From Oceanicoccus sp. KOV_DT_Chl (GTDB taxonomy: Bacteria; Pseudomonadota; Gammaproteobacteria; Pseudomonadales; Dasaniaceae), in contig NZ_FQLF01000002.1 in NCBI RefSeq assembly GCF_900120175.1, positions 1,860,001 to 1,924,000 on the forward strand: DNA of 64,000 bases, given 5' to 3'. The position numbers and the translations under genes are program-made. This document shows, piece by piece, positions 1-64,000 of the stretch (positions are counted from its first letter, which is position 1; every line of letters starts with the position of its first letter). The notes below the pieces were generated by a model, which saw nothing but the letters and a program-made list of their open reading frames with translations, was not told the DNA's origin and did no database searches.

Positions 1-222
1 CTCCAATTAGACATCTGCATACCCTGCGGATGTGAGGGGTTTGAAGGCAATTAGTCCACAAGGATTGAAAGTCACTGCTATATTATTCCGAGGCGACCAG
101 TATTTGGTTCGTGTTTGGACTATAGCGTAACTTTGCTATGAGTTGATCTTATAGTGTGGGTTGGTCGAGTTCGGAGCGGGTTCTGGGGTATTTTTAACAA
201 TTTAACAATGGAGACACGGGAA

Positions 223-1380
223 ATGCATTCACAAGCGAAACGGCTGTACAAGCTGGCGCTTAGTCCTGTGCTATTGCTGCTCAGTTTTCTGAGTACAGGT
301 GCTTGGGCAGAAGAAGCTCAACGCTGGCAGATGAATCTGTCGCCAGGCGTTACCGAAGTTGGGGCAGAAATTTACGATCTACATATGATCGTTTTCTGGA
401 TTTGTGTAGTTATTGGAATTTTAACCTTTGGCGCTATGTTCTACTCGGTGTTCGCACACCGTAAGTCAAAGGGCGTTAAGCCAGCTACTTTCCATGAAAG
501 TACGTCGATTGAAATTGCCTGGACTATCATCCCCTTCTTAATACTTATCGTTATGGCATTTCCTGCCACAACCACCCTATTAAAAGTCTATGACTTCGAT
601 GATTCGGAATTGGATATTTTAGTTACGGGCTATCAGTGGAAGTGGAAGTACGAATATATCGATGAAAGCGGCGAAAACGTGGTTTTCTTCAGTAATCTTC
701 GTACCGGCAAAACTGAAATTTATAACGAAGACAGCAAAGGCGAACACTACTTGTTAGAAGTAGACGAGCCAGTTGTGCTGCCAGTGAACAAAAAAGTTCG
801 CTTTCTGGTAACAGCTAATGACGTAATTCACGCATGGTGGGTGCCGGCCTTAGCAGTTAAAAAAGATGCTATTCCCGGTTTCATCAATGAAGCCTGGACA
901 AAGCCACTGCAAACCGGTGTTTACCGTGGCCAGTGTGCCGAGCTTTGTGGTCGCGACCACGGCTATATGCCCATTGTTGTGAACGTCGTTGAACAAGACG
1001 AATACGACTCCTGGTTAGCCGGCAAAAAAGCCAAAGCAGCTGAAATTAAAGCGCTGATGGACAAAAATTTCACTCTGGATGAGCAGATGGCTGCCGGTAA
1101 AGCGGTATATAACCAGTACTGTGTTGCCTGTCATGGCCAGAAAGGTGAAGGTGGTGTCGGTAAAGCGATAGCCGGTAGCGCTATTGCAACAGGCGATGCT
1201 GCAGGCCATCTGGCTGCGTCTATCAATGGGGTACCAGGGACTGCGATGCAGGCTTTTGGTGCACAGCTAAATGATGTCGATATGGCCGCAGTTGTTACGT
1301 ATCAGCGTAATGCCTTTGGCAACAATATGGGTGATGTAATTCAGCCCATCGACGTTTACAACTTCAAGCAAGGTCAGTAG
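223..1380 (+). CDS. coxB: Cytochrome c oxidase subunit II with fused cytochrome c domain
   Basis: Subunit II of an aa3-type oxidase; it takes electrons from cytochrome c through CuA and passes them to subunit I. From this start the protein is 385 residues. A signal peptide ends near AWA (about residue 29) and two membrane helices follow. The CuA ligands are visible: His203, Cys238, Cys242, His246 and Met249. A C-terminal heme c motif CVACH lies at residues 300-304, so this is the caa3-like form with its own cytochrome c. I chose ATG 223 because a GGAGACACGGGA stretch sits just upstream; in-frame starts at 154 and 208 would add residues before the signal peptide. First gene of the oxidase operon, 11 bp before coxA. 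The 222 bp upstream hold no gene I can see. Confidence 0.96.
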   Translation: MHSQAKRLYKLALSPVLLLLSFLSTGAWAEEAQRWQMNLSPGVTEVGAEIYDLHMIVFWICVVIGILTFGAMFYSVFAHRKSKGVKPATFHESTSIEIAWTIIPFLILIVMAFPATTTLLKVYDFDDSELDILVTGYQWKWKYEYIDESGENVVFFSNLRTGKTEIYNEDSKGEHYLLEVDEPVVLPVNKKVRFLVTANDVIHAWWVPALAVKKDAIPGFINEAWTKPLQTGVYRGQCAELCGRDHGYMPIVVNVVEQDEYDSWLAGKKAKAAEIKALMDKNFTLDEQMAAGKAVYNQYCVACHGQKGEGGVGKAIAGSAIATGDAAGHLAASINGVPGTAMQAFGAQLNDVDMAAVVTYQRNAFGNNMGDVIQPIDVYNFKQGQ

Positions 1381-1391
1381 GAGGAGTCACA

Positions 1392-2951
1392 ATGGGTGCG
1401 CACGGGCCTACTACAAAGGGTTTAATGCGGTGGGTAACCACTACAAACCATAAAGATATCGGTACGATGTATCTTTGGTTCAGCTTCGCCATGTTTATCA
1501 TGGGCGGCGCTTTTGCCATGATCATTCGTGCGGAATTGTTTCAGCCAGGACTACAAATTGTAGAGCCTGAATTTTTCAACCAAATGACCACTATGCACGG
1601 CCTCGTGATGGTGTTCGGTGCCATCATGCCCTCTTTTGTGGGCTTGGCTAACTGGTTGATTCCAATGATGATTGGTGCGCCAGATATGGCGTTACCACGA
1701 ATGAACAACTTAAGTTTCTGGATTTTACCACCTACCTTCCTGCTGTTGGCTTCAACACTGTTTATGGAGGGTGGTGCACCAAACTTTGGTTGGACGTTCT
1801 ATGCGCCATTATCAACGACTTACGCCCCTGACACAGTCACCTTCTTTATTTTTGGTGTGCATTTGATGGGTTTGTCGTCAATCATGGGTTCGATCAATAT
1901 CATTGCAACCGTCGTTAACTTACGCGCTCCCGGCATGACTTATATGAAAATGCCGATGTTCGTATGGACCTGGTTGATCACTGCGTTCTTGTTGGTGGCA
2001 GTTATGCCAGTACTAGCGGGTGCAGTAACAATGATGTTGATGGATGTTCACTTCGGTACCAGCTTCTTCTCAGCGGCCGGTGGTGGTGATCCTGTGTTGT
2101 TCCAGCATATTTTCTGGTTCTTTGGACACCCTGAAGTTTATATCATCATTCTGCCGGCATTTGGTGTGGTGTCTCAAATCATCCCAACCTTTGCCCGCAA
2201 GCCTTTGTTTGGCTATGACTCCATGGTCTATGCAACAGCCTCTATCGCCTTCCTGTCGTTTATCGTGTGGGCTCACCACATGTATACCGTCGGTATGCCA
2301 ATAGCGGGTGAGTTGTTCTTTATGTACGCCACCATGCTGATTGCGGTGCCTACCGGGGTTAAAGTATTTAACTGGATCACTACCATGTGGCAGGGCGCGA
2401 TGACGTTTGAAACGCCCATGCTGTTCTGTATTGGTTTTGTGTTCCTGTTTACTATTGGTGGTTTCACCGGCGTTATGCTTTCTCTGGCGCCAGTCGATTT
2501 CCAGTACCACGATAGCTACTTTGTGGTTGCTCACTTCCATTATGTAATGGTTGCTGGTGCGGTATTTAGTATGTCGGCAGCGGTGTATTACTGGTTACCC
2601 AAGTGGTGTGGGCGGATGTATAACGAATCCATGGGTAAAGCCCATTTCTGGATTTCGTTTATCGGCTTTAACCTGACGTTCTTCCCGCAGCACTTCCTGG
2701 GTCTTGCGGGTATGCCACGCCGTATTCCTGATTACGCATTACAGTTCACTGACTTTAATACCATGTCGTCAATTGGTGCGTTTATCTACGGTACTTCTCA
2801 GCTATTGTTCCTGTTCAACGTGGTTCGCACCATCGTTGCCGGTGAGCCAACCAGCGAAGAGAAAACCTGGGAAGGTGCAGAAGGTTTGGAATGGACAGTG
2901 GCAACGCCAGCGCCATACCACACGTTCTCTACGCCACCAGACGTGAAGTAA
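1392..2951 (+). CDS. coxA: Cytochrome c oxidase subunit I
   Basis: Catalytic subunit of the aa3 oxidase, reducing oxygen at the heme a3-CuB centre in the inner membrane while pumping protons. It is 519 residues, normal for the family, with about twelve hydrophobic segments. Conserved ligand motifs are present: TMHGLVMVFG (heme a His), GHPEVY (CuB His with the His-Tyr crosslink), WAHHMYTVG (two CuB His) and VAHFHYVM (heme a3 and heme a His). A good ribosome site (AGGAGGAG) lies in the 11-bp gap after coxB, so the two are surely co-transcribed. ctaG follows 31 bp later. Confidence 0.98.
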   Translation: MGAHGPTTKGLMRWVTTTNHKDIGTMYLWFSFAMFIMGGAFAMIIRAELFQPGLQIVEPEFFNQMTTMHGLVMVFGAIMPSFVGLANWLIPMMIGAPDMALPRMNNLSFWILPPTFLLLASTLFMEGGAPNFGWTFYAPLSTTYAPDTVTFFIFGVHLMGLSSIMGSINIIATVVNLRAPGMTYMKMPMFVWTWLITAFLLVAVMPVLAGAVTMMLMDVHFGTSFFSAAGGGDPVLFQHIFWFFGHPEVYIIILPAFGVVSQIIPTFARKPLFGYDSMVYATASIAFLSFIVWAHHMYTVGMPIAGELFFMYATMLIAVPTGVKVFNWITTMWQGAMTFETPMLFCIGFVFLFTIGGFTGVMLSLAPVDFQYHDSYFVVAHFHYVMVAGAVFSMSAAVYYWLPKWCGRMYNESMGKAHFWISFIGFNLTFFPQHFLGLAGMPRRIPDYALQFTDFNTMSSIGAFIYGTSQLLFLFNVVRTIVAGEPTSEEKTWEGAEGLEWTVATPAPYHTFSTPPDVK

Positions 2952-2982
2952 GAGCTGTACTTAGTACGGTTAAGAGGTAAAA

Positions 2983-3560
2983 GTGGCGAATATGTCTGAC
3001 AGCGATGTAGAAAAAAACGTCATCAAGACGGTCGGTAAATTATCGATTATTGTTGTGGCCATGTTCGCTTTTGTATTTGTGGTAATGGTGCCGTTATACA
3101 ATGTGCTATGTGATGCACTGGGTATAAACGGCAAAACCAGTGGTGAGCGTTACAGAGTTGTTGAAGCCGCTGTCGATACCGGTCGTGAAATTCGAATTCA
3201 ATTCGTTGCGACTAACAACGATGGCATGCCGTGGGCATTTCATCCGACCCAGTCGGTAATGAAAGTAAACCCCGGTGGTGTTAACGACACAGTGTTTTAC
3301 GCGAAGAACCCGTTGGCAAAGGATATGGTTGCACAGGCAATACCAAGTGTGTCACCAAGCCGGGCTGCGGAGTACTTCCATAAAACCGAATGCTTTTGCT
3401 TTAACCAGCAACCATTGGCAGGGGGGCAGAGACAGAAATGCCGCTGCAATTTATTGTCGATCAGGATCTTCCGGCCGACATTAAAACCATTACCCTTTCA
3501 TACACAATATTTGATGTGACGGATATGGTGTCGAAAGATACTCCCGTTGCGATACGTTAA
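2983..3560 (+). CDS. ctaG: Cytochrome c oxidase assembly protein CtaG/Cox11, frameshifted in this sequence
   Basis: Cox11 family protein: one N-terminal membrane anchor and a periplasmic domain that delivers copper to CuB of subunit I. The copper motif ECFCF is present. As written the frame leaves the family after QQPLAGG and stops at 3519. Adding one G to the six-G run at 3421-3426 restores family-like sequence (ETEMPLQFIVDQDLPADIK, then SYTIFDVT) to a stop at 3558-3560, giving 192 residues, the usual size. The reading may start at GTG 2983, which has AAGAGGT upstream, or at ATG 2992. It sits between coxA and coxC, the standard position. The break is more likely a base-calling error than a real loss. 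Confidence 0.9.
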
Positions 3561-3614
3561 AACGGTTAGTTATTTCTTTCACAGTATTAACTGAAAGAAC
3601 AACGGAGAAAAAAA

Positions 3615-4589
3615 ATGGCAGGTCAAAGCAACTCTGATTACGAGGCCTATTACGTCCCGGAAAAAAGTTATCTGGCAATATTTGCTAGCTTAACTTTATT
3701 CACATGCTTATTCGGTGCGGCCAATGTGCTGAATGATAAGACGTTTGGTGATCCTAGTCTGGAAACAAATTCCTGGTTTATATTCCTTACTGGTCTGGTT
3801 TTATTTTTAGCCACGCTGTTTGTTTGGTTTCGCACCACGATTATTGAAAATCGTGCTGGCATGAACAGTGCGCAATTGAAGCATTCATATGCGATTGGCA
3901 TGCAGTGGTTTATCTTTTCTGAAGTGATGTTCTTCGCCGCCTTCTTTGGCGCGCTGTGGTATGTCCGTAACCTGGCTGGCCCATGGTTAGGCGGTGAAGG
4001 CGACGGTGGCCGCATGAACAGTTTACTGTGGGGAAGCTTTACCTATGAATGGCCGATGATGACGACGCCACAGGATGCTGTGGGTGGTGCGGCTAACCAG
4101 TTAATCGCCAATAATGGTGTGATGACTGGACCAGAGCGCAATTTGAGCTTTCCTGGCTGGAGTAATATCAGCCACTGGTTGCCTATGTGGAACACGATTG
4201 TTTTGATTACTTCGTCTTTTACTGCGCACTTCGCACATACAGGGTTGCTTGCCAATAACCGTAAGAAGTTTAATGTGTGGCTATTCATCACTGTGGCATT
4301 GGGTATTATTTTCGTCGGTTTACAGTACATGGAATACCATGAAGCGTATGTGGAATATGGCTTATACTTGAACTCTGGAATTTATGGTTCTACCTTTTTT
4401 ATGCTCACTGGGTTTCATGGATTTCACGTTTGCATGGGCATGATTATGTTGTTGGTTCAATGGTTGCGATCTACTAAGGCGGGGCATTTTACCGCTGAAG
4501 ACCACTTTGGTTTTGAAGCGTCTTCATGGTATTGGCACTTTGTTGATGTAGTATGGGTGGGCTTGTTCCTATTTGTTTATATCCTCTAG
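3615..4589 (+). CDS. coxC: Cytochrome c oxidase subunit III
   Basis: Third core subunit of the aa3 oxidase, a seven-helix membrane protein that stabilises subunit I. It is 324 residues, longer than many bacterial homologs. The extra length is mostly a polar loop at about residues 120-190 (from LGGEGDGGRM to LSFPGW) between membrane helices. Conserved sections include FSEVMFFAAFFGALW, GLQYMEYHEA, TGFHGFHVCMG and WYWHFVDVVWVGLF near the C-terminus. CGGAGAAA lies just before the ATG. Last gene of the structural oxidase block; a strong terminator follows. Confidence 0.97.
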   Translation: MAGQSNSDYEAYYVPEKSYLAIFASLTLFTCLFGAANVLNDKTFGDPSLETNSWFIFLTGLVLFLATLFVWFRTTIIENRAGMNSAQLKHSYAIGMQWFIFSEVMFFAAFFGALWYVRNLAGPWLGGEGDGGRMNSLLWGSFTYEWPMMTTPQDAVGGAANQLIANNGVMTGPERNLSFPGWSNISHWLPMWNTIVLITSSFTAHFAHTGLLANNRKKFNVWLFITVALGIIFVGLQYMEYHEAYVEYGLYLNSGIYGSTFFMLTGFHGFHVCMGMIMLLVQWLRSTKAGHFTAEDHFGFEASSWYWHFVDVVWVGLFLFVYIL

Positions 4590-4608
4590 CCTGGTCGCTA
4601 CTTATTTT

Positions 4609-4648
4609 AAAACGGCTGTGAAGCAAAACTTCACAGCCGTTTTTTTAT
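4609..4648 (+). terminator. Bidirectional intrinsic terminator after coxC
   Basis: A perfect 13-bp stem (AACGGCTGTGAAG, 4611-4623, paired with 4629-4641) has a five-base loop and is followed by a T run. The upstream arm is preceded by A-rich sequence, so the same hairpin can also stop the opposing DUF2909 gene. Confidence 0.9.
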
Positions 4649-4661
4649 TTGTTCATGTAAA

Positions 4662-4910
4662 TTATTTTTCTAGTTTGGATTCGTAACGGGCATCCCAAGG
4701 AGCATTAGAGCCTAGTTGGTCGGTGAAAATCCCGTAAAAAATAAAGCCGATTAGCAGTGCTGCGAGGGTAATCCGTACCGTGAGCGCATTCCAGGTTCTG
4801 CGGCTTGAGGTATCACCCGCTTCACGGTCTTTGAGCAAAAAGCCCAAACCCGTAAATAGACTGATGACGAGTCCAATAAATAACACCACAATTACAATTT
4901 TTAACCACAT
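4662..4910 (-). CDS. DUF2909 small twin-helix membrane protein
   Basis: An 82-residue protein with two membrane helices (residues about 4-26 and 46-64) separated by a short charged loop (LKDREAGDTSSRRTW). Size and pattern fit DUF2909, a family commonly found at this point in oxidase operons of Pseudomonas-like bacteria. Its role is unknown; a part in oxidase assembly is guilt by association only. Here it is on the opposite strand to its neighbours, ends against the coxC terminator, and starts about 68 bp from the divergent SURF1 gene. Confidence 0.85.
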   Translation of the reverse strand: MWLKIVIVVLFIGLVISLFTGLGFLLKDREAGDTSSRRTWNALTVRITLAALLIGFIFYGIFTDQLGSNAPWDARYESKLEK

Positions 4911-4977
4911 GAAGCTGCTCCCCTTGATAAGATAGCGCCAAGTATAACCTAGCCGTTTAAAAGCCTCGATATTGAAT

Positions 4978-5730
4978 ATGACTGATAGTCACACACATGT
5001 TTTGCAATTAACCCCAAACTGGCGGGCAACGGCCCTAGTGCTTGTGCTATTACCACTTTTGTTGTCACTGGGGTTTTGGCAGCTTGATCGGGCTGAAGAA
5101 AAACGCAGCTTACAGCTACTATTTAAGCAGCGGCAATTAAAAGGGCCGATTGAGATTGAGCAAGTACAGCCGCAGCAAGATTTACGTTATCAGCCGATTA
5201 AGTTACGTGGCCATTATATCAATCAAAAAAACCTGCTATTGGATAATCGTATTTATCAACGTCGCTTCGGTTATGAGATAATCACGCCGTTACAATTAAC
5301 AGGCACTGATCAAATCGTATTGGTAAATCGCGGCTTTTTACAGGGAGATATTTCTCGTCGGGAGCTACCAGCCATTGAAGCCATTGAAGGCGAGGTTGAA
5401 CTAATTGGCGAAGTATATGTGCCGCAAAGCGAAATGATGACCTTGGCGGCGGATAATGCCAGTGGTTGGCCGCGCTTAATTCAAGTACTGGATATGGACG
5501 CGCTTGCTAAAGAGTTTGGTTCGGCGCTGTTTCCTTTTAGTGTAAGAATACAATCACCTATTGCAGGCAGTTATGAGGCTAACTGGGTAGTGGTAAATTT
5601 ACAGCCAGAAAAACATACCGGCTATGCCGTGCAGTGGTTTGCTATGAGTGCCACCTTAATAATTATTATGGTGTTAGCTAATACTAATTTATGGGTGCTA
5701 TTGAAACAGCGAAAATCCCAGCAAAATTAA
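4978..5730 (+). CDS. SURF1 family cytochrome oxidase biogenesis protein
   Basis: A 250-residue inner-membrane protein with one helix near the N-terminus (about residues 15-33) and one near the C-terminus (about 218-238) around a periplasmic domain, the SURF1/Shy1 topology. Family-like stretches include LGFWQLDRAEEKR, LRGHYI and the C-terminal HTGYAVQWFAM. SURF1 proteins help insert or hold heme A during oxidase assembly. ATG 4978 is preferred; a TTG two codons earlier is possible. The next gene begins 13 bp later, and the order SURF1-hypothetical-ctaA-ctaB-sco is the expected assembly operon. Confidence 0.94.
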   Translation: MTDSHTHVLQLTPNWRATALVLVLLPLLLSLGFWQLDRAEEKRSLQLLFKQRQLKGPIEIEQVQPQQDLRYQPIKLRGHYINQKNLLLDNRIYQRRFGYEIITPLQLTGTDQIVLVNRGFLQGDISRRELPAIEAIEGEVELIGEVYVPQSEMMTLAADNASGWPRLIQVLDMDALAKEFGSALFPFSVRIQSPIAGSYEANWVVVNLQPEKHTGYAVQWFAMSATLIIIMVLANTNLWVLLKQRKSQQN

Positions 5731-5743
5731 ATAGAGGTCTATC

Positions 5744-6370
5744 GTGTCAGAGTCAGGTTCAGTTGAACAAAATAGAAAAAACCGCAAAGTCATTTTAGGG
5801 ATAGTTGGCATCCCTGCCTTGGTATTTCTGATATCGACCGGCTTGTATTTTTTGGTGGAATCCAAAGCTGTAGATTTAGGCACTGTTAATAATGGTGAAT
5901 TAGTTGTTCCTCCCCTGCCCTTTTTCGAATTGCCACTAAAAACATTATCCGACGAAATATTTGATTACAGTAAACCAGAGCCTAAGTGGGCGTTTGTCGT
6001 TTTTGGTGATCGTCATTGTGAAGGCGAATGTGAGCGCATGTTGTATATCGCCAGGCAAAGTATTATTTCACTAGCGAAAAAAATGGGGCGCGTGCGATTA
6101 ATTTATGTTACCAGTGACGCGGTTATTGATGCGCAGTTACAGCAGCGCTTTGATGATGAATATCGTGGCATGGATATCTTAACGTTAGCGCCCGATGAGT
6201 TAGATTCTTTTTTTCCTGCAACAATAGACCCATATCAATCACGAACGTTTTATGTTGTTGATCCTCGTGGATGGATGATGATGTTTTACCAGATTGAAGA
6301 CACAGAGCAAGCCACATTAGCAACGTTAGGTAAGGCTGTCACTAAAGATATGAAGCGTTTAATTAAATAG
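5744..6370 (+). CDS. Membrane-anchored thioredoxin-fold-like protein of the oxidase assembly operon
   Basis: A 208-residue protein with one N-terminal membrane helix (about residues 20-38) and a periplasmic domain. The segment WAFVVFGDRHCEGECERMLY has the placement of the Cys-x3-Cys copper site of SCO proteins, and FYVVDPRGWMMMFY resembles the strand after the SCO His. The equivalent His is not evident, so it may be a relative of SCO without the full copper site. Homologs usually sit between SURF1 and ctaA; I know of no proven function. Start is GTG 5744 with AGAGGT upstream. Confidence 0.75.
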   Translation: MSESGSVEQNRKNRKVILGIVGIPALVFLISTGLYFLVESKAVDLGTVNNGELVVPPLPFFELPLKTLSDEIFDYSKPEPKWAFVVFGDRHCEGECERMLYIARQSIISLAKKMGRVRLIYVTSDAVIDAQLQQRFDDEYRGMDILTLAPDELDSFFPATIDPYQSRTFYVVDPRGWMMMFYQIEDTEQATLATLGKAVTKDMKRLIK

Positions 6371-6438
6371 TTTTATTAAGCTATTTTTTTGCTAAGTGTT
6401 ATGGCAGTGCGAGTGTTTAAGCAATAGGACGAAAATGC

Positions 6439-7632
6439 ATGACTTTTTTTAATTCATCTGAGCAGCGTTTACCAGGTTTTAAATTGGCGTTGGTAGGTTG
6501 TATTTTTGCGGTAATGGTTTTGGGTTTGGGAGCGTTTACGCGTTTGGCTGATGCGGGTTTAGGTTGCCCTGATTGGCCAACGTGTTACGGCCATGTGTTG
6601 TGGCCAACCACTGACGAACATGTTGATGTTGCTAATAAAGCTTTTCCTGATGCCCCGGTTGAACACGATAAAACTTGGCCAGAAATGGTGCATCGCTATT
6701 TTGCTCAAGGTTTGGGTTATATCACCATCGCATTATTTGTTGTGGCGGTTAGGCGGCGACAGCAAGAACAGCCAGTAAAGTTAGTGAGCACATTATTGGC
6801 AATCAATGTATTGCTTACAGCTGTTACCGCAGTTGTGGGTGAAGTCATGGAGCCGTATGCAGTCGGCTCGGTAGCCGTGACTATGTTAACGCTAGCTTAT
6901 CTAGGTTTTAAAAAAGGCAGCTCTACGCAACCGTTTAAACTGCCGGCTTTTATTTTGGCGTTTATTATTTTGCAGGGGCTGTTTGGTATGTGGACGGTGA
7001 CATTGAAGTTGTGGCCGCAAGTGGTGACATCACATCTGCTGGGCGGATTTACCACGTTTAGTCTTTTATGGTTGCTGACGTTGCGGTTAAATAATAAACC
7101 TTGGCAGTTAAGTTCTTCGGCGCATCAGCAATTAATACAGTTCCGTCGTTTTGCGGTACTTGGTTTAATCGTGGTTTGTATTCAAGTCGCTTTGGGTGGT
7201 TGGACGACGTCAAATTACGCTGCTGTAGCCTGTCCGGATTTGCCAACTTGCCAGTCCCAATGGTTGCCGCACATGGATTTCGCGCAGGGTTTTAATATCA
7301 CCCAAAGTATTGGTCCTAACTATTTAGGTGGCACGATGGATAATGAGGCACGAATTGCTATCCACTTTAGCCACCGTGTAGGCGCAATAATTACTACCCT
7401 ATTGCTACTGTTTTTAGTCCATACTTTATTTGTTCGTATCGCCACACCAGAAACTCGTACGATGGCAAAAGTCATTGTTATGGTGTTGATATTGCAAGTG
7501 GCACTGGGCTTAGGGAATATTCTTTTTAAATTCCCTGTATCAGTTGCTGTGGCGCATAACTTGGTGGGCGCCTTATTAGTATTAGTGATGGTAACCTTAA
7601 ACCATCGTGTATTCACCGCGCGTCAATTATAA
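6439..7632 (+). CDS. ctaA: Heme A synthase (COX15/CtaA family)
   Basis: Converts heme O to heme A by oxidising a methyl group; integral inner-membrane protein. It is 397 residues with about eight hydrophobic helices, the proteobacterial COX15 form. The N-terminal signature FTRLADAGLGCPDWPTCYG is present, as are four His heme-ligand sites: MVHRYFAQGLG, VTSHLLGGF, IHFSHRVGAI and AVAHNLVGAL. A second Cys pair (CPDLPTC) lies mid-protein. It precedes ctaB, whose product supplies its heme O substrate. Confidence 0.95.
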   Translation: MTFFNSSEQRLPGFKLALVGCIFAVMVLGLGAFTRLADAGLGCPDWPTCYGHVLWPTTDEHVDVANKAFPDAPVEHDKTWPEMVHRYFAQGLGYITIALFVVAVRRRQQEQPVKLVSTLLAINVLLTAVTAVVGEVMEPYAVGSVAVTMLTLAYLGFKKGSSTQPFKLPAFILAFIILQGLFGMWTVTLKLWPQVVTSHLLGGFTTFSLLWLLTLRLNNKPWQLSSSAHQQLIQFRRFAVLGLIVVCIQVALGGWTTSNYAAVACPDLPTCQSQWLPHMDFAQGFNITQSIGPNYLGGTMDNEARIAIHFSHRVGAIITTLLLLFLVHTLFVRIATPETRTMAKVIVMVLILQVALGLGNILFKFPVSVAVAHNLVGALLVLVMVTLNHRVFTARQL

Positions 7633-7673
7633 TAGCCAACCATTTTACTCCGTTATTAGAGTTTAAGAGCCTT

Positions 7674-8594
7674 ATGTCAGAATCTGCCGTCAATACCAGC
7701 AAAGAAGCACCCACTTGGGGTGATTATTATGAGTTAACCAAGCCTAACGTGGTTTATCTCATGTTGCTGACATCGGCTATCGGTATGTTTATGGCTACAA
7801 CGGGTGCAGTACCGCTGGATATTTTGATTTTAGCCAATGTCGGCATTGGTTTGTGTGCGGCCTGTGGTGCGGTGATTAATCATTTAGTCGATCAGCGTAT
7901 CGATACTATTATGGCGCGTACCCATAACCGTCCAGTAGCCCAGGGTCGAATCACCCAGAAACAAGCCGGTGTGTTTGCAGCGATACTTGGTGTGGTCGGC
8001 ATGGCAATATTATTGATTTTTATTAATCAGTTAACAGCCTGGTTGACGCTATTTTCGCTTATTGGTTATGCCGGTATTTATACGCTGTGGTTAAAGCGAG
8101 CTACTCCGCAAAATATTGTGATTGGTGGTTTGCCTGGCGCCGCGCCGCCGCTATTAGGTTGGACCGCGCTAACGGGAGAGATCCACGGCCATGCGTTGTT
8201 ATTGGTGTTGATTGTTTTTGCCTGGACCCCTCCTCACTTTTGGGCTTTGGCCATTAACCGTAAAGATGATTACGCCAAAGCGGCAATTCCGATGCTGCCT
8301 GTGACCCACGGGGTGGAATACACCGCCTTGCATATTATGCTTTATACCTTGGTGTTAATTGCGATTAGCCTCCTGCCCTTTGCTACCGGTTTGTCGAATG
8401 TGTTGTACTTGGCTGGCGCGGTTATTTTAGGCGTGATTCATTTGTACTACTCACTACAAATTATGCGCGGTGATCCAAAAGCGCCGATGGCCACTTTTAA
8501 GTTTTCGCTGGTGTATTTAATGGCAATTTATCTCATTATGTTATTGGATCATTACTTGATGCCGTTGACGCCTATAGTTGGAGGTGCCGCGTAA
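7674..8594 (+). CDS. ctaB: Protoheme IX farnesyltransferase (heme O synthase)
   Basis: UbiA-family prenyltransferase that adds a farnesyl group to protoheme to make heme O. It is 306 residues with about eight to nine membrane segments. The first prenyl-diphosphate site is NHLVDQRIDTIMARTHNRP (about residues 69-87). The second conserved region includes YTLWLKRATPQNIVIGG and PGAAPPLLGW, and WTPPHFWALAI is also typical. The stop overlaps the ATG of the SCO gene (TAATG at 8592-8596), showing tight translational coupling. Could equally be named cyoE; ctaB fits the aa3 context. Confidence 0.95.
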   Translation: MSESAVNTSKEAPTWGDYYELTKPNVVYLMLLTSAIGMFMATTGAVPLDILILANVGIGLCAACGAVINHLVDQRIDTIMARTHNRPVAQGRITQKQAGVFAAILGVVGMAILLIFINQLTAWLTLFSLIGYAGIYTLWLKRATPQNIVIGGLPGAAPPLLGWTALTGEIHGHALLLVLIVFAWTPPHFWALAINRKDDYAKAAIPMLPVTHGVEYTALHIMLYTLVLIAISLLPFATGLSNVLYLAGAVILGVIHLYYSLQIMRGDPKAPMATFKFSLVYLMAIYLIMLLDHYLMPLTPIVGGAA

Positions 8595-9268
8595 TGGCGA
8601 CCGAGCAGCATAACGGCTTACGCCCGGAACAAAAGCGTGGTATTTATTTAACGGTCGGCATTGCGGTCACTACGGTCAGTTTTTTGGTAGCGATGTTTGT
8701 TTTGGGTTTAAGTCGCCCAGTGGTATTAAGCGATGAAGAACTAAAAGCAAAAGGTACTTTTATTTTTGATAATCCGCGTTCGTTTAAAGAATTTTCATTG
8801 GTTGATTATCAAAACAAGCCATTTACCCCTGAGGCTTTTCAAGGAAAATGGTCTTTAGTGTTTTTTGGTTTTACCTATTGCCCGGATGTCTGCCCCACTA
8901 CACTGGCTTTATTAAATCATTTTTATGCTGGGCAGCTTGAGGGTGATTACGCCGATGACTTGCAAGTTATTTTAGTCAGTGTTGATCCCGGACGAGATAC
9001 GCCTGAAAAATTGTATGATTACGTACAGTTTTTTAACAAAGACTTTATTGGTGTTACCGGTGAGTTTTTAGATCTGCACCGTTTTGCGACGCAGCTCAAT
9101 ATTCCTTTCAGTAAAGTACCTGGTGGTGGCGAAAATTATACGGTTGAGCATGGCGGCAATATTGCGATCATCAATCCTAATGGCCATTATGTAGGTTTTT
9201 TTCGAACACCTATTACCTTATCGGGCTTAAATATAGGTTATCAATCTATTCGTGCATCGCGCGGTTAA
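8594..9268 (+). CDS. SCO1/SenC family copper chaperone
   Basis: Membrane-anchored thioredoxin-fold protein that delivers copper to the CuA site of subunit II. It is 224 residues with one N-terminal helix (about residues 17-37). The copper motif TYCPDVCP (Cys-x3-Cys) and the later His in YTVEHGGNIAIINPNG are both present, so it should be functional. Translationally coupled to ctaB and last gene of the operon. No terminator follows directly; a 7-bp tandem repeat begins eight bases after its stop. Confidence 0.95.
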   Translation: MATEQHNGLRPEQKRGIYLTVGIAVTTVSFLVAMFVLGLSRPVVLSDEELKAKGTFIFDNPRSFKEFSLVDYQNKPFTPEAFQGKWSLVFFGFTYCPDVCPTTLALLNHFYAGQLEGDYADDLQVILVSVDPGRDTPEKLYDYVQFFNKDFIGVTGEFLDLHRFATQLNIPFSKVPGGGENYTVEHGGNIAIINPNGHYVGFFRTPITLSGLNIGYQSIRASRG

Positions 9269-9275
9269 GCTTTCT

Positions 9276-9330
9276 TAGATGCTAGATGCTAGATGCTAGA
9301 TGCTAGATGCTAGATGCTAGATGCTAGATG
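9276..9330. repeat. Seven-bp tandem repeat (TAGATGC, about 7.9 copies)
   Basis: Seven perfect copies of TAGATGC plus a six-base partial copy lie directly after the SCO stop codon. The unit contains stop codons in several frames. Its length makes it prone to slippage, so copy number may vary between strains. Confidence 0.97.
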
Positions 9331-9403
9331 TGCTGAGGCGCTAATAGGGAAATGTCTTTAAGAATAATAATCTAGGAAGGAATTTCTGAATTTTGTATTG
9401 GGC

Positions 9404-9451
9404 ACAAAAAGGCCCGGTACCATGCTTACCTTTCGGCAAGTGATTCCGGGC
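9404..9451 (-). terminator. Intrinsic terminator of the small secreted protein gene
   Basis: The arms GCCCGG (9412-9417) and CCGGGC (9446-9451) pair, with a second stem inside. On the minus strand the hairpin is followed by CCTTTTTGTG, a short U tract. It lies 9 bp past the stop of the 9460-9729 gene. Confidence 0.75.
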
Positions 9452-9459
9452 GCTAGGGT

Positions 9460-9729
9460 TTAATGCATTGCATACTCAAGTTCCTTGGCAATTTTCGCTT
9501 CAAGCTGCTCGCCAAGCTCTACGGAAACTTTTTCCATCGCTTTGCTAACTTCCAGCTCAATGTCGTCTGCAAGGGCGTCATTGTTAATTGCCGTTGCTGG
9601 CTTTATCCAGGTGACAGCAGCATTGCTGTTCATGGCTAAAGTCAATGGAGCTTCGCTTACGGCGCTTTCTGCGATTGCCGCGTTGCCGATGACTCCTAAT
9701 AATACGGCTAAGATAGCCACGTTTTTCAT
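9460..9729 (-). CDS. Small secreted protein of unknown function
   Basis: An 89-residue protein with a clear Sec signal peptide (MKNVAILAVLLGVIGNAAIA, cleavage after about residue 20). The mature part of about 69 residues ends in an acidic, probably helical segment (LEVSKAMEKVSVELGEQLEAKIAKELEYAM). I recognise no family. It is a stand-alone unit with its own terminator, an AGGAGAG site before the ATG, and an upstream region rich in GTTAC motifs. The reality of the gene rests on signal peptide, ribosome site and terminator together. Confidence 0.75.
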   Translation of the reverse strand: MKNVAILAVLLGVIGNAAIAESAVSEAPLTLAMNSNAAVTWIKPATAINNDALADDIELEVSKAMEKVSVELGEQLEAKIAKELEYAMH

Positions 9730-9762
9730 GTTTACTCTCCTTTAGTGAGTGGTATTTAACGG

Positions 9763-10016
9763 TTGTTACTGCTTTGTTGCAGTGATTTGTTACATTTGTT
9801 ACTGCAACGGTGCTAATAGTAACACTTATTCGAATATTGTCTACACAGTAGGCGTGAATTATTTGTTACCTTTATGAAATATTGGCGTAACAAATAGCTT
9901 ATAAATAGATAAAAATTTTCTTAAGTATTTGATATATAAATGAATAATTGTATTTGTAACTGATTTGATGAAAGGTAACATTTTTTGATTTTTATTTAGA
10001 AAAAACTGTTACCTTT
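9763..10016. promoter_or_regulatory. Cluster of GTTAC/GTAAC motifs upstream of the small secreted protein gene
   Basis: The 324 bp between thrB and the small protein gene hold no gene but many GTTAC cores: TTGTTAC at 9763, 9787, 9796 and 9863, and GTAAC on the other strand near 9819, 9887, 9956 and 9974. AAAGGTAACA (9971-9980) and TGTTACCTTT (10007-10016) are exact inverted copies 26 bp apart, and TTGTTACCTTT recurs at 9863-9873. This looks like an array of binding sites for one regulator; which one is unknown. Confidence 0.5.
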
Positions 10017-10053
10017 CAATTTTTTAATGGTGCGGTAGGTTTTCAGAAAGGTA

Positions 10054-11043
10054 TCAGGATAATTTTTGCGGGGTGCTGATGCGGTGAAGTAGAATTCTGC
10101 GGTATTGTTCAGGGTCTTTTTGCTCAACTAAGCCCCCTGGTCGATGCCTGTTGTTGGGGTCTAGCTTGGTTGCTAGCCGGGATAACCAGAAGCGACTCGC
10201 TGCAATACGCAAAAAGTCATTCCACAACAACACTTCGTCAGACGTAAATGGCCGGATTTGTTGATAGCCAGTCATAATAGCGGTAACCAGTGACTGCTGA
10301 AGGCTGCCGTCGGCGTTGGCACACCAGTCATTGACTACGACAGCGATATCCATCATCAAATACCCATCGCCAGCGCTATTAAAGTCGATAATGCCGGTCA
10401 GCTGGTCGCCCGCGGCCAGGGCATTATCACGAAATAAGTCGCCATGAATAACGGTTACTGGCAAGTCAGAGTGTGATTTGATCAGTTGCTGAAAGCGACT
10501 GACTTCCTCTAGCAGTGTGAGGTCCTCTGCGTTTAGCCTCGGTTTGAGTTCAGTCGCCAGTTGGCTTAACCATGACAGGCTGCGGCTACTTTGGTGTTGC
10601 AGCTTAGCTTGCAGGCAGACCTGATGCGTTTTTGCCAAAGTCACACCAATAGCATGGCAAAGTGACTCCGACGGTTGTTGAGGATGGTTTCCGGAGACTT
10701 TGGGCACTAACACCGCCGGCTTGCCTTGTATTTGTTGGATGGCAATGCCGTCGGCATTTTCTAACGGACAGGGTACGGGTAGTTGGCTATGGTTGAGTAG
10801 GGTGGTGAGCTCAATAAAAAAGGCCAGTTCATCTGGGCTGCTGGCTTCAAAAATGGTGAGTACGTATTCTTGTTCAGTTCGTGTGCGCAGCTCGCTGGGT
10901 AAATCAGAGTGATCTGTGCTCAAAAAATAATTAGTGTTTTCGATGCCCGCAGCGACCCCGCGAAAGTCAATTAACGGCCCAATACCGTAAGGCTCAATAA
11001 AGGCTTCGATCTCGGCGCGTTCTAACACAGTATAAACGGCCAT
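10054..11043 (-). CDS. thrB: Homoserine kinase (ThrB, APH-fold type)
   Basis: Phosphorylates homoserine on the way to threonine; soluble cytoplasmic enzyme. It is 329 residues, the size of the aminoglycoside-phosphotransferase-like homoserine kinase found in Pseudomonas, not the GHMP type of E. coli. Signatures: GIENTNYFLST near residue 35, the catalytic loop VIHGDLFRDNAL and the metal-binding IDFNSAGDGYLMMDIA. Divergent from polA across a 123-bp gap, the same pairing as in Pseudomonas. GAGAGGATC lies just before the ATG. Confidence 0.95.
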   Translation of the reverse strand: MAVYTVLERAEIEAFIEPYGIGPLIDFRGVAAGIENTNYFLSTDHSDLPSELRTRTEQEYVLTIFEASSPDELAFFIELTTLLNHSQLPVPCPLENADGIAIQQIQGKPAVLVPKVSGNHPQQPSESLCHAIGVTLAKTHQVCLQAKLQHQSSRSLSWLSQLATELKPRLNAEDLTLLEEVSRFQQLIKSHSDLPVTVIHGDLFRDNALAAGDQLTGIIDFNSAGDGYLMMDIAVVVNDWCANADGSLQQSLVTAIMTGYQQIRPFTSDEVLLWNDFLRIAASRFWLSRLATKLDPNNRHRPGGLVEQKDPEQYRRILLHRISTPQKLS

Positions 11044-11166
11044 AAAAAAGGATCCTCTCTTTACGGGTCGGCTGGGGACAGGGGATAATGGTTAACCTAT
11101 AAAAGCGCCATGATAACTTAAATAAAGCCGTTCTGTGGCACGCATTCCCCTTGCATAAAGTTAACT

Positions 11167-13925
11167 ATGATTATGACTGATAAAAAAGCCCCTCCCATTG
11201 TACTGGTCGATGGTTCCTCGTATTTGTACCGTGCGTATCACGCGTTACCGCCGCTAACTAACTCTAAGGGGCGTGCTACCGGTGCGGTGAAAGGGGTGAT
11301 CAATATGATGCGACGGCTGCTAAAAGATTATCCGGCCAGCCCCGTGGTCGTGATCTTTGATGCCAAAGGCAAAACCTTTCGCGATGAAATCTATCCCGAG
11401 TACAAAGCCCATCGGCCGCCAATGCCTGACGACCTGCGGGAACAAATTGACCCTATTCACAACATCATCAAGGCCATGGGTTTACCACTGATTATTATCG
11501 ACGGGGTGGAAGCCGATGACGTGATCGGCACCTATGGGCGTCAAGCCACCGAGCAAGGACTGGATGTGGTGGTTTCCACTGGCGACAAAGATATGGCGCA
11601 GCTAGTGAACGAACATGTCACCCTGGTGAACACCATGACGGCGACGGTGATGGATGTGGCTGGTGTGAACGAGAAGTTTGGTATCCCTCCGGAGTTGATT
11701 ATCGACTTTTTGGCGTTGATGGGGGACAAAGTCGACAACATACCAGGCGTACCTGGCGTGGGCGAGAAAACGGCGCTGGGGCTATTGCAGGGTATTGGCG
11801 GATTAGACACTTTATATGCCAATTTGGACAAAGTATCTGGGCTGGCTATTCGTGGTGCCAAATCGCTTGCGGCTAAGCTGGAAAAGGAAAAGGAAAAGGC
11901 CTATCTCTCCTATGAATTGGCCACCATCAAGTTGGATGTAGAGTTGCCGGGGTCTGTAGAGTCTTTTGAAAATAAACCGCCTGAGAGTGAGTTATTGCTC
12001 ACTTACTTCAAAGAGTTAGAGTTTAAGTCCTGGGTTGAAGAAATGGAGCGGGGTGGCACTGGTATTCCAGAGCAAGCAAATACTGCCGTTGAAGATAAGC
12101 AGCCGGTTGCTGCCGTTACTGTCGATTACCAACTTGTGCTGACGGAGGCCGACTTCCAGCAGTGGCTAAGCCAGTTGCAGCAAGCAGATTTATTCGCTTT
12201 TGATACCGAAACCACCAGCCTGAATTATACCGAGGCGCGAGTAGTCGGCGTGTCATTTGCGGTGGCAGCGGGCAGTGCTGCCTATGTGCCATTTGGGCAT
12301 GATTATTTGGGCGTCGAGCAACAGCTTAGTGAAGACCAGGTGCTGGGGGCATTGAAGCCGTTATTAGAAGATCCAGCCAAGGCCAAAGTGGGTCAAAATC
12401 TGAAGTACGACAAGAATGTACTGGTCAATCACGGCATTGATTTGCAGGGTATCGCGTTTGATACCATGCTCGAATCCTATGTACTGAATAGCACGGCTAG
12501 TCGTCACGATATGGATACGTTAGCGCAAACGCACCTTGATACTGCCACCATAAAATTTGCAGATATTGCCGGTAAAGGCGCTAAGCAGCTGACCTTTAAC
12601 CAAATACATCTTGATCAGGCCGGTCCTTATGCCGCAGAAGATGCGGATATTACGCTGCGTTTACACCAAGTACTGTGGCCGCAGTTAGCCGCTATTGCGC
12701 CGTTGGCTGCGGTTTTCAATGACATAGAAATGCCGTTAGTTAATGTGCTTTCTACCATAGAGTCTAATGGCGCATTAGTAAGCAAGGACTTACTAGCTAC
12801 TCAGAGCGGCGAAATTGGCGCGCGCTTGATAGAGTTAGAAAAATCGGCGTTTGAGTTGGCGGGAGAAGAATTTAACCTCAGTTCCCCCAAGCAATTGGGT
12901 CACATTTTGTTTGAAAAGCTGGAATTGCCGGTAATCAAAAAAACGCCCAAGGGGCGCCGTCAACCGCAGAGGAAGTATTAGCCGAGTTAGCACTGGATTA
13001 CCCTTTACCGAAAGTGCTGATGGAATATCGCGGTTTGAGCAAGCTTAAGTCCACTTATACCGATAAGCTGCCAGAGATGATCAGCCCGGTAACAGGGCGT
13101 ATTCATACCTCTTATCATCAGGCGGTGACCGCTACTGGCCGCTTATCTTCTTCCGATCCCAACTTGCAAAACATCCCTATTCGGACCCCGGAGGGCCGCC
13201 GGGTCAGGCAGGCATTTATTGCCCCTGCAGGTTATAAGATATTAGCGGCGGATTACTCGCAGATTGAATTGCGGATCATGGCGCACTTATCTCAGGATAG
13301 CGGTCTGTTAACCGCTTTTGCCGAGGGCAAGGATATCCACCAGGCTACCGCCGCAGAAGTCTTTGGCCTGCCGTTAGCTGACGTTTCAGCCGAGCAGCGT
13401 CGTCGCGCGAAAGCCATTAATTTTGGTTTGATCTACGGCATGTCCGCGTTTGGCTTGGCTAAACAGATTGATGTGGGTCGGCATGAGGCGCAAGAGTATA
13501 TAGACACGTATTTTGCTCGCTATCCGGGGGTTAAAAAGTATATGGATAACACCCGTGCAGATGCTTCTGAGAAGGGCTATGTTGAGACTTTATTTGGTCG
13601 ACGCCTGTATCTACCGGAGATCAATGCCAGTAACGGCATGCGCCGGCAAGCCGCGGAGCGCACCGCGATTAATGCGCCTATGCAAGGGACCGCAGCAGAT
13701 ATCATCAAAAAAGCCATGGTACTGGTGCAGCAATGGTTAGATGACTCGGAAGTTGATGCCAAAATGATTATGCAGGTGCACGATGAATTGGTCTTTGAAG
13801 TGGCAGAGCCTTTAATTGAGGAGGTATCAGCAAAGGTGAGGGCGTTAATGTCAGCAGCCGCTAGTCTGGATGTGCCGCTGATTGCCGATGTCGGGGTTGG
13901 CGATAACTGGGATCAGGCCCACTAG
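11167..13925 (+). CDS. polA: DNA polymerase I, frameshifted in this sequence
   Basis: Repair and Okazaki-fragment polymerase. The N-terminal 5'-3' exonuclease ([19 protein letters not shown] onward) is followed by a 3'-5' exonuclease with an intact DTE ([10 protein letters not shown]), so proofreading should work. The polymerase domain has [25 protein letters not shown] and [11 protein letters not shown]. As written the frame stops at 12981. Adding one G to the four-G run at 12951-12954 continues it as [19 protein letters not shown] into the polymerase domain, giving 919 residues, the usual length. Two separate genes are unlikely, because the split falls inside a conserved region of an essential-type enzyme. 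Start ATG 11167 or 11173. Confidence 0.93.
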
Positions 13926-13950
13926 CGTTAGCCGTAATGGCTAACGCTAG
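13922..13950. repeat. Perfect 12-bp inverted repeat over the polA stop codon
   Basis: CTAGCGTTAGCC (13922-13933) and GGCTAACGCTAG (13939-13950) pair perfectly around a five-base loop. The polA TAG lies inside the left arm. No T run follows, so it is not a normal intrinsic terminator; it may protect the 3' end of the mRNA. Confidence 0.8.
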
Positions 13951-14139
13951 TGGGGGACAGACTTTCAGCTCTGTCTCCCAAAAAGCTTGCCAAAAAATAA
14001 TTTCTCACCTCGCGGAACTTCCACCAATCCCCCAAGTCTTATCTAGCGTGGTTGATGATCACAACTTGCTAGCTTTCCCCTGAGTTAGTGAAGTCTCCAA
14101 GCCAGTGCACTTCCCCTAAGACGCTCTGGATACTTAATG

Positions 14140-14173
14140 CCCAGCACAGTGTAAACTGTAGCTGGGTTTTTTT
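14140..14173 (+). terminator. Intrinsic terminator between polA and engB
   Basis: The arms CCCAGC-ACAGT (14140-14150) and ACTGT-A-GCTGGG (14155-14166) form a stem with one bulge and a GTAA loop, followed by seven T on the plus strand. It should stop polA transcription and runs up to the engB stop. Confidence 0.8.
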
Positions 14174-14813
14174 ATTGTTCCTCTGCGCTGGTTATTTCCT
14201 CTGCCGCGATAATTTCAAGCCAGCCGTTTAATACTTGCTGTAATTGGTCGAGACCAGTACGTTTCAAGGCAGAAAACAGTTGTACCGAAACCAGGTCAGC
14301 CATGGGTTCCAGCTCTTTGCGTACCTTTAGTAGAGAGGAATTAGCCGGCCCTTTTTTTAATTTATCGGCTTTGGTGAGCAAAATATGCACTTTCATGTCG
14401 CAACTTTGCGCCCATGACAGCATCATCCGGTCAAAGTCCTGTAACGGGTGGCGACAATCCATCAATAAAATCAGGCCACACAGCGATTGCCGCTGGCGCA
14501 GATATTCTTCTAAATGCCGCTGCCATTTTTCTTTGACTTCCATCGGTACTTTGGCAAAGCCATAACCGGGTAGGTCTACCAGGCGCTGCTGGTCACTGAG
14601 AGTAAAAAAATTAATCAGTTGGGTGCGCCCCGGCGTTTTACTGATACGGGCCATACGCTTATTATCAGTGAGCGTATTAATGGCACTGGATTTACCGGCA
14701 TTCGAACGGCCTGCAAAAGCAACTTCCAAGCCGGTATCCGGTGGGCAGCTGGCTAATTTAGGTGCGCTGGTTAAAAACTCAGCGGTCCGAAAGTTAATGA
14801 TGGGTGTGGTCAA
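14172..14813 (-). CDS. engB: Ribosome biogenesis GTPase EngB/YsxC
   Basis: Essential-type small GTPase involved in assembly of the large ribosomal subunit. It is 213 residues. GTPase motifs are all present: G1 GRSNAGKSS (about residues 35-43), the G2-region TPGRTQ, G3 DLPGYG and G4 TKADK, with the G5-region SALK near residue 177. The N-terminal [11 protein letters not shown] is typical of the family. Convergent with polA and divergent from cytochrome c5, the arrangement seen in Pseudomonas. Confidence 0.96.
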
Positions 14814-14893
14814 GAGGGGCCTTTTGCTAGATTTAGTCAGTGAGAATAAGAATGGCCATACTACAGGGATGGCGATAGGATGCCAGTCTTGTG

Positions 14894-14899
14894 TATAAT
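14894..14899 (+). promoter_or_regulatory. Possible -10 element for the cytochrome c5 gene
   Basis: A perfect TATAAT lies 88 bp before the cytochrome c5 ATG in the gap after divergent engB. No convincing -35 box is seen at the usual spacing, so this is tentative. Confidence 0.35.
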
Positions 14900-14986
14900 G
14901 CCGCCGTTTTTGCGGTTCAGGCTATTCTATAAGGGTTGGCCGCTATATCAAACGAGATTATGACGGATAATCAGAGGAATGGTTAG

Positions 14987-15295
14987 ATGAAGAAATTGCT
15001 TCTCGCAGCATCGTTAGTTGGCTTGGTAACTGGCAGCGCAATGGTGCAATCTGCTGATCAGGCAGTTGTGGATCGCTACAGTAAAACCTGTGCTGTTTGT
15101 CATACTGCCGGTGCTGCTGGCGCCCCCAAAACCGGTGATGCTGCCGCTTGGGCTCCTCGCTTGGAGAAGGGTATGGACACGTTGGTAAGCAGTGTAGATA
15201 AAGGTATGAACGCAATGCCTCCAAAGGGAATGTGTTTTGATTGTAAGCCTGCAGATTTTGAAGCGTTGATTGAATATATGGCTGCGGGTAAGTAA
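14987..15295 (+). CDS. Cytochrome c5 family protein
   Basis: A small periplasmic monoheme electron carrier of 102 residues. A signal peptide (MKKLLLAASLVGLVTGSAMV...) is followed by one heme c site (KTCAVCHTAG). The distal Met is probably in NAMPPKGMC. The second cysteine pair in GMCFDCK near the C-terminus is a mark of the c5 subfamily, where it forms a disulfide. It is 56 bp ahead of the cytochrome c4 gene; both may pass electrons to the oxidase encoded earlier in the window. Confidence 0.92.
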   Translation: MKKLLLAASLVGLVTGSAMVQSADQAVVDRYSKTCAVCHTAGAAGAPKTGDAAAWAPRLEKGMDTLVSSVDKGMNAMPPKGMCFDCKPADFEALIEYMAAGK

Positions 15296-15351
15296 GACTT
15301 TAGCGCGCCACAAAATATTAAAGTTGTTTATAAAGTTATAGTGGAACAATT

Positions 15352-16008
15352 ATGAAAAAACTATTGGTAAGCTTTTTAGTGCTGGCAGGTTTTGCTGGTG
15401 CGGTAAATGCCGGCGATGCTACTGCAGGTAAAACAAAGGCTGCAGCTTGCGTAGCTTGTCATGGTGAGGGTGGTAATAGCCTCGCGCCGAATTTTCCAAA
15501 GCTGGCTGGGCAAAATGCTCGCTACTTGCTTAAGCAAATGCAGGATATTCAATGTGGTGCACTAAGTGAAGCGGATCAAGCGACGCAAAAATGTAATGGT
15601 CGCACGGTTCCGACTATGGCTGGTCAGCTAGATAGCTTTAGCAAAGAAGACCTGGCAGATATCGCAGCTTATTACGCAAGTCAAACCATTAGTGTCGGTC
15701 AGACAAGTCCTGATCAGGCCGCTAAAGGAGAAGAAATTTATCGTGCAGGGGTTCGTACTAAAGGTGTAGCCGCGTGCTCGGCTTGTCATTCGCCAACAGG
15801 TAAGGGCAACGAGTTAGCCGGTTACCCCAGTTTAGGTGGCCAGCATGCTGATTATATTGCAGCACAATTAAAAGCATTTCGTGCCGCGGCAGATGGCTTG
15901 GCTGGTCGTAGTAATGATGGTGATACAAAAATCATGCGCGATGTAGCGGCCATGATGAGTGATAGTGAAATCACGGCTGTAGCTAGCTATATTACTGGTT
16001 TGCACTAG
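15352..16008 (+). CDS. Cytochrome c4, diheme
   Basis: A 218-residue periplasmic protein with a signal peptide (cleavage near VNAGD) and two homologous heme domains: CVACHGEGG in the first half and CSACHSPTGKG in the second. Met ligands are likely in TVPTMAGQL and TKIMRDVAAMM. In related bacteria cytochrome c4 carries electrons from the bc1 complex to oxidases. It sits between cytochrome c5 and dsbA, as in Pseudomonas, and is followed by a terminator. Confidence 0.95.
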   Translation: MKKLLVSFLVLAGFAGAVNAGDATAGKTKAAACVACHGEGGNSLAPNFPKLAGQNARYLLKQMQDIQCGALSEADQATQKCNGRTVPTMAGQLDSFSKEDLADIAAYYASQTISVGQTSPDQAAKGEEIYRAGVRTKGVAACSACHSPTGKGNELAGYPSLGGQHADYIAAQLKAFRAAADGLAGRSNDGDTKIMRDVAAMMSDSEITAVASYITGLH

Positions 16009-16020
16009 CTCGAATAATGA

Positions 16021-16050
16021 AAAAAGGTGGCATTAGCCGCCTTTTTTTTT
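16021..16050 (+). terminator. Intrinsic terminator after cytochrome c4
   Basis: The stem AAAAAGGTGGC (16021-16031) pairs with GCCGCCTTTTT (16036-16046), including one G-U pair, around an ATTA loop, and runs into ten T. Confidence 0.88.
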
Positions 16051-16180
16051 TAGTTAGTGTTAATCAAACTCGATAAACAATAATAGATTAGGGAACCGGG
16101 AGCGCGATACTGGTTCTTAGTATAATCAATTGGGTGCTGTAGTTGTTACTATGCACTTCTAGCAGAAAAATGGAGTCAAT

Positions 16181-16834
16181 ATGAATCGTCGTATCAACTT
16201 TCGTAGTCTTATAGTTGTCGCGCTGTTAGTGCTATTAACGCCGGTAATGGCAGTGGCACAAGAACAGTACGTCGCTGGAAAAAATTATATCGTGCTGGAT
16301 CAGCCTGTACGTACACGCGATAGCAGTAAAGTAGAGGTAGTCGAGTTATTTTGGTACGGCTGTAGTCATTGCTATGCCTTTGAACCGTTAATTAAACAAT
16401 GGAAAAAACAACAGCCTGCTGACGTCGATTTTTGGCAGTCACCTGCAATGTGGAATGGGGCGATGAAAACCCATGCCCAGATGTTCTTTGCTACCGAAAC
16501 CATGGGTGTTCGGGACAAGGTACATGATGCAATTTTTACCGCCATGAATGTTGAGCGTAAGCGTTTTGCCAATGTTGCAGAAATTGCTGATTTCCTTGCC
16601 GACTACGATGTCGATCCGCAGCAGTTCACCAAGACGTTTAATTCTTTCAGCGTAAATAGCCAGGTTAAGCAGGCGGACGCCCGTGCCCGCAGTTATAAAA
16701 TCAGTGGCACGCCAGAAGTGGTGGTTAATGGTAAATATCGAGTCTCGGCAAGTTTGGCAGGTGGTCAGGCTGAAATGCTCAAGGTAGTAGATTTTCTGGT
16801 TAACAAGGAGCGAGCGGGACTTGCCGCGAAGTAA
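16181..16834 (+). CDS. dsbA: Thiol:disulfide interchange protein DsbA
   Basis: Periplasmic oxidase that makes disulfide bonds in exported proteins. It is 217 residues with a signal peptide ending near MAVAQ (about residue 27). The active site is WYGCSHCYAFEP; the dipeptide between the cysteines is Ser-His instead of the Pro-His of E. coli DsbA. The cis-proline loop KISGTPEVVVNG is present. Its location after cytochrome c4 matches Pseudomonas synteny. It has its own promoter space and terminator, so it is probably a single-gene unit. Confidence 0.94.
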   Translation: MNRRINFRSLIVVALLVLLTPVMAVAQEQYVAGKNYIVLDQPVRTRDSSKVEVVELFWYGCSHCYAFEPLIKQWKKQQPADVDFWQSPAMWNGAMKTHAQMFFATETMGVRDKVHDAIFTAMNVERKRFANVAEIADFLADYDVDPQQFTKTFNSFSVNSQVKQADARARSYKISGTPEVVVNGKYRVSASLAGGQAEMLKVVDFLVNKERAGLAAK

Positions 16835-16853
16835 CAAGCTAGCTTGGAAGTCT

Positions 16854-16886
16854 AAAGGCCGCTATTGATATAGCGGCCTTTTTTGT
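16854..16886 (+). terminator. Intrinsic terminator after dsbA
   Basis: AAGGCCGCTAT and ATAGCGGCCTT form an 11-bp stem with a four-base TGAT loop, followed by a T run. Confidence 0.9.
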
Positions 16887-16958
16887 TTCAGGGCAGTTGT
16901 TACTGATTAGGATAACCGGTCTATACTAATTCTCAGCATAATTAATTCGGGTACGGCT

Positions 16959-18748
16959 ATGAATCGTAATACCAGTGATTGGAAGGATAAGTATCTGGAC
17001 GCGCTTGACGAACAGGAGAAGCGGGATCGTCAATTCAAACAAATGATGACGCTACTGACCAAAGGCATTATTCGAATCAGCATGGTGGCTGAAGGGATAG
17101 ATGGACAGCTAGATAAGCAATTGGCGGGGATGCGCCAAATGTTTCGTGATGGCAGTCCGTCGCGGCGAGATTTAAATACCGTCATTGATGCTTTGGAGGG
17201 CCAGGTTAAACGGATTGATACGGTTAAAACTGAGCGTGCCAAAGTCATAGCGTCGGCTTTTCAATCCCTGGTGTCGCAATTACAAAGTTTGAAGCCTGAA
17301 AAAGAAGCGGCGCAACAATTAAATCAACTTGGTAAAGTGATCAAAATACGCAGCGGGAAAATTCAGGAATATTCAGCGCTGATAAATGATTATGTCAGTG
17401 TGCAACAAGAAGTATTGAACGAGCGAAATATTAAGCGGGTAAGCAAACCCTTTTGGCATCAGTGGTCAGCAGAAAAAAACCTTGCTGATGAAAAAGAACC
17501 GGTGGTGAAGAACGGAAAAAAAATAAGTGACAAAGATGAAAATAATAAAGCTATTCAGGTAGTAGAAAAAAAATCGTCAAAAGAAACCTCAGCAGAAAAA
17601 ATTAATGATGGATTAGACCTTGCTGATCAGGTGGTAGCACCTCGCGCTGAAATTAATGCCGACGCAATGGGTGAAGAGCCTGCGTTTTCCCGATTAAATC
17701 AAGCAATATGCGAAGTATTGGATGAACTTCTCCAGCAAATAGAAGCGCCGCCAATGGCCAAGGAGAATTATCAAGCCGCCAAAAGACAAATTGAGAAAGG
17801 TTTAAATTGGTATGAATTGGTTCCTACTTTAGAAGACATTAGTATCGTTGTTGTATCGGCCTTTCATAATAATCAAAAAGATTTTGAAACATTCTTAAAC
17901 CAGTTAAATGATCGCTTGTCGCAAGCATTTGAATTTATTAGTGCCTCGGGCAATTACAGGGGGAGGGATTTAATGCCGGCCGCGAGCTAAATGAATCTAT
18001 GCGCGAGCAATTTAGCGCTATTCAGCAGAGTGTAGAAGCCGCCACCGAACTTGATCAACTGAAATCGGCAGTGAGTACGCGTTTAGAACAAGTCGTCGCG
18101 TTGATGGATAAACACCAATCCGGCGAGGTGTTGCGCGAACAGAGTCTTTCTGAACAATTGGATGCCTTGGTTGCCCGAGTCAAAAATATGGAAGCTGATT
18201 CTGCCCAGGCTGAGGAGCGAATAGAAGAGCAGCGTCAAAAAGCACTGCGGGATGTGTTGACCCAACTGCCCAATCGGGAAGCGTATAACCAACGTTTGGA
18301 GCAGGAGTGCGAGCGTTGGCAGCGTTATGATCGACCCTTAACCATGGCAGTTTGCGATGTAGATCATTTTAAACGAGTCAATGATACCTACGGTCATTTG
18401 GCAGGTGATAAGGTGTTACGCATTATTGCTAAAACTTTACGTAAGCGCTTACGTAAAACAGATTTTATCGCCCGTTTTGGTGGTGAGGAGTTTGTCGTAC
18501 TGATGCCAGAAACCGAGCAAGCGTCTGCGCTCAAGGTGGTCGAGGGCGTCAGGGAGGCTATTGCCAGTTGCCCTTTTCATTTCAAAGAAAAACCAGTGAC
18601 CATTACCATGTCTTTTGGCGTTTCAACCTTTAGTGGTGAAGATAATGGCGAGGCGGTCTTCGCGCGCTGTGATAAGGCGTTATATCAGGCCAAGGAGCAG
18701 GGGCGTAATCAGAGCGTGGTGGCCGGACAGCCAGTGATCGAATTGTAA
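16959..18748 (+). CDS. GGDEF diguanylate cyclase, frameshifted in this sequence
   Basis: Makes cyclic di-GMP. The long N-terminal region (to about residue 425) has no membrane helix and is mainly predicted coiled coil. The C-terminal GGDEF domain starts at DVLTQLPNREAYNQRL and has the active site RFGGEEF. An RxxD inhibitory site (RKTD) lies five residues before GGEEF, so product feedback is likely. As written the frame stops at 17990. One extra G in the G-rich stretch 17959-17967 joins it in frame to the rest (FNAGRELNESMREQF), giving 596 residues. In Pseudomonas a diguanylate cyclase also follows dsbA. About 640 bp downstream lies a probable c-di-GMP riboswitch. Confidence 0.88.
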
Positions 18749-19383
18749 TAGTTCATCATTTCAGGCGTTCTCATCGGCTTAAGTCGCCGTTAGATAAAAG
18801 CCAAGCTTTAAAATTGATTGCTCACAGTGCAGCCCGGGGCCCACAATATATAGTGGTTAGTTAGTAATTCGATACAATATAAAGCTCGTCGAAAATGAGT
18901 GCACCATAAAAAGGCGCCAAGTGTCTCAAAATAAAATAATGTGACGGGAAAATTTACATCTTGGGCGATTGAACAGAGGTCTTGTAGCTTAGGAAGATGG
19001 TTTGTGTCTGTGGAGGGTAATAGTGGGCAGCAATGTGAGTCTAGTGTCTCATTTTGTTCCTCGGCTGTAGGGTGTAATCATGAAAATCACTGCTATTCAT
19101 CACCCGTACCCGCCAGCTGGATCAGTTAGCCTGTTTAAGGCGACGGATTATTTTACACAACGCAACTAATGGCTTGTAGTTTGTGCGACCTGAAGATGAG
19201 ACAGCTGCCTAAGTTATTGATTACTAATGTCTAATAGTTTGTTGGCATCAATATTGGATAGTGTACGAGGCAATAATGATTTAGTAGCGGTTTTTTGACA
19301 CTCATGCCAGTAGCTGCATTCATTGGCTGAGTAACAAAATTATTAAATCATTAATAAACGTTTGAAACTTCTTAAATAACAAT
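18749..19383. other. Long intergenic region before the riboswitch
   Basis: About 635 bp without a convincing gene; short open frames here lack ribosome sites and family-like sequence. It must hold the promoter of the riboswitch transcript. TTGGCATCAATATTGG at 19242-19257 resembles a sigma-54 site with correct spacing but has GG where GC is required, so I do not call it. I see no terminator right after the diguanylate cyclase. Confidence 0.5.
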
Positions 19384-19532
19384 AAGGAAGGCAAGCGCCA
19401 AACCCATCGTGAGGTGGGGACGGAAAGCCTACGGGTCTTTCGAGTAATGTTAAACAGGGATGACAGTGTTCTGCTGCTATTGAACACTACAAGGAATTTA
19501 CTCATAAAGACGGCCGGGTTGTTACCCTTCTT
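19384..19532 (+). promoter_or_regulatory. Probable c-di-GMP-I (GEMM) riboswitch aptamer
   Basis: The core resembles GEMM-I: AAACCC, then a stem CCCATC/GGTGGG (19403-19408 with 19413-19418) capped by the GNRA loop GTGA, then GACGGAAAGCC and ACGGGTC. A second structured arm follows, closed by GAGTAA (19442-19447) and TTACTC (19498-19503), with an inner AGTGTTC/GAACACT stem. It ends in GGCCGGGTT, as in the 3' part of GEMM. P1 would be AAGGAAGG (19384-19391) with CCTTCTT (19526-19532). Differences from consensus are GACGG for GACGC and extra bases before AAACC. It lies in the 5' leader of a VPLPA-CTERM gene and downstream of a diguanylate cyclase. Confidence 0.72.
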
Positions 19533-19547
19533 CGAGAAACCTCGAGG
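19530..19547 (+). promoter_or_regulatory. Hairpin hiding the ribosome-binding site
   Basis: CTTCGAG (19530-19536) pairs with CTCGAGG (19541-19547) around AAAC. The right arm contains the GAGG Shine-Dalgarno, eight bases before ATG 19556. The left arm overlaps the 3' strand of the proposed riboswitch P1, so ligand-bound P1 and this hairpin exclude each other. Confidence 0.65.
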
Positions 19548-19555
19548 AATATAAA

Positions 19556-20137
19556 ATGAAAAAATTAAATACTGTTCTTGCTGCTACTGCTTTGGCTCTT
19601 GTAGCTGCTCAATCTCAAGCTGCTTTGTTTGACGTATCTGTGGCTATTTCTGGTACTACTAGCGGTGCTGCCATTGGTGGTGCAACTGGTTCAACTACTG
19701 GCTCTGGTTCAGGTACTTTAGATACCGGCACTGGCGTGATTAGCTTTTCATCCGTCTCTAATGCCACAACTCCTGTGACAAATGCTTTTGTATACGGTGT
19801 TGCTACTGTTGATACTATCGGATTGAGTTCAAGTACAACTGCTACCGACTGTGTTGAAAATGGTGGTCTTTTACCGACATGCCCTAATGTACCACTAAAT
19901 GTTAGTGGCCCAATTGGTAACCTTAGTGAAGTATACGGTGGTTCAGCTACTGGTACTGGCGATATCTTTACTCTGGTAGCTGTTGGTGACCAAGGTTCAG
20001 GTATTACTTCTAACAACTCTTACACCTTTACTATTGGTGCCGAGCAGGTTTCTGAAGTGCCAGTACCTGCAGCTGCTTGGTTGTTTGGTTCTGCAATCGT
20101 AGGCTTGGCTGGTATCGGTCGTAAGCGTAAGGCTTAA
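19556..20137 (+). CDS. VPLPA-CTERM (PEP-CTERM-type) secreted protein
   Basis: A 193-residue exported protein with a signal peptide ending at SQAA (about residue 22). The mature part is low-complexity, rich in Gly, Ser and Thr. The C-terminal sorting signal is VPVPAAAWLFGSAIVGLAG followed by the basic GRKRKA, which fits the VPLPA-CTERM class handled by XrtD-type exosortases; such an enzyme is at 54792. Cys99 and Cys109 frame an ENGGLLPTCPN module that recurs in the lipoprotein at 26509. Synthesis is probably under a c-di-GMP riboswitch. The function is unknown; a matrix or surface role is inferred. Confidence 0.9.
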   Translation: MKKLNTVLAATALALVAAQSQAALFDVSVAISGTTSGAAIGGATGSTTGSGSGTLDTGTGVISFSSVSNATTPVTNAFVYGVATVDTIGLSSSTTATDCVENGGLLPTCPNVPLNVSGPIGNLSEVYGGSATGTGDIFTLVAVGDQGSGITSNNSYTFTIGAEQVSEVPVPAAAWLFGSAIVGLAGIGRKRKA

Positions 20138-20190
20138 TAGCTTTGTTAGCTAAATAACAGGTGTCTGGATTTATTTTCCATAACCTGTGA

Positions 20191-20224
20191 AAAAACCCTG
20201 CTAGAAATAGCAGGGTTTTTTTTT
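20191..20224 (+). terminator. Intrinsic terminator after the VPLPA-CTERM gene
   Basis: AAAAACCCTGCTA (20191-20203) and TAGCAGGGTTTTT (20208-20220) form a perfect stem with a GAAA loop and run into more T. It makes the VPLPA-CTERM gene a single-gene transcript. Confidence 0.93.
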
Positions 20225-20401
20225 GCAAATGATAATTAAAGCTGACATGTTAAATATTAACTGGGCTAAAGATAATTAGTTGAATTATTGCAGAAGTGGA
20301 AGGTATTTGCGGTGGCGTAAGTTAAATGAATATAGTTACTATATAGCTTGTATATAATAAGTCACATAGTAGTGTCGCTCTCAGTGTAGTTGTTATTGTT
20401 G

Positions 20402-21955
20402 ATGAAAATTAAAAAAAATAAAATTAAAAAAATACAGAATAAACGAGTTGTATTTAAGCCGGCGCCTAATCAACAAGCAGTACAGGTTATCTACGCGGAA
20501 GCGTTACAGTATGTTTTTGATACATCATCAAAAACCAGTGATTGGAATCTTGTTGAATTTCAGGCTCTACAGCTTGCTGAACAACTGCCTAAAGAAAATA
20601 TAATCCAGCTAATTTTAATTGAGGCGTATTGTAATAGTTTTCGGTTTGATAAGGCTGAAAAGCTGATAGATCCTTTGCTTAAATTAGCCCGGCTGGATAC
20701 TGACTCCGCTGTCGTCATTGCCAAGTATTATCGGGCCAGCAATCAGCCAGAGAAAGCGATTGATGTATTAGAAAAAGGTATTGTCCGCAGGCCTGATAGT
20801 GTTAGATTGTTAGATGCGCTGGGGTCCTGTTATAACTTGATGGGGAAAAAAGAGCGCGCTTTAGAAGTCTACAATAAAGTTACCAAAATAGATTCGGCAT
20901 TTAGTCAGTCGTATTGGCATCGGGCGCACATTCAAAAGAACAGTTTTCCCCAGCGTGACCTGGATAGTATTAAAAAACTATTGGAAAGTAAGTCTTTAAC
21001 AGAAATAGACAGGGCTAGACTTTATTTTGCGCTGGCTTGGGGTTATAGCAATGAGCCAGAACAACATTTTAATGAATTACATAAAGCGAATAAGATCATA
21101 AGTGCTTTGCGTCCTTGGTCTATTGATGCCGAGCGTATAAAGTCTGAGAAAGTTAGGCAGTTTGTCACGAGAGATATGTTAGAGGCGTGCAAAGGCTCCG
21201 GGTATTCTGATAAAGCGCCAATAATTATCGCATCAATACCTCGTTCTGGCACTACGCTTCTGGAACAAATTTTGGGTGCCCATACTGCGACTTATGCCAT
21301 CGGTGAGTCACAGCCTTTTTACCAGGCAATTAACGATACAGCATTTGAATTTAGAGCAAATGAAAATTATTGGGGTTGGTGTCAGCCACAGGAATTTAAC
21401 AAGTACTTTCCTGCACTCTATAAATCTTATTGTAATCATGGGTTCGTGCAAAAATCGGGGGATAAAAAGCCAGTAGATAAGTCGATGAATATGATGCATT
21501 ACCTGGGTATATATTTAGCAGTTTTTCCTGATGCTAAAGTAATTCAGTTAATGCGAGATCCAATGGATGCGTGTTTGTCTGCATATCAACTTTATTTTCC
21601 TAATGGAAATGAGTACACATTTTGTCAAAAGTCATTTATTCAATACTATAAATTATTTGAAGAAGTAATGGCTTACTGGAAAGATTTATTTCCGGAAAAT
21701 ATTTTATTGGTTGATTATGAATCTATCGTCGAAGACCCTCGTGGTATGACAGAGAGAATATTGGGTTTTTGTGGGCTTGAATGGGAAGAGAATTGCCTGA
21801 ATTATCATAGTACCGAGCAAATAATTAGGACTGCTAGTCATATGCAAGTAAAACAACCCGTTTATAAATCGGCTGTGGCTAGATGGAAAAAATATGCGCC
21901 ATATCTTCAAGAGGCTCTGGAAGAGCTAAATACTCCGCTAATACCTGAAGGGTAA
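20402..21955 (+). CDS. TPR-containing sulfotransferase, first of a tandem pair
   Basis: A 517-residue protein without a signal peptide. A Lys-rich N-terminus is followed by tetratricopeptide-like helical repeats (about residues 30-210) and a PAPS-dependent sulfotransferase domain (about 270-510). The 5'-phosphosulfate loop IPRSGTTLLEQIL is near residue 280 and the 3'-phosphate region QLMRDPMDACLSAYQLYF near 385. The conserved C-terminal segment MQVKQPVYKSAVARWKKY is shared with the next gene. ATG 20402 is preferred over TTG codons at 20390-20399; the ribosome site is weak. The substrate is unknown: polysaccharide, or a tyrosine in a protein substrate presented by the TPR part, are both possible. 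Confidence 0.88.
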   Translation: MKIKKNKIKKIQNKRVVFKPAPNQQAVQVIYAEALQYVFDTSSKTSDWNLVEFQALQLAEQLPKENIIQLILIEAYCNSFRFDKAEKLIDPLLKLARLDTDSAVVIAKYYRASNQPEKAIDVLEKGIVRRPDSVRLLDALGSCYNLMGKKERALEVYNKVTKIDSAFSQSYWHRAHIQKNSFPQRDLDSIKKLLESKSLTEIDRARLYFALAWGYSNEPEQHFNELHKANKIISALRPWSIDAERIKSEKVRQFVTRDMLEACKGSGYSDKAPIIIASIPRSGTTLLEQILGAHTATYAIGESQPFYQAINDTAFEFRANENYWGWCQPQEFNKYFPALYKSYCNHGFVQKSGDKKPVDKSMNMMHYLGIYLAVFPDAKVIQLMRDPMDACLSAYQLYFPNGNEYTFCQKSFIQYYKLFEEVMAYWKDLFPENILLVDYESIVEDPRGMTERILGFCGLEWEENCLNYHSTEQIIRTASHMQVKQPVYKSAVARWKKYAPYLQEALEELNTPLIPEG

Positions 21956-21960
21956 GACTT

Positions 21961-23499
21961 TTGAAAAAGAAAAAGAAAAGCGCCAAGAGCAATCCCAAGC
22001 ATAATATTCAGCTTAAGCCAAACGAAGCAGTTATATGCCTTCCAGTTGAAGATATTGTAAGTAGAGCTAATCATAGTTATCAGTCAGGGAAGTTTTTAAT
22101 GGCAGAATATGTGCTTCAGCAGCTTATTGACACTATAAAACCGCTTCCGCTAAGTGCGAGTATATTATTATTAGATGTCTTCAAGGCTTCTGCAAAGCTT
22201 GATAAGGCATGTGATTTTGCAAAAAAATTATTGATTGATTATCCAGAAGATCCGAAAGTATTGCGTGCCAGTGCTAGTGTGCAACAATTGTTGGGCAATA
22301 GTGCTAATAGTCTGGGTTTACTAGAAAAGGCACTGGAGATTAATAAAGATCTTTGTCCGACGTACAATCAGTTAGGCCATTTGTATATATCTATGTCTGA
22401 TAAGATTCAGGCAGAAAAATCCTTTAAAAAAGCCATTAACAGCGGGCCAAACAGGATCGGTGGGTATTGGGGATTAGTGCGTGTTTTAGGGGGGGATACA
22501 CCTGAAAAATATATTTTGGCGGTAAAAAAATTAGAAAATAAACTTAAAGGCAGGCATGAAGAATTAGCTTATTTGAACTTTACCTTAGCAAAATATTATG
22601 AGGAAAGAGATAGTAAAAAAAGTTTTACTTTTTTTAAAAAAGGGAATTTAGCGATAGGGAAAATTCGGCCATGGAATTTTGAGCAGGAAAGTGCACGAGT
22701 GGAAAAACTAATAAATTTCTTTAGTGCCGATCGTTTAAAAGAACTTCATGCTAAGCATCACTCAGATTATAAAGCCGTATTTATCGCATCAATGCCACGC
22801 TCTGGAACTACATTATTAGGCCAAATACTATCCGCGCATAGCCAATTACAATCAGTTGGAGAGAGTGATGCATTTGATCGGGCAGTAAGTGCTGTTTCAG
22901 TCTCTATGGGGCGTTATCCGGATGTCTATAGCTGGACGCCGATGTCTATTTTTGAAACGATGTTTAAAAAAATTGATGAAGCGTTTATTAATAGCTATTT
23001 GATTAAGTCCGCTAAAGGTTGCGTTGTAGATAAATCAATGAGTAACTCATTTCATATTGGTTTGATTTTGAGCATATACCCTCAAGCTCGTGTGATCTGG
23101 CTGCAAAGAGACCCTCTGGATACAGTTCTGTCTTGCTATCAACAACTATTTGATAAAGGCAATGCATTTGCTTTTGACCTGTCGAATTTAGCGCATTATT
23201 ACCAGTTGAATAATAAAATCATGAAGCACTGGAGTTTACTATTCCCCAAGCAAATTTTAATGGTTAATTATGAAGCTCTGGTTTCAGATCAAGAGGCGGA
23301 AGCAAAAAGAATTATTGACTTTATCGGATTAGAATGGGAGCAAGGCTGTTTGAAGTTTTATGAAAGCAATGAGGTTATTAATACGGCAAGTGACCTCCAG
23401 GTAAAACAGCCTATCTATAATTCTTCCGTTGGGAAGTGGCGGCCTTATGCCAAAGATCTTGAAGAAGCGGCATTAATTCTTGGGGTTGATGTAACTTGA
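21961..23499 (+). CDS. TPR-containing sulfotransferase, second of a tandem pair
   Basis: A 512-residue paralog of the preceding protein with the same layout: Lys-rich start, TPR-like repeats to about residue 210, then a sulfotransferase domain with MPRSGTTLLGQILSAHS near residue 279, the 3'-phosphate region WLQRDPLDTVLSCYQQLF and the C-terminal LQVKQPIYNSSVGKWRPY. The start appears to be TTG 21961, with GAAGGG eight bases upstream and only 5 bp after the previous stop, so the two are co-transcribed. The copies have diverged strongly, which suggests distinct substrates or a heteromer, not a recent duplication. Confidence 0.87.
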   Translation: MKKKKKSAKSNPKHNIQLKPNEAVICLPVEDIVSRANHSYQSGKFLMAEYVLQQLIDTIKPLPLSASILLLDVFKASAKLDKACDFAKKLLIDYPEDPKVLRASASVQQLLGNSANSLGLLEKALEINKDLCPTYNQLGHLYISMSDKIQAEKSFKKAINSGPNRIGGYWGLVRVLGGDTPEKYILAVKKLENKLKGRHEELAYLNFTLAKYYEERDSKKSFTFFKKGNLAIGKIRPWNFEQESARVEKLINFFSADRLKELHAKHHSDYKAVFIASMPRSGTTLLGQILSAHSQLQSVGESDAFDRAVSAVSVSMGRYPDVYSWTPMSIFETMFKKIDEAFINSYLIKSAKGCVVDKSMSNSFHIGLILSIYPQARVIWLQRDPLDTVLSCYQQLFDKGNAFAFDLSNLAHYYQLNNKIMKHWSLLFPKQILMVNYEALVSDQEAEAKRIIDFIGLEWEQGCLKFYESNEVINTASDLQVKQPIYNSSVGKWRPYAKDLEEAALILGVDVT

Positions 23500-23845
23500 G
23501 CAAGCTATTAGTTTTGGTCGGTACAGAGCTAACTTTAACATTTTAGATATGCTGGGCATCAGGCGTGTGAATTATTCACATTTTTATCAAAGTTTTTGTT
23601 TAAATTGCAAAATACACGGCGATATTTTGACGGCTGAAGCAGGGTAAGTTTTATTTTGTCATTATGGTTAAAATTTAATTATTTGCTTCTTGTAGCCGCT
23701 TTACCTATGTGAGACATTTGTCTAATATAGGCTGCTAATAAATTATCCAGTTCTCAATAAAAGTAATAAATAAAGTATATATATTGCAGTTCCTGATTTC
23801 GTTTAATAATAAATTATAAAGATAAAACAGTCGGAGAGTTATAGA
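23500..23845. other. Intergenic region before the TonB receptor
   Basis: About 346 AT-rich bp with no gene. I see no strong hairpin terminator, no GEMM-like core and no sigma-54 site. It probably holds the receptor promoter, but no box is convincing. GTCGGAGAG just before 23846 is the ribosome site. Confidence 0.5.
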
Positions 23846-26424
23846 ATGAAGCGGTCTTTTAGCCGGCAGCTGTCGGTCCCTCATCGTTTTTTAAATTCAG
23901 CAGTTGTTATCCCAGCTATCTTCTCGGTTTTTTATGTTGCGCCTGTATTTGCACAGGACTCCAAGGGAGGGTTTGCAATCGAAGAAGTGGTTGTAACCGC
24001 TCGTAAACGAGAGGAATCCATGCAAGAGGTTCCTGTGGCGGTGTCGGCTTTTTCTGCAGAGGGTTTGAAATCATTAGGTATTACCAATGTTAAGGATATG
24101 GAAGGCATCGTGCCAGGCTTGAATATGGGTGGCGGTGGTAATGGCGCCAAAGGCGATGCAAGTCCTTATATTCGGGGTATCGGTCAGCGAGAAACAAAAG
24201 TCACAGTTGATAGTGCCGTTGCTACTTATCTTGACGGCATCTACTTGTCGCGTTCGGCGGGCTCAACTTTGGACGCGCTTGATGTGCAAAGTATGCAAGT
24301 GTTACGGGCCCACAGGGTACTTTATTTGGCAAAAATACTACCGGCGGCGCCATTGTAATTACCACGGTAAAGCCAGGCGCTGACTTGGGTGGTCATCTGG
24401 ATGTCACTTACGGAAATTATGGTCGTCAAAATGCCAGAGCGACCGTAAATATTCCTTTAATTGATAATACGTTATATACCCGCGTTACCTTGGCAAGTAC
24501 TCGCCGTGATGGTTTATATGAAAACGTCATTGATGGCACCGCCTGGAATGATGAAGACCGTCTTGCCGGTATCGTTCAAGTGCGCTGGGATGCGTCTGAG
24601 GATTTGGTCGCTGACTTATTGGTCTCTGCTACCAAGACCAGACAGACTCCTCGCGGTCAGAAGTGTGAGTTTTTTGGTCCGGAATTTGGCTTTAATGGTA
24701 AGGCGCCCCTTGAGGCTATTTACGATTCCGAGGCTGCTGTTACAGCTCAACAAGAATGTGAGAATAGCGGTATAAATTTAGAGTTGGACGAATTTCGTAG
24801 TGAGCTTAATGCGCAGTCAGATATTTTTGAACAGGGGCGCTATGAAGTTGATACTAATTTGGCAGGCTTAACGTTGTCCTGGGGTCTGGGAGAAGCTTTA
24901 GGCTTTGAAGACTTGAACATTAAAAGTATTACGGGTTTTCGCCGTACTCAGTTGAGTGCTGATGAAGATCTAGATGGAAGCTCTGCAGGTCTTACAGGCA
25001 GGGTTGCCCCTGAGGATAATGTTACTGATCAGTACAGCCAGGAGTTTCAATTTATTGGTACTGCCATGGATGGTCGAATGAATGTGACCTTGGGTCTTTA
25101 TGCTTTTCAGGAAAAAACGGACGATGATTGGTTGCAATCGTATGCTGGGCTGGTTGAAGGTTCATCACAGCCAAATAGCTTGTTGTTAGCACAGTCGCAA
25201 TTAACGGAGCGTAAAACTGAAAATGAAGCCTGGGCCGTTTTTTCTCAAGTCGGTTTTGATATTACTGAAAATCTTGAATTAACACTGGGCCTTCGTTACA
25301 CCGATGAAACCCGACGTACCGATTATCAGGAAGCAGAAGTTTATTTACCGAGTATTGGTAATGGGGATTTTTGTCCCGGAGGCGGCTGCAGTACCAAAAT
25401 TGGCTCAGGACAGCTACATCTGTTTTCGGCATCTGGCTTCACGCCTTTCAATAGCTGGCAGTATGGCTTTGATGCTAACGCCAATGGAAATTTAGAGCTA
25501 CGTGAATTGGGGAATTTTGGTCAGGACAGTGCCGAGCGTTCAGATGACGATTGGACGCCAAGTGTGAGTTTGAAATATCTGGTAGATGACGGCCTTCGAG
25601 ATCTCTTGTCAATCGATGATGGAATGATTTTCTTCACCTATAGCGAAGGCTTTCGTTCAGGCGGTGTTGTGGTTGCCAATGGTGATTTCGACAATAATGG
25701 CCTGAAAGATATGAGCCAGTTTGAGCCAGAGTATGTAAAGAACTATGAAATAGGTCTCAAGCTTGAAGCATTTGATAAGACCTTGCGTGCAAACTTCGCA
25801 ACGTTTTTTACTGACTATGAGGATATTCAAGTAACGGCTATTGTGCCCGACCGTATCGGTATTCCTTTGCCTGCAGTTGAAAATGCCGGTAAGGCAGAAA
25901 TTAAAGGTGCCGAGGCAGAGATTACTTATGTGCCTTTTGATAGCTTGCGTTTTACCACCAGTATTGCCTATACAGATGGCGATTATTTAGAGTACTCCGT
26001 TGATACGGCTGACTTGGTTGGCAATGTAACCGTTGTTGATCGGTCTGATGAGCCTATGCCACGTATAGCGCCCTGGACTGCATTTTTGGCAGTGGACTAT
26101 TTCATATTTACAGATAACTGGGGGACGTTTGCGCCGTCAGTAAATGTTCGCTACACCGATAAAATTTATGGCGGTTTCGATCGTGCAGGGTTTTTAGTGG
26201 CTGATGAGGTTACCTCACCGGAGACTCACTTTGTTGATGTGCGCTTAACATGGAGTTTGCCAGACGATCGCACGACTATTGCATTTTGGGGTAAAAATGT
26301 AGAGAACAACGATGATTACACTAATGGTGGTGTGCCACTAATTAGTGTTAACAGAAGCACTGGTACCGTTTATGCGGACCCTCGCACTTATGGTGTCGAT
26401 ATTTCTTATGTATTTGGTGATTAA
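23846..26424 (+). CDS. TonB-dependent outer-membrane receptor, frameshifted in this sequence
   Basis: Energy-dependent outer-membrane transporter. The signal peptide ends at VFAQ (about residue 37). A TonB-box-like EEVVVTARKR follows, then the plug and a 22-strand-type barrel ending in YGVDISYVFGD. The early frame runs VLRAHRVL to a stop at 24358. One extra G in GGG at 24306-24308 restores the plug motif RGPQGTLFGKNTTGGAI and joins the rest, giving 859 residues. It resembles the large TonB receptor group of Sphingomonas-like and marine bacteria, whose ligands are mostly unknown. Neighbours are TPR-sulfotransferases upstream and a lipoprotein downstream, so the ligand may be a sulfated compound; this is inference. 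Confidence 0.88.
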
Positions 26425-26508
26425 AATTGGGTAACGATACATAAATATAAATCAATAAAAGTATAGGAAAGCTGCTGTTGAAAGACTAGCTGGCAGGAGA
26501 ATAAAAAG

Positions 26509-28752
26509 ATGAATACTTTAAGTAAAAAACAAGCTCTGTCGCAGAATAATTTGGGCGTCGCCGTGAAAAAAAACTTTGTTAAACCTGCGCTGATTGCAAG
26601 CCTATGTACGACATTTTTTATGGTTGGCTGTAGTGATGAAACGGATAGTTTTGGCGAACCACCTCCCGCACAATCTTCGGCTTCAGTTCAAGGTGCTGCA
26701 GTTAAAGGCCCAATTACGGGTGGCGAAGTGGCTATCTATCGTTATGACAGTTCTGCTGCAGATTTTAAGGGAGAGCTACTAGATACCGGTGAGACTAATG
26801 CGAATGCAGAAATTGTCGGCTTGGAAATTCCGGTAAGTATCACCGACGAGGAAAATTTCCTGGAACAACTATTTATTATCGAGGTTACAGGTGGGACGGA
26901 ATTGACGACAGGTAATGCGCCTGTTATCGAATCATTACGCGCCATCGTGACAGGACAAGATTACAGTACTGACTCCCCTTTTTACGTTACGCCATTAACT
27001 ACTTTCATGCTAGCAATCCTAAGTAATGATCGCACTGATGAGCCAATGGTAATTAAAATTAATAATGCCCAGAATAGAGCGCTGGCTGCTTTTGGTTTTG
27101 GCTTATTAGATAATGTTCGTAATTTAGCGGTCCTGCCACCCATTATTACCGAAGGGGGCGACGCATCTAAAGCACTGGCATACCGTACCGCCATTGAAAG
27201 TTTTTCGGCTATTACGCTTTTATTGAAACAGCAAGCGTTGATTGATGCCAGCATAGACGTTAGTGCTGATGAATTAATTCGTCAGATGGCGGCAGATGTC
27301 GTGGATGGCACGATTGATGGTGTTGATGAAAATGGCGGTAGCACCCTCACCGCGTTGTCCGTAATTGCCAATCTTCAGGCAGTAATCACGTCGGATCCAG
27401 CAGCGCTTAAAATACCAGGCACAAATACATTAATTTCAAGCCTGATTGATATTCTGGTTCAGGAATCAAGCACCGTTGCCCCAAGAGCGGCTGCTCCAGT
27501 GGTAGCAAATATTACATTGCCTGCAACTAAAGCTGCAAAAGGCGGTGTTAATGACGTGGACGGTGATGGCGTTATTGATGGTTATGATCCATTTCCGAAT
27601 GATGGCACGAGAAGTATAGATGCAGATAAAGATGGCTTCGCGGATGATGCCGGATTATCCGATCGCGACTTGTTTCCAAATGATCCTACTGAGTGGGCCG
27701 ACAGGGATGGAGATGGTACCGGTGATAACGGTGATGCTTGTCCTGATGATGCCAGTGAGCAATTAGATACTGATGGCGATGGCGTTTGTGATAACACAGA
27801 TTACAACCCTACCAATCCTGCAATTAAAATTATTTGTGACGATACTTCGCTTTCTATTAGCATAAGAACGGCCGCTAATTGCTTCCAGGATTCCGATAAC
27901 GATGGCGTTATTAATCCACTTGATCGCTTCCCTAACAATCCGCGCGAGAACGCAGACACTGATCAGGATTGGCCTTTTCCAAATCAGCTAGATGGTTTAG
28001 AGGATGGTGATGGCTATGGTGATGCAAGTGACAAGTGCCCGAGCGATCCAACAGAGCACCTTGATACAGATAACGATACCGTCTGTGATGGTAAAGACCG
28101 TTTTCCTACTAATCCTCTCGAAACCAAAGATACCGATGGAGATTGTCCAGCGTTGTCAGATGGTACCGATGGCTGCGGTGATAACCTGGATAAAAATATT
28201 TGTTATAACTTTATTACCAATACCGTAGTGGTTGGTGCTGCATCTGGTAGTTCAAGTGGCATCGTTGGTAAAGCGATGCGGGATACCTATTTAGACTTTA
28301 TTCGTATCCAGGAGGCCGGTAATCCAATTACCGTGGTGACAAATGCATTTGTATGGCAAAAGTTCTACATTGATACGGCAGTGCCTTCCAATTCGCGCAG
28401 TATTATTCTTCAGTGCACCGAAAATGGCGGCATTTTACCTACCTGTCCTAACCTGATTTTAAATACCTTGGCGCCAATTAATGATACTGGTGAAACTGAC
28501 TTGATCGCGGGTGCACCGGCAGTGATAGCTCCATTGCCAGCGTTTACTATTGATGACAGCTCGGGCCCTGATTTAATGGATATCGTTTTCGAAGCTCGCA
28601 CAATAAAAAGCGGGGGTGTGGTAACAACAGGCACAACATTTAATTTAACGAATGGTCGTGTTATGGAACCAGGTGAAATCTGTTTAGATAATAATACTTA
28701 TAATTATAACTGGAATGCGTTAGCAAAAGACGATAAAGCCTTAATCCCTTAA
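26509..28752 (+). CDS. Calcium-repeat lipoprotein sharing a Cys-ENGG-LPTCPN module
   Basis: A 747-residue protein. The N-terminus has a hydrophobic stretch ending in FMVGC (lipid Cys about 41), so it is a probable lipoprotein with a long N-region; an in-frame GTG at residue 19 could be the true start. Residues about 60-130 look like a carboxypeptidase-regulatory-type beta domain, followed by a helical part. Residues 347-560 hold thrombospondin type 3-like acidic repeats (such as DVDGDGVIDGYDPFPND) that bind calcium. The C-terminal part has Cys636 and Cys646 in CTENGGILPTCPN, matching the VPLPA-CTERM protein at 19556. It lies 84 bp after the receptor and is probably its partner. Confidence 0.82.
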   Translation: MNTLSKKQALSQNNLGVAVKKNFVKPALIASLCTTFFMVGCSDETDSFGEPPPAQSSASVQGAAVKGPITGGEVAIYRYDSSAADFKGELLDTGETNANAEIVGLEIPVSITDEENFLEQLFIIEVTGGTELTTGNAPVIESLRAIVTGQDYSTDSPFYVTPLTTFMLAILSNDRTDEPMVIKINNAQNRALAAFGFGLLDNVRNLAVLPPIITEGGDASKALAYRTAIESFSAITLLLKQQALIDASIDVSADELIRQMAADVVDGTIDGVDENGGSTLTALSVIANLQAVITSDPAALKIPGTNTLISSLIDILVQESSTVAPRAAAPVVANITLPATKAAKGGVNDVDGDGVIDGYDPFPNDGTRSIDADKDGFADDAGLSDRDLFPNDPTEWADRDGDGTGDNGDACPDDASEQLDTDGDGVCDNTDYNPTNPAIKIICDDTSLSISIRTAANCFQDSDNDGVINPLDRFPNNPRENADTDQDWPFPNQLDGLEDGDGYGDASDKCPSDPTEHLDTDNDTVCDGKDRFPTNPLETKDTDGDCPALSDGTDGCGDNLDKNICYNFITNTVVVGAASGSSSGIVGKAMRDTYLDFIRIQEAGNPITVVTNAFVWQKFYIDTAVPSNSRSIILQCTENGGILPTCPNLILNTLAPINDTGETDLIAGAPAVIAPLPAFTIDDSSGPDLMDIVFEARTIKSGGVVTTGTTFNLTNGRVMEPGEICLDNNTYNYNWNALAKDDKALIP

Positions 28753-28784
28753 GGCAAACGTTGAGTTAATAATTCTCAATCTAA

Positions 28785-28818
28785 AAATGCCCTAATCGAA
28801 TGATTAGGGCATTTTTTT
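28785..28818 (+). terminator. Intrinsic terminator after the calcium-repeat lipoprotein
   Basis: AAATGCCCTAATC (28785-28797) and GATTAGGGCATTT (28802-28814) pair perfectly around GAAT and run into T. It closes the receptor-lipoprotein unit. Three TGTTTAT-like tandem units follow near 28865. Confidence 0.93.
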
Positions 28819-28968
28819 ATATTTCAGGCGGGCATTATTCAACTTACTTTAAGTCTAGCTAACATTTGTTTATTGTTTATTGTTTATTGTTTCTTTGTGG
28901 TATTTGAGACGGGTTATATTTAGGCGAATGTTGAGTTACAACCTATTCCACAGTAGATAAATAGTAGG

Positions 28969-31512
28969 CTATGGCTGAGCGTTAAGCAGTATTTGTTGTA
29001 GCAACAGTAAATCAGCAACATCCAGTCGATCATCGCCGGTAACGGGATATAAATCACCGCGATTAATGGCTGCTGTATCCAGCAAGGCGTCACCAGTTAA
29101 GTATTGTTGCATGATTAACAAATCTGCCAGGTCAACAACGTGATCGCCATTAACATCGCCGGCCATGCCTATGGTAACGTTCAATGTAATCGATGCTTTA
29201 TTCACAGGGAAAGCTCCCTGGCTATCAGTTACTAATGCGCTAATAGTATGAATACCATTGCTAAGAGAGGCGTTAATAGATGCTCCCATTCCGAGAGCGC
29301 CATCCACATCTGATAGCCACTGAACATTACTACCAAGATCGCCATCTTCAATATCATTGGCAGTGGCGGAAAAATAAATTTTGGTCAAAGTATCAAAAGC
29401 TGCGGCAGTTTGAGGGGTATTAATCACAACCGTTGGTGCTGCATCCGCCGGATTGCTGCCGTTGCTATATTCTTCGAGATTAGTAAGACCGTCACTATCC
29501 AGGTCTTCACCGGGACTATCAATTCCGTATAACGCTTCCCAGGTGTCTGCCATACCATCCATATCACTATCCGCAAGAATATTAAGCTGGATCGAGGGTG
29601 TTATAGTCGGGGTAGCACCATCACTATCAGTAACAGTTGCTGTGATGGTATGTTGTCCTGCACTTAAGTTGATATTGATAGCGCTTCCGGTTCCGAGGTT
29701 GCTATCCAGGTTAGAAAACCACTGCGTATTCGTCGACAAATCGCCATCTTCGGGATCATAGCTATTAGCCATTAATGTCAGCACATCGCTTTCGAGAAAT
29801 TCAGCATTATTTGTAGGTGAAATAATGCTAACAACGGGGCCATTAGCTACCTTCATGGTGACACTATCAGTAGCGATAAAACCAGTACTATCGGTAACAT
29901 TGGCGGTAATGGTATGAGTGCCGAGTGACAGAGACGCGGGTGATGTGATTGCCCCGTCAATATCTGAAGACCATTTTATCGCCGCTGATAAATCCCCATC
30001 TTGAAGGTCGCCTGCCTCAGCTATTAGATTGATAGGGGGTTGGTCGGCATTAGTGATGCCACCGTCTATAGGGTTGAAGATTGAGACTTCTGGAAGATCC
30101 TCAGGCTGGGCTAAAAACTGGGTGACCAGACCCAAGTCTAACCGAGGGTGAATTTGGGCGGGGTTGGGACGGGTATCCGTAATTGCCACACTATGTGTAA
30201 TGAGTAAGCTTTTCATGGTGGCCAGATCAAGACTATTGTTGTGCGCTTTTAATAGCGCAAAAGCACCAGCCACATGCGGTGCCGCCATAGACGTTCCGCT
30301 TTTACCCCCATAGCCAGCGTTGGGTAGCGCAGAGCGGATCCCTTGGCCGGGGGCGAGAATATCCAGTAGCGTTGCTTCCGTGTTGGACCAACTGCTCACT
30401 GCATCATTCGTGTCACGAACACTGCCAACAGCAAATACACTGCTGACACAGGCAGGGCTACCAATTTTGTCGAGTTTTGAGTTATTTCCTGAAGCCGCCA
30501 CCAAAGCTACGCCTAAATTGCTTAGCGTGTTGAGGGCCGAAGCATAGTAAGTATCGGTATCACAAGCGCTGGCATAGCTGCCGCCACTAAAGCTCATATT
30601 AACTGCTGCAATATTGTAATTGGCACTAGTGCCATCGACTAGATCAGCCAGATACTCCAGCGCTGAAAAGGTATCAGACGAGAAGGAAAGGATACAGGGG
30701 GCTTTGCCAACACCGCAGTCAGTTTCTGTGGCAAAGCGACTAAAAATTTGAATGGCAATGATACCGGCTTCTGGGGCAATCCCGGTAACGGACCCATCGC
30801 TACCGGCGGCAATCCCGGCGACATGGGTACCATGGGAACAATCGACATCGGTGCATTTAGTCAGTGCTGCAGCGCCAGTGCCATATTGGGTGATTTGTCG
30901 GTTAGGCTGAGAGCCGCCATTGGGGCACAGGTTGCTTGCTTGATAATCAGTGAAGTTAGTAGAAAAGCAGGCTTCAGTGATCATTCGGCCACTAAAAGCG
31001 GAATGGTTGCCATCAATACCGGTATCCAGAATGGCAACAATCGCGCCATTGCCTTTCAGTTGATAATTATGGGACACATCAGCGCTGATTAGCGCTCGGG
31101 ATTGGACTAACGCAGGTGATAGCAAGGTGTCTTCAAAGATACGGTCGATACCCTCGGTAGCTATTAACTCGTCTAATTCTGCGGCATTAACCGAATAGAC
31201 ACCGCCGCGATAATTTCTGAACTCACGTAAAGGGGCAATTTCTTTCTGTATAAGTTTGCTAAGGATTCGGTCACGTATGGGTTTAAATCGAGCCTTTGCG
31301 GGTAGCGGTCCGAAACTATCCTCATGAGTCACAATGACTCTGACCTTGTTGCGTTGCTGCGCAATCTCTATCAGCCGCTCATACTCAGGGGCTTTAGTAA
31401 GGCGCTCAGCCGAACCCGCGGCGAAGCTAACTCCAGGTTGGGAGAGCAGCAGCGCGGTAATGACCGAAACCGCATGAAGAATACATTGGTACTTGATTTT
31501 CATCAGTGCCAT
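28969..31512 (-). CDS. Secreted subtilisin-family (S8) serine protease with Ig-like and dockerin-like domains
   Basis: An 847-residue secreted protease with a signal peptide ending near SFAA (about residue 31) and a propeptide to about 140. The catalytic triad is Asp163 (AILDTGID), His227 (SHGTHVAG) and Ser408 (GTSMAAPHVAG). Beyond residue 480 come three repeated Ig/PKD-like units containing a DLQDGDLS- or DIEDGDLG-type motif, with a Ca-binding DSDMDGMADTWE patch between the second and third. The last 65 residues carry two dockerin-like calcium loops (GDVNGDHVVDLADLLIMQQ and GDDRLDVADLLLLQQ). There is no VPEP-type sorting signal. It converges on the lipoprotein gene. The start may be the second ATG (31503). 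Confidence 0.92.
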   Translation of the reverse strand: MALMKIKYQCILHAVSVITALLLSQPGVSFAAGSAERLTKAPEYERLIEIAQQRNKVRVIVTHEDSFGPLPAKARFKPIRDRILSKLIQKEIAPLREFRNYRGGVYSVNAAELDELIATEGIDRIFEDTLLSPALVQSRALISADVSHNYQLKGNGAIVAILDTGIDGNHSAFSGRMITEACFSTNFTDYQASNLCPNGGSQPNRQITQYGTGAAALTKCTDVDCSHGTHVAGIAAGSDGSVTGIAPEAGIIAIQIFSRFATETDCGVGKAPCILSFSSDTFSALEYLADLVDGTSANYNIAAVNMSFSGGSYASACDTDTYYASALNTLSNLGVALVAASGNNSKLDKIGSPACVSSVFAVGSVRDTNDAVSSWSNTEATLLDILAPGQGIRSALPNAGYGGKSGTSMAAPHVAGAFALLKAHNNSLDLATMKSLLITHSVAITDTRPNPAQIHPRLDLGLVTQFLAQPEDLPEVSIFNPIDGGITNADQPPINLIAEAGDLQDGDLSAAIKWSSDIDGAITSPASLSLGTHTITANVTDSTGFIATDSVTMKVANGPVVSIISPTNNAEFLESDVLTLMANSYDPEDGDLSTNTQWFSNLDSNLGTGSAININLSAGQHTITATVTDSDGATPTITPSIQLNILADSDMDGMADTWEALYGIDSPGEDLDSDGLTNLEEYSNGSNPADAAPTVVINTPQTAAAFDTLTKIYFSATANDIEDGDLGSNVQWLSDVDGALGMGASINASLSNGIHTISALVTDSQGAFPVNKASITLNVTIGMAGDVNGDHVVDLADLLIMQQYLTGDALLDTAAINRGDLYPVTGDDRLDVADLLLLQQILLNAQP

Positions 31513-31987
31513 CCAGTTATCGTGCTTTTTATTATTGTTTGAACTGTATTCTATTTGATCAAAAACGATATAACTACCAACTAATTGTTCTAAGTAGTGC
31601 TAATAGTTAGCAGTATTTGGGCGTGACGCTATGAAACGCTTGGTATTAGTGGCTATGGGTTCAACACATCTACTAAGCTAGGGTCAATCGCGGCGCTGGG
31701 GTTTATGGCTGTTTTTCTCGAAGCCGATTCGTACTTAGCATTCCCGAATGCAACAATCGGGAGTCAAGTTGCGTCTCCTTTCGCTTGAAATGTCTTTAAT
31801 CAGGAAAAGTACTTGCCGATTTTGCGGCCGTTAACTCGACCGTCCATAGGATTCAAAGCACGAAATAAACAGTCACACTAAGCGAATGAGTAGCCTATTC
31901 ATTGTGCAAGAACACTTTAATAGATAAACCGTACTATCCACATTCAAAAGATCGTCTATAGTATTGTTTAGATTGGATTTTTTAATA

Positions 31988-32006
31988 TTTGGCATTTATT
32001 TTGCGA
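31988..32006 (+). promoter_or_regulatory. Sigma-54 (RpoN) type promoter of the exopolysaccharide operon
   Basis: TTTGGCATTTATTTTGC has the invariant GG (31991-31992) and GC (32003-32004) exactly ten bases apart, with TGGCA and TTGC boxes close to consensus. Transcription would start near 32016, leaving a 5' leader of about 130 bases. Exosortase/PEP-CTERM loci in other bacteria are known to be controlled by RpoN with the PrsK/PrsR two-component system, which supports the call. No prsR gene is in this window. Confidence 0.65.
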
Positions 32007-32077
32007 TATTGTTTAAAAAACATCCAGCTTATCTTCGTGAATAGTTAACAGCGGCCTATCGGGCCTATTGTGCAAGC

Positions 32078-32094
32078 GTCTCACCCTGTGAGAC
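32078..32094 (+). repeat. Leader hairpin upstream of the export gene
   Basis: GTCTCAC (32078-32084) and GTGAGAC (32088-32094) pair around CCT. It lies in the predicted leader 53 bp before the first gene and could act in mRNA stability or as an operator. Confidence 0.5.
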
Positions 32095-32146
32095 TCTTTG
32101 CGGCCCTTGAGAAAGGTAGCTTGAGAATACGTAGTGGAAACTAATA

Positions 32147-32713
32147 ATGAAAATGAATAATGGTTTAATTCGTACGCTGGCCTGCCTGGTTGGCTTAGTA
32201 CTTTCAGCGAATGTATTGGCTGAATCCTCATACAAAATAAATCCCGGCGACATATTGCGTGTTGATGTCTGGAATGAAGAAAGTTTGACCCGGGAGATAG
32301 CCGTGCAGCCCGATGGATATATCAGCTTTCCCTTGGCTGGCTCAATAAAAGTTGGTGGCAATACCAGCCCTGCTGCTGAAGCAGCTATCGCCGAAGCTTT
32401 AGGTAAATACTTAAAAGATACGCCAACAGTAACCGTGGCAGTACAGCAGCTATTAGGCAATAAAATTTATGTGCTGGGTAAAGTAAATCGCCCTGGTGAA
32501 TACCCGATAAATCGCCCGACCGATGTGATGCAGGCGTTAGCAATGGGCGGTGGTTTAAATGCTTTTGCAGCAGAGAACAGCATCAATGTGCTGCGTCGTA
32601 TTAGCACCGGTGAACAAATTGCCATTCCCTTTGAATATGCCGAAGTAAAAAGTGGTGATGAACTGCAAACCAATATAGTGCTGCAAAGCGGTGATATTGT
32701 CGTCGTGCCGTAG
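32147..32713 (+). CDS. Exosortase-system polysaccharide export protein (Wza-like)
   Basis: A 188-residue periplasmic or outer-membrane export protein with a signal peptide ending near VLAES. Residues 25-110 form the poly-export domain (YKINPGDILRVDVWNEESL), and a SLBB-like part follows (KIYVLGKVNRPGEYPI, then DVMQALAMGGG). Short versions like this are typical of exopolysaccharide operons linked to PEP-CTERM systems. No lipobox is evident, unlike E. coli Wza. First gene after the sigma-54-type promoter. Confidence 0.9.
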   Translation: MKMNNGLIRTLACLVGLVLSANVLAESSYKINPGDILRVDVWNEESLTREIAVQPDGYISFPLAGSIKVGGNTSPAAEAAIAEALGKYLKDTPTVTVAVQQLLGNKIYVLGKVNRPGEYPINRPTDVMQALAMGGGLNAFAAENSINVLRRISTGEQIAIPFEYAEVKSGDELQTNIVLQSGDIVVVP

Positions 32714-32765
32714 CGGATAGCCATGATGAACCAGCACACACAAAATAATAAATAGTGGCAACCTT

Positions 32766-34097
32766 GTGAAATTATTCACCAATAAAATTTTAGCTTTAGC
32801 TGCAGCGGGGGCACTGATAAATGCTGCGGTTGTTGATGCCACCGAATATGCGTTAGAGCCTAGTGTAAAAGTTTCGACTGAGCACAATAATAATTATCGC
32901 TTACAGGTCGATAATACGGAATCGCTATTCGGCTATACTGTTACCCCTAGTATTAATGGGCAGATCAATGAAGAAAATTGGAATGTCGCATTAGATATTG
33001 ATTTGGATTTTAGCCGTTTTAATCGTACTGAATTAAATACGGACGATCAAAATGTTAACCTCTCTTATGTAAAGCAAGGCGAAACCTATTATGTCAATGT
33101 CTTTGCCGGCTTGGTTAGGGATACTACACGCACCAGCGAGATTGAAGATTCAGGTCGTGTTGGAATAGTTGATCGACATGAAAATTATTCATTAGGTACT
33201 TCTTCGGCGTATATATTTGACGAATCTAATCGATTAAATTTTTCTGTATCAGCGGTAGAGTCAAAATACGATGCGATAGGTCGAACTGATTATCAATATT
33301 TTCAAGGGCAATTAGGCTGGGAGCATACTTTAACTGAAAAATTGTCGTTAAGCGTAATCGCTAACACGTCAATAATTAAATATGAACCGGTGGACGCGTT
33401 AGTCGCATTTCAGCAAACGATTAACTTCTTTGGGCAATTGATACCCATTGGTGACCCAGAGATCTTTCAGCAGAGTAGAGAGTCAACTACCGATAGTGCC
33501 GGTTGGACGGCCCAGATAGATTACAAACTTACTGAAAAGCTTAAATTCACAGCATCCTATGGTGAGTCCGATACTGAAACAAGTTATGAGATCAGTGACC
33601 CGGAAAATGCATGTTCTAGGGCGGAACAAGACCCTCTCTTTATTCCATTGAATTTTAATTTCTGTAGTCTGGTCGATCCAGAAAGCAGCGTTGCGAACTG
33701 GGATGTTAATACTGAGTGGGCAAATGAGCGCCAGGAGCTTAGTCTAACCTATAGTAATAGCTTGCAGCCTAGCTCTGATGGGGTGGTCATTGAGTCCGAA
33801 AGAGTGCGCTTAAAATGGGCCTATGCGATTACCCAACATGGAAGGATAGCTTTTGATAGCACTTGGGGTGAAAATAAAGCGTTAGACGAGCCGTTGAACT
33901 CCGATGTTAGTAGTGTAAATAGGACGTTTTTAAATGCTGTTATAAGGTATAGACATCGTTTTGCTGAGCGTTGGTATGCAAATGTTGCTTTAAGATATAA
34001 CAACCAAGAGCGTGAAATATTTAGTGGTGTAGCCGAATCGGGTGCTATTGAAGTAAGCGTAAAGTATCAGCCAGTCCAACAAAGCTGGTCACGTTAA
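32766..34097 (+). CDS. Outer-membrane beta-barrel protein of the PEP-CTERM exopolysaccharide system
   Basis: A 443-residue protein with a signal peptide (KLFTNKILALAAAGALINAAVVDA) and a body of alternating amphipathic strands such as YYVNVFAGLVRDT and RWYANVALRYNNQ. It fits the uncharacterised PEP-CTERM-associated barrel family that sits between the export protein and the chain-length protein in such operons. It is the likely outer-membrane pore or assembly partner for the polymer. Start is GTG 32766, 52 bp after the export gene. Confidence 0.8.
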   Translation: MKLFTNKILALAAAGALINAAVVDATEYALEPSVKVSTEHNNNYRLQVDNTESLFGYTVTPSINGQINEENWNVALDIDLDFSRFNRTELNTDDQNVNLSYVKQGETYYVNVFAGLVRDTTRTSEIEDSGRVGIVDRHENYSLGTSSAYIFDESNRLNFSVSAVESKYDAIGRTDYQYFQGQLGWEHTLTEKLSLSVIANTSIIKYEPVDALVAFQQTINFFGQLIPIGDPEIFQQSRESTTDSAGWTAQIDYKLTEKLKFTASYGESDTETSYEISDPENACSRAEQDPLFIPLNFNFCSLVDPESSVANWDVNTEWANERQELSLTYSNSLQPSSDGVVIESERVRLKWAYAITQHGRIAFDSTWGENKALDEPLNSDVSSVNRTFLNAVIRYRHRFAERWYANVALRYNNQEREIFSGVAESGAIEVSVKYQPVQQSWSR

Positions 34098-34116
34098 AGA
34101 TTAAAGAGATAATAAC

Positions 34117-35886
34117 ATGAACATGGCAGTAGAATTTGAAGAAGAAACTAAAGGCCTGGAAGAATACATTGGGGCATTTAAGCGTCGTAAAAAAGAATTT
34201 CTAATACCGTCGAGTGTAATATTCTTTATTGCGCTGTTTGCCGCCATGATGTGGCCTTCAACTTATCAGTCAAGTGCTACCATCTTAATTGAAGAGCAAC
34301 AGATTCCTAAGGATTTAGTAAGCTCTACTGTTACTAGTTTTGCTGCGCAGCAAATAGAAGTTATTAAAGCCCGAATTATGACTATGCAAAATATAATGGG
34401 CTTAGTAGATAAATATAACTTACATACAAGTGATGAATTGCAAGCCACCGCAAGAAGTGAGATTGTGGCTAGATTTGTTGAAGATGTCGGGCTTGATGTA
34501 CTGAGTGCGGGAGTGCTGGATCCAAGAACAGGTCGGCCAACAGAGGCAACAATTGCGTTTACTCTATCCTATAAGCATAAAGATCCAGCCAAGGCGCAAA
34601 AAGTAGCTAGTGAGTTGGTTAACTTATATTTAAACGAAAATCTAAAAGATAGGGCAGAAAAATCTTCTAGTACGTCCGTATTTTTAACGGAGGAAGGCAA
34701 GACTTTAGAAGCAGAGTTGGCAGCTTTAGAGACAGAATTGGCAGAATTTAAGCTGAAGAACGAAGGAAGCTTACCTGAACTTTATCAATACAACTTGCAG
34801 GTAATAGAGCGTACGGAGCGGGAGATGCTAGATGTGTCTCTGCGATTAAAAGAATTAACAAAGCGCAAGCTGGATATTGAATCTCAGCTAGTTCAGTTAA
34901 GTCCTTATGCGCCGACAGTAATGCCGGATGGGCAGCAGGTTTTGAGTGACTATGACCGGCTTAAATCATTAAAGTCAGCATATCGTCAAAAAGTTGCGGT
35001 CTATAGCGAAGAGCACCCTGATGTAATTCGGCTTGCGCGTGAAATTGAAGTTTTAGAGAAAGTGTTAGGAATAAGTCTAAGTCAGGAAGAGCTTGAAGAG
35101 CAGCTGCGGATAGAGAAGAATATTTTAAGTGAGTTGCAGCAACAGTATACGGGGACTCACCCTAAAGTAGTTGCCCAACAAAGAGTTGTGGATGATTTGG
35201 TTTTGAGCAAGTCTGATGCTCTTGAAAAAGGTGAGGCCGCGAATAGCAAAGACAATCCGGATAACCCCGCTTATGTGTTGATGGATACACAGCTTAAATC
35301 GGTCGTCGTTGAAATGCAGATACTGAATGAAAATAAACTAGAGCTTGCGGAAAAGCTAAAACGATATGAAGATCATATTCTAAAAGCTCCGATGGTAGAA
35401 AAGACTTATATTGCCTTGCAGCGTGATTATGCAAATGCAACGGCAAAATATCAGGAAATTAATGCCAAGCAGCGGGCTGCAGAATTAGGGAAAAATCTGG
35501 AACAAGGTCGAAAAGGTGAGCGTTTTACTTTGATTGACCCCCCGGCCTTGCCAGAGGAGCCAGTAAGCCCCAACCGTCCGGTCATTATTTTTCTGGGTTT
35601 TATTTTTTCTGTAGGTGTAGGTCTAGGTACCGTGATTGTATTAGAGGCATTATCACCTGCTATTCGGGGGAGAGATGCGTTGGCTGTCATAATGGGAGCG
35701 CAACCATTAGCAGTTGTGCCCTATATGAGTAATGATGAAACTGATGGTCATAAAGCGTCAAAGTGGTACAAATTAATAGCATTGGCTATCGTAGTAATAT
35801 CTATAGTTATGTTGGCTTTTCATTTTTTAGTGAAACCATTAGATGTTACTTGGTTTATGATATTAAGAGCTGCTGGCTTAAGTTAA
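34117..35886 (+). CDS. Chain-length determinant (Wzz family) protein of the exosortase locus
   Basis: A 589-residue polysaccharide co-polymerase. A membrane helix at about residues 28-48 is followed by a long periplasmic coiled-coil region (about 180-450) and further helices at about 490-510 and 548-568. The Pro-rich segment before the second helix (LIDPPALPEEPVSPNRP) is the Wzz signature. No kinase domain is fused; the kinase is the next gene. It sets polymer length, working with the separate tyrosine-kinase-like ATPase. Confidence 0.92.
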   Translation: MNMAVEFEEETKGLEEYIGAFKRRKKEFLIPSSVIFFIALFAAMMWPSTYQSSATILIEEQQIPKDLVSSTVTSFAAQQIEVIKARIMTMQNIMGLVDKYNLHTSDELQATARSEIVARFVEDVGLDVLSAGVLDPRTGRPTEATIAFTLSYKHKDPAKAQKVASELVNLYLNENLKDRAEKSSSTSVFLTEEGKTLEAELAALETELAEFKLKNEGSLPELYQYNLQVIERTEREMLDVSLRLKELTKRKLDIESQLVQLSPYAPTVMPDGQQVLSDYDRLKSLKSAYRQKVAVYSEEHPDVIRLAREIEVLEKVLGISLSQEELEEQLRIEKNILSELQQQYTGTHPKVVAQQRVVDDLVLSKSDALEKGEAANSKDNPDNPAYVLMDTQLKSVVVEMQILNENKLELAEKLKRYEDHILKAPMVEKTYIALQRDYANATAKYQEINAKQRAAELGKNLEQGRKGERFTLIDPPALPEEPVSPNRPVIIFLGFIFSVGVGLGTVIVLEALSPAIRGRDALAVIMGAQPLAVVPYMSNDETDGHKASKWYKLIALAIVVISIVMLAFHFLVKPLDVTWFMILRAAGLS

Positions 35887-35920
35887 TGGCTCATGGGTTT
35901 AATTGGTAACAGGTAAAAGT

Positions 35921-36736
35921 ATGGACTATATACAGCAAGCAATAGATAAAGCTAGAGAAGAGCGACAGGGGAATATTGGTAAAAAATCCAATGTTGAGTC
36001 AACTGGTAATGTGAAAGCGGATAGTGGGGCTATTGTCGATGAAGGTGTCCCTTCAATTAATTACACTACTACTCGTCAAGTTAAGCTTTCAGGCGCTGTG
36101 CTCAGACGTAATCATATTATGGCAGGTTTTCAGCATGAAAAAGAAGCGGAAGTTTACCGGCAACTAAGAACTCAAGTATTACAAAAAGTACGGGCTAATA
36201 ATTGGAAAACCTTAGCAGTGACTAGCCCAAATGAGTCTGCAGGTAAAACAACCACTGCGGTAAACTTGGCGATATCTTTATCAAAAGAAGCTAATCAAAC
36301 GGTATTGTTAGTAGATCTTGATCTCGGTAATCCTAGTATCCATAAAGTTTTAGGCTTTGATGTTGAGGGTGGGCTGGTCGATCATCTGAATGATGAGAAA
36401 AATATTGTTGAGCTATTAGTTAATCCAGGCCTCGAGCGTTTAGTAATTTTGCCGAGTAATCAAGACGAGCGTTATAGCTCAGAGATATTATCTACACCAA
36501 AAATGCAATCATTGTTAAAAGATTTAACTTCACGTTATGAGTCTCGTATTATTATTTTTGATATTCCTTCATTGTTGGTTAATGATGATGCGCTTATTTT
36601 TACTCCGTACTTAGATGCGACATTGCTTGTAGTTGAAGACGGTGTTACGACTAGTCAAGAGTTAGAGCAGAGCTTGCAAATGCTGCAAGGAACTAACATA
36701 TTAGGTACCGTTTTAAATAAAGCCGCTCATTTATAG
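35921..36736 (+). CDS. Polysaccharide-locus tyrosine autokinase-like ATPase (CpsD/CapB type)
   Basis: A 271-residue cytoplasmic P-loop protein of the BY-kinase/MinD fold. Walker A is TSPNESAGKTTTAVNL, Walker A' is TVLLVDLDLGNPS and Walker B is IIIFDIPSLLVND. The N-terminal MDYIQQAIDKAREER matches the PEP-CTERM-locus kinases. The C-terminus (GTVLNKAAHL) has no tyrosine cluster, so regulation by tail autophosphorylation is doubtful. ATG 35921 has AGGTAAAAG before it; an upstream TTG (35903) is less likely. Partner of the Wzz protein encoded just before. Confidence 0.9.
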   Translation: MDYIQQAIDKAREERQGNIGKKSNVESTGNVKADSGAIVDEGVPSINYTTTRQVKLSGAVLRRNHIMAGFQHEKEAEVYRQLRTQVLQKVRANNWKTLAVTSPNESAGKTTTAVNLAISLSKEANQTVLLVDLDLGNPSIHKVLGFDVEGGLVDHLNDEKNIVELLVNPGLERLVILPSNQDERYSSEILSTPKMQSLLKDLTSRYESRIIIFDIPSLLVNDDALIFTPYLDATLLVVEDGVTTSQELEQSLQMLQGTNILGTVLNKAAHL

Positions 36737-36750
36737 TGTCTTAACTTGTT

Positions 36751-37659
36751 ATGTATAAAAAACACTTTGGCTTAAAAGATAAACCATTTAATCTAATTCC
36801 AGATCCAGATTATCTGTATTTATCAGCAAAGCATCGTACTGCTTTAAGTCTGTTAGAGTATGGTCTATTAGAGACTGCGGCAGGTCTCAGTGTGATTAGT
36901 GGTGAAGTGGGTTCAGGAAAGACCACTCTAATTCGTAAATTGATGCGGCGTATAGATCACGGTCAATTAACTGTGGGTTTAATTAACAATACTAGTTTAT
37001 TTCAAAATGATTTGATGTCTTGGGTGGCATCTACTTTTGGACTTCAGCATGAAGGGATGGACAAAATTCAAGTATTTCGTGAGTTTCAGAAATTCCTTAT
37101 TGCTGAGTATGCACAAGGTAAAAGAACGGTGCTAATTGTAGATGAGGCTCAAAATCTTGGTGGGAGCGCGTTAGAAGAATTAAGGATGCTAACAAATATT
37201 AATGCTGACAGAGATCAGTTGCTCCAGATCATTATTGTTGGCCAGCCGGAGTTATTAGAGGTTTTACAGAGACAGGAATATGCTCAAATTGCACAGCGTG
37301 TATCGGTTGAATATCATTTAGGCCCACTTGATTTAGAAGAGATTCATGGCTACATACGCCATCGACTACAGGTTGCGGGGGCAAGTGGTGATATATTTGA
37401 AGATGATGCTATAAATGCTATTTATTTTTTTACTGGAGGAGTGCCCAGATTAGTGAATACTCATTGTGATTATGCTTTGGTGCATGGGTATGCAACGGGT
37501 AAACTTATTATTGATATGGATGTTATTATAGAAGTGATGAAGGGGCGAAAAATTGGTGGTATTAATCGTTTTGTGAAAGATGAGGCACAAGCAGAAGCTG
37601 TGAGGGAATCAATTTTAGTTTCAAAGGGTGTTGATTTGGCCACTGTGTTATCTACATAA
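36751..37659 (+). CDS. ExeA-like AAA ATPase of the exosortase/exopolysaccharide locus
   Basis: A 302-residue AAA ATPase. It begins with YKKHFGLKDKPFNLIPDPDYLYLS, the usual start of the ExeA/GspA-like family. Walker A is SGEVGSGKTTLIRK (about residues 50-63) and Walker B TVLIVDEAQNLGG (about 127-139), with the sensor region IVGQPELLE. Homologs are regular members of PEP-CTERM exopolysaccharide operons; the exact role is unknown. It follows the kinase by 14 bp and ends the first operon block. Confidence 0.9.
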   Translation: MYKKHFGLKDKPFNLIPDPDYLYLSAKHRTALSLLEYGLLETAAGLSVISGEVGSGKTTLIRKLMRRIDHGQLTVGLINNTSLFQNDLMSWVASTFGLQHEGMDKIQVFREFQKFLIAEYAQGKRTVLIVDEAQNLGGSALEELRMLTNINADRDQLLQIIIVGQPELLEVLQRQEYAQIAQRVSVEYHLGPLDLEEIHGYIRHRLQVAGASGDIFEDDAINAIYFFTGGVPRLVNTHCDYALVHGYATGKLIIDMDVIIEVMKGRKIGGINRFVKDEAQAEAVRESILVSKGVDLATVLST

Positions 37660-38071
37660 ATGAAATAATAAAAAGCAAATTCTTTATATGATTTTCGGAT
37701 CATGTTAGTAGGTTTTAAGGGGGAGTCTCTTAATCCCTAGAGATGTTAGAGGTCTAAGATTTTTACTCGCTTATGCCAGGTTATTCAAAGAGGCGAAAGC
37801 AGAACATAAGAAATAACTATTACGAATTTTGTTAATTATAAAATTATATTAAGTGTAAACTTTTATTGTTAGCAGTCAGTGGTTACGGTTCTAATAAAGA
37901 AGATTGATTTAACAAAAATTCTGTCGAGAAAATTCCGTATTTCAAATTTGGGCTATCGAATTTTTGAGGTTTATTAAACTGATAGTCTTTCTGATTAAAA
38001 GCTATTTATGCGTAGTGACGAGAGTCTTATAGAAAGTAAAAAGATTTATTAGAGTATTGAGAGTGTGAGTC
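37660..38071. other. Intergenic region before wecC
   Basis: About 412 AT-rich bp with no gene. I see no strong terminator hairpin and no sigma-54 site. It probably carries a promoter for the polysaccharide-synthesis block, because such a gap is unlikely inside one operon, but no box is convincing. Confidence 0.5.
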
Positions 38072-39280
38072 ATGAAGATATTAGATAAAACTATTTGTGT
38101 TTTGGGTTTAGGTTATATAGGGCTACCCACAGCATCATTGTTAGGTACAAAAGGTTATAAAGTCCATGGGGTAGATGTGTCAGAAAACGTGGTAAACACG
38201 ATTAATGATGGTCGCATTCATATCGTCGAACCTGACTTAGATGTCATGGTTAAATCTGCAGTCAACTCTGGTAATTTAAAAGCTAGTTTAGAGCCTTGTG
38301 AAGCAGATATTTTTATCATCGCAGTGCCAACTCCTTTTAAAGACGGCAAGAAGCCAGATTTAAGCTATGTTGCTCAGGCTACAGAGAAAATAGCGCCCTT
38401 TGTAAAAAGTGGAAATCTAGTTATTCTGGAGTCTACAAGCCCCGTAGGAACTACCAATGAAGTTGTTGCTGATATACTTGCTAATTATGGCTTGAAGCCC
38501 GGTGAAGATGTTTTTGTGGCGCATTGTCCCGAGCGTGTTTTACCTGGAAGAATCTTAATTGAGTTGGTCGAGAATGATCGTGTAGTAGGTGGTATTAACG
38601 AAGCATCAACTAAAGTTGCAGTAGATTTTTATCAGGAGTTTGTTCGTGGTGATGTCCTAGCTACTACGGCTAAAACTGCTGAAATGGTAAAATTAACAGA
38701 AAATTCATCACGCGATGTTCAAATTGCTTTTGCAAATGAGCTTTCTATGATTTGTGAAAGTGAAGGTATCAATACCTGGGAAGTCATAGGGCTTGCAAAT
38801 CGGCACCCTCGAGTAAACATTCTTCAGCCAGGTCCCGGCGTAGGCGGGCACTGCATAGCTGTTGACCCATGGTTTATTGTTGACCGCTCTCCTGACAAGG
38901 CTAGGCTTATTCGCACCGCGCGGGAAGTAAATGATTCTAAGCCTGATTGGGTTATTGATCGTGTTAAAAATTGCGCCGACAAGTTCAAAAATCCAACTAT
39001 AGCTTGTCTGGGCTTGGCTTTTAAAGCTGATGTTGATGATCTCCGAGAATCACCAGCGTTTGATATAGTACAAAAGCTAAAGGCTGACAGCATAGGTAAT
39101 CTTTTAGTTTGTGAGCCAAATCTCAAACAACATAAAGACTTCGATTTGGTTACTTTAGAAGTGGCTATAAGAGATGCGGATATTGTTTTACTTTTAGTTG
39201 ACCACAAACAGTTCAACCACTTGAAGGTTATAGATTTTAAAGAGCGGGTATTAATTGATACTCGAGGTGTAATTAAGTGA
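38072..39280 (+). CDS. wecC: UDP-N-acetyl-D-mannosamine dehydrogenase
   Basis: Oxidises UDP-ManNAc to UDP-ManNAcA with two NAD. It is 402 residues. The Rossmann motif [19 protein letters not shown] starts at residue 11. [11 protein letters not shown] and the active-site [15 protein letters not shown] (catalytic Cys) are intact, and the C-terminal domain has [17 protein letters not shown]. It overlaps wecB by four bases (GTGA), so the two steps UDP-GlcNAc to UDP-ManNAc to UDP-ManNAcA are coupled. This predicts a mannosaminuronic acid in the polymer. Confidence 0.94.
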
Positions 39281-40449
39281 CCATCAAAGTGATGACAATA
39301 TTTGGTACGCGTCCTGAAGCCATTAAAATGGCGCCTCTTGTTATCGGTCTTAATGAGGCTGACGGGATTGAATCAATATTATGTGTTACTGCGCAGCATC
39401 GTGAGATGTTGGATCAGGTGTTAAATCTTTTTGGTTTGAAGCCAAATCATGATCTTGATTTAATGGCACCTGGCCAGGACTTATTTGATATTACTACGCG
39501 ATGCTTGCTTGGCTTAAGAGAGGTGTTTCGAACCGATCGACCAGACCTAGTGTTAGTTCATGGAGATACTACAACCTGTTTTGCTGCAGGCTTGGCAGCA
39601 TTTTATGAAAATATCCCAGTAGGCCATGTTGAGGCGGGGTTAAGAACTGGCAATCTCCAAGCGCCTTTCCCGGAAGAAGCCAATCGTAGTTTAGTGGGGC
39701 GAATAACAAACTACCATTTTGCACCTACCTCGTTAGCAAAAAATAATTTACTTGCAGAAAACATAAAAGAAGAGACTGTGTGGGTAACAGGAAATACTGT
39801 GATTGACGCTCTATTGATAGTGCGTGATATCGTAGAAAATTATCCTGACGGGCATTGGGTAAATCAATTCGGGAAGCCTTTATTTGAGAGAATAAGTAGC
39901 ACTAATAGAAAACTTATTTTAATCACTGGCCATAGACGAGAAAACTTTGGGCAGGGATTTATTGATTTATGTTCTGCAATACGTGAACTTGCAGAATGCC
40001 ATCCAGAGTGGGATCTGGTATATCCGGTCCATCTTAATCCCAATGTACAAAAGCCAGTATATGAAATACTAGATGGGCTAAAAAACGTAAATCTTATTGA
40101 GCCGCTCGATTATGAGCCATTCGTTTGGATGATGAATCAGAGTGATTTAATATTAACGGACTCTGGCGGTATTCAGGAAGAGGGGCCTGCTTTAGGAAAG
40201 CCAGTATTGGTTATGCGTGAGGTGACAGAAAGGCCAGAGGCAGTTGACGCAGGAACAGTGCTTTTGGTGGGGACTAACCGAGAAAAAATTGTTACCGCCG
40301 TAGAAAATGTTATGGGTGACAAGGCCAAATATATAGCTATGTCGCGTGCTCATAACCCTTATGGTGATGGGCTGGCGGTGGAAAGAATCGTCCGCGCTAT
40401 TTCATCTGGCTTTTTACCGACTAATAGTGAAGATCAGTGGACTATATAA
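39277..40449 (+). CDS. wecB: UDP-N-acetylglucosamine 2-epimerase
   Basis: Converts UDP-GlcNAc to UDP-ManNAc. It is 390 residues, with the N-terminal [14 protein letters not shown] and the conserved [43 protein letters not shown] and [20 protein letters not shown]. All match the non-hydrolysing epimerase family. The start is GTG 39277, inside the last codons of wecC (four-base overlap). It supplies the substrate of WecC. Confidence 0.96.
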
Positions 40450-40456
40450 TAGACGT

Positions 40457-41260
40457 ATGAAGAAAGCATTTGTCAATTCCTTGCCAAAATCAGGAACCAA
40501 CCTTGTTGGTAAATGCCTCGAGCTTTTTGAATATCAACAACTACATGGATTTGCTTCTAGTGAGGTATTGAGCAATACCTTCAAGGCGAAAATAAAACGA
40601 TTGCTCTGGATGCCATGGAAACAAGGCTATCTTATTGGTATTGATACCCCCGTTGAAATATCGCGCAGTGCTATTAACAAGCGTCTTGATGCGGTTGGGC
40701 CTGATCAGTTTTTATTTGGACACGTTGGTTATACATCTGACTTTTTGGCTAAAGTACGGGAGAAAGAGTTCGTGCTCTTTGTGATGCTGCGAGATCCTAG
40801 GGCGGTGCTAAATTCCTTTGTGCATTATGTGGTATCAAATAAGCGGCACGTAATGCATGAAGAGTTTTTAAAAATGACAGTTGATCAGCGCTATAGAGCG
40901 GCTTTGTATGGTTGTCATGGAGTGGACGCTAGCCTTGAGTCGCTAAAGATTCGTTGTAGTTCATTAAATCCTTGGATAGAGTCAAGCGATGTTACATTAT
41001 TGCAGTATGAGCAGTTAGTTGGAGATAAGGGGGGGGGTTGTCAGGAGGCGCAGAGGAGGTCACTGGTTGTGTTGTGCAAGGCATTAGAGATACCCGTTAA
41101 TGGTATTGAGGGAGTAATAGATGAGTTGCATGGGCCAGGTCGAGTGACTTTTAGGAAGGGGCAAATAGATTCATGGAGAGAAGAGATACCTTTAAGTTTG
41201 CAGGCAGAAATTAATCAAGAGCTGGCGGGTATTTTACAAGCATGGAATTATGCAGTGTAA
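40457..41260 (+). CDS. Sulfotransferase of the exopolysaccharide cluster (first)
   Basis: A 267-residue sulfotransferase-fold protein with the PAPS 5'-loop VNSLPKSGTNLVGK at residues 6-19, the 3'-phosphate region MLRDPRAVLNSFVHY, and a C-terminal VTFRKGQIDSWREEI typical of the family. LVGDKGGG is encoded by a run of nine G (41029-41037) and the frame stays intact across it. I take ATG 40457, 7 bp after the wecB stop; an in-frame start inside wecB is not needed. It likely sulfates a sugar of the polymer or its lipid-linked repeat unit. Confidence 0.87.
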   Translation: MKKAFVNSLPKSGTNLVGKCLELFEYQQLHGFASSEVLSNTFKAKIKRLLWMPWKQGYLIGIDTPVEISRSAINKRLDAVGPDQFLFGHVGYTSDFLAKVREKEFVLFVMLRDPRAVLNSFVHYVVSNKRHVMHEEFLKMTVDQRYRAALYGCHGVDASLESLKIRCSSLNPWIESSDVTLLQYEQLVGDKGGGCQEAQRRSLVVLCKALEIPVNGIEGVIDELHGPGRVTFRKGQIDSWREEIPLSLQAEINQELAGILQAWNYAV

Positions 41261-41314
41261 ATATCATGACTTTGCCATAACGATAATCGCAATTAAATTA
41301 TTAAAAGTGTCCCT

Positions 41315-42685
41315 GTGCCAAAAAATAAAAAAATAAATATGATCAGGGAAAGGCTACTCAAGGGGGGGGCGATAGTTTTTCTTGGCAAACTATTCTCAGC
41401 ATTTTCTTTGTTAGTCGTTAATGCGCTATTAGCAAGGTTGCTACAACCTGAGGAATATGGCGCATATTTTTTAACATTAAGCTTAGTAACTACCGCTGCA
41501 ATGTTTGGTCAGCTCGGTTTAAATCGGGCGGTAGTAAAATTTGTCGCAGAGGCGTTAGCCAAAGGTAAACCTGGACAAGCTAAGTGGGTGATTCATAAAG
41601 TTCTGATTATTTGTCTTTGTTGCGCCCTGGCCGTTGGTTTATCGATATATGCAGGCCTAGGCAATTGGCTTGCCGAGTCAGTCTTTCATTCCAAACCTAT
41701 GGCGCAGGTAGTCTGGTTAATTTCAGTTTGGGTAGTGATTTTCTCAATGCAAGGTTTGTTTGGAGAGATATTCAGAGGTTTGCACAAAATTACCTTCGCA
41801 ACATTATTTAGTGGATTGTGCACAGGCGTGTTTTCTGCAGTGGCATTTACCTTGCTTTGGTTATTAAATAGCGAGGCGAGCTTTGAAGAGGTTATTATCA
41901 TTTCTATGCTTTCGGGGTTAGCTAGTCTTATCTTAGCAAATATATTCCTGCATGGTGATATTGGGCAGCATACCTCTGCTAGTAATATTGATGTTGCTCA
42001 GGTATTAAAGCTGGCAATGCCGATGTTTATCACCGGTTTTTCGTTATTTGGTGTGCGGGAAATGCATATGTGGGTATTGGGCGTTTTTCAACCAGACAGC
42101 GATGTAGCATTGTATGGTGCATGCACTAGGCTCATGACCTTGTTGACTATGCCGCTGCTAATCGTAAATGCGGTATTGCCTGCAACGATTGTTGAATTAA
42201 ACACGCAAGGCAAAACGAAGAAATTACAAGAAGTATTGAGAAATAGCGCAACTCTAGCCACGGCCCCAGCAGTATTAGGTTTTATAGTCGTGTTGTTATT
42301 TGGTACAGAAATACTAGAACTTGTTTTTGGTAGTTATTACCAGCAGGCATCTCACTTACTATTACTGCTGGCTGGGATTGCTGTGATTAATGTTTTGGTT
42401 GGGTCCCCTGGTATGTTATTGATGATGACTGGGCATGAAAAGCAAGTTATGTGGTCTGCCTTGCTTGCGGGTCTAGGTGGTGTGTTTGCTAGTGTGATAA
42501 TGACGAATATATATGGTCTTATAGGTGTGGGTATTGGCCTAGGTGTAGGTATAGTGAGCCACAATATATATATTTGGTATTACGCTAGGCGAAAATTGAG
42601 TATAAATACCCACGGTGGGTGGCTGCAATTACTTAACATGCTACGTTGGGCAATGCAGTATCTACAACACAACAACACAAAGTGA
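41315..42685 (+). CDS. Polysaccharide flippase (Wzx/MATE-like)
   Basis: A 456-residue membrane protein with about twelve to fourteen helices, starting KGGAIVFLGKLFSAFSLLVVNALLARLL, the usual opening of oligosaccharide flippases (quoted in part). The early motif LQPEEYGAYFLTLSL is conserved. It should move the lipid-linked repeat unit across the inner membrane. The start is GTG 41315 or ATG 41339. An eight-G run at 41362-41369 lies within the coding frame and causes no break. It stands between a sulfotransferase and WecG. Confidence 0.88.
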   Translation: MPKNKKINMIRERLLKGGAIVFLGKLFSAFSLLVVNALLARLLQPEEYGAYFLTLSLVTTAAMFGQLGLNRAVVKFVAEALAKGKPGQAKWVIHKVLIICLCCALAVGLSIYAGLGNWLAESVFHSKPMAQVVWLISVWVVIFSMQGLFGEIFRGLHKITFATLFSGLCTGVFSAVAFTLLWLLNSEASFEEVIIISMLSGLASLILANIFLHGDIGQHTSASNIDVAQVLKLAMPMFITGFSLFGVREMHMWVLGVFQPDSDVALYGACTRLMTLLTMPLLIVNAVLPATIVELNTQGKTKKLQEVLRNSATLATAPAVLGFIVVLLFGTEILELVFGSYYQQASHLLLLLAGIAVINVLVGSPGMLLMMTGHEKQVMWSALLAGLGGVFASVIMTNIYGLIGVGIGLGVGIVSHNIYIWYYARRKLSINTHGGWLQLLNMLRWAMQYLQHNNTK

Positions 42686-42696
42686 TTTTTTAGTTA

Positions 42697-43467
42697 ATGA
42701 CAACAATAAAGCGCTATAAAATACTGGATTGTTCGATTTCTGCAGTTGATACTCGTCTTGCTTTTGATGCTTGTATAGAAAGAATAAATAGCGGCGAGGG
42801 TGGCTATGTCTGTTTTTCAAATGTGCATGCTGTGGTCACTGCAAGAAAAGACCTGCTTTTAAGACGGGCTACTAATAACGCATTTATTGCCTCTCCTGAT
42901 GGCAGGCCTTTGTCCGTAGTTGGCAAGTGGCGTGGCGTGGATGTACAACAAGTAGCAGGCCCTGATTTTTTACCGTATATGATGGAGCATGCTGCAGATG
43001 GCAAACACTTTTTTATGGGATCAACTGAAGACACGTTGGTTAAATTGAAAGATGCCTTAGGTAGTAGCTTCCCCCAAGCGGATATCGTTGGGCTTTATTC
43101 GCCGCCTTTTGGGCCAATGTCTCAAGCAGAGAACAATAAAATTCATAAAATGATTGTTGATGCCGGAGCCAATATAGTTTGGGTAGGACTTGGGGCACCC
43201 AAACAAGAGTGCTGGATGGCGGATAACTGGCAGCAACTGAGGCCGGCCTTGTTATTTGGTGTGGGTGCAGCATTTGATTTTCACGCTGGGAAAATAAATC
43301 GGGCGCCAGAGTTTATGAGGAGAAGTGGTTTAGAGTGGCTGCACCGCTTATTTAGTGAACCGAAGCGATTATGGAAAAGATATCTCGTCACTAATAGCCT
43401 GTTTATTTTCTATTTATGTGTAGATGGCTTGTCATCAATGTTTAAAAAACATGGTAGTAGTAAATGA
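42697..43467 (+). CDS. WecG/TagA/CpsF family glycosyltransferase
   Basis: A 256-residue glycosyltransferase (GT26). Typical motifs are NVHAVVTARKD, ASPDGRPLSVVGKW, VAGPDFLPYMM, GLYSPPFGPM and VWVGLGAPKQECWM. Characterised members add ManNAc or ManNAcA to undecaprenyl-PP-GlcNAc, which agrees with wecB and wecC nearby, so the second sugar of the repeat unit is probably ManNAcA. The stop overlaps the ATG of the next sulfotransferase (ATGA). Confidence 0.92.
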   Translation: MTTIKRYKILDCSISAVDTRLAFDACIERINSGEGGYVCFSNVHAVVTARKDLLLRRATNNAFIASPDGRPLSVVGKWRGVDVQQVAGPDFLPYMMEHAADGKHFFMGSTEDTLVKLKDALGSSFPQADIVGLYSPPFGPMSQAENNKIHKMIVDAGANIVWVGLGAPKQECWMADNWQQLRPALLFGVGAAFDFHAGKINRAPEFMRRSGLEWLHRLFSEPKRLWKRYLVTNSLFIFYLCVDGLSSMFKKHGSSK

Positions 43468-44450
43468 AGCCTGAACCATTATTTATTTTCTCGCAACCTC
43501 GGGCGGGCTCAACACTTCTGCAAAAAATGTTAATGGCTCATCCTGAAATGGAGTCTATTGCCGAGCCTTGGTTGTTACTTCCGATGTTATATGCCACTAA
43601 AGCAGATGGTTTGATGGCTGAGTATAATCAGGAGGCCTCATCACAGGCGATTAGTGAGTTTGTAGAAAGTCTTCCCAATAAGCAGGATGATTATCTAGCC
43701 GCTATAGCCGATTGGGCACAAGGGCTTTATGAAAAGGGCTGCAAGGGCCGGCCTGTATATTTTATTGATAAGTCTCCGCGTTACTACCTAGTGTTGCCTG
43801 AAATAATAAGGGCATTTCCTGCTGCAAAATTTATTTTTCTATTTCGCAATCCGCTGTCGGTCTATTCGTCCATCTTAAAAACTTGGTGCCAAGGTCGTTT
43901 TCTTTACCAACATACATTTATGCAGGACATTAATACAGCGCCAGTGCTTTTGGTTGAGGCTCTCAATAGTATAAGCGAAGACAGGCGGCTTCATGTGAAT
44001 TATGAGCAGCTTGTTTTAGCGCCGGAGCAAGTATTATCTGATATCTGTGAGTATTTGGGGTTGGGCTATACCGAGCAAATGCTTAAGCAGTACAGCGTAC
44101 AGGATCTTCGCGGTAGTTTGGGGGATAAGTGGGGAAATAAACAATATAGCGGTGTTGCTAGTGCCAGCATTGAGAAATGGATAACAAGTTTTGATAGCTG
44201 GTATCGGGTAAAAGTAGCCCAAGCCTATATTGAAAGGCTGGGTGACGATACTCTTAGTGCTATGGGTTATTCAAAGAATAAATTATTGGGCGAGCTTAAA
44301 GTTGAGGCCACTCATAAAATTGGCATTAGAGATATGCTTGATTATGTTATAAGTGAATGTTTTAGACGCTTAAACGGAGAGTTTTTTGTGAGAATGTGGA
44401 AAGACAGAAATAGCACAGATAAAAAGTTAAAGTATCGTATTTATAAATAA
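43464..44450 (+). CDS. Sulfotransferase of the exopolysaccharide cluster (second)
   Basis: A 328-residue sulfotransferase. The PAPS 5'-loop is FSQPRAGSTLLQKMLMAHP (residues about 6-24) and the 3'-phosphate region is FLFRNPLSVYSSILKTW near residue 130. The central IDKSPRYY and the later WITSFDSWYRVKVAQAY are also family-like. It is translationally coupled to wecG by a four-base overlap, strong evidence that sulfation belongs to synthesis of this polymer. It differs clearly from the sulfotransferase at 40457, so two positions may be modified. Confidence 0.88.
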   Translation: MKPEPLFIFSQPRAGSTLLQKMLMAHPEMESIAEPWLLLPMLYATKADGLMAEYNQEASSQAISEFVESLPNKQDDYLAAIADWAQGLYEKGCKGRPVYFIDKSPRYYLVLPEIIRAFPAAKFIFLFRNPLSVYSSILKTWCQGRFLYQHTFMQDINTAPVLLVEALNSISEDRRLHVNYEQLVLAPEQVLSDICEYLGLGYTEQMLKQYSVQDLRGSLGDKWGNKQYSGVASASIEKWITSFDSWYRVKVAQAYIERLGDDTLSAMGYSKNKLLGELKVEATHKIGIRDMLDYVISECFRRLNGEFFVRMWKDRNSTDKKLKYRIYK

Positions 44451-44466
44451 GAAAAAATAGGAAGTT

Positions 44467-45339
44467 ATGAATAATGTTCACTATGGCAGCATCGCTGTTG
44501 TTCTAACATGTTTTAATAGAAAGGAAAAAACCGTTGATTGCTTGCGCAATTTCTTTGCATCGGTTGCCCATGTCAATATTTATCCGACTGTGTATCTAGT
44601 TGATGATGGTAGTAGCGATGGCACCGGCGAAGTTGTGAAGGCTGCCTTTCCTCAAGTGAACATTCTCACTGGAGATGGAAACTTGTTTTGGAATGGCGGT
44701 ATGCGTAAGGGGTTGGCTGCGGCGATGGAAAAGGGTTTTGATTTTTACTTGTGGTTGAATGACGATACTATTTTATATGAATCAGCTATGGCTGATATGT
44801 TTTGTTGCTTTGAGGAACGCTCCAAGCACGAAGAAAATAGCTTAATCGTTGTTGGCGCCACGAAAGATGTTGGATCAGATAAAATAACTTATGGTGGGGT
44901 TCGGAGAGAGTCAAAATGGCGACCGGTGCGATTTCGCTTAATGGCGCTAGGTGCTGTTTCAACAGCCTGTGATTCGATGAACGGTAACTGTGTTATGGTC
45001 ACTTCAGCGGCGGCCGATGTTTTAGGCAACCTTGAGGCAGGTTTTACCCATGGTATGGGTGATATCGATTATGGTCTGCGAGCTAAAAAGGCCGGTATTG
45101 GTTTGTGGGTGCCGCCTGTTTATGTTGGAGAGTGTCCGAATAATCCAATTTTTGGGTCGTTCGATGATGTAAGTCTTCCTCTAAGTGAACGGTGGAGAAA
45201 AATACGTTCACCTAAAGGGTTACCGTTTCAGACATGGTACGTTTTAACCAGACGGCACGCAGGTTTGCTATGGCCCGTATATTTTTTATGGCCATACCTA
45301 AGAGTGGTTTTTAGTTCGCTGAAGTATTCACAGAAGTAA
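44467..45339 (+). CDS. Glycosyltransferase family 2
   Basis: A 290-residue GT-A glycosyltransferase. The N-terminus IAVVLTCFNRKEKTVDCL is followed by the nucleotide site YLVDDGSSDGTGEVV and LTGDGNLFWNGGMRKG. A DxD-like WLNDDTILY lies near residue 97 and a likely catalytic HGMGDIDYGLRAKKAG near 197. It resembles rhamnosyltransferase-type enzymes, but the sugar cannot be told from sequence. No membrane helix is needed for its role at the inner face of the membrane. Confidence 0.88.
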   Translation: MNNVHYGSIAVVLTCFNRKEKTVDCLRNFFASVAHVNIYPTVYLVDDGSSDGTGEVVKAAFPQVNILTGDGNLFWNGGMRKGLAAAMEKGFDFYLWLNDDTILYESAMADMFCCFEERSKHEENSLIVVGATKDVGSDKITYGGVRRESKWRPVRFRLMALGAVSTACDSMNGNCVMVTSAAADVLGNLEAGFTHGMGDIDYGLRAKKAGIGLWVPPVYVGECPNNPIFGSFDDVSLPLSERWRKIRSPKGLPFQTWYVLTRRHAGLLWPVYFLWPYLRVVFSSLKYSQK

Positions 45340-45372
45340 AAGATGTTAAATAAAAATATTTAGGAAAATGTG

Positions 45373-45984
45373 ATGTTTTCATATGTGCTGGCAGTGATAA
45401 GGCGATTACGAACAGCCTATGTAGTTTTTAGGTGTCGAAGATTTATGTCAGTAGGCAAAGGGTTGCATATAGGAAAAACCCCTCTTTTTTGGGCGGCTGA
45501 AAAAATCACTATCGCCGATAATGTTTATATTGGTAAAGATGTAAATATTGAATGTAATTGCCAGATAGGGAGTTACGTTCTAATTGCAAATCGGGTGGCA
45601 CTCTTGGGTAGAATGGATCATGACTTTAGAGTCAAGGGCATTCCAGTTAGGTTTTCGCCCTGGGTTGGCAGTAAAAAAAATCTAAGTCCGTTCTCTGGAG
45701 ACAAGGTGGTTATCGAGGATGATGTGTGGTTGGGTTACGGTGTAATAGTGCTTACAGGAGTTACTATTGGTAAGGGCTCTATTATTGCTGCAGGGTCATT
45801 AGTAACAAAGGACATCCCTCCATATTCTATAGCAGCAGGCTCTCCAGTGAGAGTGATAAAAAAACGCTTTGAAAGAGAAGCAGATATTTTAGAGCATGAA
45901 GCGTTAATAGCTACTGGCAGTTTTAAGTTCTCTGAACGCGGATTTGATCACTTTGTTATTGAACCTGGTAGATATGACAAGTAA
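45373..45984 (+). CDS. Hexapeptide-repeat sugar acyltransferase
   Basis: A 203-residue left-handed beta-helix acyltransferase. Hexapeptide repeats run through ITIADNVYIGKDVNI, CQIGSYVLIANRVAL, VVIEDDVWLGYGVIVL and VTIGKGSIIAAGSLV, and it ends with the usual PPYSIAAGSPVRVIKKRF. It is similar to maltose/NodL-type O-acetyltransferases and so probably O-acetylates a sugar. A GTG one codon upstream is also possible; AGGAAAA precedes. Confidence 0.88.
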   Translation: MFSYVLAVIRRLRTAYVVFRCRRFMSVGKGLHIGKTPLFWAAEKITIADNVYIGKDVNIECNCQIGSYVLIANRVALLGRMDHDFRVKGIPVRFSPWVGSKKNLSPFSGDKVVIEDDVWLGYGVIVLTGVTIGKGSIIAAGSLVTKDIPPYSIAAGSPVRVIKKRFEREADILEHEALIATGSFKFSERGFDHFVIEPGRYDK

Positions 45985-46007
45985 ATAAATAATTATTGAG
46001 GTGAAGA

Positions 46008-47123
46008 GTGGCTAAAAAAATATTGTATATATTCGATCGTGTAGCCCACTACCAAAAAGAGCTATTTGTTAATTTGGAGTCTGTCTTGGCTGAAAAGGGT
46101 GATAGTTTATATCTTTTATCTGGCTCTAAACCAGATGGTGCAACCGGAAGGGTGGGACTAGAAGATAAGATAGTCAAAAACGAATATAAATATATTTTTA
46201 AAGAATATATTGTAGGTGGGTTTACCTTTCGTTATCAAAAAAATGTCATAAAGCAAATTAAAGAGATTGACCCCGATGTAGTAGTTATAACTAGTCATGT
46301 AGGGAACATCATTGATTGGTATCTAATGTATTTAAAGCAGAAAATGGGGTTTAGATTAGTGGCTTGGCAGTGCGGCTATGAATTTAATCCCAGCAAAGCA
46401 AAAGATTTTTTATTGAATCGTTTTATACCAGGATTTGATTATCATCTTGCTTATCATTCCAATGCTGCAAATTATGCCTTGAATTATGGCGCTAGCAATT
46501 ATCAGGTGAAGGTAATTCATAACACTATTAATGAAGAAAAAATTATTTCTTTGGGGCGGGCTGAGGCCAGAGAAATAGTTAAAAAAACCATCCCTATTGC
46601 TGAAAAGAAAATTATTCTTTATGTGGGGGCCATACTTGAAGAGAAGCGTTTAAACTTATTAATAGATAGTATGGATTGTCTGGGAAGAGATGACTTACTT
46701 GCGATCATAGTCGGGGATGGCCCTTACCTTGATGATCTTAAGAAATATACAGGTGATAGAAAAAATATCGTTTTTACCGGTAGTATCGTAGAAGGCGTTG
46801 GTCCCTATTTTGATGTTGCTGACTGTTTTGTGCTACCTGGTACCGGCGGTCTGGCTATTAATGAGGCAATGGCGCATGCATGTCCCATTATTTCCGGTTA
46901 CGCAGATGGCAGTGCAGATGATTTAGTCATAGAAAGAGAAAATGGTTATCGACTAACGCAAGGCACAGCGCAAGAGTTAGCAGAAAAAATTATCGCGGTG
47001 ATCGATAGTGATGATGGCGGAAGAAGCTTAGGTGAGTATTCGGCCGAGCTAATTAACGGGAAGTTTTCTTTTAAGAACTTTATGGATCGTATTGTTTCTG
47101 GTCTGCAAGCAGTGCTCACTTAA
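46008..47123 (+). CDS. Glycosyltransferase family 4 (group 1)
   Basis: A 371-residue GT-B glycosyltransferase. The N-terminal half starts AKKILYIFDRVAHYQKEL; the C-terminal nucleotide-binding half has IILYVGAILEEKRLNLLIDS, AIIVGDGPYLDDL and the EX7E-like stretch VLPGTGGLAINEAMAH. It resembles transferases of O-antigen and capsule loci. The start is GTG 46008 with GAGGTGAAG before it. Its stop overlaps the ATG of the glycosidase gene (TAATG). Confidence 0.88.
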   Translation: MAKKILYIFDRVAHYQKELFVNLESVLAEKGDSLYLLSGSKPDGATGRVGLEDKIVKNEYKYIFKEYIVGGFTFRYQKNVIKQIKEIDPDVVVITSHVGNIIDWYLMYLKQKMGFRLVAWQCGYEFNPSKAKDFLLNRFIPGFDYHLAYHSNAANYALNYGASNYQVKVIHNTINEEKIISLGRAEAREIVKKTIPIAEKKIILYVGAILEEKRLNLLIDSMDCLGRDDLLAIIVGDGPYLDDLKKYTGDRKNIVFTGSIVEGVGPYFDVADCFVLPGTGGLAINEAMAHACPIISGYADGSADDLVIERENGYRLTQGTAQELAEKIIAVIDSDDGGRSLGEYSAELINGKFSFKNFMDRIVSGLQAVLT

Positions 47124-49735
47124 TGAAGTTTTTATCCTTGCGGAAATGGTTGCTGGTATTTAGTCTGCTTGTGTTTGTGTCGTCAGTTATTGCACAGGAA
47201 GATGCTTTGTATGCATCCGATTTTGAAGAAGAGGCTTTTCTTGGTGGGGCGATTGGCTGGAAAGATAACAGCAGTTGGGCAGATGTTGATGTCGAGTATG
47301 AAAGAGATGTTGGTCGTAACGGAAAGGGTTTTTCCCAAAAAATTATTTGCAGTCGATATGGCTCGGGTGCCGTACAGTTTGTCAGGGCGGGCATTGACCT
47401 AGAGGAGGGCAAGACATATAAAATTACACTTTGGTTACGAGGAGATATGCAGTCATCTGTAGATCTTCTGCTCAGAAAGCGTGGCAAGCCCTACACAAAA
47501 TATGCTTCAACTGGCTTTAAAATTACAAAGCAATGGCAGGAGTATAGTCTGGTCGTTAATCCTAGAGAAGAAATTGATGATGCTTACATAATGCTTCGTT
47601 TTTCAGGTGTTGGAGCACTCTGGGTTGATGATGTACTGATTGAAAAAGCTATTAGTACCCCGCCCCAAGCCTTAAAAAACAGTAAGGAAAATTTAGTCAG
47701 TAATGGCAGTTTTGAAGTTGGTTTGGATCGCTGGGGAATCAGGGTTCGCGAAAGTGATAAATATCGTAGTGAGATGGCACTTGATTTTCTGGACTTGACG
47801 GCTCAAGTCAGTAAAAGTGCAAAAAAAGGCGAGCGAGCGTTATTGTTAGATTTACCAAATAAAGCACGGTTTATCCTTACATCGAGCTATTTTCAGGCGT
47901 TTCCTGGGCAGCAATATCAATTGTCATTATGGGCAAAGACGGACAAACCAAAAGGCATCAGGCTGGGCATTAACTCAGGTTATATTAAACAGGCGGAAGG
48001 TGTTTATGAAAATTTTAGAATTGACACCAAGTGGAAAAAAATTAAATTTGAAGTGGTGTTAAAGCCTGCCCAAAAAAATGCTTATTATATAATCGTAGAG
48101 GGTAATGGGGCTGGTCAAATCTGGATAGACGATGTTCAGTTTAAACTTGTTAAAAGCAAGGAAGAGCTAGAGCCTAAGCTGGCAGAAATTGGTTTTTCAC
48201 AGAAAGCAGATGATCAGAGTATTTATCAGTTAGGTGACGGTATTAACAGGCGGCTGATGGTCGCTGGCTACAGAAAACATACACCGTTTCGCTTGAGTAT
48301 TAAATCGATAAATTATCATGGTGAGCAGAAAATATTGCATGAGTCAATGGTTGTTGATAGGTCTGAAAACCCCATCACTGTTAGCATCCCATCCTCTGAA
48401 CCAGGTTATGTAAGATTGGTGGCAGAATTATTTGAAGGTGATAAAAAAATTGATCAATCAGAAACGGCTTTGGTAATTGTCCGCCCAAGATTGTTAGCCC
48501 CCGATCAGTCTTCAAGCTTTGGGGGGCATATTCGCTTTAGCCCTTCTCGGTTTAAGCAGGCTGCGGCAATGGGAGTGGGTTGGCTTCGAATGCACCCACC
48601 TATGGGGACTAAGTGGTTAGTAGTTGAGCCGAAAAAGGGAGTTTTTAGTTTTCATGATGATGCAATTAATTTGGCTGTTGATAGTGGTTTCAATATTCTT
48701 GGTAGTCTTGAGGCAACCCCAAAGTGGGCATCAACAGCCCCAGATAGTGATCGACGCTATACATCATATCCGCCGTCGAATATGGATGACTGGGAAAATT
48801 ATGTTTACAAGACAGTAAAATATTATAAAGGGAAGATTAATTATTGGGAGGTTTGGAATGAGCCAGACAGTCATGGCTTTCTGCGTCTACCTAAAAACAC
48901 GTTTGGGCAAAGTAAAGCAGAAGTTTATATTGAGTTGTTAAGCCGAGCTTATCGTGCGGCGAAGGCGGCAAACCCGGATGCAGTAATTGTGGGAGGTAGT
49001 GCAACCGGTAAGCCTCCAACGCTCTGGTTGGAAGATATATTCAAATTAGGAGCGTTGCAATATATGGATATTGTTTCTTTCCATTTTTATAGTGAGGGCA
49101 GGCCTGGCGGCGTTTTGACTCCTGGGATTGCCGACTATGCTCATGATATTCGTCAGTTGATTGCACAATATGGCAAGGGTAAGTCCTTGCAAATATGGGA
49201 AACTGAAAGTGGAGTGATGTACCCGCGAACGGAGTACGAAAATATCTTGGAGGTGTCGCCTTCGGTGACTCTGAATGGCACAGAAATATCTGCCTATTTG
49301 GTGCGAAATCACATCATGCTAATGGCAAGCGGTGTTTCTAAGTGGTTTTACTACAGTATGATGACCCACAACCGAGTCGATCGCCGTGAGGCAACAGCTT
49401 TTTTTGAGTGGGATAATTCTCCTCGTCCCGCAGTTGCGGCCTATGCTAATTTAAGCTGGATGTTAGAGGGAGCGAAATTTCAAAAAGATTATAAAATTGC
49501 CGATAATATAAAAGTGGTTGAGTTTAAAAATGCCGAAGCGAAAAAACAAGTTTCTGTACTGTGGCTTGATGATTGGCTTACCGACAAGAAACAGAGTTTT
49601 GTTTTTGAAATGCCTGCCACGGCGGTCAAAATGACTCTCTACGATATCACTGGTCGGGAAATTACTCATACTACTGGATCCATTGAATATATAGTTGGGG
49701 TTGCCCCACTGTTTTTGGTAATAAGTTACAATTAA
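47123..49735 (+). CDS. Secreted clan GH-A glycoside hydrolase (PslG-like) with carbohydrate-binding modules
   Basis: An 870-residue exported protein. The signal peptide ends near VIAQE (about 24). Two CenC-like carbohydrate-binding modules follow (about 28-178 and 190-345; both have the repeated IWIDDV/LWVDDV strand), then an Ig-like linker domain and a TIM-barrel from about 455. The acid/base Glu580 is in VWNEPDSHG and the nucleophile region is IWETESG (Glu693 or Glu695). A glycosidase inside an exopolysaccharide operon resembles PslG of the Psl system, which trims polymer in the periplasm. It is translationally coupled to the glycosyltransferase. Confidence 0.85.
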   Translation: MKFLSLRKWLLVFSLLVFVSSVIAQEDALYASDFEEEAFLGGAIGWKDNSSWADVDVEYERDVGRNGKGFSQKIICSRYGSGAVQFVRAGIDLEEGKTYKITLWLRGDMQSSVDLLLRKRGKPYTKYASTGFKITKQWQEYSLVVNPREEIDDAYIMLRFSGVGALWVDDVLIEKAISTPPQALKNSKENLVSNGSFEVGLDRWGIRVRESDKYRSEMALDFLDLTAQVSKSAKKGERALLLDLPNKARFILTSSYFQAFPGQQYQLSLWAKTDKPKGIRLGINSGYIKQAEGVYENFRIDTKWKKIKFEVVLKPAQKNAYYIIVEGNGAGQIWIDDVQFKLVKSKEELEPKLAEIGFSQKADDQSIYQLGDGINRRLMVAGYRKHTPFRLSIKSINYHGEQKILHESMVVDRSENPITVSIPSSEPGYVRLVAELFEGDKKIDQSETALVIVRPRLLAPDQSSSFGGHIRFSPSRFKQAAAMGVGWLRMHPPMGTKWLVVEPKKGVFSFHDDAINLAVDSGFNILGSLEATPKWASTAPDSDRRYTSYPPSNMDDWENYVYKTVKYYKGKINYWEVWNEPDSHGFLRLPKNTFGQSKAEVYIELLSRAYRAAKAANPDAVIVGGSATGKPPTLWLEDIFKLGALQYMDIVSFHFYSEGRPGGVLTPGIADYAHDIRQLIAQYGKGKSLQIWETESGVMYPRTEYENILEVSPSVTLNGTEISAYLVRNHIMLMASGVSKWFYYSMMTHNRVDRREATAFFEWDNSPRPAVAAYANLSWMLEGAKFQKDYKIADNIKVVEFKNAEAKKQVSVLWLDDWLTDKKQSFVFEMPATAVKMTLYDITGREITHTTGSIEYIVGVAPLFLVISYN

Positions 49736-49856
49736 TGTTGAGTGGTTTGACAGCTATTTTAAGTTGATGATAGTTTGAACAATATGCGTTCTTAGTATTG
49801 TCAAATTGAGCGACATTTCCTATAACAATAAACATTAGTCAAAATGAGTTTGAGAG

Positions 49857-50561
49857 ATGAGAATGAAAAATATATTTTTAAAAGGACTTCTAGTAAGTAT
49901 TAGCTTCTCAATTTCACCGGTATATGCCTCTTTAGTATCTGTAAGTGGAGACCTTCAGCTAATCACTGCGCCCGTCTCACTTAATCCCGGAGTTTTAGAA
50001 AGTTCTACAACTATGCAAGTGTTTGCTGAATCTCAGGGTTATATGCTGCAAAGTGCCTTGATGGTTGATACGCTGTATGCCACCGGAAATAGTGGCGTTA
50101 TCGCTGCGGGTAGATCAGTTAATACCTATTTTGTGCACATGGACCCAGTGGGAGATTCTTTAGAGATTAATGACATCGTCTCTTTGAGTGGCACTCTGAC
50201 CTTTGACAGGCAGATCTTGGGTTTGATCTGGTCAAGTGACGTATGTTCTTTGTGCCCGGTATCCGATAATAACCTTGATGCTAGTGATTTTTTTGGCTCA
50301 GATAATACGGTCTATCCATTAGGTGATCTGGGCCGTGGGTATGAGCAGGATGCTTACTACGAAGGCCGTACACTAGACTTCATCTCTATATCCCCCGATG
50401 GTATGAGCCTGACTCTAACGGCCAACTCATACCCCCTTCGGCTGGATCAAATGAGAGTAATCACTACGGTGCCCGTACCGGCAGCAGGCTGGCTGTTTTT
50501 GTCGGCTCTTATTAGCTTGTCTGTATCGAAGAAAGTGAGAAAATTCAAGGATCATCATTGA
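49857..50561 (+). CDS. Second VPLPA-CTERM-type secreted protein
   Basis: A 234-residue exported protein with a signal peptide ending near VYAS (about residue 25). The sorting signal is VPVPAAGWLFLSALISLSV followed by the basic KKVRKFKDHH. Cys residues lie in SDVCSLCPVSDNN in the mid-protein. The mature domain is not one I recognise and does not carry the ENGG-LPTCPN module of the other VPVPA protein. It lies 121 bp after the glycosidase; GAGAG precedes the ATG. No riboswitch-like leader is seen here. Confidence 0.88.
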   Translation: MRMKNIFLKGLLVSISFSISPVYASLVSVSGDLQLITAPVSLNPGVLESSTTMQVFAESQGYMLQSALMVDTLYATGNSGVIAAGRSVNTYFVHMDPVGDSLEINDIVSLSGTLTFDRQILGLIWSSDVCSLCPVSDNNLDASDFFGSDNTVYPLGDLGRGYEQDAYYEGRTLDFISISPDGMSLTLTANSYPLRLDQMRVITTVPVPAAGWLFLSALISLSVSKKVRKFKDHH

Positions 50562-50775
50562 AAATTTGAGGTACCTATTGTTAGGCCTCCAGTTATATCT
50601 GGTGGCTATATTTTGAATGTTTTCTTTTCTGTTTATAGTAAATCTATTAGATAAGATTGTTCTATTGGGATAGTTAAAGGCGAGAGATTGTAAATATCCT
50701 CTCATTTCAAAGTATAGATATCAGTAGCTTTTTCAAACAGTTACAGTCCTGGACGAATTCCTAGATTTTATTGAT

Positions 50776-52026
50776 CTAAACTTTTTTTTGCGCGTCAAAG
50801 TGCCTGTACGACTGTTTTTTCCGCCCGGGTGGTTTATAGGGAGCGAAGCAGGTTAGTGCTGTTGCGGTACCCAGCAATGCCCAGTAGAGCTCTCCCATGC
50901 CGGGGTAAAAAAGTGTCGACAATAGCATCACGCCAAAATAGCTGGTGACAACCATGACCTCCGGTACCTTTTGGTCAACATAAGCCATTGCACGAACAAG
51001 AATAAAGATACGTATTAGTAAGGCGGCTAAGACCATGGCGGTTAGTATGCCTCCATGGGAGGCAAGCCGAATCCACATATTATGTATATGATCAAAGGAG
51101 AAGCCAGAAAGTTTTAAGAATTCACTAGAGGCTCCCATTAGTGGTGAATTGCTAATAATGTCCCATCCCATGGCGTATTGCCCCAATCTTGCGTCAGCGG
51201 TTTGTGCGGCTAGGCCGCCACCAATCGATGACAGTCCTTGAATTAAGTTAGATGAGAATACTAAGGTTAGTCCTGCAGCGAAAAAGCCGAGGATGCTAAA
51301 CAAAGTAATAGCAGTTGTTCGCTTAGAAGGGCTTTTCTTGTGGATATATTTCAGTAGCCAAAGAAGTACCAGACCGAATAATACGGAAATTAAAACATTG
51401 CGAGATTGCAAGCCAATTAGTCCGAGAACAAAGGAGATGGCAACAACCCAGCGCAGCAATTTGTATTTTGTGCTTTTGGTAAGGTGGGTCCCCGGTAATA
51501 CAATACACCATAGAACTGTGTAAGCCATAAATTGAGCTAGGTCGCCGTAAGAGGGGAAAATACCTATAGATTTTTGAATTGACTCTACACCGATGCGGGA
51601 AATTTCAAACCGTTCCTTCGGAAGGGTTAGTAAATCCATGGCGACGAGAAAGGCTGATATACAGCCCGCTATCCCGATCAGCACCACTAGCCAGCTAGTG
51701 CGCCGAAAATGGTTGAGGTTTTTAATACATAACAAAGGGATAGCAAAATAACCAAATTTGACGGCGTCCACCCACATTAGGTTTATGTATTCTGCCCCTA
51801 ATCCGGTAAAGGACAGGTGCTTAAAAAACAATAGCAAATAAAGCAAAATTAAGAAAAAAATGACCCGCTTCATACGTTCGCTATTGCCGCGAAATAATCC
51901 AATAAGTCCTAATAAAAGCAATACCGGCGCCAGCAGTTTATCTAAGGCGGTAAAGTTTGAGAAATGGGCAATGATCCAGCTAAAGGGTAAGAGCGCAAAC
52001 CAAAAATAAAAGAGTTTTATTAGCAT
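50776..52026 (-). CDS. O-antigen ligase/polymerase family membrane protein
   Basis: A 416-residue protein with about ten to twelve membrane helices and a large periplasmic loop (about residues 265-325) containing RLGQYAMGWDIISNSPLMG and SFDHIHNMWIRLASHGG. The loop His in HIHNMW is the usual functional His of Wzy/WaaL-type enzymes. It could polymerise the exopolysaccharide or transfer glycan to proteins; exosortase-associated ligases of this kind exist. It is the only gene of the cluster on the minus strand and opposes the VPVPA gene. Confidence 0.85.
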   Translation of the reverse strand: MLIKLFYFWFALLPFSWIIAHFSNFTALDKLLAPVLLLLGLIGLFRGNSERMKRVIFFLILLYLLLFFKHLSFTGLGAEYINLMWVDAVKFGYFAIPLLCIKNLNHFRRTSWLVVLIGIAGCISAFLVAMDLLTLPKERFEISRIGVESIQKSIGIFPSYGDLAQFMAYTVLWCIVLPGTHLTKSTKYKLLRWVVAISFVLGLIGLQSRNVLISVLFGLVLLWLLKYIHKKSPSKRTTAITLFSILGFFAAGLTLVFSSNLIQGLSSIGGGLAAQTADARLGQYAMGWDIISNSPLMGASSEFLKLSGFSFDHIHNMWIRLASHGGILTAMVLAALLIRIFILVRAMAYVDQKVPEVMVVTSYFGVMLLSTLFYPGMGELYWALLGTATALTCFAPYKPPGRKKQSYRHFDAQKKV

Positions 52027-52433
52027 GTTATATTTTAAAAAACAACCTACAGAGTTTAAGTAATGCAGTATACATTAGGACATCGGTCATGTTTTGGCAC
52101 TTTTACCCTTAAGTTTAAAAGCGAGGTATTTACTATTAAATAGTGTCAGTGAATATATTAGAAATAGGTCTGTTGTGGATGGCTAAAGTTATCGGGTTGG
52201 TGGTTTATTGGCCTGAGTCGACTCAGCTAATATTTATATGCCGTTAAACCCACCTGATTCCGGTATTTTTACTGTTAAGTGAAGGGGGAGATAGCTTTAG
52301 TTTGTCCAAACATTACGATAAACTCGCCAGTTCGTTGATGCAGGAGGTTGCCGCTAAGTACACCCTCTTCTTGATACCTTTATTGATGCAGAGACGCTAA
52401 TTATTAAAATAATATTGAGTTTGAGGTAGAAAG
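52027..52433. other. Divergent intergenic region with a 14-bp palindrome
   Basis: About 407 bp between the minus-strand ligase and plus-strand gmd, with no gene. CTGAGTCGACTCAG at 52213-52226 is a perfect 14-bp palindrome, a possible operator for one or both genes. A TTTTGGCAC near 52090 looks like a -24 box but lacks a GC at the right spacing. Confidence 0.5.
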
Positions 52434-53563
52434 ATGTCCCGTAAAATCGCACTTATCACTGGTATTACAGGCCAGGATGGCTCGTATCTAGCTGAATTGC
52501 TACTAGATAAAGGGTACGAGGTCCACGGCATCAAGCGCCGAGCAGCGTCCCTTAACACTGAGCGTGTTGACCATATTTATAAAGATCGCCATGAAGACAA
52601 TATTAACTTCTTCCTTCATTACGGTGACTTGTCAGATACTTCCAATCTAGTGCGTTTAATCCGTGATATTAAGCCCGATGAAATCTATAACCTTGGCGCA
52701 ATGAGCCATGTTGCGGTCTCTTTTGAGTCACCGGAATATACCGCTGATGTAGATGGCATGGGGGCTGTGCGAATATTAGAAGCTATTCGATTGTTGGGGC
52801 TGGAGAAGAAGACTAAGTTTTACCAGGCCTCTACCTCTGAGCTTTACGGTAAGGTCCAAGAGATACCGCAAACGGAAACTACACCTTTTTATCCGCGTTC
52901 ACCCTATGCTGTAGCCAAGATGTACGCTTATTGGATAGTGGTCAATTACCGTGAAGCCTACGGTATTTATGCTTGTAATGGCATTTTGTTTAATCACGAA
53001 TCGCCTCGCCGTGGGGAGACTTTCGTTACCCGTAAAATTACTCGTGCCTTGGCCAATATAGCTATGGGTATTCAGGATTGTTTGTATTTGGGCAATATGG
53101 ACGCCAAACGCGATTGGGGCATGCCAAGGATTATGTCGAAATGCAGTGGCGTATGCTGCAGCAAGATGAGCCGGAAGATTTTGTTATTGCAACGGGCAAG
53201 CAGTATTCAGTGCGTGAATTTGTCACGGTAGCAGCAGCAGAGCTAGGCATAAATCTGCGCTGGGAAGGCAGCGGTGTGGATGAAGTGGCCATTGTTGATA
53301 GCATCGTTAATAAAGATGATGCCCTTGAAACCGCTGCGCTAGTGGGAAAAACTGTTGTACAGGTGGATCCACGCTACTTCAGACCGACAGAGGTTGAAAC
53401 TTTGCTTGGTGATCCGGCTAAAGCAAAAGCCAAGTTAGGATGGGAGCCAACTACTACTTTTGAGGAGTTGGTTACTGAAATGGTGGCTTTTGATCTTGAT
53501 AAAGCCAAGCGCTTTGCGTTATTGAAAGGTCAGGGTTTTGATGTTGCTTTAACAGAAGAATAA
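52434..53563 (+). CDS. gmd: GDP-mannose 4,6-dehydratase, frameshifted in this sequence
   Basis: First step of GDP-L-fucose synthesis. The SDR Rossmann motif [20 protein letters not shown] is at the N-terminus, the catalytic [10 protein letters not shown] (Tyr-x3-Lys) mid-protein, and [20 protein letters not shown] is a Gmd hallmark. As written the frame diverges at [11 protein letters not shown] and stops at 53231. One extra G in the four-G run 53116-53119 gives [20 protein letters not shown] and joins the rest, giving 376 residues, the normal Gmd length. It is followed 19 bp later by fcl, its pathway partner. Confidence 0.92.
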
Positions 53564-53582
53564 TAATTTTAAGGGCATCAGC

Positions 53583-54554
53583 ATGTTAGAAAAATCAGCC
53601 AAAATTTTTGTTGCTGGCCATAATGGTATGGTGGGCTCGGCTATTGTACGCAATCTTGAACATCAGGGTTACACGAACGTTATTACTCGTGGCCGTGATC
53701 AACTGGATTTGTTGTCGCAGTTAGATGTACGCCAATTCATGCAACAAGAAAAGCCAGATTATATCGTGCTGGCCGCCGCCAAAGTGGGTGGCATTATGGC
53801 CAACAATACCTACCCTGCAGATTTCATTTATCAGAATTTAATGATTGAAGCGAATATTATTCATGAGGCTTATAGTGCGGGTGTAAACCAATTATTATTC
53901 CTGGGAAGCTCTTGTATTTATCCTAAATTGGCTGAGCAGCCCATGCAGGAAAGTGCCCTGTTAACCGGTTTACTTGAGCCAACCAATGAGCCATACGCCA
54001 TTGCTAAAATTGCCGGTATCAAGCTGTGTGAGTCCTATAATCGGCAGTATGGCACGGATTACCGTTCCGTCATGCCGACCAATTTGTACGGCCCCTTTGA
54101 TAACTTTCATTTGGAAAACAGCCACGTTATACCTGCCTTAATACGCAAGTTTCATGATGCGGCCACTGCTAACCAGGCGGAAGTTGAGGTGTGGGGTACA
54201 GGCAAAGCTATGCGTGAATTCCTGCACGTTGATGATATGGCGGCAGCCAGTGTGCATGTTATGGGTCTATCTTTAGAGGCCTATCAGGCGGTTACAGAGT
54301 CTATGCTTTCCCATATTAATGTCGGTACAGGTGTCGACGTCACTATTCGTGAACTTGCCGAGACGGTAAGTGAAGTGACTGAATTTAAAGGAAAATTAGC
54401 TTTTGATGCGAGCAAGCCTGATGGTACGCCGCGCAAATTAATGGATACCACTAAATTAAATCAGCTGGGCTGGCAACCAAAATATGATTTAAAAACGGGC
54501 TTGCAAGATGCCTACGCTTGGTTTGTAGCCAATCAGGAACAGTTTCGTCGATAA
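53583..54554 (+). CDS. fcl: GDP-L-fucose synthase
   Basis: Epimerises and reduces GDP-4-keto-6-deoxymannose to GDP-L-fucose. It is 323 residues. The Rossmann motif is [16 protein letters not shown] and the catalytic region has [15 protein letters not shown] and [17 protein letters not shown] (Tyr-x3-Lys). [21 protein letters not shown] and [17 protein letters not shown] are typical. With gmd it predicts L-fucose (or a derivative) in the exopolysaccharide or in a glycan on exported proteins. Confidence 0.96.
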
Positions 54555-54673
54555 GTAAGCCGCATTCATCGGTACAAATACCAAATGATGGCAGGCTTGC
54601 TTGAACATACGCCATAGCCATGCCATATTTACTGGCCATAATAAATAATAATCTGCGGTTGGTTTTTAGTGGT

Positions 54674-54690
54674 TTGGCATATATTCAGCG
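54674..54690 (+). promoter_or_regulatory. Weak sigma-54-like site before the exosortase gene
   Basis: TTTGGCATATATTCAGC has GG (54676-54677) and GC (54688-54689) ten bases apart and a good TGGCA box, but the -12 box is CAGC instead of TTGC. It lies about 100 bp before the exosortase ATG in the 237-bp gap after fcl. Confidence 0.3.
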
Positions 54691-54791
54691 CGTAAGTCAT
54701 CTGATGTTTTCCCCCACTGGTTTTTGGCCGATTTTCTCCCGTGTTCACCAGCTTGCATCTGGTCGTTAATTAGAAAAAGGAATATCTCAAT

Positions 54792-56384
54792 ATGAGTCGT
54801 AACTCGTCGGTTGAGTCACAACCAAACCCCTCCATTTTGTGGATTTTGCTATTGCTGTCCTTGGCCTTTTTGGGGTTGATTTTCGAGAGTGGTTTAGCAG
54901 AAATGGTGAAGGACTGGGAGTTGGATGAATATAGCCATGGCTATATGATCCCTATGGTTGCACTGTATATTATCTGGCAAAAACAGCAACAACTTCCCGC
55001 TGTGACCCAGAGTGGCGCATGGCTTGGGGTATTGGGTACCTTGCTAGGCTTGATGGCGTTTTTTTTGGGTGAAATGGCGACTGTATATGAAGTGGTACAG
55101 TATGGTTTTTTACTTTGTGTAGCCAGTGTATTTTTATCCTTTTTTGGTTGGCGGCCCATGCTAATTGTTTGGGTGGCATTTGCTTACCTTATCTTTATGG
55201 TGCCCTTACCTCAGTTTGTTTATAAAGCACTCTCCTCTGAATTACAGCTTATTTCATCGTCACTGGGTGTTTACGTTATTCGGTTGTTTGATATCAGTGT
55301 ATACCTTGAAGGTAATGTAATTGATTTAGGCTCCTATCAATTACAAGTGGTAGAGGCTTGTAGTGGTCTTCGTTACTTATTTCCGTTGATGAGTTTTGGG
55401 TTTTTAATCGCCTATTTATTTAAAGCGCCGTTTTGGCAGCGCGCTTTGCTGTTTCTATCAACTGTGCCTATCACCGTGCTGATGAATAGTTTCCGGATTG
55501 GTGTCATCGGGGTCACGGTAGAATATTGGGGTATTGAAATGGCTGAAGGGTTCTTACATGACTTTGAAGGTTGGGTTGTGTTTATGGGCTGTTTGGGCGT
55601 GCTGGCTGTCGAAATGATGATCTTGCATAAATTGTCCAGGTCAACTTTACCGCTATGGGATCGTGTGGATTTGGATATTCCGGAAAATATCATCAAGCTA
55701 TCAGATTTTAATATTGGCTGGAAAACCCAGCGCCCTTTTATTGCAAGTTTAATTTTAATATCTGTAGCGTTACTAGGCACGCAATTCTTGGAGTCACGAG
55801 AAGAAATTGCGCCTGCGCGGACAGAATTCAAAAATTTTCCTTTATATAATCATAAGTGGCTGGGCCGGGAAGGCTCTATTGAAGATAATGTTTTGGGCGC
55901 ATTAAAACTCACAGATTATCTGATGGCAGATTACAAAATTAAATCCAGTCCATTGCCGGTGAATTTTTATATTGCCTACTACCAATCACAGCGGCAGGGT
56001 GCCGCAATACATTCACCAAGAACGTGTATTCCTGGCGGTGGTTGGGAGTTTGACGGCCTTAGCCAGAAGATAATTCCTGATGTTAAGCATATGTCTGGTG
56101 TTCCACTTGAGGTTAACCGGGTATTAATACGCAAGGATCAATCAGCACAAATCGTGTATTACTGGTTTGAGCAGCGTGGCAGAAATATTACCAATGAATA
56201 TGAGGCTAAGTGGTATGTTTTCTGGGACTCGTTAATGGATAATAGAACGGATGGCGCCTTGGTAAGGGTTGTGGTACCCGTACCGGATATAGCCAACATT
56301 GATAAATCTGAGCAGTTAGGGATTAAGTTTATTCAGGATTTCTATCCGTTAATACCGGATTATATTCCGGGTAAAAAACTGTAA
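54792..56384 (+). CDS. xrtD: Exosortase fused to EpsI domain (XrtD type)
   Basis: Membrane transpeptidase that cleaves the C-terminal sorting signal of PEP-CTERM-type proteins. It is 530 residues. The N-terminal part has about eight helices and the catalytic triad Cys190 (VVEACSGLRYLF), Arg235 (MNSFRIGVIG) and His256 (GFLHDFEGW). The C-terminal 200 residues after a further helix form an EpsI domain (HSPRTCIPGGGWEF). Exosortase-EpsI fusions are the form called XrtD, specific for VPLPA-CTERM signals, which agrees with the VPVPA proteins at 19556 and 49857. The EpsI part is thought to act in the linked polysaccharide system. Confidence 0.93.
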   Translation: MSRNSSVESQPNPSILWILLLLSLAFLGLIFESGLAEMVKDWELDEYSHGYMIPMVALYIIWQKQQQLPAVTQSGAWLGVLGTLLGLMAFFLGEMATVYEVVQYGFLLCVASVFLSFFGWRPMLIVWVAFAYLIFMVPLPQFVYKALSSELQLISSSLGVYVIRLFDISVYLEGNVIDLGSYQLQVVEACSGLRYLFPLMSFGFLIAYLFKAPFWQRALLFLSTVPITVLMNSFRIGVIGVTVEYWGIEMAEGFLHDFEGWVVFMGCLGVLAVEMMILHKLSRSTLPLWDRVDLDIPENIIKLSDFNIGWKTQRPFIASLILISVALLGTQFLESREEIAPARTEFKNFPLYNHKWLGREGSIEDNVLGALKLTDYLMADYKIKSSPLPVNFYIAYYQSQRQGAAIHSPRTCIPGGGWEFDGLSQKIIPDVKHMSGVPLEVNRVLIRKDQSAQIVYYWFEQRGRNITNEYEAKWYVFWDSLMDNRTDGALVRVVVPVPDIANIDKSEQLGIKFIQDFYPLIPDYIPGKKL

Positions 56385-56427
56385 TGAAAGTAGATAACAA
56401 TAAGAAATTAATAATGGGCAGGTATAG

Positions 56428-58049
56428 ATGGAGTTAATTTATAGCTTCACTGTAGCGCTATTTTTAACGATTGCGATTATACCGCTGCTAATTCGTTTTT
56501 CAGCGCAGCTTCGGCTTGTTGATGACCCTGGTGCTGATAGAAAAATGCACACCAAGGTTATGCCTCGAAGTGGTGGTTTGGCGATAATTCTGGGCGTGTT
56601 TATTCCATTAGGGTTTTTACTTTCAATGGAGGGTTACATCCCCTTTTTGTTCGTAGGCTGTGCCATTATTATCTTTTTTGGTCTATTGGATGATAGGGCG
56701 GAACTGAATTATAAATGGAAATTATTTGGTCAAAGCCTGGCAGTGATCGTGGTTATGTCAGGTGGTATTGTCATTGAACGTATACCATTTTGTGGTCTGG
56801 AAGCAATTCCAGTTTGGGTAAGTTACCCGTTAACATTTACTTTTTTGTTGGGTGTTATTAACGGCGTTAATTTTTCCGATGGGCTTGATGGCTTGGCTGC
56901 AGGTACTAGTTTGCTGGCATTAGCAGCCATCGCCGCGTTAGCATCTATGGTTGAAATTCATTCAGTAACCTTAATTGCATTAACCGTAATTGGTGGGGTA
57001 TTGGGTTTTTTGCGCTATAACACCTTCCCCGCACAAATTTTTATGGGCGATGCAGGCAGTCAGTTCTTGGGATTTATTACGGCCTGTTTGGCGATTGTTA
57101 TTACTCAATCTGATGCATCGGCATTGAATACGTTTTTGCCAGTCATTCTTTTGGGATTGCCGATTATGGATATTATCCAGGTGGTTCCCGTGCGAATCAA
57201 AAAGGGGCTGCCATTGCCGGGCCCGGATAAGGAGCATTTTCATCATCAGTTAGTGAAATTGGAATTTCGCCACCATGAAGTCGTGGCGTTAATATATTTG
57301 CTTCAAATTGCAATGATGAGCGGAGCTTATTTTTTAAGATTTGAGAGCGATGAACTATTGATCGGCTTTTACTTTGGCTATTTAGTATTGGTATTGGGGC
57401 CTTGTTCACTGCGCATAAACTTGGCTGGAAAGTCAGGGAGCCATCGCCCGTTGAGCATGGTAAGGATCGACGCAGTTATTTATTGCGAAAAATTGGTTGG
57501 GTCTATCACTATTCTGTACCTATTGTTCAATGTTCAATAATTTTATTTTTTGTCACCGTGCCCTTCTTATTGCATGACATTGGCGGGCAATTTTCTCTGG
57601 CTGCTATAATACTCGGGCTAAGCTTGGTATTGGTTGCTATGATTTTTCGGTCGGCATCAACAATGCTCGCGCGCTTATCATGCTACTCAGCTAGCGTTTT
57701 TGTGGTTTATTTGGTCACTACCGAGCTGGACGGTAGTCCGTTGATGATTTATCTGGATGCCTTTCTCATTGGGTTGGCAGCTTTTTTGATGCTGGCGATA
57801 CGAATGAGCCGTAAAGAGCAGTTTCGTTTGGATACGCAGGATTTACTGATATTGCTGATGGTAGTTATTGTGCCGCAGCTGCCTTTTTCGGCGTTGGAAA
57901 GTTTTTCTATTGGTCATATAGCACTGCGTTTATCGGTATTGATGTATGGCTGTGAGTTTTTACTGGCCAGGGAAGGGCAGGATAAAATCAAATATTTAAG
58001 CATTGGGTCGATTGTTGGTTTATTTGCAATCGGATTAACAGCATTTTAA
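56428..58049 (+). CDS. Undecaprenyl-phosphate sugar-1-phosphate transferase (WecA/MraY family), frameshifted in this sequence
   Basis: Polytopic membrane enzyme that starts the lipid-linked repeat unit by adding a HexNAc-1-phosphate (probably GlcNAc) to undecaprenyl phosphate. Family motifs are MHTKVMPRSGGLAII, GLLDDRAELNYKWKLFGQ (Asp pair), GVNFSDGLDGLAAG, FMGDAGSQFLG and DKEHFHHQL. As written it stops at 57540. One extra G in the four-G run 57396-57399 gives LGALFTAHKLGWKVREPSP and continues to 58049, for 540 residues. The extended C-terminal membrane region is longer than plain WecA. It stands between the exosortase and the PrsT-like gene and fits wecBCG. Confidence 0.88.
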
Positions 58050-58079
58050 TTTCAGTTTGGAAAGAGTTCGGAGAAAATT

Positions 58080-60482
58080 ATGTTCAAAGGAAATTTTCGG
58101 AAAACAGGATCAGTTTTATTATTGTCCTCAATATTATTGGTAGCCTGTGGTGGTGAAGAACGTCAGGCTGAATATTTGACCAAAGCTCAGGATTATTATG
58201 ATCAAGAGAATATGGACAAAGCAAAAATTGAAGTTAAAAATGTTTTGCAGATTAACCCGAATAATGCAGATGCTCGCTATTTATTAGGTCTGATTAATGA
58301 AAGTGATCAGAATTTTCGTGGTGCGTTTAAGCAATATATGACAGCTGCGGACACCAATAAAAAGCATGTTCCGTCACTGACAAAGCTAGCCGAGTTTTAT
58401 TTGGCGGGTAAAGATACTGATAATGCAATGCTAAAAGCAGAAGAAATATTGGTCATTGATCCTAATAATGCTGATGCTTTGGGTGTGCAAGCGGCGATTT
58501 TAGCGTCGCAAGGTAAAAATGATGAGGCTGTGGCTAAAGCACAGCAGGCGCTGTCTGAAGAGCCGGGCCATGTTCAAGCGACTACCGTCTTAACAGCGCT
58601 GTATGCTGAGGAAAACCCCGAGTTAGCATTGCAAACCATCACTGAAGGTATTGCTAATCAAAGTAAAAACGAAGCTTTAAAACAGTTAAAGATTCGTTTG
58701 CTCGCATCACAAAAGCAAACAGATGAAGTCATAAGCTTATTTGAAGAGTTAATTCAGGAATATCCAGAGAATTTCTTTTACACTGTTCAACTAGTGAACT
58801 TTCATCTTGCTGATGATAGAAAGACAGAAGATGAGCGCAAAGTAATTGCGGAACAGATACTACGCGATTTGGTGGCCAAGAATCCTGATGAAGCTAATCC
58901 AAAGAGTTGGCTGGTCGAGTTTTTGGCGAGGAATAAGGGTAGCGATGATGCGATCGTACAGCTAGAAGAATTTTTAACTCAAAAACCAGAAGATTTTAAG
59001 AGCCGTGACCAGTTGGCGAAGTTTTATGTTGCAAAAAAGGAGTTTGCGAAAGCTGAAGCGTTGTATCAGTTTGTTGTTAATCAGGACGGCGAGAGTAATG
59101 ACGCTCTTGAAGCGCGTAACCGCTTAGTATCGCTGGCAATGGCAGAAAACGATCAGCCCAAGGCTGAAGCTATCCTAAAGAAAATCTTTGAAATAGAGCC
59201 AGAAAATGCAGGGGCATTACTCTCTCGAGCTAAATTAAGATTAGCAAAAAACGATATGGATGCAGCTATTCCTGATTTACGAGTAGTGCTTAAAAACGAC
59301 CCTGAATCTGTCGAGGCTTTAAGCTTATTGGCCCGTGCCCATGAGGCAAGTAATTCACCCGATTTAGCCCTTGATAGTTACCAGCGTTTACTTGCGCTTA
59401 GGCCTAAAGCCATAGGTGCACTTGTCGGCTCCGCAAAAATATTATTGGCGAAAAATGAAAACAAAGACGCGCTGGCTTTACTGGAGTCGGCGCAAAAAAT
59501 AGATGCAGCAAATCCTGAAGTAGTGCGTTTATTAGTAGACCTTTATTCTCGTGAGCAGCGCTGGGATGATGCGATGTCGTCACTAGCGGCGTTGACTGAA
59601 AACGAACAGACCATGGCAATTGGCTATTATTTAAAAGGCCGGGTTCTGCTACGTAAAAAAGAGTATAAGCCTGCGGTCGAGGCGTTAGAAAAATCTCACG
59701 AAATAGAGCCTAAAGGTATAGAAACTTTAAATGCTTTATTAGGTAGTTATGTCGCTTTGGAGCAGATGGATAAGGCCTTTGCCTATGTGCAAGCGCATAT
59801 TGAAAAATACCCTGAGCAGCTTCACGCGCAGGAATCTCTGGGTAATCTACAAGCCCGCGATGGTGATTTGGGTGCAGCGACAAAAACCTATTTAGCGATA
59901 ATTGAAAAGCAGCCCGGCAATACCGGTGTGTATGGTGCGTTGGCTCGTATTTATGCGGCACAGAAAAAGCTTGATGATGTTGAAGCCTTATATTTAAAGG
60001 GTATTGAGAAGGCCCCGGAAAATATGGAGTTACGAGCAATGCTGGCTGAGCTCTATCAAGCACAGGGTAACTTCACAGGGGCAATGAATGAATACGAAGC
60101 TATTCTGAAAACGAAACCGGATGCGTTAGTTATTAAAAACAATCTGGCATCGTTGTTAATGGATCATGCAAATACTCCAGAAAATTTACAGCGGATTGCT
60201 TCACTGTCAGCGGATTTAGCGGCGACAGAAACGCCTGCATTTTTAGATACCGCCGGTTGGGCGCAGTACCAATTGGGTAATTATGCCCAAGCCGTGTCAT
60301 TGCTAGGTGCAGCTGTAGAGGCAGGAGGCAAGGGTGCAGTTTATAATTATCATTTGGGCATGGCTTATTTTAAAGCGGATATGAAAGTTCAGGCGAAAGA
60401 GCAGCTTGAACTGGCTTTGGCTGATGACAAGGTTGATTTTGTTGGTAAAGGTGAGGCAGAGAGTGTTTTGGGTAGTTTATAA
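58080..60482 (+). CDS. prsT: PEP-CTERM-system TPR lipoprotein (PrsT-like)
   Basis: An 800-residue lipoprotein: lipobox LLVACGG with lipid Cys at residue 23, then more than fifteen tetratricopeptide repeats to the C-terminus (for example AKIEVKNVLQINPNNADARY). Long TPR lipoproteins of this kind (PrsT) are standard partners of exosortase systems; they probably scaffold export or processing at the outer membrane. It follows the sugar-phosphate transferase by 30 bp and is closed by a terminator, so it ends the xrtD operon. Confidence 0.9.
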   Translation: MFKGNFRKTGSVLLLSSILLVACGGEERQAEYLTKAQDYYDQENMDKAKIEVKNVLQINPNNADARYLLGLINESDQNFRGAFKQYMTAADTNKKHVPSLTKLAEFYLAGKDTDNAMLKAEEILVIDPNNADALGVQAAILASQGKNDEAVAKAQQALSEEPGHVQATTVLTALYAEENPELALQTITEGIANQSKNEALKQLKIRLLASQKQTDEVISLFEELIQEYPENFFYTVQLVNFHLADDRKTEDERKVIAEQILRDLVAKNPDEANPKSWLVEFLARNKGSDDAIVQLEEFLTQKPEDFKSRDQLAKFYVAKKEFAKAEALYQFVVNQDGESNDALEARNRLVSLAMAENDQPKAEAILKKIFEIEPENAGALLSRAKLRLAKNDMDAAIPDLRVVLKNDPESVEALSLLARAHEASNSPDLALDSYQRLLALRPKAIGALVGSAKILLAKNENKDALALLESAQKIDAANPEVVRLLVDLYSREQRWDDAMSSLAALTENEQTMAIGYYLKGRVLLRKKEYKPAVEALEKSHEIEPKGIETLNALLGSYVALEQMDKAFAYVQAHIEKYPEQLHAQESLGNLQARDGDLGAATKTYLAIIEKQPGNTGVYGALARIYAAQKKLDDVEALYLKGIEKAPENMELRAMLAELYQAQGNFTGAMNEYEAILKTKPDALVIKNNLASLLMDHANTPENLQRIASLSADLAATETPAFLDTAGWAQYQLGNYAQAVSLLGAAVEAGGKGAVYNYHLGMAYFKADMKVQAKEQLELALADDKVDFVGKGEAESVLGSL

Positions 60483-60503
60483 GCGCTACTACTAAACTGC
60501 TAT

Positions 60504-60529
60504 AAGGCTGCCTTTGGGTGGCCTTTTTT
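60504..60529 (+). terminator. Intrinsic terminator after the PrsT-like gene
   Basis: AAGGCTGCC (60504-60512) pairs with GGTGGCCTT (60517-60525) through two G-U pairs around TTTG, followed by T. It marks the end of the exosortase operon. Confidence 0.82.
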
Positions 60530-60995
60530 GTGGGTGCTGTATTCATTAATGCGATTGGAGGCGGGTGTTTAGGGTATCCGCACAAATTTAATCTTTCACT
60601 ATGTACTATCAAATCTGACTTATGGTCGAAGTGCAATTTAGTGTATGTAGCTTGGACTTGATCTGACAGTACACATCAAGGGGCTCTTACTTAATCTGGC
60701 GGGCCGCCTATATGCAAGATAAACAATATCCGGTATCGAGGGCATAAGAGGCATGGGCCAGTTCTGGGCTATTTTGCTAACTTTTGACCCTAGGCGGACT
60801 ATGCCAGAACCAGAATGCTATGTAATGGTGACTTGATGACACGCCACAATGGCATTGCAGCGACAGATCTCGGCTAAGTATGTTCAATTTGATTATCTCA
60901 AGACCAATTTTAACTGACGGATTTTTAGATTCCGTAAGACAGATTAGTTATTTCTCCTAAACTACTTCTTGAATATTTGATACAGGGTAGAGTGA
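60530..60995. other. Intergenic region before the serine hydrolase
   Basis: About 466 bp with no gene. I see no strong repeats, riboswitch-like fold or promoter box that stands out. Confidence 0.5.
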
Positions 60996-62426
60996 ATGCA
61001 GAATTTAACTATGGTTTTTGTGGTCTCTTTGCTGCTGCTTGGGTGTGGGAATGAATTGCCTCTCAACGATGAGAAGCTCATAAGCGATCAATTATCTAAG
61101 GAAGAGTTAAAAGTTATTGAGTCATATCGTCTATCGATTCCTTCCCGGCTTTCTCAAGAAGGTGTTACAGCATTGGCTGTAGTTTTGGTTAATCAAGAGG
61201 GTATCATCTGGAAAGCCACTTACGGTGAAGCTCACTTCGATAGCTTATTTAGTATCCAGTCCATGTCAAAAACATTTACCTCAGTGGCTGTTTTAAACGC
61301 TGTAGAGGGTGGTCTTTTGTCGCTAGATACGCCAGTCGTTAACTATCTGCCAGAATTTACTGTCCAGGACAGGTACTCTCAAAACCCCCTTAAAAAAATG
61401 ACCCTACGTCACCTGTTAAATCATACAGCAGGTTTTACCCATGAGGCGCCAGTAGGAAACAATTATGATACAACTTCTTTGTCATTTGAAGATCACATAG
61501 CCAGTATCCGTGACACATGGTTAATGTTTCCGGCCAGCAGTGCTTATAGTTATTCGAACTTGGGCGTTGATCTGGCCGCTTATATTATCGAACAGAAGTC
61601 AGGCAAACCATTTCATGAATATTTAAATGATCAAGTTTTTAAGTCACTTAAAATGTATTCCAGTACAGCTAATGGGAATACTGTTAAGGCGTCGTCTAAA
61701 CGTATCATAGGCAATCAGTTGTTTATGAAGTCGGTCCCAGTTTATGTCCCCATGGTTGGGGCTGGCGGTATATATACAACCATTGATGATATAGCACCGT
61801 TTATAGGGTCTTTCCTTCAAGTAAAGAAAGGAATCGTCACTCAGCAGTCCCTTCAGGAGATGTACACGCCTAGTCAATATTATCCCTACGGACTGGGAGT
61901 GACAGTGGAATCCAATGGAAAATGGATGAAGTATGGCCATAATGGAGGCGGGTTTGGTTTTACCTCTGGAATGCACTGGATACCGGATAAAAATATCGGG
62001 GTTGCTATCCTTACAAACTATGGTCTTGATTATAATTTGCAGAGCGATCTCACAGAGTCACTGATGCTAGGTTTTATTGAGGCTAGAGACGGTGTAAAGG
62101 CAGAGCCATTCAATACTAAGTGGCCTGCATACTATCAGAACCCGAATTTTAATCCGTCCGAGTACAAGAGCGAATATGCTAAATACATAGGGAATTATCA
62201 CTTCCCTATGAAAGGTTATAATTTACCCTTCTATGCGGAATGGATTATAAAGCTTGGCTTATCCCCATATCAGGTTGTTGTCGATCGGCAGCAAAACAAC
62301 TTAGCTATCAATGGCGAACCTCTGTTTGAATACATGGCAGGTGTGTTTTTTACTTCTACAGGAGAGGCACTTGATTTCCGGTCTGGCTATTTGATTTTTC
62401 GTGGAATAGAAATGGACCAGATTTAA
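60996..62426 (+). CDS. Beta-lactamase-fold serine hydrolase lipoprotein
   Basis: A 476-residue protein with a short lipoprotein signal (LLLLGC, lipid Cys 17). The penicillin-binding-protein-like domain has the nucleophile motif SMSK (Ser-x2-Lys; in FSIQSMSKTFTS), the Tyr motif YSYSNLGVDLAAY, and a KTG-equivalent HNGGGFGF. Similar proteins are esterases, peptidases or class C-like enzymes of unknown substrate. The region after about residue 365 is an extra C-terminal domain. It stands alone, and there is no reason to call it a resistance enzyme. Confidence 0.88.
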   Translation: MQNLTMVFVVSLLLLGCGNELPLNDEKLISDQLSKEELKVIESYRLSIPSRLSQEGVTALAVVLVNQEGIIWKATYGEAHFDSLFSIQSMSKTFTSVAVLNAVEGGLLSLDTPVVNYLPEFTVQDRYSQNPLKKMTLRHLLNHTAGFTHEAPVGNNYDTTSLSFEDHIASIRDTWLMFPASSAYSYSNLGVDLAAYIIEQKSGKPFHEYLNDQVFKSLKMYSSTANGNTVKASSKRIIGNQLFMKSVPVYVPMVGAGGIYTTIDDIAPFIGSFLQVKKGIVTQQSLQEMYTPSQYYPYGLGVTVESNGKWMKYGHNGGGFGFTSGMHWIPDKNIGVAILTNYGLDYNLQSDLTESLMLGFIEARDGVKAEPFNTKWPAYYQNPNFNPSEYKSEYAKYIGNYHFPMKGYNLPFYAEWIIKLGLSPYQVVVDRQQNNLAINGEPLFEYMAGVFFTSTGEALDFRSGYLIFRGIEMDQI

Positions 62427-62590
62427 GCCTTACTTTCTCCATCGTTGAGTCTGCTTCTTGGCACAACAGTGGCTATTGATGCATTGTTATAGTGATAGTC
62501 GCTACGTGACCCATTGCAGGCCCGAGTAATTACGTGCGCATTCCAGCTGGCAGGAAATTGGATAGGGTCGATCTTATCGCGGCACGATGT

Positions 62591-62640
62591 GGGGTCGGGC
62601 CAATAATTTTACGTAGTGTGTAAAATTTTGCTCTGACCCC
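62591..62640. repeat. REP-like hairpin bounded by GGGGTC/GACCCC (first)
   Basis: GGGGTC (62591-62596) pairs with GACCCC (62635-62640), with an inner ATTTTAC/GTAAAAT stem around GTAGTGT. It shares its outer boxes with the hairpin at 62757. Such elements are often spread by REP-associated transposases. Confidence 0.7.
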
Positions 62641-62767
62641 CGTTAGAAACCGTTGGCACGATGTTGTTTCGAAGTATCTGCCAGAATGGCAAGTTGATAA
62701 ATCGGAGTGACCTGAAAAAGGTTTATTTAGGGAAATCGTGCCAACGGTTTCTGTCAGGGGTCAGAGC
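62630..62767. mobile_element. Small inverted-repeat element (MITE-like)
   Basis: Two 33-bp inverted arms (62630-62662 and 62735-62767) match at 30 of 33 positions. They share GCTCTGACCCC and AGAAACCGTTGGCACGAT, separated by 72 bp that contain no credible gene. The arms run into the REP-like hairpins on each side. I call it a candidate non-autonomous element; no transposase gene is in the window. Confidence 0.5.
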
Positions 62768-62803
62768 CACTTTTGTAAACAGCACAAAAGTGGGTCCGAC
62801 CCC
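62757..62803. repeat. REP-like hairpin bounded by GGGGTC/GACCCC (second)
   Basis: GGGGTC (62757-62762) pairs with GACCCC (62798-62803), with an inner CCACTTTTGT/ACAAAAGTGG stem. Same outer boxes as the element at 62591 but a different inner stem. Confidence 0.7.
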
Positions 62804-62961
62804 GCACTGTGCCATGGCAAGTATTATTTCTATCCGACCTCGTACCAACGTCTCTATTTGGCACATTTCGTCAATCTTAAATTTCAGTTTCACTACAACA
62901 ATAAAAGGTCTGCTTTTGTGCGGAGGCCAGACTGTACGGTTTTCTATGAGCTAATAATCGC

Positions 62962-63530
62962 TGGGTACGGTGTGTTTTATGAAGTGGGGTAGTGCTGGGA
63001 GTGACAGGATTAATGTAAACAGCCTAGGGGCTGTTTACACCCCTGCGGGGCTGTGTCGCTTTGCTCCTTGTTCAAATTGCTTTGCAATTTGTCGAACCGG
63101 CAGGCTTAAATGAATACTGATGGGTGAACCGTCTAACGAAAAAACCCCCGCTGGGCGGTGTGTCTTATGGAGTGGGGTAGTGGCTGAGAGAGACAGGATT
63201 AATTAAAACAGCCTAAGGGCTGTTTCAACCCCTGCGGGGCTGCGTCGCTTTGCTCCTTGTTCAAATTGCTTTGCAATTTGTCGAACCGGCAGGCTTAAAT
63301 GAATACTGATGGACAAATAATCTAACGAAAAAACCCCCGCGGGTACGGAGTGTTTTATGGGGTTGGGTAGTGGCTGGGAGTGACAGGATTAATGTAAACA
63401 GCCTAGGGGCTGTTTACACCCCTGCGGGGCTGCGTCGCTTTGCTCCTTGTTCAAATTGCTTTGCAATTTGTCGAACCGGCAGGCTTAAATGAATACTGAT
63501 GGACAAACAATCTAACGAAAAAACCCCCGC
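62962..63530. repeat. Three tandem 190-bp repeat units downstream of tRNA-Arg
   Basis: Units at 62962-63151, 63152-63340 and 63341-63530 are nearly identical. Each holds a GACAGGATTAAT block, a hairpin AACAGCC/GGCTGTT, CCCCTGCGGGG, an AAATTGC/GCAATTT palindrome, and ends with CTAACGAAAAAACCCCCGC, the left arm of the tRNA terminator. Only the third unit is followed by the right arm. The pattern suggests tandem duplication of the tRNA 3' flank. No gene is present. Confidence 0.93.
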
Positions 63531-63552
63531 TAAGCGGGGGTTTTTTCGTTAG
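63512..63552 (-). terminator. Terminator of tRNA-Arg
   Basis: A perfect 19-bp palindrome with a TAA loop; the core is CCCCCGC/GCGGGGG flanked by A and T runs, so it can work in both directions. It sits directly after the tRNA on the minus strand. Confidence 0.92.
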
Positions 63553-63556
63553 ATGG

Positions 63557-63630
63557 CCCGCCCGACAGGATTCGAACCTGTGACCAACGGCTTCGGAAGC
63601 CGCTACTCTATCCAGCTGAGCTACGAGCGG
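63557..63630 (-). tRNA. tRNA-Arg (anticodon CCG)
   Basis: Read on the minus strand, the acceptor arms CCGCTCG and CGGGCGG pair (one G-U), the D arm has AGCTCAGCTGGATAGAG, the anticodon loop is TTCCGAA with anticodon CCG, and the T arm has GGTTCGAATCC. The discriminator is G and an encoded CCA follows (63554-63556). The body is 74 bases without CCA. Confidence 0.97.
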
Positions 63631-64000
63631 AAAACTAAATTAAATGCTATCAGAAATAGCAAATCTTAAACTGGCTCTGTCGATAGAGTGTTGCTACGCA
63701 ACCTCCCTACGGGGCCGGCCCGACTTCATAGAAGTAGGGCGTTCAAGTCGTGCAAAGCGTTGCTTTGCGTAAACCACGCCTTTCACCCAGCGGTACCCTA
63801 AAGGGCATAAAAGCTACGAGCGGAGAACTACCTCGACTGCCAATTAGCAAGCAGCTGTAGTTTTCAGGGCCGCAATCATACCTGTGAACGGCGAGTGAGT
63901 CCATGTCCGATATACTGGAATTGGCCTGTTTAGGTTGTTGGAAGGTGTAGAGCGTAATCAGGCTTTTTTTGGCGCATTAATTTCCGCTGGCGCTGGAAAG
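63631..64000. other. tRNA 5' flank with a copy of the tRNA start; no gene seen
   Basis: AGCTACGAGCGGAGAACTA at 63812-63830 repeats the tRNA 5' end and flank (63619-63637) with one mismatch, about 190 bp away. The stretch between holds several short palindromes (such as GCAAAGCGTTGCTTTGC). Toward the window end I can support no gene; a minus-strand frame ending near 63958 could be the tail of one, but there is too little to call. Confidence 0.55.

Follow-up and report, generated by a model that had tools for sequence, protein, structure and literature searches.

A probable c-di-GMP-I riboswitch preceding a VPLPA-CTERM surface-protein gene in Oceanicoccus sp. KOV_DT_Chl

A 193-residue protein with a VPLPA-CTERM sorting tail is encoded in Oceanicoccus sp. 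KOV_DT_Chl behind a structured leader, and the question that this locus raises is whether the leader is a c-di-GMP-I (GEMM-I) riboswitch acting as a translational ON switch, as a sequence-only reading had proposed. We addressed it by covariance searches, folding and comparison with relatives, taking as the window the whole stretch of 64,000 nucleotides in which the locus lies. The proposal, binding by the window copy included, is in our judgement rather probable. The homology, the pocket letters, the mutually exclusive pairings and the layout common to the relatives are the computed part of the mechanism. The elements of the leader and its gene, with Vc2 numbering for the contact positions, are the following.

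19385-19391, forward strand: P1 5' strand AGGAAGG, pairing with 19526-19532 (seven pairs, one of them G-U)
19392-19396, forward strand: J1/2 linker CAAGC, five bases, from the sequence
19397, forward strand: G20 equivalent, a ligand contact by homology (motif parse)
19398-19423, forward strand: P2 arm (covariance alignment and motif parse)
19424, forward strand: A47 equivalent (motif parse)
19425-19520, forward strand: P3, a long arm (cmscan alignment and folds)
19521-19523, forward strand: additional GUU, after P3 and ahead of the R-C92 of J3/1 (alignment with eight genus relatives)
19525, forward strand: C92 equivalent in the preferred register (comparison with relatives)
19526-19532, forward strand: P1 3' strand CCUUCUU, doubling as left arm of the Shine-Dalgarno hairpin
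19528-19549, forward strand: hairpin hiding the Shine-Dalgarno, 9 bp, loop AAAC (-11.5 kcal/mol, z -3.72)
19544-19548, forward strand: Shine-Dalgarno GAGGA, 7 bases before the ATG, from the sequence
19556-20137, forward strand: regulated gene, 193-residue protein with VPLPA-CTERM sorting tail (TIGR03370)

Family membership of the leader

The GEMM-I-like core described by the sequence-only reading, which had pointed to a covariance search as the way to check it, is borne out: the named motifs lie where they had been placed, and the leader matches two models of the class. A search of 271 bases with a lowered threshold gave a match to RF03167 (c-di-GMP-I-GGC) at 19388-19530 (39.8 bits, E 3.2e-8; E 1.4e-7 against the whole genome), and the whole-genome search with RF01051 (c-di-GMP-I, GEMM-I) gave 33.1 bits (E 2e-4). 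Both E-values are significant, although both scores stay under the Rfam gathering cut-offs (59 for RF03167 and 35 for RF01051). For this reason the default Rfam scan of the 64-kb window, which returned tRNA only, missed the leader, and default cut-offs lose at least this one member of the lineage. In the lowered-threshold scan, the program suppressed two weaker matches that overlap this one and belong to families of its clan, and the sole other family was algC (E 5.2, opposite strand). Among the 14 well-known genomes used as control set, neither model gave a match over its cut-off; RF01051 reached E<=10 in eight of them, E<=0.01 in one and E<=1e-4 in none, and RF03167 reached E<=1 in five.

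Elsewhere in the same genome RF01051 exceeds its cut-off at six further places, besides one chance-level match of 19.2 bits; together with the window copy they make the seven GEMM-I RNAs considered below. The window copy has the lowest RF01051 score of the seven and the second lowest by RF03167 (39.8 vs 37.7). The relatives compared are labelled G000b, G000e, G000f and G000c (L115, L110, L117 and L116, copies in the window's genome), G005a, G005b and G005c (L022, L111 and L112) and G002a (L113). The same-genus leader G005b shares 72% DNA identity with the window leader over query positions 4-204 of 206 and by itself reaches 50.1 bits with RF01051, above the cut-off; the low score of the window copy is therefore ascribed to divergence, insertion and a long P3 arm, and not to chance. 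Judged by its sequence, the leader is very probably a divergent homologue of the c-di-GMP-I class. The whole leader folds more stably than most shuffled versions (z -2.66, with 2 of 200 shuffles equally stable), and the aptamer part (19385-19532) has unremarkable stability (z -1.14, 28 of 200 shuffles). Since the aptamer alone is not unusually stable, the GEMM-I case rests on the family match and not on folding energy.

Some other matches of these searches deserve mention in their own right. Weak RF01051 matches (26.6-27.6 bits) in three same-genus genomes (L077, L080 and L082) have 3' ends that are identical in two cases and similar in the third, and precede a 90-residue protein, HU-like by eye; they are probably not riboswitches, and possibly represent a conserved leader of another kind. 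GEMM-I copies with the inverted pair discussed below also occur in tandem, four in a row before a single gene in L164 (titled Desulfosudis), three in L131 and two in L167, and L307 and L345 have two neighbouring RF01051 matches each.

Ligand pocket and its deviations

The leader resembles GEMM-I RNAs, Vc2 and Vc1 included, in its three-helix layout, its GNRA-capped P2, its G20, A47 and C44, its GGUU 3' core and the P1 closing the junction. The P2 arm comprises an inverted pair, C21-G46 (19398-19423), then C22-G45 (19399-19422) and a six-pair stem (19403-19418) capped by a GUGA loop of GNRA type (19409-19412). P3 holds 71 inserted bases between GUC 19435-19437 and GAC 19509-19511, and the 3' core GGCCGGGUU spans 19512-19520. 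In the accessible parts of two structural and functional studies, G20, A47 and C92 are given as the c-di-GMP contacts of GEMM-I (PMC4744006), A47 is stacked between the two guanines of the ligand, and Vc2 is described with an interhelical C44-G83 pair and a G14-C93 pair at the top of P1 (PMC3764141). The window copy keeps the contact letters G20 (G19397) and A47 (A19424). The C44 equivalent is C19421 and the G83 place is occupied by G19513; the predicted counterparts of the two Vc2 pairs would be C19421-G19513 and G19391-C19526.

Compared with RF01051, the window differs in having C-G and not G-C at pair 21-46, an extra GUU before R-C92 and the 71 bases inserted in P3. RF03167 is the best-scoring Rfam model for the leader, yet its consensus GACGCGAA has G at position 47, whereas the window has A in GACGGAAA; the G at this position, which we take to be the feature naming the c-di-GMP-I-GGC variant, is absent (A19424).

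The sequence-only reading had regarded GACGG and some extra bases before AAACC as possible marks of a variant or of an altered ligand preference, and neither suggestion is supported. GACGG is the 3' half of a compensated C21-G46 inversion (GCC...GACGG) that is widespread, and the supposed extra bases, GCGCC, are the linker end, G20 and the inverted pair; the linker from P1 to G20 has five bases, as does the G14-to-G20 spacing of Vc2 in the numbering used in the available text of PMC3764141. At the level of the order, with 64 sequences (63 covariance matches and the window, three weaker matches having been set aside), pair 21-46 is G-C in 31, C-G in 27 and another combination in 6; the six odd combinations all come from parses scoring <=11.5, and some parses among the 31 and the 27 are poor as well. 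For the class, where 111 of the 113 non-own matches were examined and seven parses under score 12 dropped, the 104 sequences divide into 83 G-C, 20 C-G and one T-G. A pattern scan that matched at least 115 stretches located the inverted form at no fewer than 87 sites in the 80 loci fetched, among the matches listed, whose record titles span many phyla and many metagenome bins. As letters 21 and 46 change together and the inversion is found across many phyla, it gives no evidence of a new ligand, and GACGG was rejected as a sign of one. The inversion could affect affinity, since a simulation study, in the portion available, counts G21 and C46 among the residues that add to the binding energy (PMC9049102).

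The more serious deviation, overlooked in the first reading, is the GUU at 19521-19523, which lies between the P3 strand GGGUU and the junction-closing ACCC and is a better ground than GACGG for doubting a response to ligand. It is absent from all eight aligned genus relatives, where the aligner draws a five-column gap. In a census of J3/1, plain YY-R-C ends were found in 160 of 174 other GEMM-I members; the remaining 14, inspected by eye, consist for the most part of substitutions (position 92 being U in at least five), besides one match that stops early and a few irregular ends, among which G647:C1:12497-12582 might also hold extra bases. Position 92 of the window is C19525 if GUU is an insertion and U19522 if it is not. 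We prefer the insertion register because G000b and G005b have exactly the ACCCUUC of the window. From the sequence the register is ambiguous (C92 with an insertion, or U92 with displaced letters), and this constitutes the main doubt on ligand binding; inserted next to the pocket, GUU may weaken it. Furthermore, the contact letters do not guarantee tight binding, as Vc1 keeps all three of them and binds c-di-GMP much more weakly than Vc2, according to the text of PMC4744006 that was accessible.

The same ambiguity opens the way to a GEMM-I RNA whose preference has shifted to another cyclic dinucleotide or to a linear relative, through U at 92 or through the enlarged junction. If the GGGUUG-U of the window were set in register with the GGGUUG-C of other members, it would give U92, a letter that by eye at least five of the 174 members also have, and changes at 20 and 92 are reported to alter both affinity and ligand (PMC9049102, in the sections available). 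This shift is nevertheless very unlikely in our view, given that in some relatives of the genus ACCCUUC follows P3 without intervening bases, which makes an insertion in the window the likelier register, and that the C21-G46 inversion is compensated and common. Position 20 also speaks against it: the c-AMP-GMP (cGAMP) GEMM variant has A there, whereas the window keeps G (G19397).

Shine-Dalgarno hairpin and predicted switching

We return to the preferred reading, a c-di-GMP-responsive ON switch, and to its expression platform. The hairpin that had been placed at 19530-19547 does hide the Shine-Dalgarno, its extent being slightly longer than had been thought (arms 19528-19536 and 19541-19549); in folds of the 31 bases 19526-19556, 1 of 200 shuffles was as stable. 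The overlap of the P1 3' strand (19526-19532) with the left arm was correctly recognized from the start: the bases are shared, and since the hairpin uses 19528-19536, it and the full P1 are mutually exclusive. GAGGA is unpaired with a probability of 0.01 in the free ensemble, and enforcing P1 raises its mean exposure from 0.01 to 0.79 with a transcript start at 19380 or 19385. With starts at 19331 or 19363 the exposure under enforced P1 is only 0.28, because CUUCUU 19368-19373 can then re-cover the Shine-Dalgarno. Enforcing P2 alone leaves it unchanged at 0.01. When the 11 bases 19533-19543 were shuffled 200 times, the Shine-Dalgarno was likewise hidden in 27 cases.

The layout recurs in the genus. 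Exposure rises in seven of seven leaders when P1, P2 and pairs 21-46 and 22-45 are enforced, the weakest riser being G005a, in which only two P1 pairs could be enforced (from 0.22 to 0.24 when 25 upstream bases are included, and from 0.35 to 0.52 when 2 are). Beyond the two G-C pairs at its apex, P1 is interrupted by mismatches in four of the seven; in two further relatives, G002a and G000c, the P1 3' strand can be recognized by eye as complementary to the Shine-Dalgarno (CCUC/GAGG and CCUA/UAGG, respectively). These results bear on the direction of control. Either an OFF switch, or an action of c-di-GMP through transcript stability or Rho access and not ribosome access, would find some room in the four-pair remnant of the hairpin that persists under enforced P1 and in the upstream CUUCUU, which if transcribed can still cover the Shine-Dalgarno; as exposure goes up and not down in all seven leaders with the aptamer enforced, we hold this to be extremely improbable. 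A site search of 19000-20500 found no terminator-like site, which favours the preferred reading, and no promoter-like site on the strand of the riboswitch, which speaks against it.

A different concern is energetic. The free ensemble gives P1 a probability of no more than 0.0014, and its formation costs 6-8 kcal/mol, or 11 with a start at 19331, which the ligand must repay. The strongly OFF form of the free fold is one of the observations that would fit a decaying GEMM-I copy, in which GUU has spoiled the pocket and what remains is a fixed Shine-Dalgarno hairpin leader without ligand response; the lowest RF01051 score among the seven copies of the genome, the lack of GUU in the eight aligned relatives and the fact that riboswitches lead five other VPLPA genes of this genome would fit it too. 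Neutral decay would not favour the persistence of G20, A47 and C44, nor that of the GUGA loop and of the bases shared by P1 and the hairpin, and the downstream gene has an intact reading frame with a normal sorting tail at its end. We consider decay an unlikely explanation, though the likeliest of the alternatives.

In the preferred reading, the P1 3' strand would be held, without ligand, in the hairpin that buries the Shine-Dalgarno, and translation would be low. Binding of c-di-GMP at the three-way junction would hold P1 (19385-19391 with 19526-19532), cutting the hairpin to about four pairs and freeing most of the Shine-Dalgarno. High c-di-GMP would thus result in more VPLPA-CTERM protein, where the identity of the ligand, binding despite GUU and the direction of control are those that we infer. 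Vc1 of Vibrio cholerae precedes gbpA, and the window RNA likewise leads a gene whose product is of the secreted or surface type. In the available text of PMC4744006, this GEMM-I RNA raises expression with c-di-GMP by a mechanism described as unknown, its authors see no anti-Shine-Dalgarno, and changing the A47 equivalent did not lower GbpA. Within one open-licence library, in papers on exosortase, PEP-CTERM or VPLPA together with riboswitches, including the accessible parts of PMC12530212, PMC10599522 and PMC3495685, we found no description of an expression platform in which the P1 3' strand hides the Shine-Dalgarno of PEP/VPLPA-CTERM genes.

VPLPA-CTERM genes and genomic context

The target gene had been recognized as encoding a VPLPA-CTERM protein, and TIGR03370 agrees, with 28.9 bits in a six-frame search (cut-off 25.35) and 25.0 bits, just under the cut-off, on the whole protein, whose C-terminal end is VPVPAAAWLFGSAIVGLAGIGRKRKA. 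The genome contains 27 such tails over the cut-off (51 at E<=0.1). Six of its seven GEMM-I RNAs stand just before VPLPA-CTERM genes, all six among those 27, with 500-899 bases from the end of the riboswitch to the tail motif; the seventh precedes a 165-residue protein without the tail. A rough chance estimate for this proximity was set aside, because its bound of 700 bases falls short of one observed distance (899). With 6 of 27 tails behind a GEMM-I RNA, c-di-GMP would have a direct link to several surface proteins sorted by an exosortase, and this offers a testable explanation for their possible switching-on together with matrix production. When the genome contigs were searched for proteins related to the regulated one, none of 160 pattern matches was confirmed; the protein following the G005b leader, the sole one compared, is 39% identical to it.

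The pairing itself is not new, since c-di-GMP riboswitches are listed in Methylophaga nitratireducenticrescens GP59 beside one VPLPA-CTERM and three PEP-CTERM genes (PMC12530212, in the part available). As in the window, those genes lie near exopolysaccharide genes; the GP59 riboswitches are annotated, with data at the transcript level only, three of the four being higher in biofilm and one in planktonic culture (same source, same part). The window RNA probably adds to the known c-di-GMP-I class and brings no new mechanism.

In the order-level set, all 22 sequences that precede a PEP/VPLPA-CTERM-like product have the inverted pair C-G (the products were labelled partly by eye, and 13 of these sequences, the window copy among them, belong to the window's own genus) vs 5 of 42 others, two of these five being doubtful parses. 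At class level, a tail pattern flags 6 of 20 C-G sequences vs 1 of 83 G-C (Fisher p 1.7e-4), and three further C-G rows, outside this count, are PEP-CTERM-like by eye; such p-values overstate independence, because the sequences share common ancestry. The idea that C21-G46 universally marks PEP-CTERM control was discarded: outside the class the association does not hold up, the tail being found in 16 of 71 closed ORFs among the matches listed with a crude pattern that misses some tails seen by eye (e.g., L127 and L143), and across phyla, again among the matches listed, the inverted form also precedes many other genes. A narrower idea is that in these Gammaproteobacteria the inverted-pair GEMM-I RNAs make up a lineage devoted to PEP/VPLPA-CTERM proteins, with the P1 3' strand as anti-Shine-Dalgarno and an enlarged J3/1 in the window that retunes affinity or ligand choice; we regard it as improbable.

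Two neighbouring functions of the window are relevant to the proposed circuit.

17999-18748, forward strand: GGDEF diguanylate cyclase, upstream of the leader (PF00990, 160.3 bits)
54792-56384, forward strand: VPLPA-CTERM-specific exosortase XrtD (TIGR04152, 572.5 bits, cut-off 400)

The product of the regulated gene would presumably be sorted or anchored by XrtD, which is surrounded by genes with matches to families of polysaccharide export, chain length, nucleotide sugars and glycosyltransferases; contig C5 has another match to the exosortase family. The upstream GGDEF gene had no tblastn match at E<=1e-3 within the 10 kb surrounding the G005b leader, and a TPR-sulfotransferase relative was found on the opposite strand, near that riboswitch and its VPLPA gene. 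In the window itself, two consecutive TPR-sulfotransferase genes (20390-23499) lie directly downstream of the VPLPA gene. Beyond them, the ORF at 23846-24358 has a match to TonB-dependent receptors that is confined to their N-terminal part, and is followed, 26 bases further and in another frame, by the ORF at 24385-26424; the two look like the halves of a single, disrupted receptor gene, or like the result of a sequencing error.
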